Shown: in pieces, positions 1 through 64,000 of the stretch
How the letters are laid out: every line of letters starts with the position of its first letter
How positions within the stretch are numbered: position 1 is the stretch's first letter
Assembly (NCBI GenBank): GCA_019744975.1
Contig: JAIETP010000003.1
Coordinates: 1 to 64,000 of the forward strand
Length of the DNA stretch: 64,000 nucleotides
Direction: 5' to 3'
DNA from: Burkholderiales bacterium
GTDB taxonomy: Bacteria; Pseudomonadota; Gammaproteobacteria; Burkholderiales; SG8-41
Program-made: the position numbers and the translations under genes
The notes under the pieces: model-generated
What the model saw: only the letters and a program-made list of their open reading frames with translations
Told to the model about the DNA's origin: nothing
Database searches by the model: none

Positions 1-2
1 GA

Positions 3-697
3 CCACCCACGCACAGCGACCGGGCGGTATTGAACGGCATCCTCTGGGTGCTGCGCACCGGGGCGTGCTGGGCCGACCTGCCGGAGCGCTTTCCCTCCGG
101 CTCGACCTGCTTTCGCCGCTTCAGCCGCTGGGTGCGCCAGGGGGTGCTGCGCGCGATCGTGGAAGCCCTGGCGCGAGACCTGGAGGATCGAGGCAAGATC
201 AATCTCTCGGAATGCTTTATCGACGGCACCTTCGTGGTGGCGAAAAAGGGGGCTCTGGCGTGGGAAAGACCAAGCGGGGCAAGGGTACAAAGCTCATGGT
301 TATTGCGGACGCTGCAGGTCTTCCACTCGCCATGCACACGACTTCTGCTTCTCCACATGAAGTCACCCTTGTCGAGGCTACCCTCGATGAAACCCTCACC
401 GTGGGACGACCCCGACGACTTATCGGGGATCGCGCCTACGACAGTGATCCGCTCGATCTCAGACTTGCTGCCCAAGGCATTGAACTGATTGCACCGCACA
501 AACGCAACCGTATCAAGCCCGTAACGCAGGATGCCCGGGCACTCAGGCGCTATCGCAGACGGTGGAAGGTCGAGCGCCTGTTCGCATGGCTGAACAAATA
601 CAAGCGCGTGATGACCCGATGGGATCGTTTTATTGATCATTTCAACGCCTTCGTTCATCTCGCCTGTTCCATGATTCTCATACGTAGGTATTTATGA
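3..697 (+). CDS. IS5-family transposase, 5'-truncated by window, two frames
   Basis: DDE transposase that cuts and joins its own element. The first frame enters open from outside the window (residues such as VLNGILWVLRTGACWADLPE follow the IS5 N-terminal pattern) and carries the first catalytic Asp in CFIDGT. The second frame, shifted by -1, carries the second Asp in LIGDRAYDSDPL and the Glu in RRYRRRWKVERLFAWL. The frames join across the run GCGAAAAAGGGGGC near 240-253, so one continuous DDE protein is made only if ribosomes slip by -1. This matches IS5 subgroups that use programmed frameshifting. A simple inactivating indel is the alternative. No internal stop breaks either frame on its own side of the junction. 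Confidence 0.85.
   Translation, partial: THAQRPGGIERHPLGAAHRGVLGRPAGALSLRLDLLSPLQPLGAPGGAARDRGSPGARPGGSRQDQSLGMLYRRHLRGGEKGGSGVGKTKRGKGTKLMVIADAAGLPLAMHTTSASPHEVTLVEATLDETLTVGRPRRLIGDRAYDSDPLDLRLAAQGIELIAPHKRNRIKPVTQDARALRRYRRRWKVERLFAWLNKYKRVMTRWDRFIDHFNAFVHLACSMILIRRYL
240..253 (+). other. putative -1 ribosomal frameshift site in transposase
   Basis: In the upstream frame the codons read GCG AAA AAG GGG GCT. Slipping back one base joins the N-terminal frame (first catalytic Asp) to the C-terminal frame (second Asp and Glu). Tandem AAA AAG lysine codons are a classical bacterial slip site. The base before them is G instead of A, so the first tRNA would re-pair with one mismatch. This is inference from frame geometry. 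Confidence 0.5.
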
Positions 698-748
698 AAT
701 GACTTCTAAAGAATCACAAGGGCTGAAGGATCACAGAGGAACATGATC

Positions 749-919
749 ATGAACTGGGGCAGTTGGGACAACTTCTGGATGATGGGCGGCTACGGTCTCT
801 ATGTATGGGGCTCGTATGTCGTGACCTTCGCGCTGGTCGCCGCCGAAATCATGCTGCTGCGCATGCGCCGCCGCGGCGCGCTGGATACCCGGCACCTGCA
901 TGACGGGGCTTCATCCTGA
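749..919 (+). CDS. ccmD: CcmD haem exporter small membrane protein
   Basis: About 56 residues, beginning [20 protein letters not shown], with one membrane helix (about residues 15-35) and a basic cytoplasmic tail. This is the normal size and pattern for CcmD, which helps the CcmABC transporter release haem-loaded CcmE for cytochrome c maturation. A start at 749 leaves eight bases after AGAGGA (735-740); an in-frame ATG at 743 would be only two bases from it, so 749 is preferred. The stop overlaps the ccmE start in ATGA. ccmA, ccmB and ccmC, normally just upstream, are replaced in this view by an insertion sequence. Confidence 0.85.
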
Positions 920-1401
920 TGAAACCCCGCCACAAACGATTCGTGATGGTCGCCGCAGGTGTTGCCGCGCTCGGCATCGCCGCAGCGCTGGTGCTGTCCG
1001 CATTCGAAAAGAATCTGGTGTTTTTCTACACCCCGACGCAGGTCGCGGCCAACGAGGCGCCGCAGGGCCGCTCCTTCCGCATCGGCGGACTGGTCGCGCC
1101 AGGCAGCGTAAAGCGCCAGCCTGACGGCGTCACCGTGCATTTCGTCGTCACTGACACCGCGAAGAACATGCCGGTCGCCTACCGCGGCCCGCTGCCCGAC
1201 CTGTTCCGCGAAGGCAAGGGTGTGGTGGCGCAGGGCAAACTCGGCGCCGATGGTTTGTTCAGCGCCAGCGAAGTGCTCGCCAAACACGATGAAAACTACA
1301 TGCCGCCCGAAGCGGCCGAAGCGATCGCCAGGGCACATGGCGGCAATCCCGCCGCCTCGAAAACCGTCGTCGCCCCCGCGCCGTACGGCGGGAGCCGCTG
1401 A
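919..1401 (+). CDS. ccmE: CcmE periplasmic haem chaperone
   Basis: Membrane-anchored chaperone that binds haem covalently and passes it to CcmF/H for attachment to apocytochrome c. The 160-residue protein has an N-terminal anchor (about residues 8-28), the family's OB-fold beta domain, and the haem-binding His at about residue 123 in [11 protein letters not shown]. It overlaps ccmD and ccmF by ATGA at both ends, so translation is coupled along the operon. Length and motif are normal, and no defect is visible. Confidence 0.96.
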
Positions 1402-3359
1402 TGATTCCGGAACTCGGCCAGGTCGCACTGGTGCTCGCACTGTCCCTGGCACTGGTGCAGGGTACGCTGCCGCTCGCCGGCGCCGTCAACGGCAACGCCG
1501 GCTGGATCGCGCTGGCGCGACCCGTGGCGCGCGCGCAGTTCCTGTGCGTGGCACTGGCTTTCGGCCTGCTCACCTGGTCGTTCATCGTCAACGATTTCTC
1601 GGTATTGAATGTCGCCTCCAATTCCAACTCCCTGCTGCCGCTGCATTACCGCATCGCCGCCACCTGGGGCAGCCACGAGGGTTCGCTGCTGCTGTGGACG
1701 CTGATGCTGACCGGCTGGGGCGTCGCGGTATCGATCTTCAGTCGCCGCCTGCCCGACGACATGGTTGCCCGCGTGCTCGGCGTGATGGGCCTGATCGGCA
1801 TCGGCTTCCTCGCCTTTATGCTGTTCACCTCCAACCCCTTCGACCGGCTGCTGCCTGCCGCACCCGACGGACGCGACCTCAATCCGCTGCTGCAGGATGC
1901 CGGCATGGTGATCCATCCGCCGATGCTCTACATGGGTTATGTCGGATTTTCGGTGGCCTTCTCCTTCGCCGTCGCCGCACTGCTGTCCGGCCGGCTTGAC
2001 GCCGCATGGGCGCGCTGGTCGCGGCCATGGACCACCGTCGCCTGGCTGTTCCTGACACTGGGCATCGCGCTGGGCAGTTTCTGGGCCTATTACGAACTGG
2101 GCTGGGGCGGCTGGTGGTTCTGGGATCCGGTCGAGAACGCGTCGTTCATGCCCTGGCTGGTCGGCACTGCACTGATCCATTCCCTCGCCATCACCGAAAA
2201 ACGCGGCGCCTTCCGCAGCTGGACTGTATTGCTCGCGATCAGCACCTTTTCGCTGAGCCTGCTCGGCACCTTCCTTGTGCGTTCCGGCGTGCTGACCTCG
2301 GTGCATGCCTTCGCCACCGACCCCAAGCGCGGCGTGTTCATCCTCATTTTCCTGGTGCTGGTGGTCGGCGCTTCGCTGACGCTGTTTGCGTGGCGTGCGC
2401 CGCGCATCGGACTTGGCGGCACTTTCGACATGGCGTCGCGCGAAACCGCGCTGCTCACCAACAACGTGCTGATGGCCGCGACCTGCGCCGCGGTGATGCT
2501 GGGCACGCTCTACCCGCTGGCGCTGGATGCAATGGGGCTCGGCAAGATTTCCGTCGGTCCGCCGTATTTCGAAACCGTGTTCGTGCCCTTGATCGCGCCG
2601 GCGATATTCCTGATGGGCATCGGCCCCCTGCTGCGCTGGAAATCGTCACCGCTGCCCGAACTCGCCGTGCGCCTGCGCTGGGCCGCGGCGGCCAGCGTGC
2701 TGGCCGCCCTGGTCGCACCCTTCCTGATGGGCCGCTGGTCGTGGCTGACCGCCTTCGGCCTGCTGCTCGCGGCCTGGGTCATCGCCACCGTGACCTTCGG
2801 CCTGTGGCAGCGCCTGAAACACGACGGCGGCGGCAGTGGTAACAGCAGCGGACTGATACAACGCCTGCGCAAACCTTCGCTGAGTTTTTACGGCATGCAG
2901 ACCGCGCACCTCGGCATCGCGGTATTCATCATCGGCGTCACGCTGGTCAACGGTTATGAAAGCGAAGCCGACGTCAAAATGGCGCCCGGCGATCAGGCCA
3001 GACTCGCCGGCCATGAATTCCGCTTCACCGGCACCCGGGAAATCCAGGGGCCGAACTATGTGGCGGAACGCGGCACCATCGAAGTCAGCCGGGACGGTGA
3101 GAAGATCGCAACCCTGCATCCGGAAAAACGCATCTACACAGCGCAGAACATGCCGATGACCGAGGCCGCCATCAACCGCGGCGTCACCCGCGACCTCTAT
3201 GTGGCAATGGGTGAAGAGCTGTCGCCGCCCGGCACCTGGATCGTGCGTCTCTGGTACAAACCCTTCGTCAACTGGATCTGGGCCGGCTGCCTGATCATGG
3301 CCCTCGGCGGCATACTTGCGGCAGGCGACCGCCGCTATCGCGTGGGGAAAACGCAATGA
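1401..3359 (+). CDS. ccmF: CcmF cytochrome c haem lyase subunit
   Basis: Large polytopic membrane protein (652 residues) that forms the haem ligation module with CcmH/CcmI. The tryptophan-rich WWD signature is present as WGGWWFWDPVENASFMPWL at about residues 233-250, with many hydrophobic helices before and after and a periplasmic loop near the C terminus. Starts in the ATGA overlap with ccmE and overlaps ccmG by four bases. Full length for the family. Confidence 0.97.
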   Translation: MIPELGQVALVLALSLALVQGTLPLAGAVNGNAGWIALARPVARAQFLCVALAFGLLTWSFIVNDFSVLNVASNSNSLLPLHYRIAATWGSHEGSLLLWTLMLTGWGVAVSIFSRRLPDDMVARVLGVMGLIGIGFLAFMLFTSNPFDRLLPAAPDGRDLNPLLQDAGMVIHPPMLYMGYVGFSVAFSFAVAALLSGRLDAAWARWSRPWTTVAWLFLTLGIALGSFWAYYELGWGGWWFWDPVENASFMPWLVGTALIHSLAITEKRGAFRSWTVLLAISTFSLSLLGTFLVRSGVLTSVHAFATDPKRGVFILIFLVLVVGASLTLFAWRAPRIGLGGTFDMASRETALLTNNVLMAATCAAVMLGTLYPLALDAMGLGKISVGPPYFETVFVPLIAPAIFLMGIGPLLRWKSSPLPELAVRLRWAAAASVLAALVAPFLMGRWSWLTAFGLLLAAWVIATVTFGLWQRLKHDGGGSGNSSGLIQRLRKPSLSFYGMQTAHLGIAVFIIGVTLVNGYESEADVKMAPGDQARLAGHEFRFTGTREIQGPNYVAERGTIEVSRDGEKIATLHPEKRIYTAQNMPMTEAAINRGVTRDLYVAMGEELSPPGTWIVRLWYKPFVNWIWAGCLIMALGGILAAGDRRYRVGKTQ

Positions 3360-3925
3360 GCGTTGAAAACACGGCCGCCGAAAGCGCCAAACCGAAATGG
3401 CGATACCTGCTGCCGCTGGCCGCCTTCCTGGCGCTGGCCGTGCTGCTCGGCGCGGGCCTCGGCCTCAATCCGCGCGAAGTGCCGTCGCCGCTGGTCGGCA
3501 AACCCGCGCCCCATTTTGAACTGCCGCAACTGCACCGCGCCGACGCAAAGTTCAGCCAGGCCGACATGCTCGGCAAGGTATGGATGCTCAATGTCTGGGC
3601 TTCGTGGTGCGCCGGCTGCCGCGACGAACATCCGCTGCTGGTGCAAATGGCGAAATCCGGCGTGATGCCCATCGTCGGCCTCAACTACAAGGACAAGCGC
3701 GAAGACGGCATCGCCTGGCTGTTGCGTTTCGGCGATCCCTACCTGGTTTCGGCGTTTGACGAGCAGGGCCGCATCGGCATCGATTACGGCGTCTACGGCG
3801 TGCCTGAAACCTATGTCATCGACAAGCGCGGCGTGATCCGTTACAAGCGCATCGGCATTGTCACCCCGGAAATTGTCAACACCAGGATTCTGCCCCTGGT
3901 CGGCGAGCTCAATCGTGAACCATAA
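3356..3925 (+). CDS. ccmG: CcmG/DsbE periplasmic thioredoxin
   Basis: Membrane-tethered thioredoxin-like reductant that keeps the cysteines of apocytochrome CXXCH motifs, and of CcmH, reduced for haem attachment. An N-terminal helix (about 17-36) is followed by a thioredoxin fold with the active site WCAGC (Cys85, Cys88) and the cis-proline motif GVYGVPET. It overlaps ccmF upstream, and ccmH starts inside its last codons. Confidence 0.95.
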   Translation: MSVENTAAESAKPKWRYLLPLAAFLALAVLLGAGLGLNPREVPSPLVGKPAPHFELPQLHRADAKFSQADMLGKVWMLNVWASWCAGCRDEHPLLVQMAKSGVMPIVGLNYKDKREDGIAWLLRFGDPYLVSAFDEQGRIGIDYGVYGVPETYVIDKRGVIRYKRIGIVTPEIVNTRILPLVGELNREP

Positions 3926-4388
3926 ACTGCTGACGACCGTCCTGCTGCTGACAGCCTGCACAACGCCCGTACTGGCCGGCGAGGCCCAGCCTGCGGCGGC
4001 TGATGTCGCGCTGGAGAAGCGCGTGACCGCGCTGTCTGCGGAACTGCGCTGCATGGTCTGCCAGAACCAGACCATCGCCGATTCGAACGCCCCTCTGGCC
4101 GTTGACCTGCGCAGCCAGGTCCGCGAGAAACTGACCTCCGGCATGAGTGAAGGCGACATCATCGATTTCATGGTCGCGCGTTATGGCGACTTCGTGCTGT
4201 ACCGGCCGCCGGTCAAGGCGACGACGGTGCTGCTGTGGTTCGGCCCGCCACTGCTGCTGATCGCCGGTTTGTGGCTGTTCGCGCGCACGGTTTTACGCCG
4301 CCGCGCCGCCGCGGCATCCCCCCTCAGCGCCGACGAGCAGGCGCGCGCCCGCGCGCTGCTCGGCAATGGAAACGGTGATCGGCCATGA
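3915..4388 (+). CDS. ccmH: CcmH thiol-disulfide subunit of haem lyase
   Basis: Short CcmH of the two-protein CcmH/CcmI type. It has a signal sequence, the redox motif LRCMVCQNQTIADSNA (Cys46 and Cys49 from this start) that handles the apocytochrome CXXCH thiols, then one C-terminal membrane helix. The GTG start at 3915 overlaps the end of ccmG and places the signal peptide directly at the N terminus. An upstream in-frame start would add a non-signal extension and is not favoured. The stop overlaps the ccmI start. Confidence 0.92.
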   Translation: MNHKLLTTVLLLTACTTPVLAGEAQPAAADVALEKRVTALSAELRCMVCQNQTIADSNAPLAVDLRSQVREKLTSGMSEGDIIDFMVARYGDFVLYRPPVKATTVLLWFGPPLLLIAGLWLFARTVLRRRAAAASPLSADEQARARALLGNGNGDRP

Positions 4389-5656
4389 CCCTGTTCGTAG
4401 TGCTGTCCATCGCATTGGCTGTAATCGTGCTGCTGTTGGTGGTGCCGCCCCTGCTGCGCCGCGCGGCGCCGGCACAGGACGGTAATTCTCCGGACAAGGT
4501 CAACATCAACATCTACCGCGACCAGTTGCGTGAACTCGAGGAAGATCTTGCCGCCGGCACGATAGGCCGCGAACAGCATGCCGAAGCACGCAGCGAACTG
4601 GAGCGCCGGCTGCTGGAAGACACCGGCAGGGATGCGCCGGATGCTGCAGCCACGCCACGGACAGGGCGATTCACCGAGATGGCCATTGCCGCCATCATTC
4701 CGGTCATGGCCATCGGCCTCTACCTGATCGTCGGTACGCCCGAAGGCATTACCCCGCCCCCCCCGGCCAGCGCGGCAGGCAACATCACGCCGCAGCAGGT
4801 CGAGCAGATGGTCGAAAAACTCGCCGCGCGCCTGAAATCCGCACCCGACGACAGCGAAGGCTGGGTCATGCTGGGTCGCTCCTATGCGGTGCTTGAACGC
4901 TTCAGCGAAGCGGCGGCCGCGTATAAAGAGGCGGCGACCCGCATCCCCGGCAACGCGCAGGTGCTGGTCGATTACGCCGATGTGCTCGCCATGTCGCTGG
5001 GCGGGCGCCTTGCCGGAGAACCTGAAAAGCTGGTGCAACGCGCCCTGCAGATCGACCCCCAAAACCCGAAAGCGCTGGCGATGGCGGGCACTGCGGCGTT
5101 CGAGAGCAAACAATACACAGCGGCGGTTGCGCATTGGCAGAAACTGGCAGCGGCGCTGCCCGCCGATTCGCAAATCAAGGCGGCCGTGCAGGGCAGCATT
5201 GCGGAAGCACAGGCACTGGCTGGAGGTACCGCTGGCGTTAAATCGAGCCCGGCAGCGCCGGTCCAAGGCAACACACCGGGCAAGGGCGGCACAGCGCAGG
5301 CCGCCGCCACGACCGCAAGCGTTGGCGGCCTGGTGAGTATTGACGACAAGCTGAAGGCGCGAACAGCACCGGACGACATTGTGTTCATATTCGCCCGGGC
5401 GCAGGACGGTCCACCCATGCCGCTGGCAGTGCTGCGTAAACGCGTTGCCGACCTGCCCTTCAAGTTCGTACTCGACGACACCATGGCCATGGCGCCGGGG
5501 ATGAATCTGTCGCGCGTCAGTACCGTCATCGTCGGCGCCCGTATCTCGAAAACCGGCCAACCCGCACGCCAACCCGGCGACCTGGAAGGCTTCAGCAAGG
5601 CCATACCGGTCGGCACCACGGATGCAGCCGTGCTGATCAACATGGAAGTTCGCTGA
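4385..5656 (+). CDS. ccmI: CcmI TPR-containing apocytochrome chaperone
   Basis: Final gene of the ccm operon, 423 residues. It has one membrane helix at the extreme N terminus, a second around residues 97-117, then TPR-type helical repeats (for example EGWVMLGRSYAVLERFSEAA) and a C-terminal periplasmic domain. CcmI proteins hold the C-terminal helix of apocytochromes c and present them to CcmF/H. The linker near residues 275-310 is rich in Ala, Gly, Pro and Thr and is probably disordered. Confidence 0.92.
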   Translation: MTLFVVLSIALAVIVLLLVVPPLLRRAAPAQDGNSPDKVNINIYRDQLRELEEDLAAGTIGREQHAEARSELERRLLEDTGRDAPDAAATPRTGRFTEMAIAAIIPVMAIGLYLIVGTPEGITPPPPASAAGNITPQQVEQMVEKLAARLKSAPDDSEGWVMLGRSYAVLERFSEAAAAYKEAATRIPGNAQVLVDYADVLAMSLGGRLAGEPEKLVQRALQIDPQNPKALAMAGTAAFESKQYTAAVAHWQKLAAALPADSQIKAAVQGSIAEAQALAGGTAGVKSSPAAPVQGNTPGKGGTAQAAATTASVGGLVSIDDKLKARTAPDDIVFIFARAQDGPPMPLAVLRKRVADLPFKFVLDDTMAMAPGMNLSRVSTVIVGARISKTGQPARQPGDLEGFSKAIPVGTTDAAVLINMEVR

Positions 5657-5750
5657 CGCCGGCTGCCGGCAGGCCGCTTAGTGTGAAGTTGGCGTGAAAT
5701 GAGCGCCGGTTGACAGCCCCCCGTCGCAACACGAAGAATAGGCGCTGATC

Positions 5751-6461
5751 ATGGAACGCCGCGACTTCATCCGTGTCTGTGCCGCTTCCGCCCTCGGGCT
5801 GGGAAATCAGGGGACGTTTGCCGCCGCAGATGCCCAGCCGCGGCGTTATGCACGGACACAACTCACCGACGAATCCGGGCAGCCGTTGCGCGCCTCGCGC
5901 CTCACTGCCGGCGAGAATTATGTATTTCACTACCCCTTCGAGGGCACGCCGTGTTTCCTGATCAACCTGGGAAAAGCGACCACCCAGAACGTCACACTGA
6001 AAACAGGCGATGGCGCAAGTTACCAGTGGCCCGGAGGTGTCGGTCCGCAACGCGCCATTGTCGCTTACTCGGCAATCTGCTCGCACCAGTTGACCTATCC
6101 GACGCGGCAGATCAGTTTCATCAGTTATCGCGACCGCTCGACAGCATCAAAAATCAGCAAACCGAACATGATTCATTGTTGCTCCGAACACAGCGAATAC
6201 GATCCGGCTGCCGGTGCAAAAGTCATGGGTGGGCCGGCGCCACAGCCGCTGTGCGCGATTCTGCTCGAACATGAGCGCGCCACCGACACGCTGTTCGCCA
6301 CCGGCACGCTGGGCGGTGAAATGTTCAATACGTTTTTCAGCAAATACGAAATGCGGCTGGCAATGGAACACGGGTCTCCGGCGCGGGCACAGCAGCGCGT
6401 CACCGGAACCACCACCGTGACCGCGCTGGCGAAGTTTTGCAAACAACAAGTTCGTTGCTAA
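5751..6461 (+). CDS. Tat-exported Rieske [2Fe-2S] protein
   Basis: 236 residues with an N-terminal twin-arginine signal (ERRDFIR followed by an Ala-rich hydrophobic stretch). Two cluster-binding boxes are visible: C110-S-H112 in AICSHQLTYP and C144-x2-H147 in IHCCSEHSEYDP. This is the C-x-H ... C-x2-H pattern of Rieske iron-sulfur proteins of the arsenite-oxidase-small-subunit or cytochrome-bc type. No catalytic partner subunit and no cytochrome b lies beside it. Its neighbours are the ccm operon (94 bases upstream) and sodC. The electron partner is unknown. Confidence 0.75.
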   Translation: MERRDFIRVCAASALGLGNQGTFAAADAQPRRYARTQLTDESGQPLRASRLTAGENYVFHYPFEGTPCFLINLGKATTQNVTLKTGDGASYQWPGGVGPQRAIVAYSAICSHQLTYPTRQISFISYRDRSTASKISKPNMIHCCSEHSEYDPAAGAKVMGGPAPQPLCAILLEHERATDTLFATGTLGGEMFNTFFSKYEMRLAMEHGSPARAQQRVTGTTTVTALAKFCKQQVRC

Positions 6462-6547
6462 AACAATAACAAGAACGGCCTGATGAACCGCGCGGGGACA
6501 CGGTCTCAAGTCAGCACCCATACAGCACCCAATCAAAGGAGAGTTTG

Positions 6548-7066
6548 ATGAAACGTATCATCGCAACAGCCTTCATGGCCGGCATTGTCGCCGGCTGCGC
6601 GGGACCCGCCGAACAACCGGGGGCGGTCGCCACAGCAAAACTCGAACCGCGTAGCGGCAGCCAGGTCAGCGGCACGGTGACATTCACCCAGGCCGGCCCC
6701 GACATCGTCCGCGTCAGCGGCGAGATCAGCGGTCACAGCAAGGGGCCCAAGGGTTTTCACATTCATGAAAAAGGCGATTGCAGCGATCCCAAGGCCATGA
6801 GCACCGGCGGCCATTTCAATCCGAAAGGCCACAAACACGGCGGCCCGTATGAACCGGAGCGCCACGCCGGCGACCTCAGCAATCTGAACTTCAATGACAA
6901 AGGCGTCGCCACGCTGAATTTTGTCGTCGGCGGCATTTCCGTCAGCAAGGATAAACCCGACGGCATCATCGGCCGCGCCGTGATCGTGCACATGGATGTG
7001 GATGATTACAAGACCGACCCCACCGGCAACGCCGGCGGACGCGTCGCCTGCGGCGTGATCCGGTAA
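6548..7066 (+). CDS. sodC: Cu/Zn superoxide dismutase, lipoprotein form
   Basis: Periplasmic dismutation of superoxide. The lipobox IVAGC near residue 17 predicts a lipid-anchored protein of 172 residues. Metal ligands are recognisable: GFHIHEKGDC (copper His pair and the disulfide Cys), GGHFNPKGHKHGGP (bridging His and zinc His), RHAGDLSN (zinc His and Asp), a late His in VIVHMDVDDY, and the C-terminal GGRVACGVI with the second disulfide Cys. The ATG at 6548 follows AAAGGAGAG at good spacing. A TTG one codon upstream is unlikely. Confidence 0.93.
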   Translation: MKRIIATAFMAGIVAGCAGPAEQPGAVATAKLEPRSGSQVSGTVTFTQAGPDIVRVSGEISGHSKGPKGFHIHEKGDCSDPKAMSTGGHFNPKGHKHGGPYEPERHAGDLSNLNFNDKGVATLNFVVGGISVSKDKPDGIIGRAVIVHMDVDDYKTDPTGNAGGRVACGVIR

Positions 7067-7092
7067 TCCGGCAATCCGGTAACGATCAGGTC

Positions 7093-7122
7093 TCTGCTTT
7101 CGCGCAGCTGCGCGGAAGCAGA
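7093..7122 (+). terminator. strong hairpin downstream of sodC
   Basis: A 30-base near-perfect palindrome 26 bases after the sodC stop: arms TCTGCTT and AAGCAGA around the self-complementary core CGCGCAGCTGCGCG, with one T-G wobble pair. There is no T-run after it, so it may be an mRNA-stabilising or rho-assisted end rather than a classical terminator. Confidence 0.4.
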
Positions 7123-7202
7123 ATGGTGATCCGTCTGCGCAGCCATACTCAAGCTAGCGCTGCAATCGCCGCCCGGCAACACCCCAATGACCGAAAAATA
7201 CC

Positions 7203-7985
7203 GTGCAATCCTATTGCAGATGGCTGTCTCTCCTGGCCTGGCTTCCCGCCGGCGCCGCCGCTTTCCAGCCGCTGATCACCGACGACACCGGCACCCAGGG
7301 CGCTGGCGGCAACCAATTGGAATTCGGCTACACCCGGTTTGTCGAGAAAGAACCGGGAACCAAAACGGTGGTCACCACGCTGCCGTTCGTCTATACCCTT
7401 GGATTGACCGATGCGTTGGACGGGTATATCGGCGGATCCGCGGTGCGCTTCCGCCCGAACGCCCCGGACAACCCTCAAACCGGTGCAGGCAACACGCTGG
7501 CAGGATTGAAATGGCGTTTTTATGAACATGAGGCCAGCAAAGTTAGCCTCGCCTTTAGATCCGAGATCCGCTTTCCGGTATCCGAGCGCGCCGAAGATCG
7601 CGGACTGGGTAACGCCAAATCCAATGCCGAGGCTGCGCTGCTGCTGAGCCAGGAGACCGGTTTTGGCGCAATCCACGCCAATCTGGCGGTCAGCAGCCAG
7701 CGTTACGCAATGGCCGGCAACCGATCCATCCATCGCGATGCGTTGTGGCGGCTTTCGCTGGCGCCGGTGTTCGACATCACTGAACAATGGCGGATTGTTT
7801 TCGACGCCGGTCTGGTGACCAATCCGCACAGTGCAGAAAAATACCGCATGGGTTATGTCGAAGCCGGCGCCATCCATGCCCCGACCAGGAATCTCGACCT
7901 TGCCTTCGGCATCATCCGCGACATTGATCATCAGGGACATCGCGTACATATGGTCACCGCCGGGGTAACCTGGCGCTTCCGCTGA
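7203..7985 (+). CDS. outer-membrane beta-barrel-like protein (phenol MetA-pathway family)
   Basis: About 260 residues with a signal peptide ending near AGAAAFQ, then many alternating beta-strand segments and a C-terminal strand ending in aromatic-basic residues (TWRFR). The N-terminal FQPLITDDTGTQGAGGNQLEFGY resembles proteins grouped as putative MetA-pathway or transporter-type outer-membrane proteins. Function is not established for the family. GTG at 7203 is the start that gives the signal peptide. Convergent with the next gene. Confidence 0.6.
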   Translation: MQSYCRWLSLLAWLPAGAAAFQPLITDDTGTQGAGGNQLEFGYTRFVEKEPGTKTVVTTLPFVYTLGLTDALDGYIGGSAVRFRPNAPDNPQTGAGNTLAGLKWRFYEHEASKVSLAFRSEIRFPVSERAEDRGLGNAKSNAEAALLLSQETGFGAIHANLAVSSQRYAMAGNRSIHRDALWRLSLAPVFDITEQWRIVFDAGLVTNPHSAEKYRMGYVEAGAIHAPTRNLDLAFGIIRDIDHQGHRVHMVTAGVTWRFR

Positions 7986-8005
7986 TCCTGCGGGCCCGGA
8001 TCAGC
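7981..8005. terminator. hairpin between convergent genes
   Basis: GCTGATCC and GGATCAGC form an 8-base perfect stem with a 9-base loop, spanning the stop codons of both convergent genes. No T-tract on either side. It could act in both directions. Weak support. Confidence 0.35.
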
Positions 8006-8753
8006 GCAACAATCCGGCAAGCCCGGGCGCCACCCGGCACAACAGGCTGTCGGATTGCATTGCCGCGGGTTGCAGTACATGCAGCATGCCGTAGATTCCG
8101 ACCGCCGCAATCACGGCACTTGCCGCATAACGTACCCCACGCAGCTGCATCCAGCCCGGCGCACGACCCACTGCCGCGCCGATCAGCAGCAAATTGGGCA
8201 GTGTGCCAAAACCGAATGCGGCGAGAATCAGCGCGCCCTCCACGGCATTTCCCGCCGCGAGCGCGACCAGCAGTACGGCATACACCATGCCGCAGGGCAG
8301 CCATCCCCACAATGCGCCCAGCCCGAGCGCCTGCCACGGCGAAGTCACCGGCAGCACATGGCGGGACGCAGGCTGCAAGTGTCGCCACAGGACACTGCCT
8401 GCCGCCTCCATGCCACGCATCACCGGCCGCACACCTGCGACATTGAGCGCCACCACGATCAGCGCCGCGCCCATAAAAAACATCAGCAGGTGCTGCGCCA
8501 GTACGCCACCGCGCAGTACCATGCCCGCCTGACCCAGCAGGCCGGCCAGCGCGCCTGCAAGCGTATAACTTGCAATACGCCCGGCGTTATAGGCCAGCGG
8601 AAACGAGGAACGCTGCGCCGCACCGGCGCCCGGTGCACGGGTAAGGCTGACAATGCCGCCGCACATGGCGGCGCAATGCACGCCGCCCAGCAATCCCGCC
8701 ATGAACGCAGTCAGCATCATGGCCTGCAACCAGCCACTGATGTATTCCACCAT
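8001..8753 (-). CDS. TauE/SafE-like (DsbD-type) membrane protein linked to cbb3 assembly
   Basis: About 250 residues with six or more membrane helices. Two conserved membrane motifs carry the family's cysteines: GGVHCAAMCGGIVS near the N terminus and WGWLPCGMVYAVL in the middle. This sulfite-exporter-like subfamily is commonly found beside cbb3 oxidase and hemN genes and is suspected of metal or thiol handling. Transport of any substrate is not shown. The gene follows hemN on the same strand and is probably cotranscribed. ATG at 8753 (MVEYISGW) is preferred over GTG at 8762. Confidence 0.7.
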   Translation of the reverse strand: MVEYISGWLQAMMLTAFMAGLLGGVHCAAMCGGIVSLTRAPGAGAAQRSSFPLAYNAGRIASYTLAGALAGLLGQAGMVLRGGVLAQHLLMFFMGAALIVVALNVAGVRPVMRGMEAAGSVLWRHLQPASRHVLPVTSPWQALGLGALWGWLPCGMVYAVLLVALAAGNAVEGALILAAFGFGTLPNLLLIGAAVGRAPGWMQLRGVRYAASAVIAAVGIYGMLHVLQPAAMQSDSLLCRVAPGLAGLLR

Positions 8754-8762
8754 GTAACCCAC

Positions 8763-10172
8763 CTAGATCACCCTTGAAAAACGCGTCGATTCACGCTCCC
8801 GCTGCAGGTATTTGTCAAATACCATGCAGATGTTGCGGACAAGCATGCGTCCGCGCGCAGTCACCGTAATCCACTCGGCATCCAGCTGCACCAGTCCGTC
8901 ATCCGCCATGGCGCGCAAGTCGGCAAGTTCTCCGGAAAAATATTGGTCAAAGTCAATCAAATAGGCGATTTCAACTGATGTTTTTGACAGACAGAACTGG
9001 CAGGCCAGCGCCTGAATTACCGCGCGGCGCAGCAGGTCGTCCGCCGACAGCTCGATGCCCCGCGCCACCGGCAACTGGTTGCGTTCAATGGCGTCGTAAT
9101 AACTGTCCAGTCCGCGATGGTTCTGGCTGTAGGTCGGACCGATGGCGCCGATCGCCGAAACCCCCAGCCCGAGCAGATCGCAGTCGGCGTGTGTTGAATA
9201 ACCCTGGAAATTGCGGTGCAGGTGGCCATGGCGCTGGGCCAGCGCCAGTGCATCACCCGGCTTCGAAAAATGATCCATGCCAATGTAGACATAACCGGCT
9301 TCGGCAAGGCGATGCGCGGCGAGTCCCAGCAATTTGAGTTTGGTCTCCGGAGAAGGCAGATCCGCATCAACGATACGGCGCTGCGGCTTGAATCGTGCCG
9401 GAAGATGCGCATAATTGTAAATCGCTATCCGGTCCGGCGCAGCCGCAATCACCCGCCCCAGCGTGCGATTGAAGCCGAGGATATTCTGTTTCGGCAGCCC
9501 GTAGATCAGATCGACGTTGATCGACAAAAAACCGGCCTCCCGCGCGGCGTCCATCACGGCCAGTGTCTGCGCCTCGCTCTGGATGCGGTTGACCGCGCGC
9601 TGCACATCGGCATCAAAATCCTGTACGCCGAGGCTGACGCGGTTGAAGCCCATGTCGTGCAACGCATGCATGTCGGCGGCATCCACGCTGCGCGGGTCGA
9701 TCTCGATGGAATATTCACCGTCGGCCGTCAGGGTGAAATGCTGCCGCAGCTTTTCGTGCAGGGACGCCAACTGCGACATGCTGTAGAACGTCGGTGTACC
9801 GCCACCCCAGTGCATCTGCTCGACCTGCCGGTCGTCACCAAACAACGGGGCCTGCAACTCGATCTCGCGGAACAGGTTGTCCAGATATTTCCGTCCCTTG
9901 TTCTTGTCACGCGTCACCACCTTGTTGCAGGCACAATAAAAACAGATCGTGCTGCAGAATGGCAGGTGCACATAAATCGACAACGCGCGGCGGATGCCGC
10001 CGATGTTGCGGCGTCCCACCCAGGAACGGTAGGTTTCGGGCCCAAAAGCGTCGACAAAACGGTCCGCCGTCGGATACGAGGTATATCGCGGCCCGTTGCG
10101 ATCCATGCGCCGGATCAGGTCGAGATCAATCTCCAGCGGCAGGCCGTCTGCTGGCGACGAATCGGTGCTCAT
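8763..10172 (-). CDS. hemN: oxygen-independent coproporphyrinogen III oxidase
   Basis: Radical SAM enzyme that decarboxylates coproporphyrinogen III to protoporphyrinogen IX for haem synthesis without oxygen. The cluster motif is PFCSTICFYCACNK (Cys73, Cys77, Cys80, plus the extra Cys82 typical of true HemN). Also present are the SAM glycine motif HWGGGTPTF and the C-terminal HemN domain. The start at 10172 (MSTDSSPADG) gives 469 residues, the usual length; upstream in-frame starts add residues that do not look like HemN. An FNR-type box lies 56 bases upstream, fitting anaerobic induction. Confidence 0.96.
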   Translation of the reverse strand: MSTDSSPADGLPLEIDLDLIRRMDRNGPRYTSYPTADRFVDAFGPETYRSWVGRRNIGGIRRALSIYVHLPFCSTICFYCACNKVVTRDKNKGRKYLDNLFREIELQAPLFGDDRQVEQMHWGGGTPTFYSMSQLASLHEKLRQHFTLTADGEYSIEIDPRSVDAADMHALHDMGFNRVSLGVQDFDADVQRAVNRIQSEAQTLAVMDAAREAGFLSINVDLIYGLPKQNILGFNRTLGRVIAAAPDRIAIYNYAHLPARFKPQRRIVDADLPSPETKLKLLGLAAHRLAEAGYVYIGMDHFSKPGDALALAQRHGHLHRNFQGYSTHADCDLLGLGVSAIGAIGPTYSQNHRGLDSYYDAIERNQLPVARGIELSADDLLRRAVIQALACQFCLSKTSVEIAYLIDFDQYFSGELADLRAMADDGLVQLDAEWITVTARGRMLVRNICMVFDKYLQRERESTRFSRVI

Positions 10173-10227
10173 GGTGATGTTTTCCAAGACATGGACATCA
10201 TTCTGGCAAGTACGCGGCAACGGCAAT

Positions 10228-10241
10228 TTGACGCAGATCAA
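10228..10241. promoter_or_regulatory. FNR/ANR box between hemN and fnr
   Basis: TTGAC-GCAG-ATCAA, one mismatch from the TTGAT-N4-ATCAA consensus. Reading toward hemN, a -10-like CAGAAT lies near 10201-10206, the spacing expected for class II activation with the box centred near -41.5. It may also allow autoregulation of the divergent fnr gene. Confidence 0.75.
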
Positions 10242-10293
10242 AACGGGCGTAAGATGGGCAAAAATTCGATGCTATAAAGCCAATCCACTTTGC

Positions 10294-11037
10294 ATGGCGA
10301 CACCCCTGCATATCGTCGAGATCGATAAACTCAAAACAGCCTGCTCCACTTGCAGCCTGCACGAGTTATGCCTGCCCGCCGGACTCACACCCACCGAATT
10401 GAAATCGGTTGACCAGCTCGTCAACCGCCGCCGGACGGTGAAACGCGGCGAACATCTTTACCGCTCCGGGGCTCAGCTGCAGGCGCTGTATGCCATCCGC
10501 ACGGGTTTCATGAAAAGCTGCGTGCTGCATGAAGACGGCCGCGAGCAGGTCGCGGGTTTTCACATGATGGGCGAACTGATGGGCATGGACGCCATCGGCA
10601 CCAACCAGCACCTGTGCGACGCCGTGGCGCTCGAAGACAGCGATGTCTGCGAAATACCGCTCAGCGACCTGGAATCGATGTCGCGCGAAATCCCTTCGCT
10701 GCATCAGCATTTCAACCGCGTGATGAGCCGTGAAATCGCCCGCGATTACGGCGTGATGCTGCTGCTCGGCAGCATGCGCGCCGAAGAACGGTTGGCGGCT
10801 TTCCTGCTCAACCTGTCGCAGCGTTTCGCCGCGCGCGGTTATTCATCGACCGAATTTCACCTGCGCATGACCCGCGAGGAAATCGGCAGCTATCTCGGCC
10901 TCAAGCTGGAAACCGTCAGCCGCGCGCTGTCGCACTTCCAGGCGCAGGGACTGGTTGCCGTGCAGAACAAACACCTGCGTATTCTCAAGATCGACAACCT
11001 CCGCGAAATGGTCGGCCAGCACAGCTGCCGGGCCTGA
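10294..11037 (+). CDS. fnr: Fnr/Anr oxygen-sensing transcriptional regulator
   Basis: Crp/Fnr-family activator carrying an oxygen-labile [4Fe-4S] cluster. From the ATG at 10294 the protein is 247 residues with cluster Cys at 17, 20 and 26 (ACSTCSLHELC) and the fourth at 119 (EDSDVCEIP), matching E. coli FNR spacing. The recognition helix contains ETVSR, whose Glu, Ser and Arg read the TTGAT half-site. It is the likely regulator of the FNR-type boxes in this window. An upstream in-frame start would run back through the FNR box and into the hemN 5' region and is rejected. Confidence 0.95.
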   Translation: MATPLHIVEIDKLKTACSTCSLHELCLPAGLTPTELKSVDQLVNRRRTVKRGEHLYRSGAQLQALYAIRTGFMKSCVLHEDGREQVAGFHMMGELMGMDAIGTNQHLCDAVALEDSDVCEIPLSDLESMSREIPSLHQHFNRVMSREIARDYGVMLLLGSMRAEERLAAFLLNLSQRFAARGYSSTEFHLRMTREEIGSYLGLKLETVSRALSHFQAQGLVAVQNKHLRILKIDNLREMVGQHSCRA

Positions 11038-11058
11038 CTCCGTTGCAGAAGCCCAACG

Positions 11059-11292
11059 CTACTGATTGACGCCGGTGGTGCCGCGTTGCAGGAAGCAGGT
11101 GAATGCACTCGAGACCGCGGCGACCAGCCAGAACAGGAAAAATCCGACCGAATAAACCGCGGTCGGCGACCAGTGCACCGGCTCGCCGAGCAGGTAGAGT
11201 TCCTGCGGATCGATCAGCGTAAAAAATACCCCCTCCGCCACGCCGCCGACGATAAACGACGGCCACAATATCCACATCAAGCGCTTGCCCAT
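11059..11292 (-). CDS. small two-helix membrane protein at end of cco cluster
   Basis: About 77 residues with two predicted membrane segments (WILWPSFIVGGVAEGVFFTLI and SVGFFLFWLVAAVSSAF). It is last in the minus-strand run after ccoNOQPGH and a DUF3149-type gene. Position suggests a role in cbb3 oxidase assembly or an accessory subunit, but no family function is recognised. Convergent with fnr, 21 bases away. Confidence 0.6.
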   Translation of the reverse strand: MGKRLMWILWPSFIVGGVAEGVFFTLIDPQELYLLGEPVHWSPTAVYSVGFFLFWLVAAVSSAFTCFLQRGTTGVNQ

Positions 11293-11309
11293 GACCACGG
11301 CTCCCGGGC

Positions 11310-11456
11310 TCAGCCCCGGGACTCCCCGGTTTCATCTTTTTCCGCCATCTTCCTGCGCAGGAAAAAATACAGGTAAACGGCGATCGCGATGACGATCAGG
11401 ATGGTGAGCAGGCTCATCAACCCGACATCCGAACCAAACAAGAGTTTCCAGGCCAT
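11310..11456 (-). CDS. DUF3149-type small membrane protein
   Basis: 48 residues beginning MAWKLLFGSDVGLMSLLTIL, one membrane helix (about 13-33) and a charged tail (RRKMAEKDE). The N-terminal pattern is that of the DUF3149 family of single-helix proteins in betaproteobacteria. Preceded by a good ribosome binding site (AGGAG near 11463-11467) and 9 bases downstream of ccoH. Function unknown; context suggests a link to the cbb3 oxidase. Confidence 0.7.
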   Translation of the reverse strand: MAWKLLFGSDVGLMSLLTILIVIAIAVYLYFFLRRKMAEKDETGESRG

Positions 11457-11465
11457 GGTTTGCTC

Positions 11466-11984
11466 CTATTGCGGGTTTTCCGGCAGCAGCGTGATGGCGG
11501 TTTGCGCGGGCATCGTGACCGTTCCGCCCAGCCGCCAGCTGGATTGCCGGTCTTCCAGAATCAATATCCAGCGCCCGTCAGTCAGCGCCGGCACCGCGCC
11601 CTCGTACAGGCCCGGAGCGCGCTGACGCAGCAGGACCAGGCCATCACGCCCGGCGCGCGTCGGATGCGCAATGCGCAGCTGCAGTGTTTCCGGCAGCGGA
11701 GCCGCCACGTCCGAAACAAGCCGCAGGCTGATGCTGCGGCCGTCACCGGCCAGCACTCCTTCAGCGCGGTAACCCCGCACTGCCGCCAGTGCGCCACGCT
11801 CCAGCGTCTGGTTGATCGCCAGCCCCTGCTTGTAATAGTCGTCCACCACCAGGCCGTCGCTGCTGACCACCGCAATCCAGGTGGTCGCAACGCCGGCAAC
11901 AATCACCGCGACCGGACCCGCCATCAACAGCCAGGGCCAGGGTTCGCGATACCAAGGCAGCACGGGTTTGCGGATCATTTCCAT
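11466..11984 (-). CDS. ccoH: CcoH/FixH cbb3 oxidase assembly protein
   Basis: About 172 residues: a single N-terminal membrane helix after PWYREPWPWLLMAG, followed by the family motif VDDYYKQG and a beta-rich periplasmic domain. CcoH/FixH is needed for stable assembly of cbb3 oxidase and works with the CcoI copper pump. ATG at 11984 is preferred because GAGGA lies about eight bases upstream. A second ATG at 12011 lacks a clear ribosome binding site. Confidence 0.88.
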   Translation of the reverse strand: MEMIRKPVLPWYREPWPWLLMAGPVAVIVAGVATTWIAVVSSDGLVVDDYYKQGLAINQTLERGALAAVRGYRAEGVLAGDGRSISLRLVSDVAAPLPETLQLRIAHPTRAGRDGLVLLRQRAPGLYEGAVPALTDGRWILILEDRQSSWRLGGTVTMPAQTAITLLPENPQ

Positions 11985-12032
11985 CGCGGCATCCTCATTG
12001 GACAAAATCATGGGACAAACTCATCGGACAAC

Positions 12033-13457
12033 TCATCTGACAAAAAAGCGGGATTTTTCATGGGCCTGCACTTCGGGCCGGTCGAGATCACTGATATGAA
12101 ACACGATCACATGCGAGCCGGCGCCCAGTCCGGCGGGATCCACGCGTATCGCTACGGGGAAAGCACGGGTCGTTGCCGGCGGCAGCTCTATCGGTTGCGG
12201 CGCCATGACCTGCAGGCCGGGCAATCCATCAACAGTCACCACGTAACGCCGGACCGCTTCGTCGCTGTTGATGAACTGCAGGCGGTAGACATTTTCGATC
12301 TGGCCGCCGGGTGCATCGCGCATCATGGCACCGCGGTCACGCAGCACATCCACCTTCAGCGGGCTGCGCAACAACAGTCCGCCGAAAAACGCGATGATGA
12401 TGATGCCGAGCAGCGCGCTGTAGACCAGCACCCGCGGCCGCAGCACATGGCGGCGGATTTCGCTGTCGGTGTATTTGCCTGATACCGCATTTTCAGTCGA
12501 ATAACGAATCAGCCCGCGCGCATAGCCCATTTTGTCCATGACCTGGTTGCAACCGTCGATGCAGGCGGCGCAACCGATGCACTCGTACTGCAGCCCCTTG
12601 CGGATGTCGATGCCGGTCGGACAGACCTGCACACAGATGTTGCAATCCACGCAATCGCCCAGGCCCAGGGCTTTCGGGTCGGCCGTCCTGCCGCGGGAGC
12701 CGCGCGGGTCACCGCGCTGCGCGTCATAGGTGATGACCAGAGTGTCCGAATCGAACATCACGCTCTGGAAACGCGCATAGGGACACATGTATTTGCACAC
12801 CTGTTCGCGCATCCAGCCGGCGTTGCCGTACGTCGCAAACCCGTAAAACAGGATCCAGAACGTCTCCCAGGGACCCAGCGTCCAGGTCGCCACCTCGCCG
12901 CCCAGCACCTTGATCGGGGTGAAATAACCGACAAAAGTGAAGCCGGTCCATAAGGCCGCCGCGATCCACAGGCCGTGTTTGAGGGTTTTCAGGCCGAACT
13001 TGCGCGCGCTGAGAGCTGACTGGTCGAGACGCATGCGCTGCATCCGGTCGCCTTCGATACGACGCTCGATCCACATGAACATTTCGGTGTACACCGTCTG
13101 CGGACAGGCATAACCGCACCACAGCCGGCCGGCGATGGTGGTGAACAGGAACAGCGAATACGCCGAGATAATCAGCAGCACCGTCAGGAAAATGAAATCC
13201 TGCGGCCACAGCACCAACCCGAAAATATGGAACTTGCGTGAAACCAGATCGAACAACACCGCCTGACGGTCATTCCAGGTCAGCCACGGCAGACCGTAAA
13301 ACACCAGTTGCGTGGCGACCACCAGCGCCACGCGCCAGCCCGCGAAGCAGCCGCTGACCGCGCGCGGATAAATCTGCCGTCGGACCTCGTAGAGGGAAGT
13401 CTCAACTTCATCAGCAGCCGACGGCAGCGCAAGGGAGGAGTCCGGCACAGGGGACAC
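12033..13457 (-). CDS. ccoG: CcoG/RdxA ferredoxin-like cbb3 accessory protein
   Basis: 474-residue membrane protein with several N-terminal helices, a membrane-proximal Cys motif (LWCGYACPQTVYTE), two [4Fe-4S] ferredoxin motifs (CVDCNICVQVCPTGID and CIGCAACIDGCNQ) and a C-terminal Ig-like domain of the IG/FixG type. CcoG is a cupric reductase that supports copper delivery to cbb3 oxidase. The GTG start overlaps the ccoP stop by one base. Confidence 0.95.
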   Translation of the reverse strand: MSPVPDSSLALPSAADEVETSLYEVRRQIYPRAVSGCFAGWRVALVVATQLVFYGLPWLTWNDRQAVLFDLVSRKFHIFGLVLWPQDFIFLTVLLIISAYSLFLFTTIAGRLWCGYACPQTVYTEMFMWIERRIEGDRMQRMRLDQSALSARKFGLKTLKHGLWIAAALWTGFTFVGYFTPIKVLGGEVATWTLGPWETFWILFYGFATYGNAGWMREQVCKYMCPYARFQSVMFDSDTLVITYDAQRGDPRGSRGRTADPKALGLGDCVDCNICVQVCPTGIDIRKGLQYECIGCAACIDGCNQVMDKMGYARGLIRYSTENAVSGKYTDSEIRRHVLRPRVLVYSALLGIIIIAFFGGLLLRSPLKVDVLRDRGAMMRDAPGGQIENVYRLQFINSDEAVRRYVVTVDGLPGLQVMAPQPIELPPATTRAFPVAIRVDPAGLGAGSHVIVFHISDLDRPEVQAHEKSRFFVR

Positions 13458-14368
13458 TAGGGTTTGACCCGCCCCGAAATGCCCAGCACGTAGGCAGTCA
13501 ACAGGTGAATCTTTCCCTCGTCGAGAAAATCCTTGTGCCCCGGCATCTGGTTCATGCGCCCCTTGACGATGCTTTCGGTGATCGCGGCCTCGGTGCCGCC
13601 ATGCAGCCAGATGTCATCGCTCAGGTTGGGCGCACCGATCTGCTGGTTGCCCTTGCCGTCGGCGCCGTGGCAGGCGACGCAGGTGGTCGCAAACTTGGCC
13701 TTGCCGCGCTGGGCGCGCAGGCCGTCATGGGTGCGTCCCGCCAGTGCCAGCACGTGGTGCACGACATCGCGCACCTCATCGCTGCCGCCGAGCGCCGCGC
13801 CCAGCGGCGGCATCACGCCGTTGCGGCCATTGAGGATGGTGCTGCGGATCGCGTCGGTCGTGCCGCCATACAGCCAGTCGGCATCACGCAGGCTGGGATA
13901 ACCGCGCGAGCCGCCGGCATCCGAACCGTGGCACTGCGCGCAGTAGTTCAGGAACAGACGCTGGCCGATTTCGCGTGCCTCGGGATTCGCTGCAACCACA
14001 AGCACATCCTGTTTTAAAAACCGGTCAATGACAGGCCCATAAACTTCGGCCGCCTGCTGCTGCTCACCTTTGTATTGACCCTGTGAGCTCCAGCCAAGAT
14101 AACCGGCATAGGAACCCAGCCCTGGATACAGGATCAGGTAGGCGAAGGAGAACACGATGGTGATGTAAAACAGCCACATCCACCACCGCGGCATCGGGTT
14201 ATTCAATTCCTGCAGCCCGTCCCAGGTATGGCCGGTCGTACCCGCCTGTTCGCCCCTGGCCAGTTTTTGCGTCGACAACGCCTTGAGAAATACACCGCAG
14301 GCGAGCAGGCTGACCACGGTGATGATCGCGATATAAAAACTCCAGCCGTCATGCACAAAATCGCTCAT
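13457..14368 (-). CDS. ccoP: cbb3 oxidase dihaem cytochrome c subunit CcoP
   Basis: 303 residues: N-terminal membrane helices, then two cytochrome c domains with CAQCH and CVACH haem sites. CcoP takes electrons from soluble cytochrome c and passes them to CcoO and CcoN. The start overlaps the ccoQ stop (ATGA). Its two haems would be attached by the Ccm system encoded at 749-5656. Confidence 0.96.
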   Translation of the reverse strand: MSDFVHDGWSFYIAIITVVSLLACGVFLKALSTQKLARGEQAGTTGHTWDGLQELNNPMPRWWMWLFYITIVFSFAYLILYPGLGSYAGYLGWSSQGQYKGEQQQAAEVYGPVIDRFLKQDVLVVAANPEAREIGQRLFLNYCAQCHGSDAGGSRGYPSLRDADWLYGGTTDAIRSTILNGRNGVMPPLGAALGGSDEVRDVVHHVLALAGRTHDGLRAQRGKAKFATTCVACHGADGKGNQQIGAPNLSDDIWLHGGTEAAITESIVKGRMNQMPGHKDFLDEGKIHLLTAYVLGISGRVKP

Positions 14369-14544
14369 TGCTGCACTCTCCTGTCGCGGGCCAGTTGCTG
14401 TTCGGCCAGATCGTCATCCAGCGGCAGGCGAGCCGCCGCTTCGAAATCGGCGCGCCGCCCCTTGCTCCAGGCCCACAACACAATGCCGATGAACACCACA
14501 AACAGCACGGTGGTAATGATGGAACGCATCAGGTTGACATCCAT
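14365..14544 (-). CDS. ccoQ: cbb3 oxidase small subunit CcoQ
   Basis: 59 residues, MDVNLMRSIITTVLFVVFIG and on, with one membrane helix (about 8-26) and a charged cytoplasmic tail rich in Asp, Glu and Arg. Size, topology and position between ccoO and ccoP are those of CcoQ, which stabilises the oxidase core complex. Overlaps ccoP by four bases and lies three bases from the ccoO stop. Confidence 0.9.
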   Translation of the reverse strand: MDVNLMRSIITTVLFVVFIGIVLWAWSKGRRADFEAAARLPLDDDLAEQQLARDRRVQQ

Positions 14545-14547
14545 GGC

Positions 14548-15165
14548 TTACCTCACATTGCGCAAAACGGTGCCGAGGTTCTGCAGATAGGCGATCAGCG
14601 CATCCATTTCAGTTTTGCCCTTGACGCTTTCCGCAGACTTTGCAATATCTTCTTCGGTGTACGGCACACCGAGCATGCGCAGCGCGCGCAGCTTCGCCGG
14701 CAGCACCGCCGCATCCACCGGGGTATCGGCCAGCCATTTGTAGGCCGGCATGTTGGATTCCGGCACCAGGTCGCGCGGGTTGATCAGGTGCACACGGTGC
14801 CAGTCGTCGGAATAACGGCCGCCGACGCGCGCCAGATCAGGGCCGGTGCGTTTGCTGCCCCACAGGAAGGGATGGTCGTAGACGAATTCACCGGCCACCG
14901 AGTAATGGCCGTAACGCTCCGTCTCGGCACGAAACGGCCGGATCATCTGCGAATGGCAATTGTTGCAACCCTCGCGGATATAAATGTCGCGACCTGACAG
15001 TTGCAGCGCGGTATAGGGTTGCAACCCGCTGACCGGCTGCGTGGTTGATTTCTGGAAAAACAGCGGCACGATCTCGACCAGTCCGCCGACGCTGATCGCA
15101 GCGATCACCAGCACCATCAGCAGGCCGACATTTTTTTCGATAATCGCATGGCCTGAATTGTCCAT
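14548..15165 (-). CDS. ccoO: cbb3 oxidase monohaem cytochrome c subunit CcoO
   Basis: 205 residues with an N-terminal membrane anchor (about 15-35) and a single haem c site in [15 protein letters not shown] Met in the family position for the distal ligand is present in [10 protein letters not shown]. It transfers electrons from CcoP to the binuclear centre in CcoN. The 60-base gap to ccoN is AT-rich. Confidence 0.96.
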
Positions 15166-15225
15166 GTAAGCTCCGAGTAACTAAAATATGTTTATAATCA
15201 AATACTTATGATATTTCTGGTGCAT

Positions 15226-16644
15226 TCAAGCGTGGGCAGCGGCAGTGACCGGCATATCCACCGCCTTCTGTCCGGCCACGGTCTTCCACACGTTCCAGGC
15301 CATGATCAGCATTCCGGAGAAATAGAGCAGTCCGCCGAGCAGGCGCACCGCGTAGTACGGATAGGTCGCCTTCACCGATTCAACGAAGGCATAGGTCAGC
15401 GTGCCGTCGGGGTTCACCGCGCGCCACATCAGGCCCTGCATCACGCCGGCAATCCACATCGCCGCGATGTAGAGCACGATGCCGATGGTCGCCACCCAGA
15501 AATGCAGCGTCACCAGTTGCATGCTGTACATCTCCGTGCGGCCATACAGGCGCGGGATCAGGTAGTAGAGACTGCCGATCGACACCATGCCGACCCAGCC
15601 CAGCGCACCGCTGTGCACATGGCCGACCGTCCAGTCGGTGTAATGCGACAGTGCGTTGACGGTCTTGATCGCCATCATCGGCCCCTCGAAAGTCGACATG
15701 CCGTAGAACGACAGCGACACGACGAGGAATTTGAGAATGGGATCGGTGCGCAGTTTGTGCCATGCGCCCGACAACGTCATGATGCCGTTGATCATCCCGC
15801 CCCAGGACGGCGCCAGCAGCACCAGCGAAAACAGCATGCCGATCGACTGCGCCCAGTCCGGCAGCGCGGTGTAGTGCAGGTGGTGCGGGCCAGCCCACAT
15901 GTAGGTGAAAATCAGCGACCAGAAATGCACCACCGACAACCGGTATGAATACACCGGGCGGCCCGCTTGCTTCGGAATGAAGTAATACATCATGCCGAGG
16001 AAACCCGCGGTCAGGAAAAAACCGACCGCGTTGTGGCCGTACCACCACTGCACCATGGCGTCCTGCACGCCGGCGTACGCGGAATACGATTTGGTCAGCG
16101 ACACCGGGATGGCGGCGCTGTTGACGATGTGCAGCACCGCGACGGTCAGGATGAATGCGCCGAAAAACCAGTTCGCGACGTAGATGTGCGGGGTTTTGCG
16201 CTTGACGATGGTGCCGAAAAACACCACGGCATAGGCCACCCACACCAGCGCGATCAGGATGTCGATCGGCCATTCGAGCTCCGCGTATTCCTTGGAACTG
16301 GTGTAACCCATCGGCAGCGTCACCGCGGCCAGCACGATGACCGCCTGCCAGCCCCAGAAGGTGAACGCGGCCAGGCGGTCGCAGAACAGCCGGGCGTGGC
16401 AGGTGCGTTGCACCACGTAATACGAGGTCGCAAACAGCGCCGAGCCGCCAAAAGCAAACACCACGGCATTGGTATGCAGCGGCCGCAGCCGTCCGTAGGA
16501 CAGCCAGGACGCAAAATTGAGTTCCGGCCAGATCAGTTGCGCGGCTATGAACAGGCCGACCAGCATGCCGACGATGCCCCAGACCACGGTCATGATCGAG
16601 AACTGCCGGACTACATTGTAGTTATAGGTGGATTGCTCCTGCAT
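15226..16644 (-). CDS. ccoN: cbb3 oxidase catalytic subunit CcoN
   Basis: 472-residue haem-copper oxidase subunit I of C type with about twelve membrane helices. Conserved metal-ligand regions are visible: [16 protein letters not shown] (low-spin haem His), [11 protein letters not shown] (CuB His) and [14 protein letters not shown] (CuB His pair). It reduces oxygen to water at low oxygen tension and pumps protons. First gene of ccoNOQPGH, with an FNR box about 61 bases upstream. Confidence 0.97.
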
Positions 16645-16675
16645 GGAAGTCCTCTGCCCGATTGGTGATGCCGTG

Positions 16676-16683
16676 CAGCATAT
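16676..16683 (-). promoter_or_regulatory. putative -10 of ccoN promoter
   Basis: On the minus strand TATGCT lies where a -10 element would sit if the FNR box at 16705-16718 is centred at -41.5. Inference from spacing only. Confidence 0.4.
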
Positions 16684-16704
16684 CCAGCGCCTGCAGGCTG
16701 CGTT

Positions 16705-16718
16705 TTGATCTACATCAA
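16705..16718. promoter_or_regulatory. FNR/ANR box shared by ccoN and usp
   Basis: Perfect TTGAT-CTAC-ATCAA palindrome, about 61 bases from both the ccoN and the usp start codons. A -10-like hexamer is at the class II distance on each side (TATGCT toward ccoN, TAATTT at 16741-16746 toward usp), so one box could activate both divergent promoters. Confidence 0.88.
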
Positions 16719-16740
16719 GCCGCCTGCAGCCGGGACGCGT

Positions 16741-16746
16741 TAATTT
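16741..16746 (+). promoter_or_regulatory. putative -10 of usp promoter
   Basis: TAATTT placed about 29 bases from the centre of the FNR box, as expected for an FNR class II promoter with a transcription start near 16753. Confidence 0.4.
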
Positions 16747-16778
16747 ATGTGCGTGTCAATCACCCAAGGAGAACAACC

Positions 16779-17222
16779 ATGTTCCGCAACATCCTGGTTC
16801 CCACCGATGGCTCCGCGCTGTCACGCAAGGCCGTAAAAAAAGCCGTGGCCCTGGCCAAAAAAACCGGGGCGCGCGTCACTGGATTTCACGTGTCACCGGA
16901 GTACAGGTTCAATGTCTACGCGGATTACGTACCACCCGATTTCATCGTTCCCAGGGAATATGAAGCCCGGCAGAAAAAGGTCGCGGCGCGCCACCTGGAG
17001 GTCATCAAAAAGGAATGCGGGTCGGCCGGCGTAAAGTGCACGACCTGGTTCGTCTGCAGCGATTTTCCGGCGGATGCGATCGTCAAGGCCGCGAAAAAAT
17101 ACAAATGCGACCTGATTGCGATGGCCTCGCACGGCCGCAGCGGATTCACCAAACTTCTGCTCGGCAGTGAAACGCAGAAAGTGCTGGCTGGCACGAACAT
17201 TGCGGTACTGGTGTTGCGCTAG
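16779..17222 (+). CDS. universal stress protein A family
   Basis: 147 residues, one Usp domain: N-terminal ILVPTDGS and the C-terminal nucleotide-binding signature ASHGRSGFTKLLLGSET. ATG at 16779 follows AAGGAG (16766-16771). Divergent from ccoN and sharing its FNR box, so probably induced at low oxygen, as for FNR/ANR-controlled Usp proteins elsewhere. Only about a third of the positions match the second Usp at 45423-45866 by eye. Confidence 0.92.
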   Translation: MFRNILVPTDGSALSRKAVKKAVALAKKTGARVTGFHVSPEYRFNVYADYVPPDFIVPREYEARQKKVAARHLEVIKKECGSAGVKCTTWFVCSDFPADAIVKAAKKYKCDLIAMASHGRSGFTKLLLGSETQKVLAGTNIAVLVLR

Positions 17223-17257
17223 AAACCTGGCGGTGGCAGGGGTATTGCCCCGCGGGC

Positions 17258-17279
17258 GGACGGTCTGCTGCAACCGTCC
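17258..17279 (+). terminator. possible hairpin after usp
   Basis: GGACGGT and ACCGTCC form a 7-base GC-rich stem with an 8-base loop, 36 bases after the usp stop. No T-tract follows. The rest of 17223-17344 shows no gene. Confidence 0.3.
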
Positions 17280-17344
17280 CGGGGCCGGCGGCGCTGCACG
17301 GCACATCCTGCGGAGCCGCGCAGAAGCAGGATCAGGATCATGCG

Positions 17345-17358
17345 TTTGACATGGATCA
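17345..17358. promoter_or_regulatory. FNR/ANR box upstream of radical SAM gene
   Basis: TTGAC-ATGG-ATCAA, with TAACTT at 17382-17387 at the class II -10 position. The same -10 hexamer is found at the narK1 promoter. The GTG start of the downstream gene is 66 bases after the box. Confidence 0.78.
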
Positions 17359-17423
17359 ACGTCGAGGCATGGCACTCAGTCTAACTTGGAGCATTACATC
17401 CAGGACACTGAGAAGAAAATTTC

Positions 17424-18395
17424 GTGGCAACGATAACCGAGCGCATCGACAACGTCACCCGCATTCCGCCGGATTACCTGCGCGCAAAACCACCGGCACC
17501 CCACAGCGTCAAAATCGAAATTTCCCCGCGCTGCAACTATCGCTGTGGTTTTTGCGCATTGCGTACCCGCGAAGTACAGCCGAAGTGGGACATGGATTTC
17601 GGCCTGTTTAAACGCATCACGCGGGAAATGCGCGAGGCCGGCGTTAAAGAACTCGGCATGTTTTACCTCGGTGAATCCTTCATGAACCCGCGTCTGCTGG
17701 TGGATTGCATCGCCTACGCCAAACAGGACCTGGGTTTTCCCTACGTATTCCTGACCTCCAACGCCTCGATGGCGTTTCCGGAGGCCGTAGACGCCTGCAT
17801 GAAGGCCGGCCTCGACTCGCTCAAATGGTCGGTCAACGCCGCAGACGAGGAGCAGTTCGAAAGCATCATGGGCGTCTCCGGCAGGTTGTTTCGCAGAGCA
17901 CTTGCCAACATCAAGAGCGCCTGGGAAATTCGTACCAACGTCGGACGTGCCAGAGGCGGTTACAGCACCGGCCTCTATGCCTCTTCGATCCGCTACGACG
18001 GCAAACAGCAGGAGAAGATGGAACAATTGCTGCGCGACCATGTACTTCCCTTCGTCGATCAGCACTACTGGCTGCCGCTGTATTCCATGGGCGCTTTCGC
18101 GACACAGCGCGAGGAACAACTGGGCTACCGCCCGACTGCGGGGAATCAGGGACGGATCGGCGCGTTGCGCGAGCCCCTGCCCTGCTGGTCGGCATTTACC
18201 GAGGGGCACGTCACCGCGGAGGGAAAACTGTCAGCCTGCTGTTTTGACGCCACCGCCAACTGGACCATGGGTGACCTGACGCAGGTTTCATTCATGGACG
18301 CATGGAATTCCGGAAAATTCACAGCCCTGCGCGCCGCCCATCTGAAACGTGACGTACGCGGCACGGTTTGTGAAAACTGCATCGCCTACGGATAG
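17424..18395 (+). CDS. radical SAM/SPASM protein of unknown role
   Basis: 323 residues. The radical SAM cluster motif CNYRCGFC lies near residue 37-44 within EISPRCNYRCGFCALRTREV, followed by a TIM-barrel-like core. The C-terminal part has SPASM-like cysteines in PCWSAFTEGHVTAEGKLSACCFDA and the terminal VCENCIAYG. SPASM proteins often modify peptides or assemble cofactors, but no precursor peptide is evident nearby. An FNR box upstream and a DNR-like regulator gene 39 bases downstream tie it to anaerobic nitrogen-oxide metabolism. It is not MoaA, whose conserved C-terminal GG is absent. Start is GTG after GAGAAG. Confidence 0.75.
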   Translation: MATITERIDNVTRIPPDYLRAKPPAPHSVKIEISPRCNYRCGFCALRTREVQPKWDMDFGLFKRITREMREAGVKELGMFYLGESFMNPRLLVDCIAYAKQDLGFPYVFLTSNASMAFPEAVDACMKAGLDSLKWSVNAADEEQFESIMGVSGRLFRRALANIKSAWEIRTNVGRARGGYSTGLYASSIRYDGKQQEKMEQLLRDHVLPFVDQHYWLPLYSMGAFATQREEQLGYRPTAGNQGRIGALREPLPCWSAFTEGHVTAEGKLSACCFDATANWTMGDLTQVSFMDAWNSGKFTALRAAHLKRDVRGTVCENCIAYG

Positions 18396-18434
18396 GATGC
18401 ATCCGCTTGCGGACGCACATTTGATGCGTTTTTC

Positions 18435-19127
18435 ATGATCCGGCAATGTCGACAGATCAGGGCTCAGACGCTGCTCGAGAATCTCCCCCTGTTCCGGGAA
18501 CTCGATCATGAAAAACTCGGCCGTATCGCCGCAGCCACGCTGCAGATCGAAGCGCCGCGCGGCAGTGTGCTGTTTCGCCGTGGCGATCCATGCACAGGTT
18601 TCCACATCATCATTTGCGGGCAGGTCAAACTTGCGCTGCAGACGCCACAGGGTACGGAAAAGGTCGTCGAGATACTCGGGGCCGGACACAGTTTCGGCGA
18701 AGCAGTCATGTTCCTGGAAAAGCCGTACGTGGTGACCGCGGAGGCACTCGCCGACACCAGGCTGCTGCATGTCGCGGCTACCGCGGTTTTCGCGGAACTG
18801 GATCGCGATCCGCGGTTCGCACGCCGCATCATTGCCAGCCTGAGCATGCGCCTGCATCACCTGCTCGGCGATCTGGAGTCCTACACCCTGAAATCCGGCA
18901 CACAACGTGTCATCGGTTACCTGCTGAGCCTGAGTGACACTGCAGGTGGCGGCACCACTGAAATAGAGCTGCCCGCCCGAAAAAACGTCATCGCATCGCG
19001 TTTGAACCTGACTCATGAACATTTCTCGCGCACCCTGCACGGACTCGCGGCCGCCGGCCTGATCAGCATCGACGGTCAGAAGATCGGCATTGCCAGCATC
19101 GAAAAATTGCAAGCCCACAAAGGCTGA
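18435..19127 (+). CDS. DNR-like Crp/Fnr family regulator
   Basis: 230 residues with a cNMP-type sensory beta-roll (GSVLFRRGDPCTGFHIIICG, SFGEAVMFLEKPYVVTAEAL) and a C-terminal winged helix. It lacks the N-terminal Cys cluster of Fnr, as in DNR proteins that sense NO through haem. The recognition helix HEHFSRTL keeps Glu, Ser and Arg at the positions that read TTGAT, so it should bind the same boxes as Fnr. A DNR role is inference; haem binding is not visible from sequence. Confidence 0.8.
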   Translation: MIRQCRQIRAQTLLENLPLFRELDHEKLGRIAAATLQIEAPRGSVLFRRGDPCTGFHIIICGQVKLALQTPQGTEKVVEILGAGHSFGEAVMFLEKPYVVTAEALADTRLLHVAATAVFAELDRDPRFARRIIASLSMRLHHLLGDLESYTLKSGTQRVIGYLLSLSDTAGGGTTEIELPARKNVIASRLNLTHEHFSRTLHGLAAAGLISIDGQKIGIASIEKLQAHKG

Positions 19128-19159
19128 GCAGACGCATGGCATGCCCCGTCCCCGCCGTG

Positions 19160-19173
19160 TTGATTCATATCAA
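19160..19173. promoter_or_regulatory. FNR/DNR box upstream of flavoprotein gene
   Basis: Perfect TTGAT-TCAT-ATCAA, with CAGAAT at 19196-19201 as a class II -10. The box argues that translation starts at ATG 19256 and not at an in-frame ATG at 19136, which would put the operator inside the coding region. Confidence 0.82.
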
Positions 19174-19255
19174 TGCGCATGACCGCCATTTCCCACAGAA
19201 TGCGCTGATCCCGCCCGCCATTCCTGTCGGGGCGACCAACCGCGTCAAAATCCCC

Positions 19256-20488
19256 ATGGACATTCCGCTGCCGACCTGGAAACTCCGCAACCGCTCATTG
19301 CTACCCATCGTCCAGGGGGGCATGGGTATCGGCGTTTCCGCGCACCGGCTGGCCGGAAGTGTCGCCGCGCTTGGCGGACTGGGCACGATATCGAGCGTGG
19401 ACCTGCGCCACCACCACCCCGATCTGCTGGAGAGTGCCGCCGGATGCCGGGACCGTGAGGTGCTGGATCAACTCAATCTCGCCGCCCTGGACCGCGAAAT
19501 CCGCATGGCCCTGGACATCGCCTCCGGCCACGGTGCCATTGCTGTCAACATCATGAAGGCCGTCGCCTCGCATGCCGCCTACGTGCGCCAGTCCTGCGCG
19601 AGCGGCGCCCACGCGATCGTCATGGGCGCGGGCCTGCCGCTTGACCTGCCCGACCTGACGGCAGACTTTCCCGATGTCGCCCTGATCCCGATCCTGTCGG
19701 ACGCGCGCGGTGTGGGCATCGTGCTGAAAAAATGGATGCGCAAGAAAAAACTGCCGGATGCAATCATCATCGAGCATCCACGACATGCCGGCGGACACCT
19801 GGGGGCAACCCGCATCGATGACATTGGCGATCCCCGGTTCGACTTCACCCCGGTAATGGAACAAATCCGCGGACTGTTTCGTGATCTGGGCATTGAACAT
19901 GAACACATACCGCTGATCCCTGCCGGAGGCATCAACAGCCATCAGCAGGTGCGAACCCTGCTGCAGCAGGGCGCCGCCGCGGTTCAGGTCGGCACGCCGT
20001 TTGCCGTTACTGTCGAAGGCGATGCCCACCCCGAATTCAAGCGCGTGTTGGCGGAGGCCAGGCCAGAAGACATCGTCACCTTCATGAGTGTTGCCGGCCT
20101 GCCGGCACGCGCCGTACTGACACCGTGGCTGAAAAATTACCTGCGGCGCGAGAAAACCCTGCAATCACACGCCAAGGCCGATCCGCGCCGCTGCGTACAG
20201 GGACTTAATTGCCTGACCGTGTGCGGTTTACGCGACGGCATTGCCGGTGCCGGGCAGTTCTGCATAGACACACGGCTTGCCTATGCACTCAAGGGAGATG
20301 TCCGTAAGGGCCTGTTTTTCCGTGGAGCGGAAAACCTGCCATTCGGCACCGCCATCCGGCCGGTAGCCGACTTGCTGGCATACCTGATGACGGGCGCCAT
20401 AACAGCCGGTCTGGCAGCAGTTCATTCATGTCAAACCCGGGTTGACGTCAGGTGCCGTAACACGGGTTCGCCGCATCGGGTAACGTAG
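19256..20488 (+). CDS. nitronate monooxygenase-like FMN protein with C-terminal Cys cluster
   Basis: About 410 residues. The TIM-barrel FMN domain of the 2-nitropropane dioxygenase / NAD(P)H-dependent flavin oxidoreductase family is clear: LPIVQGGMGIGVSAHRLAGSV, GAHAIVMGAGLP, EHPRHAGGHLG, IPAGGINSHQQ and AAAVQVGTPF. Beyond the usual barrel there is a Cys-containing tail (CVQGLNCLTVCG, then FCIDTRLAYALKGD) and a helical end, a variant also seen in some anaerobe members of the family. The substrate is uncertain. ATG at 19256 was chosen because the FNR-type box lies upstream; its ribosome binding site is weak. Confidence 0.82.
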   Translation: MDIPLPTWKLRNRSLLPIVQGGMGIGVSAHRLAGSVAALGGLGTISSVDLRHHHPDLLESAAGCRDREVLDQLNLAALDREIRMALDIASGHGAIAVNIMKAVASHAAYVRQSCASGAHAIVMGAGLPLDLPDLTADFPDVALIPILSDARGVGIVLKKWMRKKKLPDAIIIEHPRHAGGHLGATRIDDIGDPRFDFTPVMEQIRGLFRDLGIEHEHIPLIPAGGINSHQQVRTLLQQGAAAVQVGTPFAVTVEGDAHPEFKRVLAEARPEDIVTFMSVAGLPARAVLTPWLKNYLRREKTLQSHAKADPRRCVQGLNCLTVCGLRDGIAGAGQFCIDTRLAYALKGDVRKGLFFRGAENLPFGTAIRPVADLLAYLMTGAITAGLAAVHSCQTRVDVRCRNTGSPHRVT

Positions 20489-20600
20489 CTTCAGGATCGA
20501 AGACACAACCTGCCACACACCGGCAATGCTGCCGTTTTCTCAGCGCCAAAAACGGCTCCGGTGCCTGTTGGGCGGCACCATGAACAAAGCCAATATGCAC

Positions 20601-21005
20601 TCAGTCAAAAATCAATGGCTGACCCTGCCGGTCGAAGGGCATGAACGCGCCAAAGGACCCCGACTTGATGGCTTCGATCATGCGCTGCAGCGACTGGTCG
20701 GCTTCCACATCCGTAGGTGGGCGCCCGCCGCGCCCCGAAAGGGCCGCTACGAACACGACAGCCCAGTCGCGCCCGAACTGACGCGACTCCTCAGCCAGTT
20801 CTGAAAACGTGCTCATATCCTCGGGTTTCTTGTCCACGGACATCAAGGGCACCAGCGCACCGCCGTCCCCTTCCTGAAAACGGGCACGCTGTTCAGCCGT
20901 ACTGCCATCAGGCAATTCGGCATCGGCAAAAACGAACAGCAGGCGTTGCGGCTCGGATTGCTGCTTCGCAGCCCGCAGCAGATCTTCGAAGTTGGAAATA
21001 TTCAT
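20601..21005 (-). CDS. conserved small protein at 3' end of nar operon
   Basis: About 134 residues, MNISNFEDLLRAAKQQSEPQRLL at the N terminus, no membrane helix or metal motif, acidic. Similar proteins are known to follow the narI-ppiC genes in betaproteobacterial nar operons. Some databases label them ribonucleotide reductase subunit alpha, for which I see no catalytic motif. The start overlaps the region of the ppiC stop (ATG 21005, or GTG 21011). Function unknown. Confidence 0.7.
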   Translation of the reverse strand: MNISNFEDLLRAAKQQSEPQRLLFVFADAELPDGSTAEQRARFQEGDGGALVPLMSVDKKPEDMSTFSELAEESRQFGRDWAVVFVAALSGRGGRPPTDVEADQSLQRMIEAIKSGSFGAFMPFDRQGQPLIFD

Positions 21006-21007
21006 GA

Positions 21008-21796
21008 TCACTGCACCAGCGGCGTATCTGCTGTGTCGAGATCGACGCCTTCCACCTCTGCGGCACCGGCCAGCAACAGCAGGTATTGCCGCAATGCCGT
21101 GACAAAAGCCTGTTGGCGCAGCGAATTTTCCAGCGCCCCGCGCACCGACTCGAATGACTGCGCCACGCCCGGCTCACGCTCCAGCACTTCGACCACATGC
21201 AGCCCGAAACGGCTGTGCACCAGGCGCGGCAGCACGCCCACTTCAATGTGACCGAACAGTTCGCGGGCGAACTCGGGTGCGCAGTCTTCGCCACTGAGCC
21301 ATCCGAGATCCCCGCCGTCAGCACCGCTGGGGCAATTGGACCACTTGCGCGCGGCATCGGCAAAGCGGTCTGCGGACTGGCCGTCGTGGCAACGCACGTC
21401 GAGAAAAACCGGTTCCGCCTGCTTGCGCAGGGCCACAACGTCCACGCCGGGCGTGACCGCGAAAAGGATATGCCGCGCGCGCACACGTTCCCCATTTCGA
21501 TAACGACCCTGATGCGCCGCGTAATGGCGGCGGCAGTCCTCCTCCGTGGGTTCAGGCACGGCGAGATTCCGTTCCAGCAGTGCTTCAATGGCAGCAGTTG
21601 CGGCCTCACTGATCACGCCGTCACCTGCAGCGGGATCGCTTGCTGCGAGCAAACCACCGGCCTGTGCGGCCTGGCGCAGCAGTTCGGTGCAGGCGCGCTG
21701 GCGCAGCACTTCGGCAGACAGTAATTCTCCGGGCTTGTTCAGGGCCACGCCGTTGACACAGGCAACGGGGCTTGCAAGAGCAGCATCAGCAATCAT
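21008..21796 (-). CDS. PpiC-type (parvulin) peptidyl-prolyl isomerase of nar operon
   Basis: 262 residues. The parvulin domain is visible in RVRARHILFAVTPG, FADAARKWSNCPSGADGGDLGWL and HSRFGLHVVEVLERE, preceded by an N-terminal helical part. There is no signal peptide, so it is probably cytoplasmic, resembling NifM-type isomerases. The position after narI suggests help in folding NarG or NarH before Tat-independent membrane assembly; this is inference. Confidence 0.85.
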   Translation of the reverse strand: MIADAALASPVACVNGVALNKPGELLSAEVLRQRACTELLRQAAQAGGLLAASDPAAGDGVISEAATAAIEALLERNLAVPEPTEEDCRRHYAAHQGRYRNGERVRARHILFAVTPGVDVVALRKQAEPVFLDVRCHDGQSADRFADAARKWSNCPSGADGGDLGWLSGEDCAPEFARELFGHIEVGVLPRLVHSRFGLHVVEVLEREPGVAQSFESVRGALENSLRQQAFVTALRQYLLLLAGAAEVEGVDLDTADTPLVQ

Positions 21797-21813
21797 GACG
21801 TTGTTCTCCTCAT

Positions 21814-22560
21814 TCAGGCGCCGGCGCCGGGCTGGCGCGGCTGGTTATGGCCGGCCGGCAGATTGAGCCGGCGGCTGCGCACCACCTGACGTGGACGGAA
21901 CAGGTAGGCCAGCGTGGCGAAACCGCTCCATACGTGCACCAGCCGGCTGAAGGGAAACAGCAGGAAAATCGTCATTCCCAGCACCAGGTGCGCCTTGTAC
22001 GGCCAGTCCAGCGGGATCAGGCCTTCCGCCCCACCGACGCGGAAAGTGAACACGCGCTGCGCCCAGTCGGACAGCACCAGCATCACGCTGCCATCGGAAT
22101 GGGACAGCGAGTACGGCAACGTGATCAGGCCCAGCGTCAGTTGCACCCACAGGATGATCAGGATGGCCAGATCGGTACGGTGGCTGGTCAGGCGGATACG
22201 GGGATCAAACATGCGGCGGTATATCAGCATGCTGAGTCCGATAAAACAGATGAACCCGGCGACGCCGCCGGCATAAATAGCCAGCAATTGTTTGTTGGCG
22301 GGACTGATGAAGGCCTCGTATGCCCAGTGCGGCGTGAGCAGCCCGACCAGGTGGCCGAAAAACAGGAACAGGATACCGACATGAAACAGGTTGCTGCCCC
22401 AGCGCAGTGTGCCGGTACGCAGCATCTGTGATGAGTCGCTCTTCCAGGTGTACTGATCGCGGTCGTAGCGGGCCAGACTGCCCACCAGGAAAACCACCAT
22501 ACAGATATACGGGTAATAACTGAAAAAGAAAGTGTGCAAATAAGACGGATAGGCGTTCAT
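21814..22560 (-). CDS. narI: nitrate reductase gamma subunit (cytochrome b)
   Basis: 248 residues with five membrane helices. Haem-ligand histidines sit in NLFHVGILFLFFGHLVGLL and in KAHLVLGMTIFLLFPFSRLVH. NarI oxidises quinol at the periplasmic side and passes electrons to NarH. The ATG at 22560 (MNAYPSYLHTFFFSYYPYI) overlaps the narJ stop. Upstream in-frame codons do not resemble NarI. Confidence 0.96.
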   Translation of the reverse strand: MNAYPSYLHTFFFSYYPYICMVVFLVGSLARYDRDQYTWKSDSSQMLRTGTLRWGSNLFHVGILFLFFGHLVGLLTPHWAYEAFISPANKQLLAIYAGGVAGFICFIGLSMLIYRRMFDPRIRLTSHRTDLAILIILWVQLTLGLITLPYSLSHSDGSVMLVLSDWAQRVFTFRVGGAEGLIPLDWPYKAHLVLGMTIFLLFPFSRLVHVWSGFATLAYLFRPRQVVRSRRLNLPAGHNQPRQPGAGA

Positions 22561-23255
22561 GCGATCACCCTTGTTTTGGTGTTCTTGCGAACCAGATGTA
22601 TGGGTTGCGGCTGGCCGGGCCGGGACTGCCCCTTGGACGAACAACCGTCAAACACCGGCGGCTCGATCCAGCTTTCATCCAGCGGCGGCTCAGCGACGGG
22701 CTTTACGGCCTGCGCCTGCTCGCCCGCCAGTTCCAGCAATGCGCCAAGCACGCTGGCGTACGGGCTGGCGCGTTCCTGCAAAGCGCTGAACAGCGCATTG
22801 AATATATGCGCCATTTCACCCAGAAAGGCGCGCGCTTCACGCGGCGGCTGGGTGGAAACGAACTCCAGCACGACGGGCAGGTAGTCCGGCAATTCGCCGG
22901 GCGCCAGATACAGGCCGGCCTTCTCGTACGTCTGCGCCAAGTCGATCATCGCCGGGCCACGATCGCGCGAATCGCCATGCACATGCTCGAACAGGTGCAG
23001 CGAAGTGGCACGGCCGCGGTCGAACAGTTCGACATAGTCAGCCTCGGTCTCCAGCGGCTCGGCATTCCCCAGCGCGGCAATCAGCCCATCGAGTTCGGCC
23101 TGGCGCTCAAGGGATAACGCACCTTCGTGACGCAGGATGGCGCACATTTCGGGCAGACAACTGCGCATCGCCGTATCCGGATACCCGAGCAAGGCCGCCA
23201 ACACGCGCAGACTGCCGGGAGCAGCCACAGGTTTTGATTTTGAAAGTCCCAGCAT
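22557..23255 (-). CDS. narJ: nitrate reductase assembly chaperone
   Basis: 232 residues, all-helical TorD/NarJ-type chaperone that inserts the molybdenum cofactor into NarG. The family core is visible in ADYVELFDRGRATSLHLFEH and the preceding LAALLGYPD. ATG at 23255 is two bases after the narH stop. The C-terminal 40 residues are Pro- and Lys-rich and look disordered. Confidence 0.94.
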   Translation of the reverse strand: MLGLSKSKPVAAPGSLRVLAALLGYPDTAMRSCLPEMCAILRHEGALSLERQAELDGLIAALGNAEPLETEADYVELFDRGRATSLHLFEHVHGDSRDRGPAMIDLAQTYEKAGLYLAPGELPDYLPVVLEFVSTQPPREARAFLGEMAHIFNALFSALQERASPYASVLGALLELAGEQAQAVKPVAEPPLDESWIEPPVFDGCSSKGQSRPGQPQPIHLVRKNTKTRVIA

Positions 23256-23257
23256 GA

Positions 23258-24781
23258 TCAGACCTCCAGCTTGATCGGAATGGTGCGTTTTTTCTCGCTG
23301 CCGAACAGACTGGTCTCGCCAGTGCCTTCCGAGCAACCGTTACCGAAGGAGAAGCCGCAGCCGCCGCGCACGTTGAAGGTGTTCTCGGCGTACTCGCGGT
23401 GGGTGCTGGGGATCACAAAACGATCCTCGTAGTTGGCAATCGCCATGATGCGGTACATCTCCTCCACCATTTCCCGGGTGATGCCGACCTGCTGCAGCAC
23501 CGCGGTATTGATACGCTGATCGACATGTTTTTCGCGCTGGTAGGCGCGCATCGCCAGCATGCGTTCGAGCGCACGCACCACCGGCACCGTATCCCCGGCG
23601 GTGAGCAGGTTGGCCAGATACTTGACGGGAATGCGCAGTTGATTGACGTCGGGGATCTGGCCATTGGTACCGATATGGCCGGCATTGGCTGCAGCACTGA
23701 TCGGCGACAGCGGCGGCACGTACCAGACCATCGGCAAGGTGCGGTATTCCGGGTGCAGCGGCAGTGCCACTTTCCATTCCACTGCCATCTTGTAAACGGG
23801 GCTGTTGCGCGCAGCCTCCATCCACTTGTCCGGTATGCCGTCGACGGCAGCCTGGGCAATCACCTGCGGATCGTTCGGGTCGAGGAAAATGTCCAGTTGT
23901 GCATGGTACAGATCGCGGTCATGCTCGACGCTGGCCGCCTCCTGGATACGATCGGCGTCGTAGAGCAGCACGCCCAGATAGCGGATGCGACCGACACAGG
24001 TCTCGGAGCACACGGTCGGCTGCCCCGCCTCGATGCGCGGATAGCAGAAAATGCATTTTTCCGCCTTGCCGCTTTTCCAGTTGTAATAAATTTTCTTGTA
24101 CGGACAACCGCTGACACACATCCGCCAGCCGCGGCACTTGTCCTGGTCGATCAATACGATGCCGTCTTCCTCGCGCTTGTAGATCGAGCCGGACGGGCAG
24201 CTCGCCACGCATGCCGGATTCAGGCAGTGCTCGCACAGCCGCGGCAAATACATCATGAAGGTGTTCTCGAACTGGCCGTAGATGTCCTTCTGGATGTCGT
24301 CGAAATTCCTGTCGGCACTGCGCTTGCTGAACTCGCCGCCGAGGATTTCCTCCCAGTTCGGTCCCCACACGATCTTGTCCATCTGCTTGCCGGTAATCAG
24401 GCTGCGCGGCCGCGCGGTCGGCGTGGCGCGCATCTCCGGCGCGCTCTGCAGGTGGCCGTAATCGAAGGTGAAGGGCTCGTAGTAATCGTCAATTTCGGGC
24501 AGATTGGGGTTGGCGAAAATGCGCATCAGCAACTTCCACTTCGCGCCCTGCCTCGGCTCGATGCTGCCGTTGCCCTTGCGCACCCAGCCGCCATGCCACT
24601 TGTCCTGGTTCTCCCACTCCTTGGGGTAGCCGATGCCGGGCTTGGTCTCGACATTGTTGAACCAGGCGTATTCCATGCCCGGCCGGCTGGTCCAGACGTT
24701 CTTGCAGGTAACCGAACAGGTGTGGCAACCGATGCACTTGTCGAGGTTCAGCACCATGCCGATTTGCGCGCGGATTTTCAT
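23258..24781 (-). CDS. narH: nitrate reductase beta subunit (iron-sulfur)
   Basis: 507 residues carrying four iron-sulfur clusters between NarI and NarG. Cys groups in order: CIGCHTCSVTCK; CEHCLNPACVASCPSG; CRGWRMCVSGCPYKK, where Trp replaces the second Cys and makes this the [3Fe-4S] site; and CIFCYPRIEAGQPTVCSETC. Overlaps narG by four bases. Normal family length. Confidence 0.97.
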   Translation of the reverse strand: MKIRAQIGMVLNLDKCIGCHTCSVTCKNVWTSRPGMEYAWFNNVETKPGIGYPKEWENQDKWHGGWVRKGNGSIEPRQGAKWKLLMRIFANPNLPEIDDYYEPFTFDYGHLQSAPEMRATPTARPRSLITGKQMDKIVWGPNWEEILGGEFSKRSADRNFDDIQKDIYGQFENTFMMYLPRLCEHCLNPACVASCPSGSIYKREEDGIVLIDQDKCRGWRMCVSGCPYKKIYYNWKSGKAEKCIFCYPRIEAGQPTVCSETCVGRIRYLGVLLYDADRIQEAASVEHDRDLYHAQLDIFLDPNDPQVIAQAAVDGIPDKWMEAARNSPVYKMAVEWKVALPLHPEYRTLPMVWYVPPLSPISAAANAGHIGTNGQIPDVNQLRIPVKYLANLLTAGDTVPVVRALERMLAMRAYQREKHVDQRINTAVLQQVGITREMVEEMYRIMAIANYEDRFVIPSTHREYAENTFNVRGGCGFSFGNGCSEGTGETSLFGSEKKRTIPIKLEV

Positions 24782-27700
24782 ACACTTTCTCCTTGAGCCT
24801 GTACCGGCCTTATCAATTCATCCGCAACCGGCGTATCCAGCCAGTCGATTTTCACCATCTTGCGCACCACCACGAATTCATCGCGGTTGGTGCCGATGGT
24901 GCCGTAGTAATTGAAGCCGTAGCTCAACTGGGCATAACCGCCGATCATGTGCGTAGGCTTCAGCACAATGCGCGTCACCGAGTTGTGGATGCCGCCGCGC
25001 GCGCCGGTGATTTCAGAACCCGGGGTGTTCACGATCTTCTCCTGTGCGTGGTACATCATCACCATGCCGGGATTGACGCGCTGGCTTACCACCGCCCGCG
25101 CCGCGATGGCGCCGTTGATGTTGAACAACTCGATCCAGTCGTTGTCGACGATGCCGGCGCGTTTCGCGTCATCCTCGCTCAGCCAGACACAGGGCCCGCC
25201 GCGGCTCAGCGTCAGCATCATCAGATTGTCGGTGTAGGTGGAGTGGATGCCCCACTTCTGGTGCGGTGTGATGAAATTGAGCAGGATCTCGGGATTGCCA
25301 TTACTTTTCACGCCATGGATGCCGGCGGTGGTCTTCAGGTCCACCGGCGGGCGGTAACTGACGCAGCCTTCGCCGAATGCGCGCATCCACGGGTGGTCCT
25401 GGTAGAACTGCTGGCGGCCGGTGAGCGTGCGCCACGGGATCAGCTCATGCACATTGGTGTAACCGGCGTTGTAGGACACAGTCTCGCTTTCGATGCCGCT
25501 CCAGGTCGGTGACGAGATGATCTTTCTCGGCTGCGCCTGAATGTCGCGGAAGCGGATTTTCTCGTCTTCGCGATGGATCGCCAGGTGGGCATGGTCGATC
25601 CCGGTTTGTTTGCCCAGCGCCTGCCAGGCTTTGACCGCCACATGGCCATTGGTTTCCGGCGCGAGCTGCAGAATCACCTCGCAGGCATCGATGTCGGTCT
25701 CGATTTTCGGCATGCCTTTGGTGACACCCTCTGCGGCATTGAGGCCATTCAGTTCACCGAGTTGGCGCACTTCGTCCTGCGTATTCCACGCGATTCCCTT
25801 GCCGCCGTTGCCGACCTTGCCCATCAGCGGACCGAGCGCGGTGAACCGCTTGTACACGTTCGGGTAATCGCGTTCGACCACCGTCATCTGCGGCGCAGTC
25901 TTGCCAGGTATCAGGTCAATCTCCCCTTTTTTCCATTCCCTGACGTCCAGGGCCTGGGCCAGTTCCCCCGGCGTATCGTGCATCAACGGTGTCAGCACCA
26001 GTTCCTTCTCCACGCCGAGATGACCGACACAGACTTCGCTGAACTTCTGCGCAAATCCCTTGTAAATGTCCCAGTCGCTGCGCGACTGCCATGCCGGATC
26101 CACCGCCGTCGACAACGGGTGGATGAACGGGTGCATGTCGCTGGTATTGAGGTCGTTCTTCTCGTACCAGGTGGCGGTCGGCAGCACGATGTCGGAATAC
26201 AGGCAGGTGGTACTCATGCGGAAGTCGAGCGTGACCAGCAGGTCGAGCTTGCCCTCCGGCGCCTGTTCATGCCACACCACTTCCTGTGGCTTGGCGTCGT
26301 CCGCGCCGAGATCCCTGCCTTGCACGCCGTGGCTGGTGCCCAGCAGATGCTTGAGAAAATACTCGTGCCCCTTGCCGCTGGAGCCCAGCAGGTTGGAGCG
26401 CCATACGAACAGGTTGCGCGGCCAGTTGGCCGGGTGGTCGGGATCTTCGCAACTCATTTTGAGCGAGCCGTCCTTCAGCGCCTTGACTGCGTAGTCTTTC
26501 GGATCGACTCCGGCCGCCTGCGCATCGCGCACCACCTGCAGCGGATTTGTTTTCAGTTGCGGGGCCGAAGGCAGCCAGCCCATGCGCTCGGCACGCACGT
26601 TGTAATCGATCATGCTGCCGCCGAAGAGTTTTTTGTCGGCCAGCGGCGAGAGCACTTCGTCGACACCCAGTTTTTCGTAACGCCACTGGTCGGTGTGCGC
26701 ATAAAAAAAACTGGTGCTGTTCTGCTGCCGCGGCGGACGTATCCAGTCGAGCGCGAAAGCCAGCGCGGTCCAGCCGGTCTGCGGGCGCAGCTTTTCCTGG
26801 CCCACATAATGTGCCCAGCCGCCGCCGCTTTTGCCGATGCAGCCGCACATCATCAGCATGTTGATAATGCCGCGATAGTTCATATCGCTGTGATACCAGT
26901 GGTTCATTGCCGCACCGATGATCACCATCGACTTGCCGTGGGTCTTGTCGGCGTTTTCGGCAAACTGGCGTGCGACACTGATCACCTGCTCGCGGGACAC
27001 ACCGGTAATACGTTCCTGCCACGCCGGCGTGTACGGTGTGTCGTCGTCGTAGCTGGTCGCAGCCAGTTCGCCGGGCAAACCGCGGGCCACCCCATAGTTG
27101 GCCGCCTGCAGGTCGAACACCGTGGCCACCAGCACATCGCGCTGGTCGCCCGCCTGGCCGACAGCAATGCGTTGTACCGGCACCGTACGCACCAGCACGT
27201 CGCCGTTATCGCCTTTCTGCACGTTATTCGGAAAATGCTCGCTGGTGATGCCGCCAAAATACGGAAAGCCGACCTTGGCGGTATCCGTTACCGGGTGATC
27301 GCCCTCGAGCAGCGACAGCTTGAGTTTGACGTCAGTGCCGTGGTGCGCCTCCTTAGCCTCGAGGTTCCACTGACCCTGATCGGCGCGGCCATCGGGTCCC
27401 CAGCGAAAACCGATGGCGCCATTGGGCAGCACCACCTTGCCGCTCCCGTCGAAAGCAACCGTCTTCCAGTCCGGATTGTTTTCCTGACCCAGCTTGTCGG
27501 CAAAATCCAATGCGCGCATATAACGGTCGGGCACCAGCACCTTGTCGCCGTTGGGCAGAATATGCTCCTTCAGCATCACCAGCATCGGCAGGTCGGTATA
27601 GCGACGGGCGTAATCGTCGAAATACGCGCTGCGTCGCTTTTCTCCATCAGGGAAATAAAACTCCTTGAGAATCACATGTCCCATGGCCATCGCCACCGCG

Positions 27701-28608
27701 GCATCCGTGCCCTGCTTGGGATGCATCCAGATGTCCGCCAACTTGGCGACTTCGGAATAGTCCGGCGTGACCGCAACGGTCTTGGCGCCCTTGTAGCGCA
27801 CCTCGGTGAAAAAATGCGCATCGGGCGTGCGCGTCTGCGGCACATTCGAGCCCCAGGCGATGATGAACGTGGAGTTGTACCAGTCTGCAGATTCCGGCAC
27901 GTCGGTCTGCTCGCCCCAGGTCTGCGGGCTGGACGGCGGCAAATCGCAATACCAGTCGTAAAAACTCATGCACACGCCGCCGATCAGACTGAGATAACGG
28001 CTGCCTGCGGCATAGCTGACCATCGACATCGCCGGGATCGGCGAAAAGCCGATCACCCGGTCAGGACCATGTTTTTTGATGGTGTAGACATTGGCCGCTG
28101 CGACGATCTCGTTGATTTCATCCCAGCTCGAGCGGACAAAACCGCCCAGACCGCGCACGCTTTGGTAATCGCGCCGCTTGGCGTCGGATTCAACGATGGA
28201 AGCCCAGGCCTCCACCGGCGTCTTTGTCGACCGTGCTTCGCGCCAGCTTTTCAGCAGACGGCCGCGCACCAGCGGATATTTCACGCGGTTGGCGCTGTAG
28301 AGGTACCAGCTGTAGCTGGCGCCGCGCGCGCAGCCCCGTGGCTCGTGGTTGGGCATGTCCCAGCGGGTTCTCGGGTAATCGGTCTGCTGGGTTTCCCAGG
28401 TGACGATGCCGCCCTTGACGTAGATCTTCCACGAACACGACCCCGTGCAATTCACACCGTGGGTGGAACGCACGATCTTGTCGTGCGCCCAGCGGTTGCG
28501 GTAAGCGTCCTCCCAGGTCCGGTCCTCCCCGGTAACGACCCCATGCCCATCGGAAAAAGATTCGCGAGGCTGCGTGAAGTAATTCAGTCGATCGAGAAAA
28601 TGACTCAT
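24778..28608 (-). CDS. narG: respiratory nitrate reductase alpha subunit
   Basis: 1276 residues, the molybdenum bis-MGD catalytic subunit that reduces nitrate to nitrite at the cytoplasmic face. The N-terminal [4Fe-4S] FS0 motif is HGVNCTGSCSWKIYVKGG, with His as one ligand. The region LPPSSPQTWGEQTDVPESAD includes the area of the Asp molybdenum ligand. There is no Tat signal, so it is a Nar-type and not a Nap-type enzyme. It follows narK2 by 37 AT-rich bases in which no separate FNR box is seen. Confidence 0.98.
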   Translation of the reverse strand: MSHFLDRLNYFTQPRESFSDGHGVVTGEDRTWEDAYRNRWAHDKIVRSTHGVNCTGSCSWKIYVKGGIVTWETQQTDYPRTRWDMPNHEPRGCARGASYSWYLYSANRVKYPLVRGRLLKSWREARSTKTPVEAWASIVESDAKRRDYQSVRGLGGFVRSSWDEINEIVAAANVYTIKKHGPDRVIGFSPIPAMSMVSYAAGSRYLSLIGGVCMSFYDWYCDLPPSSPQTWGEQTDVPESADWYNSTFIIAWGSNVPQTRTPDAHFFTEVRYKGAKTVAVTPDYSEVAKLADIWMHPKQGTDAAVAMAMGHVILKEFYFPDGEKRRSAYFDDYARRYTDLPMLVMLKEHILPNGDKVLVPDRYMRALDFADKLGQENNPDWKTVAFDGSGKVVLPNGAIGFRWGPDGRADQGQWNLEAKEAHHGTDVKLKLSLLEGDHPVTDTAKVGFPYFGGITSEHFPNNVQKGDNGDVLVRTVPVQRIAVGQAGDQRDVLVATVFDLQAANYGVARGLPGELAATSYDDDTPYTPAWQERITGVSREQVISVARQFAENADKTHGKSMVIIGAAMNHWYHSDMNYRGIINMLMMCGCIGKSGGGWAHYVGQEKLRPQTGWTALAFALDWIRPPRQQNSTSFFYAHTDQWRYEKLGVDEVLSPLADKKLFGGSMIDYNVRAERMGWLPSAPQLKTNPLQVVRDAQAAGVDPKDYAVKALKDGSLKMSCEDPDHPANWPRNLFVWRSNLLGSSGKGHEYFLKHLLGTSHGVQGRDLGADDAKPQEVVWHEQAPEGKLDLLVTLDFRMSTTCLYSDIVLPTATWYEKNDLNTSDMHPFIHPLSTAVDPAWQSRSDWDIYKGFAQKFSEVCVGHLGVEKELVLTPLMHDTPGELAQALDVREWKKGEIDLIPGKTAPQMTVVERDYPNVYKRFTALGPLMGKVGNGGKGIAWNTQDEVRQLGELNGLNAAEGVTKGMPKIETDIDACEVILQLAPETNGHVAVKAWQALGKQTGIDHAHLAIHREDEKIRFRDIQAQPRKIISSPTWSGIESETVSYNAGYTNVHELIPWRTLTGRQQFYQDHPWMRAFGEGCVSYRPPVDLKTTAGIHGVKSNGNPEILLNFITPHQKWGIHSTYTDNLMMLTLSRGGPCVWLSEDDAKRAGIVDNDWIELFNINGAIAARAVVSQRVNPGMVMMYHAQEKIVNTPGSEITGARGGIHNSVTRIVLKPTHMIGGYAQLSYGFNYYGTIGTNRDEFVVVRKMVKIDWLDTPVADELIRPVQAQGESV

Positions 28609-28645
28609 AGTCTTCCCATTAAGTATTTGTTTTTAAAAGATATTT

Positions 28646-30277
28646 TTAAGGATTCTTCACATAGGCGTTGGTACGCAGGTAGAACCACCAGTTGAGGATC
28701 AGACACAAGGCGTAAAAAGCTGCGAAACCGTACATCGCGAACTGCGGCGTGCCGGCCTTGATCTGGTCGCCGATCACAATGGGTGCGACAAAGGCGCCAT
28801 AAGCGGCAATCGCCGAGGTCCAGCCCAGCACCGGACCAGCCTGCGTGCGATCAAAGATCACACCGATGGTGCGAAAGGTCGAGCCGTTACCGATGCCGCT
28901 GGCGAAAAACAGCAGCATGAACAGCCCCAGGAACAGCGGAAAGTGGGTTTCCGGCGTGGCCGAGCCGTAGGCCTGCATCATCACGTAGCCCACCGCCACC
29001 GAGGCGAACACCATGACCGCCGAGATGATTTGCGTGACAATCGAACCGCCGACCTTGTCGGAGATCCAGCCGCCCAAGGGCCGCACCGCCGCGCCCACGA
29101 AGGGACCGACCCATGCGTAAGAGAGAACGCTCGGCGCGTTCGGATTGCTCAGCGTGTGCTGCATGACGCCGTTGGCGTCAGGCACGTGGCTGACGCCGAA
29201 AATCACCTTCATCGCCAGTGGCAGGGCCATCGAGAAGCCGATAAAAGAACCAAAGGTCACGATGTACAGCGCGGTCATCGACCAGGTGTGCTTGTTGCGA
29301 AAGATCTCGAACTGTTTGCTGACCCCCTCCTTCATCGGTCCGAAGGCTGCGAATTTCATCACCAGCAGCGCGGCTACGATGTCGAGCGGAATGGCCACCC
29401 ACATGCTGATGAGCCCCAACCCGGTCGGTTTCGGCAAATACAGGTAGAGACCGAGGATGGAAGGTATGAAAGCCAAGGTGTACAGATAGGTGATCTTGGT
29501 GAATGCTACGAGCGGAGAGCCGGTATCCGGCGATACCGTCCTCAGGTTGTTCATGCCGAACCAGCACAGGATGGACAGCGGCACCAGCGACAGCAGCCAG
29601 GCGAAGCCGGCATTCTGGATCCAGGTGGGTGTGCCGGCTGCGATCTTGCCGAAAATCCAACCGCTGTCCTTCAGCAGCGTCATCGACTCTCCGCCGAAGC
29701 TGCCGAAGATCCCCACCGTCATCACCAGTGGAATCACGATCTGCATCGTCGTTACACCGAAGTTGCCGAGGCCGGCGTTGAGGCCCAGCGCCGTGCCCTG
29801 CAGGCGCTTCGGGAAAAAAGTGCTGATGTTGGACATCGAACTGGCGAAATTGCCGCCGCCCACGCCGCACCATAAGGCCATCAGCTGGAATGCCCAGAGC
29901 GGCCAGTCCTTGTGCTGCAGCACGATGCCGGTGCCCAGCGCCGGGGCCAGCAGCATCGCGGTGGTCAGGAAGATGGTGTTGCGCCCGCCCGCCAGGCGGA
30001 TCAGAAACGAGGCAGGGATGCGCATCGTCGCACCGGAGATACCGGCGATTGCGGTCAGCGTGAACAGCTCGGCCTGGGTAAACGGGAATCCGAGGTTGAG
30101 CATCTGCACGGTGATGATGCCCCACATGCCCCAGACAGCGAAGCCGCACAGCAGTGCAGGTACGGAGATCCACAGGTTGCGATAGGCGATACGCCTGCCC
30201 TTCGTCTCCCAGAATGTTTCGTCCTCAGGACGCCAATCGGCGATGTCCGGGCCGCCTGCTTTTGCTTGTGAGCTCAT
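28646..30277 (-). CDS. narK2: NarK2-type nitrate/nitrite transporter
   Basis: About 543 residues, major facilitator family with twelve or more helices. Hallmarks of the E. coli NarK-like (type II) group are present: DETFWETKGRRIAYRNLWISVPALL and the nitrate signature GVGGGNFASSMSNISTFFPK. It probably exchanges nitrate for nitrite. ATG at 30277 (MSSQAKAGG) was chosen because the upstream extension overlaps narK1. Longer than E. coli NarK, mostly through an enlarged loop with LLKDSGWIFGKIAAGTPTW. Confidence 0.92.
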   Translation of the reverse strand: MSSQAKAGGPDIADWRPEDETFWETKGRRIAYRNLWISVPALLCGFAVWGMWGIITVQMLNLGFPFTQAELFTLTAIAGISGATMRIPASFLIRLAGGRNTIFLTTAMLLAPALGTGIVLQHKDWPLWAFQLMALWCGVGGGNFASSMSNISTFFPKRLQGTALGLNAGLGNFGVTTMQIVIPLVMTVGIFGSFGGESMTLLKDSGWIFGKIAAGTPTWIQNAGFAWLLSLVPLSILCWFGMNNLRTVSPDTGSPLVAFTKITYLYTLAFIPSILGLYLYLPKPTGLGLISMWVAIPLDIVAALLVMKFAAFGPMKEGVSKQFEIFRNKHTWSMTALYIVTFGSFIGFSMALPLAMKVIFGVSHVPDANGVMQHTLSNPNAPSVLSYAWVGPFVGAAVRPLGGWISDKVGGSIVTQIISAVMVFASVAVGYVMMQAYGSATPETHFPLFLGLFMLLFFASGIGNGSTFRTIGVIFDRTQAGPVLGWTSAIAAYGAFVAPIVIGDQIKAGTPQFAMYGFAAFYALCLILNWWFYLRTNAYVKNP

Positions 30278-30294
30278 CGTGATTCCAGTCAGTG

Positions 30295-31566
30295 TCAGGA
30301 AAAGTGCGCGGGTTCGGGATGTTTCCTGCCTTCCGCCAGCCCCAGCGGACGCACCTCGGTGAAGTACATCCACATCAGCGATACCCACACGATGCCGAAC
30401 ATCAGCATGAATGCCGAGGATCTCACCCCGGTCAAATCAACCAGCGCGCCAAACATGATCGGCAGGATGAAGCCTCCCAGCCCGCCGGCAAGTCCCACCA
30501 CACCGGACACCACCCCGATGTTGTGGGGATAGTCGTCGGAGATGTATTTGAATACCGAGGCCTTGCCGATCGCAAAGGCAATGCCCATGGTGAACATGAT
30601 GATGGTGAAGACGGTGGGATTCAGGCCGACATGAAACTGCTTCGGCCCGGTCACGGTGTGTATCGTGAAGTCCGTCTGCGGGTAGGACAGGAAGAACAGG
30701 CACACCAGGCCGACCCACAATACCCACCAGGTGACCGTATGCGCGCCGTACTTGTCGGAGAACCAGCCACCGATCGCGCGCAGAAGGCCTCCCGGTATGC
30801 TGAAGCCGGCAGCCAGCAGAGCCGCCACCTTGATATCGAATCCGTATTCGGAAATGTAGTACTTGGTCATCCACAGCGACAGCGCGACGTAACCGCCGAA
30901 CACGATCGAGTAATACTGGCTGTAACGCCACACCGTCGGGTCCTTCAAGGCCATCAACTGTTCCTTGACCGTCACCTGCGCAGCCGCCGCGGTGTGCTCC
31001 CTGTTGGTAAAGGTAAAAAACCAGAACAACACAGCGGTGATCAGCATCAACACTGCGTATACCTTCGGCACCATCGTCCAGCCGTACGCCACGACGATGG
31101 TCGGTGCCACCAGCTTGGTCACCGCCGCCCCGGTATTACCGACACCGAATATCCCCATGGCAAATCCCTGGCGGTTCCTGGGAAACCAGCGCGCACAGTA
31201 GGCGATGCCCACGGTGAATGAACCACCGGCGACACCGACAAACAGGCCGGTCACCAGGAAGTGCCAGTATTCGGTGCCCCAGGAAATCATCCAGATGGGG
31301 ATCACCGTGGACAGCATCAGGATAAAAAACACGATGCGCCCGCCAAAACGGTCGGTCCACATGCCCAACGGCAGACGGATCAGTGATCCCGTCAGCACCG
31401 GTGTCGCGATCAGGATGCCGAATTGTGTTTCATTGAGGCCGAGCGACTGCTTGATGGGGATGCCGATGACGGCAAACATCATCCACACCATGAAGCAAAC
31501 CGTGAATGCGATCGTGCTGGATGCCACAACCGACCATTGCTGGTACTTCTCCGTTGCCATCGTCAT
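30295..31566 (-). CDS. narK1: NarK1-type nitrate transporter
   Basis: 423 residues, major facilitator protein of the NarK type I group, thought to import nitrate with protons. Signature regions: IRLPLGMWTDRFGGR and GVAGGSFTVGIAYCARWFPR. It precedes narK2 by 17 bases, so both transport modes are encoded together at the head of narGHJI, an arrangement known from other denitrifiers. An AAGGGG ribosome binding site and an FNR box with a TAACTT -10 lie upstream. Confidence 0.93.
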   Translation of the reverse strand: MTMATEKYQQWSVVASSTIAFTVCFMVWMMFAVIGIPIKQSLGLNETQFGILIATPVLTGSLIRLPLGMWTDRFGGRIVFFILMLSTVIPIWMISWGTEYWHFLVTGLFVGVAGGSFTVGIAYCARWFPRNRQGFAMGIFGVGNTGAAVTKLVAPTIVVAYGWTMVPKVYAVLMLITAVLFWFFTFTNREHTAAAAQVTVKEQLMALKDPTVWRYSQYYSIVFGGYVALSLWMTKYYISEYGFDIKVAALLAAGFSIPGGLLRAIGGWFSDKYGAHTVTWWVLWVGLVCLFFLSYPQTDFTIHTVTGPKQFHVGLNPTVFTIIMFTMGIAFAIGKASVFKYISDDYPHNIGVVSGVVGLAGGLGGFILPIMFGALVDLTGVRSSAFMLMFGIVWVSLMWMYFTEVRPLGLAEGRKHPEPAHFS

Positions 31567-31593
31567 TCCCCTTTTGCAGGATGTTCGGGGAAC

Positions 31594-31599
31594 AAGTTA
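31594..31599 (-). promoter_or_regulatory. putative -10 of narK1 promoter
   Basis: TAACTT on the minus strand, at the class II distance from the FNR box at 31622-31635. The same hexamer occurs at the radical SAM gene promoter. Confidence 0.45.
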
Positions 31600-31621
31600 A
31601 GGGAGCCGGACATACCCGGGT

Positions 31622-31635
31622 TTGATCTACGTCAA
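31622..31635. promoter_or_regulatory. FNR/ANR box upstream of narK1
   Basis: TTGAT-CTAC-GTCAA, one mismatch from consensus. Its centre is about 41.5 bases from the transcription start predicted for narK1K2GHJI near 31587, so it would be the main anaerobic switch of the nitrate reductase operon. Confidence 0.85.
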
Positions 31636-31638
31636 CAA

Positions 31639-31661
31639 AAGATGTATTTCAAATCCATCTT
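31639..31661. promoter_or_regulatory. nsrR: NsrR operator
   Basis: An 11-1-11 inverted repeat with half-sites AAGATGTATTT and AAATCCATCTT separated by C. It departs from the NsrR consensus at a single position in the second half. It overlaps the region where a -35 would lie for the TAGAAT at 31675-31680, so autorepression of nsrR is the simplest reading. Toward narK1 it lies upstream of the FNR box. Confidence 0.8.
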
Positions 31662-31674
31662 TAGAAAACCGTTT

Positions 31675-31680
31675 TAGAAT
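31675..31680 (+). promoter_or_regulatory. nsrR: putative -10 of nsrR promoter
   Basis: TAGAAT, 63 bases before the nsrR ATG. The -35 region expected about 17 bases upstream falls inside the NsrR operator. Confidence 0.4.
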
Positions 31681-31688
31681 CAAACACA

Positions 31689-31705
31689 ATTGATCACTCA
31701 TCAAT
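31689..31705. promoter_or_regulatory. FNR-like palindrome with 5-base spacer
   Basis: ATTGAT-CACTC-ATCAAT, a perfect 6-6 inverted repeat whose TTGAT and ATCAA halves are separated by five bases and not the four FNR needs. It lies between the predicted nsrR -10 and the ATG. Its significance is uncertain. Confidence 0.3.
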
Positions 31706-31742
31706 ACTGGGAGCCACTCCGCATCACCGGGCAGGAACTGCC

Positions 31743-32189
31743 ATGCGCTTGACGATTTTTACCGACTACACTTTGCGCGTACTCATTTATCTGGGCATGC
31801 ACCAGCATGAGGATCGCCTGACAACGATCAGCGACGTCGCGACCGCCTATGGCATCTCGGAAAACCACCTGACGAAAATCGTCCACCACCTGGCAAAGCA
31901 GGGTTACGTGGAAACCACGCGGGGAAAAGGCGGCGGCATGCGGCTGGCCCGCGCGCCGGAACTGGTCAATCTGGGCGATGTCGTGCGCGGTGCTGAAGAA
32001 GACCTGGCAATCGTCGAGTGTTTCCAGAAAAACAACACGGCAGGCCCTGTCGGCCCCTCATGCGCACTGGCGGAGATTCTGGCGCAGGCCATGCGTGCGT
32101 TTTTTGACACCCTCGACAGCCACACGCTGGCCGATCTGCTGGTGCAGCGGGAAAAACTGGACGCGGACTTTCGCATCCACGGCACATAA
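31743..32189 (+). CDS. nsrR: NsrR-type Rrf2 family NO-responsive repressor
   Basis: 148 residues. The N-terminal winged helix (MRLTIFTDYTLRVLIYLG) is close to NsrR, and Asp8, a cluster ligand in characterised NsrR, is present. In the cluster loop only two cysteines occur (Cys93 in VECFQKNN and Cys107 in GPSCAL), where NsrR normally has three; Ala100 and Gly101 lie where the middle Cys would be. An NsrR-type operator sits in its own upstream region. It would repress NO-detoxification or respiration genes until NO damages its iron-sulfur cluster. Confidence 0.85.
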   Translation: MRLTIFTDYTLRVLIYLGMHQHEDRLTTISDVATAYGISENHLTKIVHHLAKQGYVETTRGKGGGMRLARAPELVNLGDVVRGAEEDLAIVECFQKNNTAGPVGPSCALAEILAQAMRAFFDTLDSHTLADLLVQREKLDADFRIHGT

Positions 32190-32214
32190 GCATGGTGTCA
32201 ACCGGTCGAGACTG

Positions 32215-32376
32215 TCACGGCTTGCGCGGAAGGTCGTGGTCGTCATCCATCAGTATCCGGTGCGCCGGCCCCTCGAGATCCTCGAACTGGCCGCTGTGCA
32301 ACGCCCACCAGAAAACGATGCCGATCAGGAATACCAGCAGCAGCGACAGCGGAATCAGCAGGTAAAGGATGTCCAT
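32215..32376 (-). CDS. ccoS: CcoS cbb3 oxidase assembly protein
   Basis: 53 residues, MDILYLLIPLSLLLVFLIGI and on, a single membrane helix followed by FWWALHSGQFEDLEGPAHRIL, the CcoS pattern. CcoS is needed to put haem and copper cofactors into cbb3 oxidase. It lies three bases after the ccoI stop. Confidence 0.93.
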   Translation of the reverse strand: MDILYLLIPLSLLLVFLIGIVFWWALHSGQFEDLEGPAHRILMDDDHDLPRKP

Positions 32377-32379
32377 CGC

Positions 32380-34842
32380 TCAGTGTTGCCGGCCGGACAG
32401 CCGCAACGCATTGACCACCACGACCAGCGAACTGGCTGACATGCCGAGTGCCGCAAGCAGCGGCGTCACCATTCCCGCCATCGCCAACGGCAAAGCCACT
32501 GCATTGTAGGCAAGGGCCCAGGCCAGATTCTGGCGGATCACGCGCAACGTTCGGCGTGCGCCGCTGACGATTTCCGCGAGTCCACCAAGGCGATCGGTCA
32601 TCAGGATGATGTCGGCGCTGACCTGGGCGAGTTCGGTGCCGCTGCCCGGCGCTATCGACACCTGTGCCTGCGCCAGCACCGGCGCATCGTTGACCCCGTC
32701 ACCGATCATCGCCACGATGGCGCCCCGCGCCTGCAGTTCACGCACATAGTCGAGTTTGGCTGCCGGCGTGACGCCGCCACGATAATCCGGAATGCCCAGT
32801 TCTGCCGCAGTGTGACGGACCCGCTGCGGGCGGTCGCCCGACAACAGGGCAATTTTTGCCCCGCCCGCCGCCAGCGCCCGGATCATCACCGGCGCATCAT
32901 GGCGCACCACGTCATCCAGCAGGAACAGTGCCAGCCATCCCTGCGCGTCACCCAGCGCCACCACCATCATGTTGTCCGGTACCGATTCCAGTTCAGGGGG
33001 CAATGCCTTGCCGTGCAGTGCCGCCACAAATTGCGGTCTGCCGATGCGCAGCAGGCGGCCATCGACCCTGCCCTCGACACCGCCGCCGGTGACCGTGCAC
33101 ACATCTTCCGCCACCGGGTGCACGCCGGGTGCAGCCGCGACCAGTGCACGTCCCACCGGATGTTCTGACCATGATTCCAGCCCCGCAGCCAAAGACAGGC
33201 AGGCTTCGCGCGTATCGGTTGACAGCAGCCTCACTCCGCAAAGCGACATTTGCCCGGTGGTCAGCGTGCCGGTCTTGTCGAACACAAAATGGGTGACCCG
33301 GGCCAGTGTCTCCAGCGCAGAACCACGCGTGATCAGCGCCCCGGAACGGTACGCCGCACCGGTTGCCGCGGTCAGCGCGACCGGCGTCGCGAGCGACAGC
33401 GCACAGGGACATGTGACCACCAGCAGCGACACCGCAACCCACAAGGCGCGTGATTCATCGATTTGCCACCACACCGCGAAGCTTGCCGCCGTCAGCACCA
33501 GCAGCACCACAATGAACCACTGTGCAACGCGGTCCGCCGTCCGGGCAATGCCGGGCTTTTCCGACTGGGCGCGATCCATCAGGCGTACGATCCCGGCCAG
33601 CACCGTATTTTCACCGGTGCGGGTTACCCGCATCGTGATGACACCATCCAGATTAACTGCGCCGCCAATCAGCGTGTCGCCGGGACGTTTGGCCACCGGC
33701 CGCGATTCACCGGTCAGCAAAGATTCGTCGGCGGCGCTGTTGCCGAGCACCACCACGCCATCGACAGGGATCGCGGCGCCTGGCCGCACCCGCAGCAGAT
33801 CACCGGAACGCAAGGCGGCCGCAGCCACCAGTTCCGTCGCGCCGCTGTCGATCAAGCGCTCGGCGGTCGTCGGCACCATGCGCACCAGTTGCTCCTGCGT
33901 CCGCACGGCTTTGGCGCGGGCTTCCATTTCGAGAAAACGCGCGCCCAGCAACAGGAATACGAACATGGCCACCGAATCAAAATAAACCGCACCCGAGGCA
34001 GTCCATGTCGCAGCCGCGCTGGCCGTGAACGCGATGACGATGCCCAGCGCCACCGGCACATCCATGCCGACGCGCCCGTAACACAGGTCACGCCAGGCAC
34101 CGGCATAAAACGGCACGGCCGACCACAGGGCCACCGGCAATGTCAGGATCAGGCTGGCGATCCGCATCAACTGTTCGATATCGGATGTCATTTCGCCGCC
34201 GGCGATATACACCGGTATCGCGTACATCATCACCTGCATCATGCTGAAACCGGCGATGAACAGGCGCCACAGCAGCACCCCGCGTTCGCGCCGCAGACCT
34301 TCCTCGGCACGGCCACTGTCGTAGGGTTGCGCGGCATAACCCAGATCCGCGACGGCGCGCAGCACCTTGCTCAGAGCGGTTATCCTCGCATCCCAGCGCA
34401 GCCGGGCCCGGCGTGTCGCATAGTTCAGCGACACCGCGGACACCCCCGGCAAGCGAGCCAGGCGCTGCTCGATCAGCCACACACAGGCCGCGCAGGTGAC
34501 GCCATCGATCAGCAGCGAGGCCTCTTTTTCATGCGCTGCTGCAGGCACCTCGCGAACAAAAGCACGCTGCACTTCGGCCAGGTCGTACACACCCAGCTCA
34601 GCCGGAAAACCGGTATTACGTGCAGTCGGTGATAGTGTGGTGCGATTGCGGTAATAGGCGCCAAGGCCGTTGTCGACGATGGTCTGTGCCACGGCCTGGC
34701 AACCGCGGCAGCAGGTATCGCGTGCGAGGCCATCGAGCAGCACCGGATACGAGGTCGCATCCAGCGGCAGGCCGCAATGGAAACACCCTGCAGTGGAATC
34801 CGACGCAGGATCTCCGTGCGAAAGCGGCACTGCCATAGTCAT
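32380..34842 (-). CDS. ccoI: CcoI/FixI copper-exporting P-type ATPase
   Basis: 820 residues. Order of features: a cysteine-rich N-terminal segment (CFHCGLPL and CCRGC), a heavy-metal-associated domain with DGVTCAACVWLIEQ, eight membrane helices including the metal motif TCPCAL, the phosphorylation site DKTGTLTTGQ and the hinge GDGVNDAPV. FixI-type pumps supply copper for the CuB centre of cbb3 oxidase and are distinct from detoxifying CopA. Separated from the ccoNOQPGH cluster by about 16 kb, with its own FNR box. Confidence 0.95.
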   Translation of the reverse strand: MTMAVPLSHGDPASDSTAGCFHCGLPLDATSYPVLLDGLARDTCCRGCQAVAQTIVDNGLGAYYRNRTTLSPTARNTGFPAELGVYDLAEVQRAFVREVPAAAHEKEASLLIDGVTCAACVWLIEQRLARLPGVSAVSLNYATRRARLRWDARITALSKVLRAVADLGYAAQPYDSGRAEEGLRRERGVLLWRLFIAGFSMMQVMMYAIPVYIAGGEMTSDIEQLMRIASLILTLPVALWSAVPFYAGAWRDLCYGRVGMDVPVALGIVIAFTASAAATWTASGAVYFDSVAMFVFLLLGARFLEMEARAKAVRTQEQLVRMVPTTAERLIDSGATELVAAAALRSGDLLRVRPGAAIPVDGVVVLGNSAADESLLTGESRPVAKRPGDTLIGGAVNLDGVITMRVTRTGENTVLAGIVRLMDRAQSEKPGIARTADRVAQWFIVVLLVLTAASFAVWWQIDESRALWVAVSLLVVTCPCALSLATPVALTAATGAAYRSGALITRGSALETLARVTHFVFDKTGTLTTGQMSLCGVRLLSTDTREACLSLAAGLESWSEHPVGRALVAAAPGVHPVAEDVCTVTGGGVEGRVDGRLLRIGRPQFVAALHGKALPPELESVPDNMMVVALGDAQGWLALFLLDDVVRHDAPVMIRALAAGGAKIALLSGDRPQRVRHTAAELGIPDYRGGVTPAAKLDYVRELQARGAIVAMIGDGVNDAPVLAQAQVSIAPGSGTELAQVSADIILMTDRLGGLAEIVSGARRTLRVIRQNLAWALAYNAVALPLAMAGMVTPLLAALGMSASSLVVVVNALRLSGRQH

Positions 34843-34921
34843 GGCAGGCGCATCGAAACTTCATCCCGACGCCATGACCGCCGCCCCATGAATGACTCCA
34901 TTTCATTGAATATGCGGGTTA

Positions 34922-34927
34922 ATGCTA
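34922..34927 (-). promoter_or_regulatory. putative -10 of ccoI promoter
   Basis: TAGCAT on the minus strand at the class II distance from the FNR box at 34950-34963. Confidence 0.4.
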
Positions 34928-34949
34928 GGGGCGCAGCCGATTCCCGGTG

Positions 34950-34963
34950 TTGACCCATATCAA
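34950..34963. promoter_or_regulatory. FNR/ANR box upstream of ccoI
   Basis: TTGAC-CCAT-ATCAA. It serves ccoIS: in the other direction the predicted transcription start would fall past the aat start codon, so aat is unlikely to be its target. Confidence 0.78.
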
Positions 34964-34995
34964 ATCCCCCGCACACGGCAAGGTAAGATGGCAGC

Positions 34996-35697
34996 ATGAT
35001 TCCCTGGCTGGAAAGCAGCGACCCCTTCCCCCCACTGGAACGGGCGCTGGCAGAACCCGCTGGCCTGCTAGCCGCAGGCGCTGACCTGACGCCGGCGCGG
35101 CTGCTGACGGCCTATCGCAACGGGATTTTTCCCTGGTACAGCACCGGGCAGCCGGTGTTGTGGTGGAGTCCCGACCCGCGCATGGTGCTGTTTCCCGCCG
35201 AATTCCGCCTGCCGCGTTCACTGGTGAAACGGTTGCGCCGGCGCGATTACGAAATCCGCATCGACACCGAGTTCGACGCCGTGATGCGCGCCTGTGCCGC
35301 GCCGCGCAGCGACGGCGCCGGCACCTGGATCACGCCCGAAATGATCGCGGCCTACTGTGAGCTGCACCGCTTGGGCCATGCACACTCGGTGGAAACCTGG
35401 ATCGACGGCAAACTGGCTGGCGCACTCTACGGCATTGCGCTGGGACGGATGTTTTACGGCGAGTCCATGTTTACCAGCGTGCCGGACGCCTCGAAAATCG
35501 CGCTGGCGCATCTGGTGCACAGGCTCGAAAGCCGGCAGTTCGGCATGATCGACTGCCAGATGAATACCGCGCACCTCGCCCGCTTCGGCGCGCGCGAGAT
35601 ACCGCGCCGGGAGTTTTCGCGGCGTCTGGCGGAATTGGTAAACTACCCCCAGCCTGGCGACGTCTGGCGTTTTGACGACAAACCACTGGATTGGTGA
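34996..35697 (+). CDS. aat: leucyl/phenylalanyl-tRNA-protein transferase
   Basis: 233 residues. Adds Leu or Phe from tRNA to proteins with N-terminal Arg or Lys, marking them for ClpS/ClpAP degradation. Conserved segments: [46 protein letters not shown] and [17 protein letters not shown]. Followed by bpt 16 bases later. Confidence 0.97.
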
Positions 35698-35713
35698 ACA
35701 AGAGCACTAAACC

Positions 35714-36439
35714 GTGACCTACCTTTCGGAATTTCCACTCTCGGTACTGCAGTTCTACGCGACCGCGCCCTACCCCTGCAGTTATCTGCCGGAGCGCATG
35801 GCGCGTTCGCAGGTTGCAACCCCCAGCCATTTGATCGACGGCCCCGTCTACAGCGAACTGGTGCGTGCAGGCTTTCGCCGCAGCGGAGCATTCACCTACC
35901 GGCCGCACTGCGACCATTGCCGCGCCTGTGTGCCGGTACGCCTGGTTGCCGAGGATTTTCAGGCAAACCGGACGCAGCGCCGCACGTGGAAACGGCATGC
36001 CGCCCTCGAATCACGGACGCTCGAACTCAAATACCATCCCGAACACTATGCGCTGTACCTGCGTTACCAGGCAGAGCGCCACGCCGGCGGCGGCATGGAC
36101 CAGGACAGCCGCGAGCAATACCGCCACTTCCTGCTGCAAAGCAATGTCGATTCCCGCCTGATCGAATTCCGTGAAGGCGGTGCACTGCGCATGGTCAGCA
36201 TCATCGACCAGTTGCAGGACGGCGTGTCGTCGGTCTACACGTTTTTTGATCCGGAAATCCCGGGCGCCAGCTTCGGCACCTACAACATCCTGTGGCAGAT
36301 TGACCTCTGCCGGCAGCTTGACCTGCCCTATCTCTATCTCGGCTACTGGATCGCGCAGAGCCGGAAAATGGCCTACAAAATCCATTTTCAGCCGATGGAA
36401 GGGCTGGTTGATGGTCGCTGGCAGGCACTCGCCGGCTGA
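35714..36439 (+). CDS. bpt: aspartate/glutamate leucyltransferase
   Basis: 241 residues, related to arginyl-tRNA transferases. The bacterial Bpt enzyme puts Leu on proteins with N-terminal Asp or Glu. Conserved parts: [19 protein letters not shown], the Cys motif [12 protein letters not shown], and [20 protein letters not shown] followed by YLGYWI. GTG start. Together with aat it gives both branches of the bacterial N-end rule in one transcript. Confidence 0.94.
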
Positions 36440-36481
36440 ACGTTTTACTCCGGACACGCGCCGGCCGGTACAATAGGCGCC

Positions 36482-37504
36482 ATGTATACCCTGCTCCGCC
36501 CCCTGCTGTTCACGCTGGATGCCGAGTCCGCGCACCACCTGACCCTTGAATCACTGCAACTCGCCGCGCGCGCCGGACTTGCCGGCGCCTGCACCTCACG
36601 CACGAAGGCGGCAACACGCACGGTGATGGGCCTCACCTTCCACAACCCGGTCGGACTCGCCGCCGGGCTCGACAAAAACGGGGAATACATCGATGCACTG
36701 GCCGCCCTCGGCTTCGGTTTTCTTGAAATCGGCACCGTCACACCACGCCCGCAGCCGGGCAATCCGCGGCCGCGCATGTTCCGCCTGCCGGCTGCGCGCG
36801 CCGTCATCAACCGCATGGGTTTCAACAATCATGGCGTTGATGCGCTGGTTGCCAACGTGCTGCGCGCCCGTTTCCGCGGTGTACTCGGCATCAACATCGG
36901 CAAGAATTTCGACACCCCCATCGAGCGCGCCGTCGACGACTACCTGATCTGCTTGCGCAAGGTGTATGCCCACGCCAGCTACATCACGGTCAATATTTCC
37001 TCGCCGAACACCAAAAACCTGCGTCAACTGCAGCAAACCGATGAACTGGGCCAGCTGCTGGCGGCACTGCAAATGGAACGGGAGCGGCTCGCCGATCAGC
37101 ATGGCCGGCGGGTGCCGCTGGCGCTGAAAATTGCACCCGATCTCGACCCGTCGCAGATCTCCGCGATCGCCGGACTGCTGGTCACCCATCACATCGACGC
37201 CGTGATCGCCACCAACACCACGGTCGCCCGTGACGCCGTCGAAAATTTGCCGCATGGTGCGGAAACCGGCGGGCTCAGCGGCGCGCCGCTGACCACGCAG
37301 GCACAGTCGGTGACGGCACAGCTTGCCGCGGCACTCACCGGTGCGGTGCCGGTGATCGGCGTCGGCGGCATCATGAACGGCGCTGACGCCGCGGCACGCA
37401 TCACGGCCGGCGCCAGTCTGGTGCAGCTCTACACCGGCCTGGTGTATGCCGGGCCGGCGCTGGTCGGTGATTGCATCAAGGCCTGCACCTCAACGGGCTC
37501 CTGA
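36482..37504 (+). CDS. pyrD: dihydroorotate dehydrogenase (quinone), class 2
   Basis: 340 residues, membrane-associated FMN enzyme of pyrimidine synthesis that passes electrons to quinone. Visible motifs: [39 protein letters not shown] with the catalytic Ser, and [20 protein letters not shown]. The N-terminal amphipathic region ([18 protein letters not shown]) is the class 2 membrane anchor. Confidence 0.96.
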
Positions 37505-37510
37505 ACGGCG

Positions 37511-38128
37511 ATGATCACCGCCGCACCCGCCGACGCCATTGACTCGCTGCTGCCGCAAACCCAATGCGGCCAGTGTGATTATCCCGGCTGCCGGCCTTAT
37601 GCCGAAGCCATTGCCTCGGGTTCCGCAGCCATCAATCAATGCCCCCCCGGCGGAAACGAGCTGATCACCGAACTGGCGGCATTGCTGGATGTGCCGGTCA
37701 TGCCATTGAGTGCAAGCCACGGCGCCACAGCGGCTCCGGCCATCGCAATCATCGACGAAACCGTTTGTATCGGTTGCGCGTTATGCCTCCCCGCCTGCCC
37801 GGTGGATGCCATCGTCGGCGCGCGCCGGCTGATGCATACCGTGATCGCCGCCGAATGTACCGGTTGTGGATTGTGCTTGCCGCCCTGTCCTGTGAACTGC
37901 ATCAGCATCAGGCCTACCGGCGCGCCGCGCGATCACGCGGCACAACGTGCCGCATCCGGACGTTTGCGCCAGCGCTTCCTCGCCCACCAGCAGCGCCTGT
38001 CGACACGGGGACATGAACGGCACGGCAAAAAAAATGGCGTGGCTGCGGATGCCGCCGCACGCAAACGCGCGACGCTGGACCGCGCGCTCAGCAGGGCGCG
38101 GGCGCGACTGGCGAAAAACACTGCTTGA
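37511..38128 (+). CDS. RnfB-like ferredoxin without membrane helix
   Basis: 205 residues. An Fe-S domain with [18 protein letters not shown] is followed by two [4Fe-4S] ferredoxin motifs ([16 protein letters not shown] and [16 protein letters not shown]) and a basic Ala/Arg-rich tail. RnfB of the complete Rnf complex begins with a membrane helix; this one starts directly at the Fe-S domain, and no rnfA, C, D, G or E lies beside it. Orphan RnfB-like proteins of this form occur in betaproteobacteria. It lies 6 bases after pyrD. The electron partners are unknown. Confidence 0.85.
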
Positions 38129-38136
38129 AACCGCAG

Positions 38137-38171
38137 GGCCGGTAAAGTTCGGAGGGATTGATTAACCGGCC
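38137..38171. terminator. weak hairpin between convergent genes
   Basis: GGCCGGT and ACCGGCC pair across a 21-base loop between the stops of the RnfB-like gene and the M48 peptidase gene. There is no T-tract and the loop is long. Weak evidence. Confidence 0.25.
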
Positions 38172-38195
38172 GCGCCGCGTACGCCGGTGTCGTGA

Positions 38196-39197
38196 TCAGC
38201 GGCCGAAGAGGCCGCGCAACAACTGCGCCGGGTCAATGGCGGAGCCACCCTTGGGTTGCGATTGCGGCGCACTTTGCTGCTCATTTTTCTGCGAAGCCAG
38301 GCCACGCGCACCTTCCGCCGGCAATGGCTGCGCCGCGCGCATCGAACCGGCACCCGCGGCAACACGGCGGATGTCCAGTTCACGACCGGTCGGCAAACTG
38401 CCCACCCGCGGCGTCAATGCGGCACCCAGTTCATCAAGCCGGTCGCCAGGCGCAGGGTGGGTCTTGAACAACAGCGCGAGCGAGCCGTCGGCGGCGCCGC
38501 GGGCCGCCAGTTTGTGCAACACATCAATCAGTCCGAAGGGGTTATAACCAGCGCGCGCCGCCAGTATCACACCCATCGCGTCCGCCTCATGCTCCGCGCT
38601 CTTGTCAAGACCGCGCGCGAACACCTCGGCACCGCTGCCGATCATGTTGTTGATCAGCGCCGAACGGTTGTCACGCTGCGCGAGCTGTGCGCCCGCCGAC
38701 AGCGCAGCGCTTTTTTGCATCACCGTCACATGATGGCGGCGCACGATATGGGCGATTTCATGCGCCAGCACACCGGCCAGTTGGGCCTCGTTGTCGAGGA
38801 TTTCATACAGGCCGCGCGTCACCATGACATAACCGCCGGGGGCGGCAAAGGCGTTGATGGACGCGGTATCGATCACTGCAAAACGCCACGGCAGGCTGGG
38901 CCGCTCGCTTTGCGTCGCCACCCAGCGCCCGACGCGGTTGACATAACTTTGCAGCGCGGCATCGTTGACCAGGGGTGCTGCGCCGAGCATACGCCCTGTG
39001 ATTTCGCGCCCAATGTTCTGCTCTTCCTGCTCGCTGACCCCGGCGACCGCGGTGACGGCATCGCGGCCGATGCTGAAAATACGGTTGAGGTCGATGTTCT
39101 GCGCCTGCGCCGCGCCGCAAAACCCCGCCGTCATCCAAAGCAGCAGATGTGCCAGCATTACTTTCATGCGTATATAGTTCATTCGCATCACGTTCAT
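38196..39197 (-). CDS. M48-family periplasmic metalloprotease
   Basis: 333 residues with a signal peptide near the N terminus (LAHLLLWMTAGFCGAAQA). Zinc motif HEIAHIVRRHH with the third ligand region in EHEADAMGV. The fold resembles BepA/LoiP-type outer-membrane quality-control peptidases, but there is no TPR domain and the C-terminal 70 residues are Ala-, Pro- and Gln-rich. The start overlaps the stop of the SH3-domain gene, so both are probably made together. Confidence 0.88.
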   Translation of the reverse strand: MNVMRMNYIRMKVMLAHLLLWMTAGFCGAAQAQNIDLNRIFSIGRDAVTAVAGVSEQEEQNIGREITGRMLGAAPLVNDAALQSYVNRVGRWVATQSERPSLPWRFAVIDTASINAFAAPGGYVMVTRGLYEILDNEAQLAGVLAHEIAHIVRRHHVTVMQKSAALSAGAQLAQRDNRSALINNMIGSGAEVFARGLDKSAEHEADAMGVILAARAGYNPFGLIDVLHKLAARGAADGSLALLFKTHPAPGDRLDELGAALTPRVGSLPTGRELDIRRVAAGAGSMRAAQPLPAEGARGLASQKNEQQSAPQSQPKGGSAIDPAQLLRGLFGR

Positions 39198-39742
39198 GGA
39201 TTGCTCCCGCCGGCCGTTCCCTGCGCCGGTTGCCCCAGATACTCGACCTGGCTTGCGCTCAATCCCGCGTTGCCGGCATGCGCGGCAGCCTGCTCACTGC
39301 TCACGGCGAAACCATCCAGTTGCCGCATCTGACCGCCGTCAAAATGCGCCTGCTTGAGATCCTCTTCTTCAAGGCCGCGGATACCGATGGTGGCGGTGAC
39401 ATTGACTTGCTGGCGCGGGCCGAATACGCGCCCCAGCGCCGAGCCGGCACCTCCGCCACCGCTGCTGCCGACGCCTGCCACGCCGAAGCGGACATTGAAG
39501 GAATAGAGCCAGCCGGTCACCGTACCGGACTTGACCTGCACCCAGGCACCCTGCCGCGCCACCGCGTCACCGGTTGCCCCCTTGGCCAGATTGCCGGCCA
39601 CGCCGGCGTCAGTGCGGGGTTCGGCACGCAGCACGCTGTCACGCTCCACCGTCACCGGTTCGGCGACGGCCACAGCCGCAAATATCGCAAACAGGGCTGT
39701 CACCAGCCAGCGACTGAACAGCTTTGGCGCTACGTTTTGCAT
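39194..39742 (-). CDS. exported SH3-domain protein
   Basis: About 182 residues: an N-terminal signal sequence (MQNVAPKLFSRWLVTALFAI), a bacterial SH3 domain (about 25-85; VERDSVLRAEPRTDAGVAG and WVQVKSGTVTGWLYSFNV), then a Gly-rich linker and a C-terminal region of unknown function. Coupled to the M48 peptidase by a four-base overlap, suggesting a joint envelope role. The start at 39742 leaves the signal peptide at the N terminus. Confidence 0.78.
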   Translation of the reverse strand: MQNVAPKLFSRWLVTALFAIFAAVAVAEPVTVERDSVLRAEPRTDAGVAGNLAKGATGDAVARQGAWVQVKSGTVTGWLYSFNVRFGVAGVGSSGGGGAGSALGRVFGPRQQVNVTATIGIRGLEEEDLKQAHFDGGQMRQLDGFAVSSEQAAAHAGNAGLSASQVEYLGQPAQGTAGGSNP

Positions 39743-39813
39743 CGGGAACTCCGGATGATCAATGCGCCCATTATAATCGTCCGGCCATACCCGCAACATG
39801 TCCGGCAAATACC

Positions 39814-40446
39814 GTGAATCCCGCAAAACGACAGGCCATTTTCGAGCGCTTCCGCAAGGCCAACCCCGAACCGCGCGGGGAACTCGAATACGCCTCGCCC
39901 TTCGAACTGCTGGTTGCCGTGATCCTCTCGGCGCAAGCCACTGACAAAAGCGTCAACCGGGCGACCCGCCCCCTGTTTCTGAAAGCAAACACGCCCCAGG
40001 CACTGCTCAAACTGGGCGTACCGGGGCTGGAGAAATACATCCAAAGCATAGGCCTCTATCGCACCAAGGCCAAAAACATCATCGCCACCTGCGGCATGCT
40101 GCTCGAAAAACACGGTGGCAGGGTACCGTGCGACCGCGCCGCGCTGGAAGAATTACCTGGAGTCGGCCGCAAAACGGCGAACGTTGTACTGAACATCGCT
40201 TTCGGTGAGCCGACGATCGCCGTCGATACGCATATTTTCCGCATCAGCAACCGTACCGGCCTCGCCCCGGGCAGGGACGTGCTGGCGGTCGAACAAAAAC
40301 TGCTGAATGTGACACCGGAGGCATTCAGGCTGCATGCCCACCACTGGCTGATCCTGCACGGGCGTTATGTCTGTATCGCGCGCAAACCGCGCTGCGGCGA
40401 GTGCCTGATCAACGATCTCTGCGAGTTCCGCCAAAAAACCACGTAA
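39814..40446 (+). CDS. nth: endonuclease III
   Basis: 210 residues, DNA glycosylase/AP lyase for oxidised pyrimidines. Helix-hairpin-helix LEELPGVGRKTANVVL with the catalytic Lys in this motif, the catalytic Asp in VDTHIFRISNR, and the C-terminal [4Fe-4S] ligands in CIARKPRCGECLINDLC. The GTG at 39814 (VNPAKRQAIFERFRKANPEP) fits the family N terminus. Confidence 0.95.
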   Translation: MNPAKRQAIFERFRKANPEPRGELEYASPFELLVAVILSAQATDKSVNRATRPLFLKANTPQALLKLGVPGLEKYIQSIGLYRTKAKNIIATCGMLLEKHGGRVPCDRAALEELPGVGRKTANVVLNIAFGEPTIAVDTHIFRISNRTGLAPGRDVLAVEQKLLNVTPEAFRLHAHHWLILHGRYVCIARKPRCGECLINDLCEFRQKTT

Positions 40447-40472
40447 AAAACGCGCCGGGAGGCGCGTTTTTT
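40445..40472. terminator. bidirectional intrinsic terminator after nth
   Basis: AAAAAACGCGCC and GGCGCGTTTTTT pair around a GGGA loop, giving a GC-rich stem with an A-tract before and a T-tract after it. It can end nth transcription and also that of the convergent cytochrome gene. Best terminator in the window. Confidence 0.88.
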
Positions 40473-40501
40473 GGTGCTGCATTTTTTGATGCGGCAAGAC
40501 C

Positions 40502-40822
40502 TCAGTACTTGACCGTGAGCCCGGACTGGCGCGAATAGAATGAGGCCAGATCCTCGATATCACGCTGCGACAGGGCGCCGGCCAATGGCGCCATGATCGC
40601 GTTTTTGCGTTCGCCGGACTTGTATTCAACCAGAGCTCTGACCAGGTAGTCATAATTCTGGCCCGCCAGGCGCGGAAAGTCCGGCGCGGCACTGTTGCCG
40701 TCCGGCCCGTGGCAGGCCGCACAGGTTTTGGATTTTTCCTTGCCGGCGGCGGGATTGGCCGCCCAATTCGGGCCACTGGCGATCAGCGCCGCACAACCGG
40801 CTATCCACAGCAGTTTTTTCAT
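40502..40822 (-). CDS. small class I cytochrome c
   Basis: 106 residues with a signal peptide (MKKLLWIAGCAALIASGPNWA), one haem site CAACH and a distal Met in NAIMAPLAG. Resembles one half of cytochrome c4 or a c553-type carrier. It probably carries electrons in the periplasm, possibly to the cbb3 oxidase. It follows a sister gene by 19 bases. Confidence 0.88.
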   Translation of the reverse strand: MKKLLWIAGCAALIASGPNWAANPAAGKEKSKTCAACHGPDGNSAAPDFPRLAGQNYDYLVRALVEYKSGERKNAIMAPLAGALSQRDIEDLASFYSRQSGLTVKY

Positions 40823-40841
40823 CAATATCCCCTGAATCCCG

Positions 40842-41183
40842 TTATTTCGACGCCGACTGGACTGCTGTCGTCGCATAGTAAGCGGCAACATCCGCCATGT
40901 CCTGTTCCGTCAGGCCGGCGGCAATCGCGCGCATCGAAGGGTGTGTACGATCACCGTTCTTGTAGCCTTGCAGTGCCTTGACGATGTAGGCGGCATGTTG
41001 GCCGCCGAGCTTCGGCACGCTGTAAGTCACGGGAAATGCGGTTTTGTACCCGGGAATGCCGTGGCAACCGGCGCACATCGCGGATTTGGTCTTGCCTGCC
41101 GCCGGATTACCTTCGGCTGCCTGGGTAAAACCCGGGACCAGTGCCGCTCCGATAGCGAGGCAAATTGCAGTTAACCGTATCAT
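40842..41183 (-). CDS. small class I cytochrome c
   Basis: 113 residues with a signal peptide (MIRLTAICLAIGAALVPGFT), haem site CAGCH and a Met in HPSMRAIAAG. Similar in layout to the next gene downstream; together they look like a split cytochrome c4 pair or a duplication. The ATG at 41183 puts the signal peptide at the start. Confidence 0.87.
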   Translation of the reverse strand: MIRLTAICLAIGAALVPGFTQAAEGNPAAGKTKSAMCAGCHGIPGYKTAFPVTYSVPKLGGQHAAYIVKALQGYKNGDRTHPSMRAIAAGLTEQDMADVAAYYATTAVQSASK

Positions 41184-41296
41184 GAAGGCGCTCTTTCCTT
41201 TTTTTGAACGACACAGGGCGCCGATTATAGCCCAAAAAATTCGCTGATTGCCGGGCAAATTCGGCTGATTGGCCATCCCGGCGGCGATGACCCATA

Positions 41297-43129
41297 ATGA
41301 AACTCATTGCTCCGGGAAAGCCCTTGAAGTTTTTATTCCGTTCCCGCCCCGAACTGCTGCAGTTCGCCGGCCGGTTATTTCCATTCCTTCACTGGTGGCC
41401 GATGGTCAACCGCCAGACCATGCGCGCCGACGCGCTGGCGGGGCTGACCGGCGCGGTCGTGGTATTGCCGCAGGGCGTCGCCTTCGCGACGATTGCCGGC
41501 CTGCCGCCGCAATACGGGCTCTACGCGGCCATGATTCCGGCGATCATTGCGGCCCTGTTCGGCTCCAGCTGGCACCTGGTTTCCGGTCCGACCACGGCGA
41601 TTTCCATCGTGATCTACGCCACGATGAGCGGCGTCGCCGAACCCGGCACACCGGAATATATCCGGCTGGTGCTGATGATGACCTTCCTCACCGGCGTGTT
41701 CCAGCTCGCGATGGGACTCGCCCGCATGGGCGCGCTGGTCAATTTCATTTCGCACACCGTTGTCCTCGGTTTCACCGCCGGCGCCGGCCTGCTGATCATC
41801 AGCACCCAGCTCACGCACTTCTTCGGCATTCCAATGCCGCGCGGCATCTCGTTTGCAGAAACCCTGCGCCAGACTTTCCACGGCCTGGATGACATCAACT
41901 GGTATGTCGCTTCCGTGGGCATGATCACGCTGCTGGTCGGCATTTTCGTCAAGCGCCGTTACCCGCGGCTGCCGTACATGATCGTGGCGATGATTGCCGG
42001 CACGCTGTACACCATTGCTCTGGGCCTGATACCGCAACTGGACGCGCGCGCGCAGATTGCGACCGTCAAGGCGCTGTCCGGGATATTCCCCCACTTTGAA
42101 GCGCCGGATTTTTCGCTGGAGGGGCTGCGCAAGACGGCTTCCATCGCCGTGGCGGTGACCATGCTCGGCCTGACCGAGGCGGTGTCGATCGCCCGCGCCA
42201 TCGCGGTGCGCTCCGAGCAACGCATCGATGGAAACCAGGAATTCATCGGCCAGGGCCTGTCGAACATCGCAGGCAGTTTTTTCTCGGCCTACGCTTCGAG
42301 CGGCTCCTTCAACCGCAGCGGCGTCAACTATGAAGCGGGCGCGCGCACACCACTTGCCGCGGTGATGTCCGCGGTATTCCTGCTGATCATCGTGCTGCTG
42401 GTGGCGCCCCTGGTGCAGTTCTTGCCGGCGCCGACCATGGCCGGCATCCTGTTCATGGTGGCCTGGGGGCTGATCGACATCCCGCAAATGCGCAACATCA
42501 TCCGCACCAGCCTGTCGGAGAGCGTCGTGCTCGCCGTCACCTTGCTGGCCACACTGTTCGTGCAGCTGGAATTCGCGATTTACACGGGGGTCCTGCTGTC
42601 GCTGATGCTGTATCTGAAACGCACCTCGCACCCGGTGATACTCGACGTCAAGCCGGACCCCGAGGAAGGCAGCTACCATTACTCCGCCGACACCGGCCTG
42701 CCGGACTGCCCGCAGGTGAAATGCCTGCGCGTCAACGGCTCCATTTTTTTTGGCGCCGTCGACCACATGCAGCTGGTACTGCACCGGATCGGCGAGCAGG
42801 GCACGCAGAAACATGTGCTGATCGTCGCCAGCGGCATCAACTTCGTTGACGTGGCCGGCGCCGAACTGCTGGCGCACGAAGCCAAGCGCCGGCGGCGCCT
42901 CGGCGGCGGGCTGTATTTTTACCGGCTCAAGGATGAGGTTGTCGGCCTGCTGCGCCGGGGCGGATACATGAATGACATCGGCGACGAAAACATGTTCCCG
43001 GTAAAATCCAACGCCATCAGCGCCATTTACACAAAACTGGATGCGGCCGTCTGCAGGGACTGCAAACTGCGTATTTTTCGCGATTGCCGTGAACGGCTGC
43101 CTGACGGCAGTCTGCGCCACGATGTCTGA
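41297..43129 (+). CDS. SulP family anion transporter
   Basis: 610 residues: a transporter core of ten or more helices (ADALAGLTGAVVVLPQGVAFAT, GSFFSAYASSGSFNRSGVNYEA) and a C-terminal STAS domain (about 440-560). SulP proteins carry sulfate, bicarbonate or other anions. The STAS segment reads FVDVAGAELL, with Ala-Gly where the phosphorylatable Ser of the anti-sigma-antagonist motif would be. The last 30 residues carry two cysteines (VCRDCKLRIFRDC has three in all). Substrate unknown. First of a tandem pair. Confidence 0.88.
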   Translation: MKLIAPGKPLKFLFRSRPELLQFAGRLFPFLHWWPMVNRQTMRADALAGLTGAVVVLPQGVAFATIAGLPPQYGLYAAMIPAIIAALFGSSWHLVSGPTTAISIVIYATMSGVAEPGTPEYIRLVLMMTFLTGVFQLAMGLARMGALVNFISHTVVLGFTAGAGLLIISTQLTHFFGIPMPRGISFAETLRQTFHGLDDINWYVASVGMITLLVGIFVKRRYPRLPYMIVAMIAGTLYTIALGLIPQLDARAQIATVKALSGIFPHFEAPDFSLEGLRKTASIAVAVTMLGLTEAVSIARAIAVRSEQRIDGNQEFIGQGLSNIAGSFFSAYASSGSFNRSGVNYEAGARTPLAAVMSAVFLLIIVLLVAPLVQFLPAPTMAGILFMVAWGLIDIPQMRNIIRTSLSESVVLAVTLLATLFVQLEFAIYTGVLLSLMLYLKRTSHPVILDVKPDPEEGSYHYSADTGLPDCPQVKCLRVNGSIFFGAVDHMQLVLHRIGEQGTQKHVLIVASGINFVDVAGAELLAHEAKRRRRLGGGLYFYRLKDEVVGLLRRGGYMNDIGDENMFPVKSNAISAIYTKLDAAVCRDCKLRIFRDCRERLPDGSLRHDV

Positions 43130-43171
43130 AAAGTTCAGCCGGGGCAACCCCGGGCACACAAGCCATCATCG

Positions 43172-45355
43172 ATGTCTGCCATAAAGTTGCGCGAACGACT
43201 GTTGCCTTTCCTGCGATGGCTGCCATTGCAGCGATCCACCGTGCGGGCCGACATCATCGCCGGCGCCACTGTGGCAATGATATTGATCCCGCAGTCCATG
43301 GCCTACGCGCAGCTTGCCGGCTTGCCGGCGTATTACGGACTGTACGCGGCATTCCTGCCGGTGATCATCGGCGCCATGTGGGGATCCTCACACCAGCTCG
43401 CCACCGGCCCGGTGGCGATGGTATCCCTGCTCACCGGCTCCGCGCTGGCGCAGTTCGCGGCGCCGGGCAGCGAGCAGTTCATCGCACTGGCCATCCTGCT
43501 GGCGCTGCTGGTCGGCATCATCGAGCTGGCCATGGGGCTGTTCCGATTGGGCGCCATCGTCAATTTCCTTTCGCACCCGGTGATCGTCGGTTTCACCAAT
43601 GCCGCGGCCATCATCATCGCGCTGTCCCAGTTCAACAAGCTGCTCGGCGTACACAGCGCGCGCTCCGACCGTTTTCTCGGCGACGTCTGGGATGTGCTGC
43701 TGCGCATCGGAGACACGCACCTGCCGACACTGGCCATGGGGCTGCTGACGCTGGCGGTGATCATCCTGACAAAACGTTACCGCCCGGCCTGGCCCGGCGT
43801 GTTGATTGCCGTGGCGCTGACCACGACACTCAGCTGGGGCATTGATTTCGAGCGCAACACAACCGCCAGCCCGCCGGATTTCCGCGACCCCCATGTACGC
43901 AATGTGGTTGACTCGCTGGTCGCGCTGGCCGACCGCAGCCGCGTGCTGCGCGAAGCCACCACCGAAAAAGCGGAGGAAATCACCGGCCTCGCGGCCAGCA
44001 ACGGCATCGACCATCCGCGCCTGATCATGCTCAACGCCGACCTTGAATTCCTCAAGCTGGAACTGCGCGCAGTCGAGGCCGAGCACCGCGTCCGTTTCTC
44101 CGAACTGCGCCGCCTTCGTTTCACCGGCGTCCGCGGCGCGGAGGGCGGCTCCGCGTACAGTCTCGTCAGCACCGTGGAGCCGGGCACCACGACCGACGGC
44201 AGGCGATGGATCGTCGCGCGCATCGACGGCGCGCGTGTCCGGCTGACCGGCGGCGGTGAAGTGGTCGGTCAGGTCCCGGCGGGGATTCCGCAACCGGCAA
44301 TGCCCGGGGTCGAGTGGGAGACCATGATCAAGCTGCTGCCGACCGCACTGATCATCGCGCTGATCGGATTCATGGAAGCCATCTCCATCGCGAAATCAAT
44401 GGCCACGCAAACCAAGCAACGCATCAGTCCCGACCAGGAACTCATAGGCCAGGGACTCGCCAACATCGTCGGCAGTGCATTCCAGTCGTTTGCGGTCAGC
44501 GGATCGTTTTCACGGTCGGCGGTCAACCTGGCCACCGGCGCCGTCAGCGGTCTGTCCTCGGTGGTGGCCGGCGTGATCGTGCTCGTCACGCTGTTGCTGT
44601 TCACCCCGCTGCTCTACCACATGCCCCAGGCCGCGCTGGCGGCCATCATCATGCTGGCGGTCGCGGGCCTGGTGAATTTCAAGGCGATGGTGCATGCCTG
44701 GCAGGCGCATCGTCATGACGGCATTGCCGCCACGGTAACCTTCCTCGCCACCCTGAGTTTCGCGCCCCACCTTGATACGGGGATACTGGTCGGCGCCGCG
44801 CTGGCAATCATCCTCTACCTCTACCGGACCATGCGCCCGCGGGTCGCCGTGCTGGGTCGCCATCCCGACGGCACAATGCGTGACGCGCACATGTTCAACC
44901 TGCCGACCAGCGAACGCCTGATCGCGATCCGCTTCGACGGTTCGCTGTTTTTTGCCAACGTTCCGTACTTCGAGGACGTCATCCTTGAACAGGCGGCGCA
45001 GCATCCGCAGGCTCGCTACATCCTGGTGGTCGGCGACGCCATCAACGAACTTGACGCCTCCGGAGAGGAAATGATCCGCCATCTGGCGCGGCGACTGCAG
45101 CAGAATGACGTCACCATGGTGTTCAGCGGACTTAAACGCCAGGTGCTCGGCGTGATGGAAAAAACCGGCCTCTACGCTGCGATCGGCGCGCAGAATTTTT
45201 TCCGCACAGAGGATGCGGCGCTGGAGGCCATTTCACAATGGCTCAACGACCCGGCGTTTGATGAGAAATTTTTTCCGCTGCGCCGTAACGGCAATAATGC
45301 CGCATCCGCTGCATCACCCGACGCGGCGCCTGCCTTGCCGGCTCCACCGGCGTGA
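43172..45355 (+). CDS. SulP family anion transporter with large internal insert
   Basis: 727 residues. The SulP core (ADIIAGATVAMILIPQSMAY, FQSFAVSGSFSRSAVNLATG) is split by about 138 extra residues between WGIDF (about 225) and VVGQVPAGIPQPAMP (about 364). The insert starts helical and charged (RVLREATTEKAEEITGL, LEFLKLELRAVEAEHRVRFS) and ends in a short beta-like segment. The C-terminal STAS domain keeps the Ser motif (ELDASGEEM), unlike its upstream neighbour 42 bases away. The two are probably cotranscribed. The substrate is unknown. Confidence 0.87.
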   Translation: MSAIKLRERLLPFLRWLPLQRSTVRADIIAGATVAMILIPQSMAYAQLAGLPAYYGLYAAFLPVIIGAMWGSSHQLATGPVAMVSLLTGSALAQFAAPGSEQFIALAILLALLVGIIELAMGLFRLGAIVNFLSHPVIVGFTNAAAIIIALSQFNKLLGVHSARSDRFLGDVWDVLLRIGDTHLPTLAMGLLTLAVIILTKRYRPAWPGVLIAVALTTTLSWGIDFERNTTASPPDFRDPHVRNVVDSLVALADRSRVLREATTEKAEEITGLAASNGIDHPRLIMLNADLEFLKLELRAVEAEHRVRFSELRRLRFTGVRGAEGGSAYSLVSTVEPGTTTDGRRWIVARIDGARVRLTGGGEVVGQVPAGIPQPAMPGVEWETMIKLLPTALIIALIGFMEAISIAKSMATQTKQRISPDQELIGQGLANIVGSAFQSFAVSGSFSRSAVNLATGAVSGLSSVVAGVIVLVTLLLFTPLLYHMPQAALAAIIMLAVAGLVNFKAMVHAWQAHRHDGIAATVTFLATLSFAPHLDTGILVGAALAIILYLYRTMRPRVAVLGRHPDGTMRDAHMFNLPTSERLIAIRFDGSLFFANVPYFEDVILEQAAQHPQARYILVVGDAINELDASGEEMIRHLARRLQQNDVTMVFSGLKRQVLGVMEKTGLYAAIGAQNFFRTEDAALEAISQWLNDPAFDEKFFPLRRNGNNAASAASPDAAPALPAPPA

Positions 45356-45422
45356 TCAGGGATGCGCCACGCTTGCTGCGGCAGCCTGCCGGCAACTGTA
45401 ACTAATTGTTTTTATTGATTTT

Positions 45423-45866
45423 TTAACGGACCACGATGACCGGGCGGGTGCAGCGGGTCAGCACTTCCATGGTTTCGCTGCCGAGCAGGACCGCGGTCAA
45501 ACCCTTGCGGCCGCGTGACGGCATCACAATGGCGTCGCAATTACGCGCCCGCGCGGTGGCAATGATTTCCTTGTAGGGCCGGTCGGCACTGGCCATACGG
45601 GTCGCGCAGGCCACATTGGACTTCCCCGCCAGAACCTCGGCCCGCGCCAGATAGGCCCTGGCATTGTCACGCGAAGTGCTTTCGTAATCGTCCATCCAGT
45701 CCGGTTCCGGCACATAACCCTCGGCAAAAATCATCGGATCCAGCCGCGGCAGCACGTAAAGAAAAGTGACCTTGCCGGCCGACATTTTTGCGAGTTTGAT
45801 GCCGGTCACCAGCGCCTTGCGCGACAACCTGGAGCCGTCGGTGTAAATCAGGATGTGCTTGAACAT
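45423..45866 (-). CDS. universal stress protein A family
   Basis: 147 residues, single Usp domain with ILIYTDGSRLS at the N terminus and the nucleotide motif PSRGRKGLTAVLLGSET. It belongs to the same family as the protein at 16779-17222 but no FNR-type box is seen upstream. Convergent with the SulP gene. Preceded by AGGAGG. Confidence 0.9.
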   Translation of the reverse strand: MFKHILIYTDGSRLSRKALVTGIKLAKMSAGKVTFLYVLPRLDPMIFAEGYVPEPDWMDDYESTSRDNARAYLARAEVLAGKSNVACATRMASADRPYKEIIATARARNCDAIVMPSRGRKGLTAVLLGSETMEVLTRCTRPVIVVR

Positions 45867-46006
45867 GCAATTTCCTCCTGCTGGTCGGTTTTATTGTAAA
45901 TACCGTTTACTGCAACGAGATTAACACGCGGTCCCGCGCACTGCACGAGGACGCCTATAATGTCCGCTTCCCCACGCTTTCCATACGCTTTTTACATTAA
46001 TCCGCC

Positions 46007-46582
46007 ATGGCAAACCGTCTTTCCAAAATCGTGACCCGCACCGGCGACGACGGCACCACAGGACTCGCCTCAGGCGATCGCATCGCCAAAAACCAGACAC
46101 GCGTCGCCGCGCTCGGCGATGTCGATGAGCTGAACAGCGCCCTCGGCGTGTTGCTTGCCGAAACATTGCCCGCGGACGCCCGCGACGCATTGCTGGGCGT
46201 ACAGCATGATTTGTTCGACCTTGGCGGCGAGCTGAGCCTGCCAGGACATGCACTGATCAGCACCGCGCACCTGGCACGCATTGAAGATCTGGTCACGCAT
46301 TTTAATTCAGCTCTGCCGCCGTTGAAGGAATTCGTCCTTCCCGGCGGCAGCCGCGCCGCAGCACTCGCACATGTGGCTCGCACAATCTGCCGCCGCGCCG
46401 AACGCACGCTGGTCGAACTGATGATGCAGGAAAATCCGCAACAACAAACGCAGCTGCAGGTGCAATACCTGAACCGGCTGTCCGATCTGCTGTTTGTGCT
46501 CGCCCGCTCACTCAACCATTCACTCAGTCAATCCGGCGGCAACGGCGACGTGTTGTGGCAGCAGGGCCGTAATCGGGGCTGA
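46007..46582 (+). CDS. PduO-type cob(I)alamin adenosyltransferase
   Basis: 191 residues. Makes adenosylcobalamin from cob(I)alamin and ATP. Family motifs: TRTGDDGTTGLASGDR (ATP-binding N terminus), GDVDELNSALG, and RTICRRAERTLVEL plus YLNRLSDLLFVLAR near the end. It lies convergent with a BtuF-like gene, which fits salvage of imported corrinoids. Confidence 0.94.
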   Translation: MANRLSKIVTRTGDDGTTGLASGDRIAKNQTRVAALGDVDELNSALGVLLAETLPADARDALLGVQHDLFDLGGELSLPGHALISTAHLARIEDLVTHFNSALPPLKEFVLPGGSRAAALAHVARTICRRAERTLVELMMQENPQQQTQLQVQYLNRLSDLLFVLARSLNHSLSQSGGNGDVLWQQGRNRG

Positions 46583-46585
46583 ACT

Positions 46586-47509
46586 TCAGCGGCGAGCCGC
46601 GCGCACTGCGTCGAGGTGCCCGCAGATGAGGTTTGCGCCTTCCAGCAAGCGTGGAGTCGGACGCTGGATCAGGTCCGGCGCGATGTGGTAGACGGGTAAT
46701 TTCCCCAGTGGCGGCGGCAGCGCAGCCCAGCGCGCGGCAAACCCCGCTGCCGTCTCCGCCGAACTGCCGCCCAGCGCAACTTCCGGCTGCGCCGCCAGCA
46801 AAGCCTCTCTTGACAACTCCGGCGTCAGCGGCCGCAGCCCGGCGAATATGTTCACTCCACCGCACAGCGCAATCACATCGCTGATGACATGGCTTGCATT
46901 GATGGTCATCAGCGGGCGCGGCCAGATTTCATAAAACACACGCACCGGCGCAGCGACGGAGCGGCGCGCACGCAGGGCCTGCAGGCCGGCAGTAAAAGCG
47001 TTGCTTGCCCGTTCACCCTCCGCCAGAGTGCCGGTAAGGGTTGCGATGGCCGTGATGCTGCGCGCGATGTCCTCCAGCCTCGCGGCCCCCGACACGAATA
47101 CCGGAAGGCCGGCGTTTTCCAGTCTTGCCACAACGGCATCAGGCGTGCCGTTTTTCCAGGCGAGCACCAGATCGGGCTGCAAGGCCAGCAATTCCTCCGT
47201 GTCGAATTGCCCGGCATCGCTGACCACCGGCAGGCGCTGCGCTGCCACGGGATGATTGCTGAAGCGCGCCACGCCGGCGAGATGCCTGCCGGCGCCGGCG
47301 GCAAAAACAAGTTCGGTGAGATGAGGTGTCAGGGTAATGATGCGCCGTGCGGGCTGTGCCAGACGTATGGTCTGGCCACGATCATCACCAATCTGCACGG
47401 CCTGCGCGAACACAGCGCCGGCGCCGGCAAACAGCAGGAGGCCAAGACTGATGGCGCAGCCGAACAAGCGGATACCGATGTTTTGCAATGCCATCATCCT
47501 GAAAATCAT
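46586..47509 (-). CDS. BtuF-like cobalamin-binding periplasmic protein
   Basis: About 307 residues with a signal peptide (LFGCAISLGLLLFAGAGAVFA). Periplasmic binding-protein fold of the helical-backbone class: RRIITLTPHLTELVFAAGAG, LLALQPDLVLAWKNGTP. This is typical of BtuF and other corrinoid or siderophore binders; the neighbouring cobalamin adenosyltransferase favours cobalamin. No permease or ATPase gene (btuCD) lies beside it. Several ATGs (47509, 47497, 47494) are possible starts. Confidence 0.82.
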   Translation of the reverse strand: MIFRMMALQNIGIRLFGCAISLGLLLFAGAGAVFAQAVQIGDDRGQTIRLAQPARRIITLTPHLTELVFAAGAGRHLAGVARFSNHPVAAQRLPVVSDAGQFDTEELLALQPDLVLAWKNGTPDAVVARLENAGLPVFVSGAARLEDIARSITAIATLTGTLAEGERASNAFTAGLQALRARRSVAAPVRVFYEIWPRPLMTINASHVISDVIALCGGVNIFAGLRPLTPELSREALLAAQPEVALGGSSAETAAGFAARWAALPPPLGKLPVYHIAPDLIQRPTPRLLEGANLICGHLDAVRAARR

Positions 47510-47557
47510 GGGAAGCCGCCGGCGCACAGAATCCGGGGATTCGGCGAAGGCGAAAAA

Positions 47558-48100
47558 CTAGCGGCTGTCTTCCATTGACCGCAACAGGCGCGCACTGGTC
47601 TGGCGCAGCCGCAGCGACAGCATGGTGACCATTTTCACCAGGATTTTGGCGCCGAGGGCGGGATGATCGAGGATGATTTTCGCCATATTGTCGCGGCTCA
47701 GCACGGCAAAAGCGGTGGGTTGCGAAGCCATGCAGGTGGCAAAGCGCGGTTCACCGTCGATCATCGACATCTCGCCCAGCGTCATGCCGGGGCCGGCACT
47801 GGTCATATGTTGTTGTTCGGAGCGCTGGTTTTTTTTCAGGATGTCGATTTCACCTTCGACGATCAGCACCATGAAATCGCCGGCCTCTCCTTCGCGGATG
47901 ATCAATTCACCGGGCTGGGCGCGATAGACCTCCATATAGCCGGCAAGGATGGAAATGTCTTCCTGCGAAAATTCGGTGAAAAACTGGGATTTTCCGACCA
48001 ACCCGAAAATTTCCCCGGCAATGGCAGTACCCGCCCCGACGCGCTCTAGCTTGGCAAGGTTGTGCTGGTCGGTTACCGCGCTGAGGTTGTCTTGGGCCAT
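47558..48100 (-). CDS. cyclic-nucleotide-binding domain protein without DNA-binding domain
   Basis: 180 residues made of one cNMP-binding domain (GELIIREGEAGDFMVLIVEG, TLGEMSMIDGEPRFATCMA) and helices, with no helix-turn-helix. The Arg of the phosphate-binding cassette is present in GEPRFAT, so ligand binding is possible. It may work as a small regulatory subunit. An adenylate cyclase is encoded at 59041-60348, but any link is inference. Confidence 0.82.
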   Translation of the reverse strand: MAQDNLSAVTDQHNLAKLERVGAGTAIAGEIFGLVGKSQFFTEFSQEDISILAGYMEVYRAQPGELIIREGEAGDFMVLIVEGEIDILKKNQRSEQQHMTSAGPGMTLGEMSMIDGEPRFATCMASQPTAFAVLSRDNMAKIILDHPALGAKILVKMVTMLSLRLRQTSARLLRSMEDSR

Positions 48101-48175
48101 GGGATTCAGGAGGGACGCAGCCGCCAGTCTAACCGCATCCGAATCTCCCGCTTATCTTCCTCGTTATTTTCCACG

Positions 48176-49246
48176 TTAGTTGGCGGCGACGGCTTTGAGC
48201 CGGCGCTTGCGCACACCGTCCGCCAGCGTCTCGAGCAGCGTCCGGCTTTCTTCCCAGCCGATACAGCCGTCGGTAATGCTGACACCATAAGTCAGGGGTT
48301 TGCCCGGCAGCAGGTCCTGCCGCCCCGCCTTGAGGTGGCTTTCGACCATCACGCCGAAAATGCGCTCGTCGCCGTTGGCCACCTGGTGAGCCACGTCCTG
48401 TCCGACATCCACCTGTTTTTCCGGTTTTTTGCTGCTGTTGCTGTGGCTGAAGTCGATCATGATCCGCGCCGGGATGCCGGCTTCAGCCAGGCCGCGCCCC
48501 GCGGCATCCACACTCGCCGCATCATAATTGGGCGCCTTGCCGCCGCGCAGGATCAGATGACAATCCTCGTTGCCGGTGGTCGACACGATGGCCGAATGAC
48601 CGGCCTTGGTCACCGACAGGAAATGGTGCGGCGCCTGTGCCGCGCGAATGGCGTCGATGGCGATCTTGATGTTGCCGTCGGTGCCGTTCTTGAACCCTAC
48701 CGGGCAGGACAATCCGGAAGCGAGCTCGCGATGGATCTGCGATTCGGTGGTGCGCGCACCGATCGCGCCCCAGGACACCAGGTCGGCGATGTACTGCGGC
48801 GTGATCATGTCGAGGAATTCACAGCCCACCGGCATGCCGCTCTCGCTCAGTTCGAGCAGCAGTTCACGGGCAATCTTCAGGCCTTCGTTGATACGGAAAC
48901 TGCCGTCGAGATTGGGATCGTTGATCAGCCCCTTCCAGCCCACGGTGGTGCGCGGCTTCTCGAAATAGACGCGCATCACGATCAGCAGGTCGGCGGAGAG
49001 TTTTTTCTTCGCGTCGAGCAGCTTGCCGGCGTATTCCTTGGCCGCCTTGACGTCATGCACCGAACACGGCCCCATGATCACCAGCAGGCGGTCATCGGCG
49101 CCGTGCAGGATGCGATGGATGTCCTGGCGCGCTTCGAACGTCGTGTTGGCGGCTTTTTCGCTGAGTGCGAGCTCGCGCAGCAGGTGCTCGGGGGGTGCGA
49201 GTTCCTTGATTTCCTTGATCCGCAGATCGTCAGTACGGTGCAGCAT
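48176..49246 (-). CDS. aroG: DAHP synthase, class I
   Basis: 356 residues. 3-deoxy-D-arabino-heptulosonate-7-phosphate synthase, the first step of aromatic amino-acid synthesis, joining phosphoenolpyruvate and erythrose 4-phosphate. Conserved parts: LLVIMGPCSVHDVKAAKEYA, EFLDMITPQYIADLVSWGAI with IGARTTESQIHRELASGLS next, and PARIMIDFSHSNSSK. AroF, AroG and AroH types cannot be separated with certainty, so which amino acid inhibits it is unknown. Confidence 0.94.
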   Translation of the reverse strand: MLHRTDDLRIKEIKELAPPEHLLRELALSEKAANTTFEARQDIHRILHGADDRLLVIMGPCSVHDVKAAKEYAGKLLDAKKKLSADLLIVMRVYFEKPRTTVGWKGLINDPNLDGSFRINEGLKIARELLLELSESGMPVGCEFLDMITPQYIADLVSWGAIGARTTESQIHRELASGLSCPVGFKNGTDGNIKIAIDAIRAAQAPHHFLSVTKAGHSAIVSTTGNEDCHLILRGGKAPNYDAASVDAAGRGLAEAGIPARIMIDFSHSNSSKKPEKQVDVGQDVAHQVANGDERIFGVMVESHLKAGRQDLLPGKPLTYGVSITDGCIGWEESRTLLETLADGVRKRRLKAVAAN

Positions 49247-49310
49247 TTTGCGCAGTGCCTTCCTTAACTTTCCATATAATCAATGGATTATAAACGATTA
49301 TCGAATTTCC

Positions 49311-50753
49311 CTATACCGTGCCGCCGACGGTCAGCCCGTCAATACGCAGGGTCGGCTGGCCGACGCCCACCGGCACGCTCTGGCCTTCCTTGCCGCAGGT
49401 GCCGACGCCGGAATCGAGTTTCATGTCATTGCCGATCATCGACACCCGGGTCAGCGCATCCGGGCCATTGCCGATCAGCGTCGCGCCCTTCACCGGATAA
49501 GTCAGCTTGCCGTTCTCGATCATGTACGCCTCGGACGCCGAAAACACGAACTTGCCGCTGGTAATGTCGACCTGGCCGCCGCCGAAATTCACCGCATACA
49601 GCCCGCGCTCCACCGAGGCGATGATTTCCGCCGGATCGCGGTCGCCGTTCAACATGCAGGTATTGGTCATGCGCGGCATCGGCACATGCGCATACGATTC
49701 GCGCCGCCCGTTGCCGGTGGGCGCCACACCCATCAGCCGCGCGTTCAGCGCGTCCTGCAGATAACCGCGCAACACGCCGTCCTCGATCAGCACATTGCGC
49801 TGCGTGGCATTGCCCTCGTCATCGACATTCAGCGAACCGCGGCGCTGCGCGATGGTGCCGTCGTCGACGACGGTCACTCCCGGTGCCGCGACACGTTCGC
49901 CGATGCGGCCGCTGAACGCCGAAGTACCCTTGCGGTTGAAGTCCCCCTCCAACCCATGGCCGATCGCTTCGTGCAGCAGGATGCCCGGCCAGCCCGAACC
50001 CAGCACCACGGTCATGGTGCCTGCCGGCGCGGGCCGCGCTTCGAGATTGAGCAGCGCCTGCTGCACCGCCTTCTGCGCGTAGTCATTCAATACGGCATCG
50101 GTGAAATAGCCGTAATCAAAACGCCCGCCGCCGCCCGCGCCGCCCTGCTCGCGCCGGCCGTCGGCCTCGACAATCACCTGCAGCGACAAACGCACCAATG
50201 GCCGCACATCCGCCGCCTGCACACCGTCGCTGCGCGCCACCATCACCACTTCGTATTCACCCGCCAGCGAGGCCATCACCTGCGTCACCCGCGGGTCGAG
50301 GCTGCGCGCGATGCGCTCCAGCCGTTCGAGCAGCGCCACTTTCTCCGGCGCACCAAGGCTGGCCAGAGGATCCTGCGGCGCATACAGCGCGCGCAGTTCG
50401 CCGCGTCGCGTTATTGCAGTACTGCAAGTGCCGCCCTGGCGGCCGATCGCGCGCGTCGCCTGCGCCGCGGACTGTAGGGCATTGAAGGTGATGTCGTCGG
50501 AATAGGCAAAGGCGGTTTTTTCACCGCTGACGGCGCGCACACCCACACCCTGATCGATGTTGAAGCTGCCCGATTTGACGATGCCCTCTTCCAGGCTCCA
50601 CGACTCGCTGCGCGAATACTGGAAATAGAGATCGGCGTAATCGACGTGGTGCGCCATGATCTGGCCAAACACCGACTGCAGGCGCCCCTCGTCCAGCGCA
50701 TGCGGGGCCAGCAGCATCGCGCTGGCCGTCTCAAAAATATTCGCGGCTTGCAT
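49311..50753 (-). CDS. tldD: TldD metalloprotease subunit
   Basis: 480 residues. The zinc motif [11 protein letters not shown] (HExxxH) is present, with the C-terminal Cys region [20 protein letters not shown]. TldD works with TldE/PmbA, which is not in this window, to trim unfolded or leader peptides. First known for microcin maturation and gyrase-toxin sensitivity. It follows a nitrilase-family gene by 47 bases on the same strand. Confidence 0.95.
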
Positions 50754-50800
50754 GGTTCCGATTCGCCTAAAAAATAATCAATAAAAACAAATACTTGCAG

Positions 50801-51667
50801 TTAACGCCCCAGCGTACGGTGCTGCAGCGCCGGCAAACTCTGGCGCAGACGTTGTATATGGGTACGGTTCATGCCGGCCACAACCACGCCGGAGCCGCGC
50901 GGCAGGCGGTCGAGGACCACCCCCCAGGGATCAACGATCATCGAATCGCCGTGGGTTTCGCGGCCATTGACATGATAACCGCCCTGCGCCGGCGCCAGCA
51001 CATAAGCCAGATTTTCGATGGCGCGGGCGCGAATCAACGTCTCCCAGTGCGCCTTGCCGGTGGTTTCGGTGAACGCCGACGGTATCAGGATCAGGTCGAC
51101 CTCGCCCATTGCCCGATAGAGTTCGGGAAAACGCAGGTCGTAACAGATCGACAGGCCAATACGGCCGAACGGCGTATCGAAAGCAACGACGTTTTGACCA
51201 TGTTCGATGGTGCGTTCTTCCGAATATTTTTCCTTGCCCATCTCAAAACCGAAGAGGTGAATCTTGTCATAACGTGCGACGCATTTACCCTTATCGTCAT
51301 AGACCAGGCTGGTGTTCAGCACCTTGTCTTTCGCGGAGGCCACCAGCGGCACCGAACCGCCGACAATCCAGATACCGTGTTTGCGTGCGGTTGCCGCAAG
51401 AAATTCCTGGATCGGGCCACTGCCGTATTCCTCCCGCACTGCAACCTTGTCGGTGTCCTTCAGACCCATGATGCCGAAATATTCGGGCAAGGCCACCAGC
51501 CGCGCCCCCTGCCCGGCAGCCATTTCGATCAGCCGCGCCGCCTCCCTCAGATTGGCCCCGACGCGCGGCCCCGATGCCATCTGCACGGCAGCAATGCGTA
51601 TGGCCCCGGCATCGGCCTGGTCCGCCTCTTTTTTCTGCGCCCGTGTCGATCTCAATCGGCTGCTCAT
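50801..51667 (-). CDS. nitrilase-superfamily amidohydrolase
   Basis: 288 residues with the Glu-Lys-Cys triad visible in ALPEYFGIMG, RYDKIHLFGFEMG and SICYDLRFPELYR. Subgroup layout resembles Nit1/NitFhit-type proteins that act on deaminated glutathione, and the pairing with tldD and yhdP is common in betaproteobacteria. The substrate is inferred from family only. The first 20 residues are basic and may be an extension. Confidence 0.88.
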   Translation of the reverse strand: MSSRLRSTRAQKKEADQADAGAIRIAAVQMASGPRVGANLREAARLIEMAAGQGARLVALPEYFGIMGLKDTDKVAVREEYGSGPIQEFLAATARKHGIWIVGGSVPLVASAKDKVLNTSLVYDDKGKCVARYDKIHLFGFEMGKEKYSEERTIEHGQNVVAFDTPFGRIGLSICYDLRFPELYRAMGEVDLILIPSAFTETTGKAHWETLIRARAIENLAYVLAPAQGGYHVNGRETHGDSMIVDPWGVVLDRLPRGSGVVVAGMNRTHIQRLRQSLPALQHRTLGR

Positions 51668-51721
51668 GTCATCACACCCGTTAATTGACCATCACACATT
51701 GTGACCATCATGCATTGACGA

Positions 51722-52042
51722 TTATTCCGAAACTTCCAGCCGCAATACCGCCGCCAGCGGATCAGCGCGCAACTGCAGCCGTGCGCCATCCACCGCCAGC
51801 GCCACCAGCCATGCCCGCAACTCTTCCGCCTGCAACTGCGCTTCCTGACGCGGGCCATGGACAATCATGATGCGGGCAGCGCTGTTCGCCTGGTAAGCCG
51901 CAACCGCCTGCCGCACGGCAGCTTGCGCCATCACCACCTGCGCCGAACGCGGACGATCCCATAACTCCGGCGCCAGCTCCGCCGCCGTCCCCGGAAACGA
52001 GCACAGTATCGCCGCTGAAAACACCAGCATTCCCGCTTTCAC
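51722..52042 (-). CDS. small exported protein of unknown function
   Basis: 106 residues with a signal peptide (MLVFSAAILCSFPGTAA near the start) and an Ala-rich mature part; no recognised domain. The GTG start overlaps the yhdP stop by four bases, so it is probably translated with yhdP. A start at the Met of MLVFSAAIL is also possible. Confidence 0.6.
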   Translation of the reverse strand: MKAGMLVFSAAILCSFPGTAAELAPELWDRPRSAQVVMAQAAVRQAVAAYQANSAARIMIVHGPRQEAQLQAEELRAWLVALAVDGARLQLRADPLAAVLRLEVSE

Positions 52043-55000
52043 GGCGTGCTTTCCGGATTCACCTGCGGACGTTCCACCTTGACCACCACCGGCTCGACCC
52101 AGGTACCGGTCACGTCATACTCATAAGCAGCGATCTGGTCCAGGGGATCCTTCAAGAGCTTTTGCGCAACAAGCGCCGCGACACCGGCGATCGGACCGCC
52201 GATCAGCGCGCCGGCCACCGAGAATGTGTCGGACAACTGCGGGCTCACCTTCACACGCAGCTTCTGGGTCTCCCGCGCAAGATCGACCTGCCCGCTCATG
52301 TTGATGCGCGCCGCCGGCCCCGTCATGCGCAGGTTGTCCGTGCTGGCCACGCCCTGCACCACCTTGACGGCGCCGACGATTTCATCAAACGCCAGACCTT
52401 CGCTGAAAATATCGCGGAAATCGAGTGTGATTCGCCGCGGCAGCGACTGCAGGCTGAGAATGCCCAGCAGCTTGCCGATGCCCGGATCCAGTTTCAAAAA
52501 CTGCCCTTTCGCCGCATCCAGCACAAAATTGCCGGTCAGCGTCGGATAATCCAGGCGCTGCGGGCTGCCTGCCCAGGCCAGGTTGCCTTCGATTTTTGCC
52601 GTACCGCGCCGCACCCCCTCGGGATAACCCAGCCGCGTCAGCAAACGACCAACATCGTTGACCAGGAGCTGCACATTGGCCTGGACCCGTGGCTGCGTCA
52701 GCCAGTTCTGCCACACGCCGTCCACATTGAACTGGCTCTCCGGCGTGATCAGTGTCAGGCGTTCGATGCGCCAGTCGCGCTGCTGCGGCGTGGCCTGCAG
52801 TTCCAGCCGCCCCAGTGAACGCTCGGCCAGCAGGAGCTCATCAACCACGACATCCAGCGCCGGCAACTCCGGCGAACGCGTATCGGCGGCCTGCGCCGCC
52901 GGCGCAGTTACAGATGACTCGGCGACCGGCAGATTCAAACGCCGCAAACGTGCCGTCAACCGCCCCTTGCCCTGGGCCCGCCAACCCAGCGTGCCGTCGA
53001 TGTCCCGGCCGCGGACCGTGGCCTGCAAAGTCCCCCCCGGCGAGGTCGCCCTGATCGCGAGATCGGCAAACCTGCGCTCAAACACCCGCATCTCGGCGAT
53101 GCGCAGATCAACCGCCGCCAGATTCAGCGCTCCACCATCGCCCGACTCTCCGGTCAGCGCCAGCCATTCGTTGAAATCCAAGTTCTTGATGGCCCCAGAC
53201 ACCACAATGCCTGCGCGATCAGGTTCGGGGGCGGTACCTTCGCCGAAACGCACTGTGCCGCGCTCGAGCCGGGTTTCCTGTGCTTCGCTGCGGCGAAGCA
53301 GCACCGCGCTGACCAGACCCTCCACGGCAATTGCAATCCGCTCCTGCTGCGGCCCGGTATAACGCCGCTCCAGCCGCAACGGCAGCACCTCCGCCGCAGT
53401 CTTGGTAAACGGAGCGGGAAGATTGACCGCCAGTCCCTGCAGCGTGGAATCGACCACCAGATCGACGCGCTTGTTGCGCATGGTCAGGGAGCCGCGCCAG
53501 TCGGTTGATCCACGCATGTAGCGCAGCCAGTCCACACCACCGGCACGCCGCGCGGCGTCGGCGTTGACCCGGCCGCGGAACTGGATGCTGACCGCAGCAT
53601 CACGCTGACTGCCTGCGGTGATGTTCAGCGGTCCGCCGAGAAACATGGCCGTCGCATTGGGTACGCGCACCGTGGATTCGCTGAACTCCAGCCGGCCGTT
53701 GACCTGCTCCAGCGCCGGCAGACCCGGCGCCACCACCAATTGATTGTTGATGAACTGGTAGCTGCCGCTGATCTTGCCGGTATTGATGGCCTGCAGCGGC
53801 AGGGCCAGCTTCAGGCTCAGTCGGCCCTGTCCCTGCGCACCCATGCCGTCCGTAAACCGGTCGATCATCGCGTCCACCGGACTGCGTGCGATGAAATCGA
53901 GAAAATCCGCGGTCGCGCCATCAGCTTCGCCATTGATCAGCAGCATTTCCTTTTCATGCAACAAGTCAGGAATCTGCGCCCGCACCTTGCTGAGACGGGC
54001 ATTGCCGATCATGGCCTGGCGCGCATTCATTTCAAGGCGTTTGCCGCGGAATGTGAAATCACCCTCGATACCCTTGATGTCCGGCCAACTGTCGCCATAA
54101 TGCAGCGTACCGCCGCTGACTTTGGCCGCCACCTCGAAAATGCCGCCGCGCTCGTCGGCAAACGGGAATTCACGCAAATCGCCTTTGAGGCGGAAGCGGA
54201 CATCGTTCGAACTGCCGGCAAGGAATGCCTTGTCCAGCCAGCCCCGCGACCCTTTTGCCACGGTCAGCGGCAGATAGGCCGTCACCCGCGACGCCAGTCC
54301 GCGGCTCAGGTGACCGGTGATATCGGCAGTGCCCGGGCCGTCGACTGCGGTCCGGTAACTGCCGAACAAGGTGCCGGCAAGGTCGGCATTGGCATAGGCA
54401 AAATTGCTGAAGCGCAATTCGGTGCCGCCGGCCACCCGCGACCAGGCCAGTTGCCCGGTCAGCGAGTCAAACTGCAGCCGTTCGCGGAACAGCTTCGGCA
54501 GATCAAGCGCCGCTTTCTGCGTGGCGACATGCAGCGTGCCGCCCTTTTCCGTGCCGTCGAGATTGCCGCTGAATCCCGAAAATCCGGGCAACGCGCCGTA
54601 CTGCTGCAGCGACAACTCGTTGAAGCGGCTCCGCAGCGAATACGTCTTCAACTGCGGCCAGCTGCCGTTCCAGTTGAGCGCCAGGTCATAAACACCGCCG
54701 GTTGGTGCCAGCGCCACCAGCGATTTGCGCAGTTCGGCCGCCATTGGCAGCCGGTCGGCCAGTTGCACCAGAGGCGCCAGTTCCAGTGCGTTGGCCTGGA
54801 ATTCTCCGCGGGTATAACCCCCGGCGCCCGCCCCGCCCAGCCGCAGCGAGAGGTCGACCTGCGGCAGGGTCAGCTGGTCGCCGGTGGTGAACGTCAGTTT
54901 GCGCGTTGCAAGCTCGAAACCGCCAGCCACCCGTTTCCACGAAAACCGCCCGCCGAGTTCCCGCATGTCCAGTTCCGGCAGACTGGCACCCAACCGTGTT

Positions 55001-55875
55001 TTGACATTCTGCAGTTGCGTATCGGCGATGACTCCGGTCAGTTCATTGCGGCTGAACGTGAGCCAGGCGCGCAACGCACCGGTGCCATGCGGGAAATGCA
55101 CCGGGAAATCGATCCACTGCCGCCATGCCGCAATATCGACGTGGTCGAGCTGCACAAACAGCTGTCCGGTCAGCGCTTCCGCCAGTGACCGGAAATCCTC
55201 GCCCGTCAAGTCGCCGCGCACGTCGAGTGGTGAGGCCAGTACGGCAGGCGGCACCGCACGCAGACCCACGCGGTGACGATCACCGTTGTTGATGATGCGC
55301 AAGTGCAGCTGATCCAGTTCGAGCACCGGCGCCGCGCGCATCTCGTCATTCCAGAGCAGGCGCGCCTCATGGATCTCGATATCGCGCTGGCTGAGCAGCC
55401 AGCGCGAGAAACCACCGGTACCCTGCTCGTCAAGGTTCAAGGCGATGCCGGCGACGGTAATGCCGCCGCGCGTATCGCGACGCACCGTCAATACCGGCCG
55501 GTGAATATCAAGTGCGTGAAAATTAACCTGCAATAACGCCGCCGAACGCCAGGACAAAGTGGCATCAACACGCGGCAATTCCAGCGCAGGCCGCCCTTCG
55601 GCATCGTGAACAACGACCTGCGACAAGGCGAGCTGCGGACGCAAGCCATCCCAGTTCGCACTGATGCCGCCAATGCTGACACGCTGCTGTACCGCACGAC
55701 TCAGCGTCTGGGCGATGTCATCTCGATAGACCGCGATATCCGGCAGGATCCAGTAACGCAGCACCAGTATTGCCGCGGCAAACAGGAAACCGCAGATCAG
55801 GACCCCCCAGGTCAGCACGCGATAGCCCCACAACGAACAGCCCTGGAACCAGTTTCGCGCTGCAGCTAAAGCCAT
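52039..55875 (-). CDS. yhdP: YhdP/AsmA-like envelope lipid-transport protein
   Basis: About 1278 residues: one N-terminal membrane helix (about 20-42 in WGYRVLTWGVLICGFLFAAA), then a very long repeating beta-strand body and a C-terminal AsmA-type domain (LAWAGSPQRLDYPTLTGNFV). YhdP proteins bridge the inner and outer membranes and carry phospholipids. ATG at 55875 (MALAAARNWFQG) is right for the family; longer in-frame starts run into the divergent glnE region. Confidence 0.92.
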   Translation of the reverse strand: MALAAARNWFQGCSLWGYRVLTWGVLICGFLFAAAILVLRYWILPDIAVYRDDIAQTLSRAVQQRVSIGGISANWDGLRPQLALSQVVVHDAEGRPALELPRVDATLSWRSAALLQVNFHALDIHRPVLTVRRDTRGGITVAGIALNLDEQGTGGFSRWLLSQRDIEIHEARLLWNDEMRAAPVLELDQLHLRIINNGDRHRVGLRAVPPAVLASPLDVRGDLTGEDFRSLAEALTGQLFVQLDHVDIAAWRQWIDFPVHFPHGTGALRAWLTFSRNELTGVIADTQLQNVKTRLGASLPELDMRELGGRFSWKRVAGGFELATRKLTFTTGDQLTLPQVDLSLRLGGAGAGGYTRGEFQANALELAPLVQLADRLPMAAELRKSLVALAPTGGVYDLALNWNGSWPQLKTYSLRSRFNELSLQQYGALPGFSGFSGNLDGTEKGGTLHVATQKAALDLPKLFRERLQFDSLTGQLAWSRVAGGTELRFSNFAYANADLAGTLFGSYRTAVDGPGTADITGHLSRGLASRVTAYLPLTVAKGSRGWLDKAFLAGSSNDVRFRLKGDLREFPFADERGGIFEVAAKVSGGTLHYGDSWPDIKGIEGDFTFRGKRLEMNARQAMIGNARLSKVRAQIPDLLHEKEMLLINGEADGATADFLDFIARSPVDAMIDRFTDGMGAQGQGRLSLKLALPLQAINTGKISGSYQFINNQLVVAPGLPALEQVNGRLEFSESTVRVPNATAMFLGGPLNITAGSQRDAAVSIQFRGRVNADAARRAGGVDWLRYMRGSTDWRGSLTMRNKRVDLVVDSTLQGLAVNLPAPFTKTAAEVLPLRLERRYTGPQQERIAIAVEGLVSAVLLRRSEAQETRLERGTVRFGEGTAPEPDRAGIVVSGAIKNLDFNEWLALTGESGDGGALNLAAVDLRIAEMRVFERRFADLAIRATSPGGTLQATVRGRDIDGTLGWRAQGKGRLTARLRRLNLPVAESSVTAPAAQAADTRSPELPALDVVVDELLLAERSLGRLELQATPQQRDWRIERLTLITPESQFNVDGVWQNWLTQPRVQANVQLLVNDVGRLLTRLGYPEGVRRGTAKIEGNLAWAGSPQRLDYPTLTGNFVLDAAKGQFLKLDPGIGKLLGILSLQSLPRRITLDFRDIFSEGLAFDEIVGAVKVVQGVASTDNLRMTGPAARINMSGQVDLARETQKLRVKVSPQLSDTFSVAGALIGGPIAGVAALVAQKLLKDPLDQIAAYEYDVTGTWVEPVVVKVERPQVNPESTP

Positions 55876-55973
55876 GTTTTGCCTGAAAAATATAAAATAA
55901 AAATGTAAAATGCGGAAATGAAACAAAGGCTTAGCTATCGCAGCTATTCTAACGCGACTGATGCAAACCGGCC

Positions 55974-58745
55974 ATGAAATCAGATAACGCGGCGCAGGCC
56001 ATGACCGCCGACCACGCCCTCGCCTGGGCCGCGCGTTACAGCCACTATCTGCAGCGTCTGCGGTCTGCGCGACCGGAAGTAATAACGACAGCGGAAGTGG
56101 CACAACCGTTCACCGCCGCAGACATGCAGGCGGAACTGGTCGCCGCCGAAATCACCGACGATGTCACCCTGGGACGCGCGCTGCGGCGCCTGCGGCAGCG
56201 GGTCATGGCGCGGCTGATTACGCGCGACCTGGGCGGAATCGCGGACCTCGACGAGGTCGTCGGCACCGTGACCCAGCTTGCCGAAATCGCCATCCGCACG
56301 GCTGTCGCGCAACTGCACGGCGACCTCGCGACCGCGCACGGCGAACCGCGCGGCGCAACCAGCGGCGCATTGCAGCAATTACACGTGGTGGGCATGGGCA
56401 AACTCGGCGGCGCCGAACTCAACGCCTCCTCCGACATCGACCTGATTCTGGTCTATCCCGAAGAAGGCGACACCGACGGCAAACGACCGCTCAGCAATCA
56501 CGAATTCTTCACGCGCCTGACGCGGCGGCTGATCGGCGCACTCAATGAATGGACCGAGGACGGCTTTGTGTTCCGCGTCGATACGCGCTTGCGGCCCTAT
56601 GGCGACAGCGGCCCGCTGGTGGTGAGTTTCGACATGCTCGAAAACTACCTGATCACCCAGGGCCGCGCCTGGGAACGTTATGCCTGGATCAAAGGCCGCG
56701 TGCTGACCGGTGACCAGTCCGATGCATTGCTGGCGATGGTGCGCCCTTTCGTTTTCCGCCGGCATCTCGATTACGGCGCCTTCGCCGCGATGCGCAGCCT
56801 GCACAGCCAGGTGCGGCATGAAGTCAACCGGCGCGACCGGCTTGATGACATCAAGCTCGGCCCCGGCGGCATCCGTGAAATCGAATTCATCGTCCAGGTT
56901 TTCCAGCTGATCCGCGGTGGGCACGAACGCCCCCTGCAGCAGCAACCGACACTGCAGGTACTGCAGGCGCTGGGTGAACGCCAGTTCATCGCGCCTGCCG
57001 CGGTCGCCGAATTGCGTGCGGCCTACATCTTCCTGCGCAATCTCGAGCACCGTCTGCAATACCGCGACGACCAGCAGACGCAGGCGCTGCCGGCCGATGC
57101 CGAAACGCGCGCACAGCTTGCGGAGTACATGGGGTTTCCGGACGAGTCCGGCTTTCTCGCCGTGCTCGCACAGCACCGCGCGGCGGTGTCGCTGCATTTC
57201 GAGGCCATTTTTGGCGAAGCCGAAAGCGGCGGACATCCACTGTCTGCGCTGTGGCAGGAGCAACCCGAAGAAATTGATCGGAAACCCGGCGCCGACGGCG
57301 CCGCGCTGGAACAGCTGGTGAGGCTGGGTTACAAGCAGGCCCCGGAGTTGTGCCGGCGACTGGCCTTGTTCCGCAACGGCAGCCGTTACCGGCAAATGCC
57401 CGCAACCAGCCAACGCCGGCTCGACCGTCTGGTGCCGGCGGCCATCGCCGCCGCCGCCTCGCGCGGCAATCCCGATGCCACAGCGGAACGCCTGCTCGCG
57501 CTGTTCGAAAGTATCAGCCGGCGCGAAGCCTACCTCGCGTTGCTGCACGAATATCCGCACGCGCTGGAACGTGTTGCCGACCTGATGAGCGCCAGCCCCT
57601 GGGTTGCGCAATACATCACCCAGCACCCGATCCTGCTCGACGGGTTGCTCGACGCCCGCACCCTCCTGGCGCCCCCCGAATGGAATGTATTGCGTGCCGA
57701 ATTGCGGGCAGGCCTGGATTCGGCCGAGGGAGACATCGAGCGGCAAATGGATCTGCTGCGCCACTTCAAGAATACGCAGACCCTGAACTGCATCGCCCAG
57801 GACCTCGCCGGCACGCTGCCGCTGGAAACACTGAGCGACCAGTTGTCCGACCTCGCCTGCGTGATCCTGGAGGAGGTGTTGCGCCTGTGCTGGCAGGGAC
57901 TGCGCCAGCACCATCGTGAACAGCCGCTCTTTGCCATCGTCGGTTACGGCAAACTCGGCGGCAAGGAGCTGGGTTACGCCTCGGACCTCGACATCGTGTT
58001 CGTGTATGACGACGACGCCCCCGGGGCCGCCGAAAACTATGCCCGGCTTGCACAACGCATCAACCACTGGCTGACCAGCATCACCGCAGCCGGCGTACTC
58101 TACGATACCGACCTCAGGCTGCGTCCGGACGGCGCCAGCGGCCTGCTGGTGACGCCGCTCGACAGCATGCGCCAGTACCAGCTGCAACAGGCCTGGTTGT
58201 GGGAACACCAGGCGCTGACACGGGCGCGCAGCGTGGCGGGGGATGCCGCCATCAGCAATGCCTTCGAGGAGCTGCGCATCACGATGCTGCGCAAACCGCG
58301 CGAGTTGCCCGCGTTGCGCGGGGAAATCATCGGCATGCGCCGGAAAATGCTGGCGGCGCACCCCAACACCAGCAAACTGTTCGACATCAAACATGACCCG
58401 GGCGGCATCATTGATGTCGAGTTCATGGTGCAGTACCTGGTGCTGGGCCACGCCCATCATCATGCTGCGTTGACCGCCAATGCCGGCAACCTCGCGCTGC
58501 TCAAAACCGCCGCCGGACTGGGATTGATCACCGACGCCGAAGCCGTGGCGGTACGCGCCGCTTACCGGCAGTTCCGCGAACTGCAGCACCAGTTGCGGCT
58601 CGCCGGCGAAAGATATGCCCGCGTGGAACCGCGCCAGGTGGCGGCTTCGGCTGCGGCAGTCAGTGCATTGTGGAAAACCCTGCTCGGGGATGCTGCGGCG
58701 GCGGACGCAGACCCTGCAGATCCTGCAGCAGGCAGGTCCCGCTAA
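55974..58745 (+). CDS. glnE: glutamine synthetase adenylyltransferase/adenylyl-removing enzyme
   Basis: 923 residues. Two nucleotidyltransferase domains: the N-terminal one (de-adenylylation) with VVGMGKLGGAELNASSDIDL, and the C-terminal one (adenylylation) with VGYGKLGGKELGYASDLDIV, each followed by helical regulatory segments. It tunes glutamine synthetase to nitrogen status through PII. Full length, divergent from yhdP with a 98-base gap. Confidence 0.96.
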   Translation: MKSDNAAQAMTADHALAWAARYSHYLQRLRSARPEVITTAEVAQPFTAADMQAELVAAEITDDVTLGRALRRLRQRVMARLITRDLGGIADLDEVVGTVTQLAEIAIRTAVAQLHGDLATAHGEPRGATSGALQQLHVVGMGKLGGAELNASSDIDLILVYPEEGDTDGKRPLSNHEFFTRLTRRLIGALNEWTEDGFVFRVDTRLRPYGDSGPLVVSFDMLENYLITQGRAWERYAWIKGRVLTGDQSDALLAMVRPFVFRRHLDYGAFAAMRSLHSQVRHEVNRRDRLDDIKLGPGGIREIEFIVQVFQLIRGGHERPLQQQPTLQVLQALGERQFIAPAAVAELRAAYIFLRNLEHRLQYRDDQQTQALPADAETRAQLAEYMGFPDESGFLAVLAQHRAAVSLHFEAIFGEAESGGHPLSALWQEQPEEIDRKPGADGAALEQLVRLGYKQAPELCRRLALFRNGSRYRQMPATSQRRLDRLVPAAIAAAASRGNPDATAERLLALFESISRREAYLALLHEYPHALERVADLMSASPWVAQYITQHPILLDGLLDARTLLAPPEWNVLRAELRAGLDSAEGDIERQMDLLRHFKNTQTLNCIAQDLAGTLPLETLSDQLSDLACVILEEVLRLCWQGLRQHHREQPLFAIVGYGKLGGKELGYASDLDIVFVYDDDAPGAAENYARLAQRINHWLTSITAAGVLYDTDLRLRPDGASGLLVTPLDSMRQYQLQQAWLWEHQALTRARSVAGDAAISNAFEELRITMLRKPRELPALRGEIIGMRRKMLAAHPNTSKLFDIKHDPGGIIDVEFMVQYLVLGHAHHHAALTANAGNLALLKTAAGLGLITDAEAVAVRAAYRQFRELQHQLRLAGERYARVEPRQVAASAAAVSALWKTLLGDAAAADADPADPAAGRSR

Positions 58746-58752
58746 CAGTTTG

Positions 58753-58771
58753 ATGAAATTTTGAATTTCAT
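58753..58771. other. short AT-rich inverted repeat after glnE
   Basis: ATGAAATT and AATTTCAT form a perfect 8-base stem around TTG, 7 bases after the glnE stop. It lacks a T-run. It may contribute to transcript ending ahead of the palindromic repeat that begins at 58811. Confidence 0.35.
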
Positions 58772-58810
58772 GCTATTCGCTGACGCACAAGATTTATCGA
58801 CTCTCGTTTA

Positions 58811-59040
58811 GGGCCTGTTAACCATTATTTCGTGAGATGCGTTGTGGCCAAAATCGTCAGTGGCAAGGCACTTGCTGCGGCTCATATCGAGAATATGAGC
58901 AAGGCAAGTAACGCAGCCAGTGGCGATTTTGGCCACAACCCTTCGGGACGGGACGCGTGTGCGCTTGGTCGCAACGCGCCCCGAAGGAAGTCCCCTTGGG
59001 GGGCTCCCCACGCGCTCGCGCATCACTTTTAAACAGACCG
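58811..59040 (+). repeat. palindromic mobile-type repeat, copy 1
   Basis: Begins GGGCCTGTTAACCATTATTT and ends with a degenerate inverse (TTTTAAACAGACCG). Up to about 58939 it matches copy 2 at 62958-63226 almost base for base. That shared part folds into a long hairpin: GTTGTGGCCAAAATCG (58841-58856) with CGATTTTGGCCACAAC (58924-58939), ACTTGC (58870-58875) with GCAAGT (58904-58909), and GCTCATAT (58880-58887) with ATATGAGC (58893-58900) around a CGAGA loop. The 3' part differs from copy 2 and makes its own stem (CCTTCGGG at 58940-58947 with CCCGAAGG at 58980-58987). TTA precedes the element and CTA follows it, a possible decayed target duplication. No transposase. Open frames on both strands are a by-product of the palindrome. 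Confidence 0.85.
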
Positions 59041-60348
59041 CTAGACCGGAACCTCACGCAGATGCGACGCCAGGTTGATCAGGCTGTAGACCTCGATTTG
59101 GCCCTTGCCCTTGCCGGTGATGCTCACCGGCCCCTCAAACTCGAACTGGTTCTTTGACCGCTTGTAGGTCATCGAATCGACGAATATCACGCCGGAACGC
59201 GCCTCGCCGGTGACCCGGCTTGCGGTGTTGACGGTGTCGCCCCACAGGTCGTAGATGAACTTGCGGGTGCCGATCACCCCGGCGACCACAGGACCGGAGC
59301 AGATGCCGATATGGATGCCAAGGCTAATGCCTTTCTTTTCCGACAATTCGGCCATGTATCTGCGCATGTCCAGCGCGAGCCGCAGCATCGAGGCCGTGTA
59401 GTCGCGTGCATCGACCGCAAAATCGACGCCGTCATGCTCGATCAGGCCGCCGGCCACCATGTAAGCATCGCCGATGGTCTTGATTTTTTCCAGCCGGTGA
59501 AATTCCGCCATCCCGTCGAATTTCGTAAACACCTCGTTCAGCAGTTCCACCATCGCCTTCGGCGGCACTTCCTCGGCGAGACGGGTAAAGTCGATGATAT
59601 CGGCGAACATGACGGTCACGTCGGCAAAACCGTCGGCAATGATGCCATGCTGGTCTTTCAGCCGCCGTGCGATCGGCGCCGGCAGAATGTTGAGCAGCAG
59701 GGACTCCGATTTTTCCTGCTCGATGCGCAGCAAATGATTTTGCTCGTTGACCGCCGCAGCCAGCTTGTCGCGCTCGCGCACGAAAAAGCTGATCAGCAGG
59801 TACATGATCGTCGACATTGCGGCAAAATTCAGCGTGAAAAACACCGCGATGCTCTGCATGGTGACGCCGGACTCGACGCCAAAGGTCAGCCAGTAGTCGA
59901 AAAACCCCGAAATCCCCGTCAGGATGATGTACGCGGCAAACCACGGCAGCGACTGCCGGGCGCCCTGGAAAATCATCACCCCCACCGGTGCCAGCAGCGC
60001 CCACAGCGCAACGCCGGAGGAACTGACATAGCTGCCGATGCTCCACTGCATGATGAACGGCATGAACAGGAACAGGCTGACCTGCAGGGTGCGGAACACC
60101 GCAAAATTCAGCGTGTAGATGTAGTAGGCCAGGGAGACTGCCGAGACGGCGAGGTAACTCAGGGGCACTGTCGAGGAAAACTTGATGCCCATCGCCCAGT
60201 ACAGCGCGAGCCACAGTACCGATCCGAAGCCCATCAGCCCGCAGGAAAAGATCAACAACGTCTTGTTGAGCCTTTCCTGCTCGCTGTCCTGCTCCGTGAT
60301 GACGCGGTCGCTCAAACCATTGAGCCACGTACGCAGGTTTGCCAGCAT
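59041..60348 (-). CDS. membrane-bound class III adenylate cyclase
   Basis: 435 residues: six predicted membrane helices (about 30-190), a short linker with the cyclase transducer-like LLLNILPAPIARRLK, then a class III catalytic domain. Metal-binding Asp are in VMFADIIDF (about 250) and TIGDAYMVAGG (about 294); the Lys in EKIKTIGDA and the Asp in YDLWGDTVN are the pair that selects ATP over GTP. The last codon and the TAG stop touch the end of repeat copy 1. Its effector could be cNMP-domain proteins such as the one at 47558-48100, but that is inference. Confidence 0.9.
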   Translation of the reverse strand: MLANLRTWLNGLSDRVITEQDSEQERLNKTLLIFSCGLMGFGSVLWLALYWAMGIKFSSTVPLSYLAVSAVSLAYYIYTLNFAVFRTLQVSLFLFMPFIMQWSIGSYVSSSGVALWALLAPVGVMIFQGARQSLPWFAAYIILTGISGFFDYWLTFGVESGVTMQSIAVFFTLNFAAMSTIMYLLISFFVRERDKLAAAVNEQNHLLRIEQEKSESLLLNILPAPIARRLKDQHGIIADGFADVTVMFADIIDFTRLAEEVPPKAMVELLNEVFTKFDGMAEFHRLEKIKTIGDAYMVAGGLIEHDGVDFAVDARDYTASMLRLALDMRRYMAELSEKKGISLGIHIGICSGPVVAGVIGTRKFIYDLWGDTVNTASRVTGEARSGVIFVDSMTYKRSKNQFEFEGPVSITGKGKGQIEVYSLINLASHLREVPV

Positions 60349-60717
60349 TCAGTCTCCCCATCGGAACCAACCGGATGCCGGCTGGAACCTCCCCTTTTTT
60401 GTCCAGCGGCTATTGTACCCGGTAACCGGATTTACTTGGATATTCTTGAGGATACCGCTGAACCGGGGGACGGAATTTCGGCGCCGGCATCGGCAGCACC
60501 GGACAAATCGGCTAAAATATTTGTCGCAGCGCGGGTAAATGTGCGGCATAGGTGCGGCATAGCTGCCGGCAGGGTTGCCGGTGCAACCGCAATTGCGGTC
60601 GCCGGATACGCCGGTCCCGCACAGGATTCTGCGTTTCTGTGTAATTTTTTCTGTGTAATTTATTAACCGCTTTTACAATCTGTTCCGCAGTATTGAACGC
60701 AACTGGAGAACTTCGGC
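60349..60717. other. 369-base intergenic region with two tandem duplications
   Basis: No gene is supported here. It contains two short perfect tandem repeats: GTGCGGCATAG twice at 60541-60562 and TTTCTGTGTAATTT twice at 60634-60661. The second, AT-rich one is in the likely promoter region of ilvE. No FNR box or terminator was recognised. Confidence 0.7.
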
Positions 60718-61644
60718 ATGTCCATGGCTGATCGTGACGGGCAAATCTGGTACGACGGGAAACTGGTGCCCTGGCGCGACGCAACCACCCACGTACTGAC
60801 CCACTCCCTCCACTACGGGCTTGCCGTATTCGAAGGGGTCAGGGCCTATAACACCGACATCGGCACCGCCATTTTCCGGTTGCAGGAACACACCGAGCGG
60901 CTGTTCAATTCGGCACACATCTACATGATGAAAATACCTTACACCCGGGAAGTGCTGATGGCGGCACAGAAGGAGGTCGTGCGCGTCAACAAGCTGGAAT
61001 CCTGCTACATCCGGCCCATCGCCTTCTACGGTTCGGAAAAAATGGGCGTGTCACCCAAGGGTGCCAGCGTGCACGTCGCCATCGCCGCCTGGCCCTGGGG
61101 CGCCTACCTCGGCGACGAGGCCCTGGAAAAAGGCATCCGCGTCAAAACCTCGTCCCACGCCCGCCACCACGTCAACGTGTCGATGTGCCGTGCCAAATAT
61201 TCGGGTACCTACGCCAACTCGATCCTCGCCAACCTCGAAGCCACCGAACACGGCTACGACGAGGGCCTGCTGCTCGATGTCGATGGTTTTGTCGCCGAAG
61301 GTTCGGGTGAAAACCTGTTCATGGTCAAAAACGGCAAACTCTACGAACCGGAACTGACCAGTTCGCTGATCGGCATCACCCGCGACGCCATCATCACACT
61401 GGCCCGGGAAATGGGTTACGAAGTCGCCGCACGACGCATCACCCGCGATGATCTCTACATTGCCGACGAGGCTTTTTTCACCGGCACCGCCGCCGAGGTC
61501 ACGCCGATCCGCGAATTGGACGGCCGGATGATCGGCGACGGCAAACGCGGCCCGATCACTGCGCGCCTGCAGAAAAAATTCTTCGAGTGCGTCAACGCCA
61601 GGGCCGCCGAGCACCGCGACTGGCTTTCGCCAGTGGCCGCCTGA
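60718..61644 (+). CDS. ilvE: branched-chain amino acid aminotransferase
   Basis: 308 residues, PLP-dependent fold-type IV enzyme for the last step of valine, leucine and isoleucine synthesis. PLP Lys at about 160 in CRAKYSGTYANSILA. Other marks: HYGLAVFEGVRAY near the N terminus and VAEGSGENLFMVKNG, ITRDAIITLARE toward the end. Preceded by TGGAGAA about eight bases before the ATG. Confidence 0.95.
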   Translation: MSMADRDGQIWYDGKLVPWRDATTHVLTHSLHYGLAVFEGVRAYNTDIGTAIFRLQEHTERLFNSAHIYMMKIPYTREVLMAAQKEVVRVNKLESCYIRPIAFYGSEKMGVSPKGASVHVAIAAWPWGAYLGDEALEKGIRVKTSSHARHHVNVSMCRAKYSGTYANSILANLEATEHGYDEGLLLDVDGFVAEGSGENLFMVKNGKLYEPELTSSLIGITRDAIITLAREMGYEVAARRITRDDLYIADEAFFTGTAAEVTPIRELDGRMIGDGKRGPITARLQKKFFECVNARAAEHRDWLSPVAA

Positions 61645-61651
61645 AACCGTC

Positions 61652-61855
61652 ATGAATACGTCCACCGATAACAAGTCACGTCAGATCGAAGTCACCGCCG
61701 CAGACCTGCCGCTGCATTGCCCGACACCCGCAATGCAACTGTGGAATGCCCACCCGCGGGTGTTCCTGCCGATCGAAAACACCGGCGAGGCGCTGTGTCC
61801 TTACTGCGGAACCCGCTACACGCTTAAAGGCGGTGCGGGCACCGGTCATCATTAA
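61652..61855 (+). CDS. small CHCC-type zinc-finger protein
   Basis: 67 residues with LHCPTPAMQLWNAHPRVFLP and CPYCGTRYTL. The Cys, His and Cys pair form the C-H-C-C zinc site of the zf-CHCC family, related to mitochondrial NDUFS6. It is 7 bases after ilvE and translationally close. Function in bacteria is not settled. Confidence 0.88.
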   Translation: MNTSTDNKSRQIEVTAADLPLHCPTPAMQLWNAHPRVFLPIENTGEALCPYCGTRYTLKGGAGTGHH

Positions 61856-61899
61856 GCGATGAACGCGGGGCAGCCATTGCTGTTCCGCGTATATTGCCG

Positions 61900-62934
61900 A
61901 TGACCAGCATTCTCGTCGTCGGCCCGTCCTGGGTCGGCGATACCGTGATCTCGCAGTCGCTGCTGAAACTGTTGCGACAACAGAATCCGGCCGCGCAGAT
62001 CGACTGCCTCGCCCCGCCGTGGACCCTGCCGCTGCTCGCACGCATGCCCGAAGTGCGCCACGGCATCAGCAATCCCTTCGGTCACGGCGCCTTCAGGCTG
62101 GGCGAACGCCGCGCGCTCGGCAAAACACTGCGCGAACGCAATTACGATCATGCACTGGTGCTGCCGAACTCGTGGAAATCAGCGCTGATCCCGTGGTTTG
62201 CCGGCATCCCGCTGCGTACTGGTTTTCGCGGCGAAGCACGCTGGGGCCTGCTCAACGACCTGCGCCGCCTCGATCCCGTCGCGCTGCCGCAGATGGTGCA
62301 GCGGTTTGCCGCGCTGGCGCTGCCCGCCGGCACAACCCTGCCCTCGCCATTGCCGCTGCCGCTGCCGGCGCTGCAATCAACGGCGGCACAACAACAACAG
62401 CTGCTGGCGCGACTCGGACTCAATACCGACAAAAACAAGGACAAACCGGTGATCGCATTCTGTCCGGGCGCCGAGTACGGGCCGGCCAAACGCTGGCCCG
62501 AAGCCCATTTCGCAGCCCTCGCACGGATGCTCGCGGCGCGCGGCTGCGTGGTGTGGCTGGTCGGATCGCCAAAAGATCATGCCGTTGCCGAAACCATCGC
62601 GCAGGGCAGCGCCGGCGCCTGCGTCAACCTCTGCGGTAAAACCGACATTGCCGAAGCCACCGACCTGCTCGCCGCGGCACGGCTGGTGGTGACCAACGAC
62701 TCCGGACTGATGCACATTGCAGCCGCCGTCGGCCGTCCGGTGATCGCGCTCTATGGTTCCAGCTCGCCGCAGTTCACGCCGCCCCTCAGCCCCGATGCGC
62801 GCATCCTCAAGCTGGACATTGAATGCAGCCCCTGCTTCAAACGCGAGTGCCCGCTGGGCCATTTCAAATGCCTGAACGACCTGTCGCCGGAGCGCGTTTT
62901 CGCCGCAATCGATTTTGCTAGAATCTGCACCTGA
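61900..62934 (+). CDS. waaF: lipopolysaccharide heptosyltransferase II
   Basis: 344 residues, GT9-family enzyme that adds the second L,D-heptose to the inner core of LPS. Motifs: ILVVGPSWVGDTVISQSL, CPGAEYGPAKRWP, and NDSGLMHIAAAVGRPVIAL (sugar-nucleotide site). ATG at 61900 (MTSILVVG) fits the family start. Repeat copy 2 begins 23 bases after its stop. Confidence 0.93.
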   Translation: MTSILVVGPSWVGDTVISQSLLKLLRQQNPAAQIDCLAPPWTLPLLARMPEVRHGISNPFGHGAFRLGERRALGKTLRERNYDHALVLPNSWKSALIPWFAGIPLRTGFRGEARWGLLNDLRRLDPVALPQMVQRFAALALPAGTTLPSPLPLPLPALQSTAAQQQQLLARLGLNTDKNKDKPVIAFCPGAEYGPAKRWPEAHFAALARMLAARGCVVWLVGSPKDHAVAETIAQGSAGACVNLCGKTDIAEATDLLAAARLVVTNDSGLMHIAAAVGRPVIALYGSSSPQFTPPLSPDARILKLDIECSPCFKRECPLGHFKCLNDLSPERVFAAIDFARICT

Positions 62935-62957
62935 TCCGCGCAGGCTGTAAAGCGCAC

Positions 62958-63226
62958 AGGGCCTGTTAACCATTATTTCATGAGATGCGTTGTGGCCAAA
63001 ATCGTCAGTGGCAAGGCGTTTGCCGCAGCTCATATCGAGAATATGAGCAAGGCAAACAACGCAGCCAGTGGCGATTTTGGCCTCAACCCGGAGGGACGGG
63101 ACGATTTGGCCCCAGTGCGTTGTCGCGCCTTCGCTTGTTTGCCAAGGGGCAAACGGCACTCGACGCTCCTAGCCCTGAGGCCAAATCGTCGCCGTCGCAC
63201 TCATGAAATAATGGTTAACAGGCCCT
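62958..63226 (+). repeat. palindromic mobile-type repeat, copy 2 (complete, 27-bp inverted repeats)
   Basis: 269 bases bounded by perfect 27-bp terminal inverted repeats (62958-62984 and 63200-63226; the outer part reads AGGGCCTGTTAACC). The left half carries the hairpin shared with copy 1, with GTTGTGGCCAAAATCG (62989-63004) and CGATTTTGGCCTCAAC (63072-63087), GTTTGC (63018-63023) and GCAAAC (63052-63057), and the identical GCTCATAT/ATATGAGC tip (63028-63048). The right half is a second hairpin unique to this copy: GACGATTTGGCC (63100-63111) with GGCCAAATCGTC (63179-63190), and GTTTGCC/GGCAAAC around AAGG at 63137-63154. No transposase is encoded, so it is a non-autonomous (MITE-like) element by structure. 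Confidence 0.87.
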
Positions 63227-63232
63227 AGGGAG
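63227..63232 (+). promoter_or_regulatory. ribosome binding site abutting repeat copy 2
   Basis: AGGGAG, five bases before the GTG at 63238, begins at the first base after the terminal inverted repeat. The gene therefore has no 5' region of its own beyond this site. Transcription must come from waaF or from within the repeat. Confidence 0.55.
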
Positions 63233-63237
63233 CTGCC

Positions 63238-63675
63238 GTGAAAAAATCCATGTTCGCGACGCCGCAGGACGCCGAGGCGGCCTTTTACGACGCCTTTGTC
63301 AAACGCGACCTCGACGCGATGATGGAAGTCTGGTCGGATGATGACGACAGTTACTGCGTGCATCCCGGCGGCGCGCGAGTGTCCGGCGTCGAACGCATTC
63401 GTGAATCATGGCGGCGGCTTTTCGCCGGCGGTCAGGACCTGCGCTTCAGCCTGCGTGACCAGCAGCTGATCCATACCATGATGCTCGCCGTACACAGCGT
63501 TTACGAACACATCTCCGTCGCCGGCCAGTCGCGCGCGCAGCAACCAATGATCGCCACCAACATCTATCAGCGCACCGAGCGCGGCTGGCGCATGGTGGCG
63601 CACCACGCCGCCGCGGCGCCAGCCTCGGTGAGGCAGGAAGCCGACACCGGGCCTGCGACCAAAACACTGCACTGA
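63238..63675 (+). CDS. NTF2-like (SnoaL-type) protein
   Basis: 145 residues with the cone-shaped NTF2-like pattern: MFATPQDAEAAFYDAFVKRD, MMEVWSDDDDSYCVHPGG, and NIYQRTERGWRMVAHHAA near the end. Such proteins are small ligand-binding or enzyme domains; the exact role is unknown. GTG start, directly after the palindromic repeat copy 2. Confidence 0.82.
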   Translation: MKKSMFATPQDAEAAFYDAFVKRDLDAMMEVWSDDDDSYCVHPGGARVSGVERIRESWRRLFAGGQDLRFSLRDQQLIHTMMLAVHSVYEHISVAGQSRAQQPMIATNIYQRTERGWRMVAHHAAAAPASVRQEADTGPATKTLH

Positions 63676-63839
63676 TTCCGTACGCTGCGCGCTGCAGCCA
63701 CAGCCGCAATTCCTGTCCGTATAGCGGATTTGGCGGCGTCATCGGGGCAAGCATTCGTTATACTGAATCAGTCCGTTTAGTGGACGTCGTTTCATGGCGG
63801 GCAGTCGCACACACCCCCGCACAACCACAACTGAAAACC
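63676..63839. other. intergenic region with a -10-like element
   Basis: 164 bases without a gene. TATACT at 63757-63763 resembles a sigma-70 -10 and could drive the gene at 63840, but no clear -35 is seen at the right spacing. No FNR box. Confidence 0.3.
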
Positions 63840-64000
63840 ATGGCTGACACGAAACCTGTCACTGAACTTGCGCTGCCGCAGCGCAGCCCCAAGCCGCGCC
63901 GCCGCGGCATTACCTCGATGATCGACTTCGGCCCCGATACCTTCGGCTGGTCCGGCGGCGAACGCGACATTGCCGACCTGCTCGACGTTGCCGCGAACTA
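63840..64000 (+). CDS. phosphosulfolactate synthase-like protein, cut by window end
   Basis: Only the first 53 residues are visible. The segment KPRRRGITSMIDFGPDTFGW followed by DIADLLDVAANY resembles the N terminus of ComA-type (2R)-phospho-3-sulfolactate synthases, which add sulfite to phosphoenolpyruvate. Bacterial relatives often have unproven functions. The catalytic part is outside the window, so the call is tentative. Confidence 0.45.
   Translation, partial: MADTKPVTELALPQRSPKPRRRGITSMIDFGPDTFGWSGGERDIADLLDVAAN

Follow-up and report, generated by a model that had tools for sequence, protein, structure and literature searches.

MITEs are usually regarded as dead remnants, palindromes that fold by accident. 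Paired inverted hairpins with polarity are known from REP/BIME and REPIN elements and from attC sites, where folded single strands are recognised. The closest described systems are summarised here from the available parts of the publications. MITEPsy1 of Pseudomonas syringae is 100 nt long, with TIRs of 18 nt, and its insertions follow CTAG or YTAA (PMC3189936). QMITE1 and QMITE2 of Coxiella burnetii are MITEs of 150-400 bp that give small RNAs (PMC5896051). Pae-1 of P. aeruginosa consists of two adjacent stem-loops in 84 nt (PMC2267715), and two of the R families of P. fluorescens, R0 and R2, have ends in common with IS elements (PMC2718517). REPs measure 20-40 bp and carry GTAG or CGTC tags (PMC3733652). 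Burkholderiales-1 and Pseudomon-2, two candidate structured RNAs that have no Rfam accession, are marked by a question mark in Weinberg et al. 2010 (PMC2864571).

The element considered here lies in the window, the first 64,000 nucleotides of contig JAIETP010000003.1 of a Burkholderiales bacterium (GCA_019744975.1). Like MITEPsy1 it is short, has no transposase gene, has TIRs common to an IS5-family element, makes a short target duplication and has intergenic copies. However, it contains two conserved structured units and has many unrelated TIRs, whereas the available description of MITEPsy1 contains no covarying units (PMC3189936). The QMITEs are likewise non-autonomous and strongly folding, and provide a precedent for a transcribed MITE, but that study describes them from one species and reports no BLASTn orthologues for QMITE1, and covariation is unreported in the available text (PMC5896051). 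Pae-1 and the R families are also intergenic and able to fold, and adjacent stem-loops or identical inverted repeats occur in some of them; they differ in being defined by sequence within single species and in having other sizes, although, compared by description, they may be identical with a subfamily found here (PMC2267715, PMC2718517). Burkholderiales-1 and Pseudomon-2 have the taxonomic range observed here; their mobility is not described in the available text, and by the same kind of comparison they may overlap with the present family (PMC2864571). Unlike REP, BIME and REPIN elements, this one has units of ~104 nt inside TIRs of 26-31 nt, with TA on both sides.

An earlier note on this DNA had reported two palindromic repeats sharing a long hairpin, and their similarity is real: 58810-58955 and 62958-63103 share 146 nt at 92% identity. 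The extents given there have to be revised. The copy at 58811 stops near 58955; the rest of what had been assigned to it (58956-59044) belongs to another, older repeat, of which it forms the right part. At the second place the shared hairpin stands, but it is one half of a complete element in which TIRs surround two head-to-head hairpin units; the unit on the minus strand had been missed. The earlier reading had also overlooked the TIRs and the fact that the 58811 copy is nested, besides the second unit in inverted orientation.

Features of the two copies, with positions in the window
Feature	Position	Strand	Basis
Complete non-autonomous element, 267 nt	62959..63225	.	perfect inverted ends
Flanking dinucleotides, CA left and TA right	62957-62958 and 63226-63227		
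Left TIR, 26 nt	62959..62984	+	27-nt inverted match, 100% complementary, one flanking base included
Right TIR, 26 nt	63200..63225	-	complement of left TIR, 26/26
Hairpin unit A, inward strand +	62986..63089	+	model R1, 113.9 bits, E 1.3e-32 (not independent: the unit is one of the 24 sequences behind R1)
Hairpin unit B, inward strand -	63093..63198	-	model R2 (built without any sequence from this genome), 75.0 bits, E 1.8e-14
CCC-GGA-GGG junction between units A and B	63087..63095	.	read from sequence
Truncated copy with the left TIR at 58811-58836, unit A and junction, without the right half	58811..58955	+	sequence comparison
Older, different repeat interrupted by the truncated copy	58742..59044	.	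comparison with an uninterrupted relative in L022; right part matched elsewhere in the genome

Unit A of the truncated copy is matched by R1 at 58838-58941 (111.9 bits). R1 did not match unit B of the complete element at E up to 1. R2 matched unit A of the truncated copy, and unit A of the complete one is absent from its matches; separately, R2 was run on 27 loci. The homology of units A and B is based on R2, on subfamilies in which R1 matches both units, and on their common loop motif.

The repeats behave as copies of a MITE-like non-autonomous mobile element. There are 19 full copies in the same genome. The insertion at 62959 is absent from 10 of the 11 congeneric genomes examined, out of 20 other genomes of the genus; its flanks differ among relatives, so that the exact pre-insertion target cannot be read. 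The insertion at 58811 is missing in genome G018, where, by match coordinates only, query positions 1-318 and 641-2040 meet within 2 bases. In samples of 300 genomes of the order and 398 of the phylum, models of unit A have matches in 111 and 64, respectively. Annotated copies occur, for instance, in Azotobacter chroococcum NCIMB 8003 (pAcX50f). Four of the genome searches with R1 or R2 were run under the stricter filters of Infernal, with scoring limited per genome, so that their numbers of matches are lower bounds. A search of plasmid DNA with the whole 6.5 kb gave genes alone among the matches listed, and one with the element of L265 gave no match.

TIR boundaries were set for 57 elements, and the tables hold 56 after removal of the chimeric L149. 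The sequence of the TIRs varies among subfamilies, with the two arms complementary within each copy: there are 1.21 mismatches per 24 nt within a copy versus 3.74 between copies, and none of 20,000 permutations came near this. Both flanks are TA in 32 of the 56 elements, and one or both TA are missing in the other 24; the 62959 copy has CA as its left neighbour. An IS200/IS605-type or REP element, with subterminal hairpins and neither TIRs nor target duplication, is contradicted by the TIRs and by TA on both sides.

In one complete genome (G210) the same end is found on 33 TIR pairs, 22 of them spaced as in an element and 11 as in an IS, and the ends of element and IS have 19 terminal nucleotides in common. 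Among those fetched, TA is present on both sides of 14/14 elements and 9/10 IS copies. The one IS examined there encodes an IS5-family transposase, according to NF033580. The genome of the window itself contains an IS5-family element, one end of which has 17 nt in common with an element TIR; the comparison of ends covers these two genomes. Judging by the shared ends and by the TA flanks in one genome, an IS5-family IS is the likely mover of the elements. No match to a unit was found inside the two IS examined, L342 and L105, and thus the interior does not look like a remnant of a parent IS. Such an origin is often cited for MITEs (PMC3189936), and trans-mobilisation does not require it.

The complete element, + strand, folds at -163.4 kcal/mol, whereas 200 shuffles average -89.2 (sd 5.2). 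The compensatory changes seen between the two copies recur among the 56 distinct full copies: at pair 60:99, 44 of them have G-C and 9 have A-T, and at pair 61:98, 43 have C-G and 7 have T-A. The open frame across the stem is not required as an explanation of any of this. For a wider test, 133 matches were reduced to 106 non-overlapping ones and these to 89 diverse units under 85% identity, each physical place being entered as its better-scoring strand. In this set 31 of the 37 base pairs covary significantly beyond a tree-based simulated phylogenetic null (our own simplified, R-scape-like version). In an alignment made by MAFFT only, 93.7% of the cells are paired, versus 73.8% in shuffled and at most 44.7% in slid alignments. 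Thus the suggestion of the earlier note, a structured repeat family that is either mobile DNA or a structured RNA, holds: more copies exist, their covariation is very strong, and they behave as a mobile element.

Covariation extends to non-canonical pairs. Pair 32:73 is C.A in 52 of the 89 units and A.G in 36, with a gap in the remaining one, and 28:77 covaries as well. The internal loops are purine-rich and are conserved between distant genomes though the stems change. One of them contains tandem G.A-like positions, 31:74 and 32:73, as in a K-turn; however, the order of loop and stems does not agree with a K-turn, and membership is not claimed. A search of Rfam gave no match in the window at the gathering score and two weak unrelated matches, both outside the element, at a relaxed threshold; on 20 loci of the superfamily it gave one tRNA and nothing else.

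The units have a strand polarity. A k-mer redundancy filter retained 52 of 181 units measuring 95-112 nt. With orientation fixed by the TIRs and with a shuffle control, folding is better on the inward strand than on its complement in 24/26 A units and 23/26 B units. The flipped unit of L129 has the reverse polarity, as expected if the core itself is the oriented part. Counts of G.U over A.C are biased, as the kept strand scored higher with a model allowing G.U, and the polarity test alone is unaffected; besides, G.T is milder than A.C in DNA as well. Unpaired positions contain 865 A versus 298 T, and A-rich, T-poor unpaired positions are typical of structured RNA. Covariation, the non-canonical covarying pair and the polarity together mean that a folded single strand is under selection. 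Its functional form is more likely to be RNA than single-stranded DNA.

One alternative is that the folded form is single-stranded DNA and that no RNA is involved: the transposase or some protein of the host would recognise the inward-strand hairpin while DNA is replicated, transposed or taken up, as with attC sites or the ends of IS200/IS605. The mobility of the element agrees with this, and the units, placed symmetrically beside the ends and with equal polarity to each of them, would suit end recognition. Sheared G-A-like loops and G.T pairs form in DNA too. However, the transposases associated with the element belong to the IS5 family, which is not known to use single-stranded DNA hairpins, and units are absent from the two IS whose ends match, which means that the transposase needs none for its own element. 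The excess of A over T at unpaired positions (865 vs 298) also points away from DNA, and we regard this reading as rather unlikely.

Far less probable is the explanation that the pairing is kept without any selection, the arms of an inverted repeat being copied by template switching or gene conversion. This would also make TIR arms alike within a copy and variable between copies, and for the TIR arms alone such conversion is possible. For the units it is largely contradicted: it can neither make the non-canonical pairs 32:73 and 28:77 covary nor explain why distant genomes have the same internal loops on altered stems, and it predicts no strand polarity. We give still less credence to an ordinary MITE, that is, an internal-deletion derivative of an IS5-family element with an interior that folds as a mere inverted repeat, the fold being functionless. 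The size, the TIRs, the TA flanks and the ends shared with IS are all as in ordinary MITEs, and this part, mobility, is taken into our main account. The interior contradicts such an origin, since it is not IS sequence (L342 and L105 having no unit), recurs throughout the phylum in genomes where the TIRs are different, and has a structure under selection.

The account that we consider probable as a whole is that of a MITE-like element mobilised by IS5-family transposases, with two inward units whose folding is maintained and whose functional form is probably RNA. An IS5-family DDE transposase encoded elsewhere would act in trans on the TIRs and insert the element at TA; this step rests on association, namely common ends and common TA flanks in one genome. 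Each unit reads inward from its own end, and selection preserves one defined single-strand structure per inward strand. As both units read inward, a transcript entering from either side would meet a correctly oriented unit first. The unit could serve as a protein-binding site, undergo processing, or else terminate or shield transcription, and insertions might thus become tolerable or useful to the element. Among subfamilies the TIRs have diverged or been exchanged for others, probably in adaptation to different transposases, while the core was retained.

More tentatively, the core may be an independent ancient mobile lineage, a pair of structured RNAs (or single-stranded DNAs) with a conserved three-dimensional loop motif, the fold of which was kept across Pseudomonadota and the ends of which were repeatedly exchanged to ride different transposases. 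If so, it would be a parasite of transposons, its cargo a functional folded nucleic acid and no gene. Here a MITE-like element covaries as strongly as established structured RNAs do, and combines this with non-canonical covariation, strand polarity, a phylum-wide range and unrelated ends. This raises a testable question, of what use a folded single strand is to a transposon that encodes nothing. The model could also unite many unannotated intergenic repeats of Burkholderia, Pseudomonas and relatives as one superfamily.

Several features of the element sequences deserve mention. ORFs crossing the complete element are at most 260 aa long in a mechanical listing, and the longest runs past the element. 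Lengths range from 231 to 337 nt among the 56 distinct elements, with values such as 259, 260, 264, 266, 268, 278, 336 and 337 nt, the majority of which three does not divide; as the stems are moreover explained by pairing, a protein-coding reading was set aside. Some elements, such as those of L152 and L219, have degenerate B units, and those of L188 and L213 have a single unit, and thus the presence of two units is not indispensable. The terminal CCC of unit A has an entropy of at most 0.45 bits in the 89 units.

The mobile part of the element is of a known kind. What sets it apart is its interior, where two folded strands with inward polarity are under selection and are kept through the apparent exchange of ends. 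The complete element is flanked by two open reading frames (ORFs), the upstream one similar to ADP-heptose--LPS heptosyltransferase. The earlier note described two shared repeats, and these indeed have 146 nt in common at 92% identity, but copy 1 has only the left part of the element. Comparison with locus L022 shows copy 1 to be nested within an older repeat, with its right half missing.

Coordinates of the features in the window
Feature	Position	Length	Description
Older repeat	58742-59044		
Copy 1	starting at 58811		
Upstream ORF	ending at 62934		
Complete element	62959-63225	267 nt	perfect 26-nt inverted ends
Downstream ORF	starting at 63238		

The older repeat belongs to a second family, present also at about 1417-1593 of L022, whose ends resemble CTAGCAGTTTGTTGAAA and whose palindromic, GC-rich part includes CCCCGAAGGAAGTCCCCTTGGGG; short pieces of this part occur at many sites of the own genome (G000). 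Three consecutive matches to a 35-nt GC-rich piece, in 27-nt steps at G000:C31:2271-2359 (L027-L029), suggest a small tandem array of this piece. At locus L038 (G000:C9:140414-140683) a complete element stands at a TA within a copy of the older repeat, a nesting that resembles that of copy 1.

Nineteen sites of the own genome match the whole element with both ends, in addition to partial matches, and related copies occur in further members of the genus and the family. The site of the complete element is empty in ten of the eleven congeneric genomes examined, with a copy in the same interval in G010. The flanks of the 62959 site vary between congeneric genomes, and thus the exact insertion target is not readable there. 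The alignment, from which one chimera was left out, contains 56 distinct elements, 32 of them with TA on both sides. The terminal inverted repeats (TIRs) are matched within copies: the arms differ on average at 1.21 of 24 nt within a copy vs 3.74 between copies, and the within-copy sum is 68 vs a minimum of 167 over 20,000 permutations. Only nine copies have TIRs perfect across 24 nt; the most frequent mismatch, present in 39 of 56, is G.T pairing at element position 22. An 83-nt minimal form, two TIRs with almost no interior, was found at G000:C2:254879-254961 (L056, L057).

In the complete genome G210 the element end TAGAACCCATTTCAT forms 22 inverted pairs with the spacing of the element and 11 pairs that lie about 860 bp apart. 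The 14 elements and ten insertion sequence (IS) copies read in this genome have the 19-nt end GAACCCATTTCATAAATAG in common, and TA lies on both sides of all 14 elements and of nine of the IS copies. The one G210 IS examined, L342 (G210:C1:484364-485222), encodes an IS5-family transposase over two ORFs. The own genome has an IS5-family insertion sequence at L105 (G000:C6:100346-101177), again with the transposase split over two ORFs; 17 nt of one end, and fewer at the other, are common with an element TIR. The unit models detected no unit inside either IS. This association points to an IS5-family IS as the likely mover of the elements. Just inside the right end of L342 lies TAGGGTCTGTTAAC, a motif that forms the TIR in the subfamily of the window, as though an older end were nested inside a newer one; ends might be exchanged in this way.

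When contigs of named genomes were scanned with a core pattern, the matches listed included many Betaproteobacteria and Burkholderiales assemblies, Pandoraea terrae LMG 30175 and Alphaproteobacteria; some of the listed records resemble chance matches. The elements at these and further loci have the same layout, but their ends are diverse (GGGCCTGTTAAC..., AGAGCGCCTAACA..., GAACCTATCTCAATAAT..., GGGCGAATCGACATTC..., GTGTCCTGCCCCGTAG...). Using blastn, Pandoraea-like elements were found in Burkholderia, Caballeronia, Paraburkholderia and Cupriavidus records, and elements like that of locus L318 in Pseudomonas, Azotobacter and Halomonas records. Single-unit elements of 163 nt occur at two Alphaproteobacteria loci. 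The window has no Rfam match, the element has none even when the threshold is relaxed, and 20 superfamily loci gave one tRNA only. Searches of an open-access library and passages of PMC2718517, PMC3189936, PMC2864571, PMC2267715 and PMC5896051 revealed no description of the element; several described families considered by name only, Pae-1, the R families, Burkholderiales-1 and Pseudomon-2, could be members of this superfamily.

Covariance model R1 was derived from 24 diverse inward-reading units, and R2 from 13 B-type units taken from outside the window's genome, 12 of them from other genera. In the window R1 matches unit A of each copy; in other subfamilies it detects both units, lying on opposite strands with a few bases between them. 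R2 scores 75.0 bits (E 1.8e-14) on unit B of the window and 51.5 bits on unit A of copy 1; unit A of copy 2 is not among its listed window matches. Both models match loci of Burkholderia cenocepacia, Caballeronia sp. NK8 and Azotobacter chroococcum. R2 matches at least 26 of 143 genomes in the class sample, repeatedly as opposite-strand pairs few bases apart, and R1 at least 111 of 300 in the order sample (63 of 135 genera) and at least 64 of 398 in the phylum sample, all lower bounds because of the strict search filters and the capped scoring. Most sampled genomes have no match.

The compensatory changes that the earlier note reported between two copies extend to many more. From 133 matches, 106 non-overlapping ones and then 89 units under 85% identity were retained; a phylogenetic null was simulated from the observed substitutions on a FastTree tree, in 60 replicates and for 5050 column pairs. 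Relative to this null, 31 of the 37 structure pairs covary significantly (E <= 0.05), and in the remaining six one pair type dominates. Six extra column pairs are significant, three of which lengthen stems; the other three, 32:73, 28:77 and 24:83, fall within internal loops or next to them. Pair 32:73 is C.A in 52 units, A.G in 36 and a gap in one. The positions C27, G30, G33, G40, A65, A74, C75 and G79, in internal loops and closing pairs, are invariant or nearly so. Watson-Crick pairs fill 2834 of 3203 cells and G.U a further 176. The alignment A4 favours the structure, as it was fitted to it; in the unfitted, sequence-only MAFFT alignment A1, 29 of the 37 predicted pairs changed on both sides, and 93.7% of cells pair vs 73.8% when shuffled and 30.8-44.7% with partners slid.

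For strand comparison, 52 non-redundant units of 181 were oriented by their TIRs rather than by score, and the stability difference between the inward strand and its complement was corrected by the same difference in dinucleotide shuffles. After this correction the inward strand has the stabler fold in 24 of 26 A units, where the mean difference is -4.5 kcal/mol (se 0.6), and in 23 of 26 B units, where it is -5.1 kcal/mol (se 1.0). The three B-unit exceptions are L129 and two degenerate units. In L129 (G010:C20:12803-13072) the unit B interior is inverted relative to the stem, and the fold polarity is reversed. G.U outnumbers A.C in 67 of the 89 units and the reverse holds in seven, a count biased by retention of the better-scoring strand.

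The folded form of the units is probably RNA; that the inward strands fold as single-stranded DNA is rather unlikely. RNA is preferred since the unpaired positions are A-rich (865 A, 298 T), since the IS appears to manage without a unit, and since the polarity is inward at both ends, so that a transcript entering the element from either side would meet a sense unit first.
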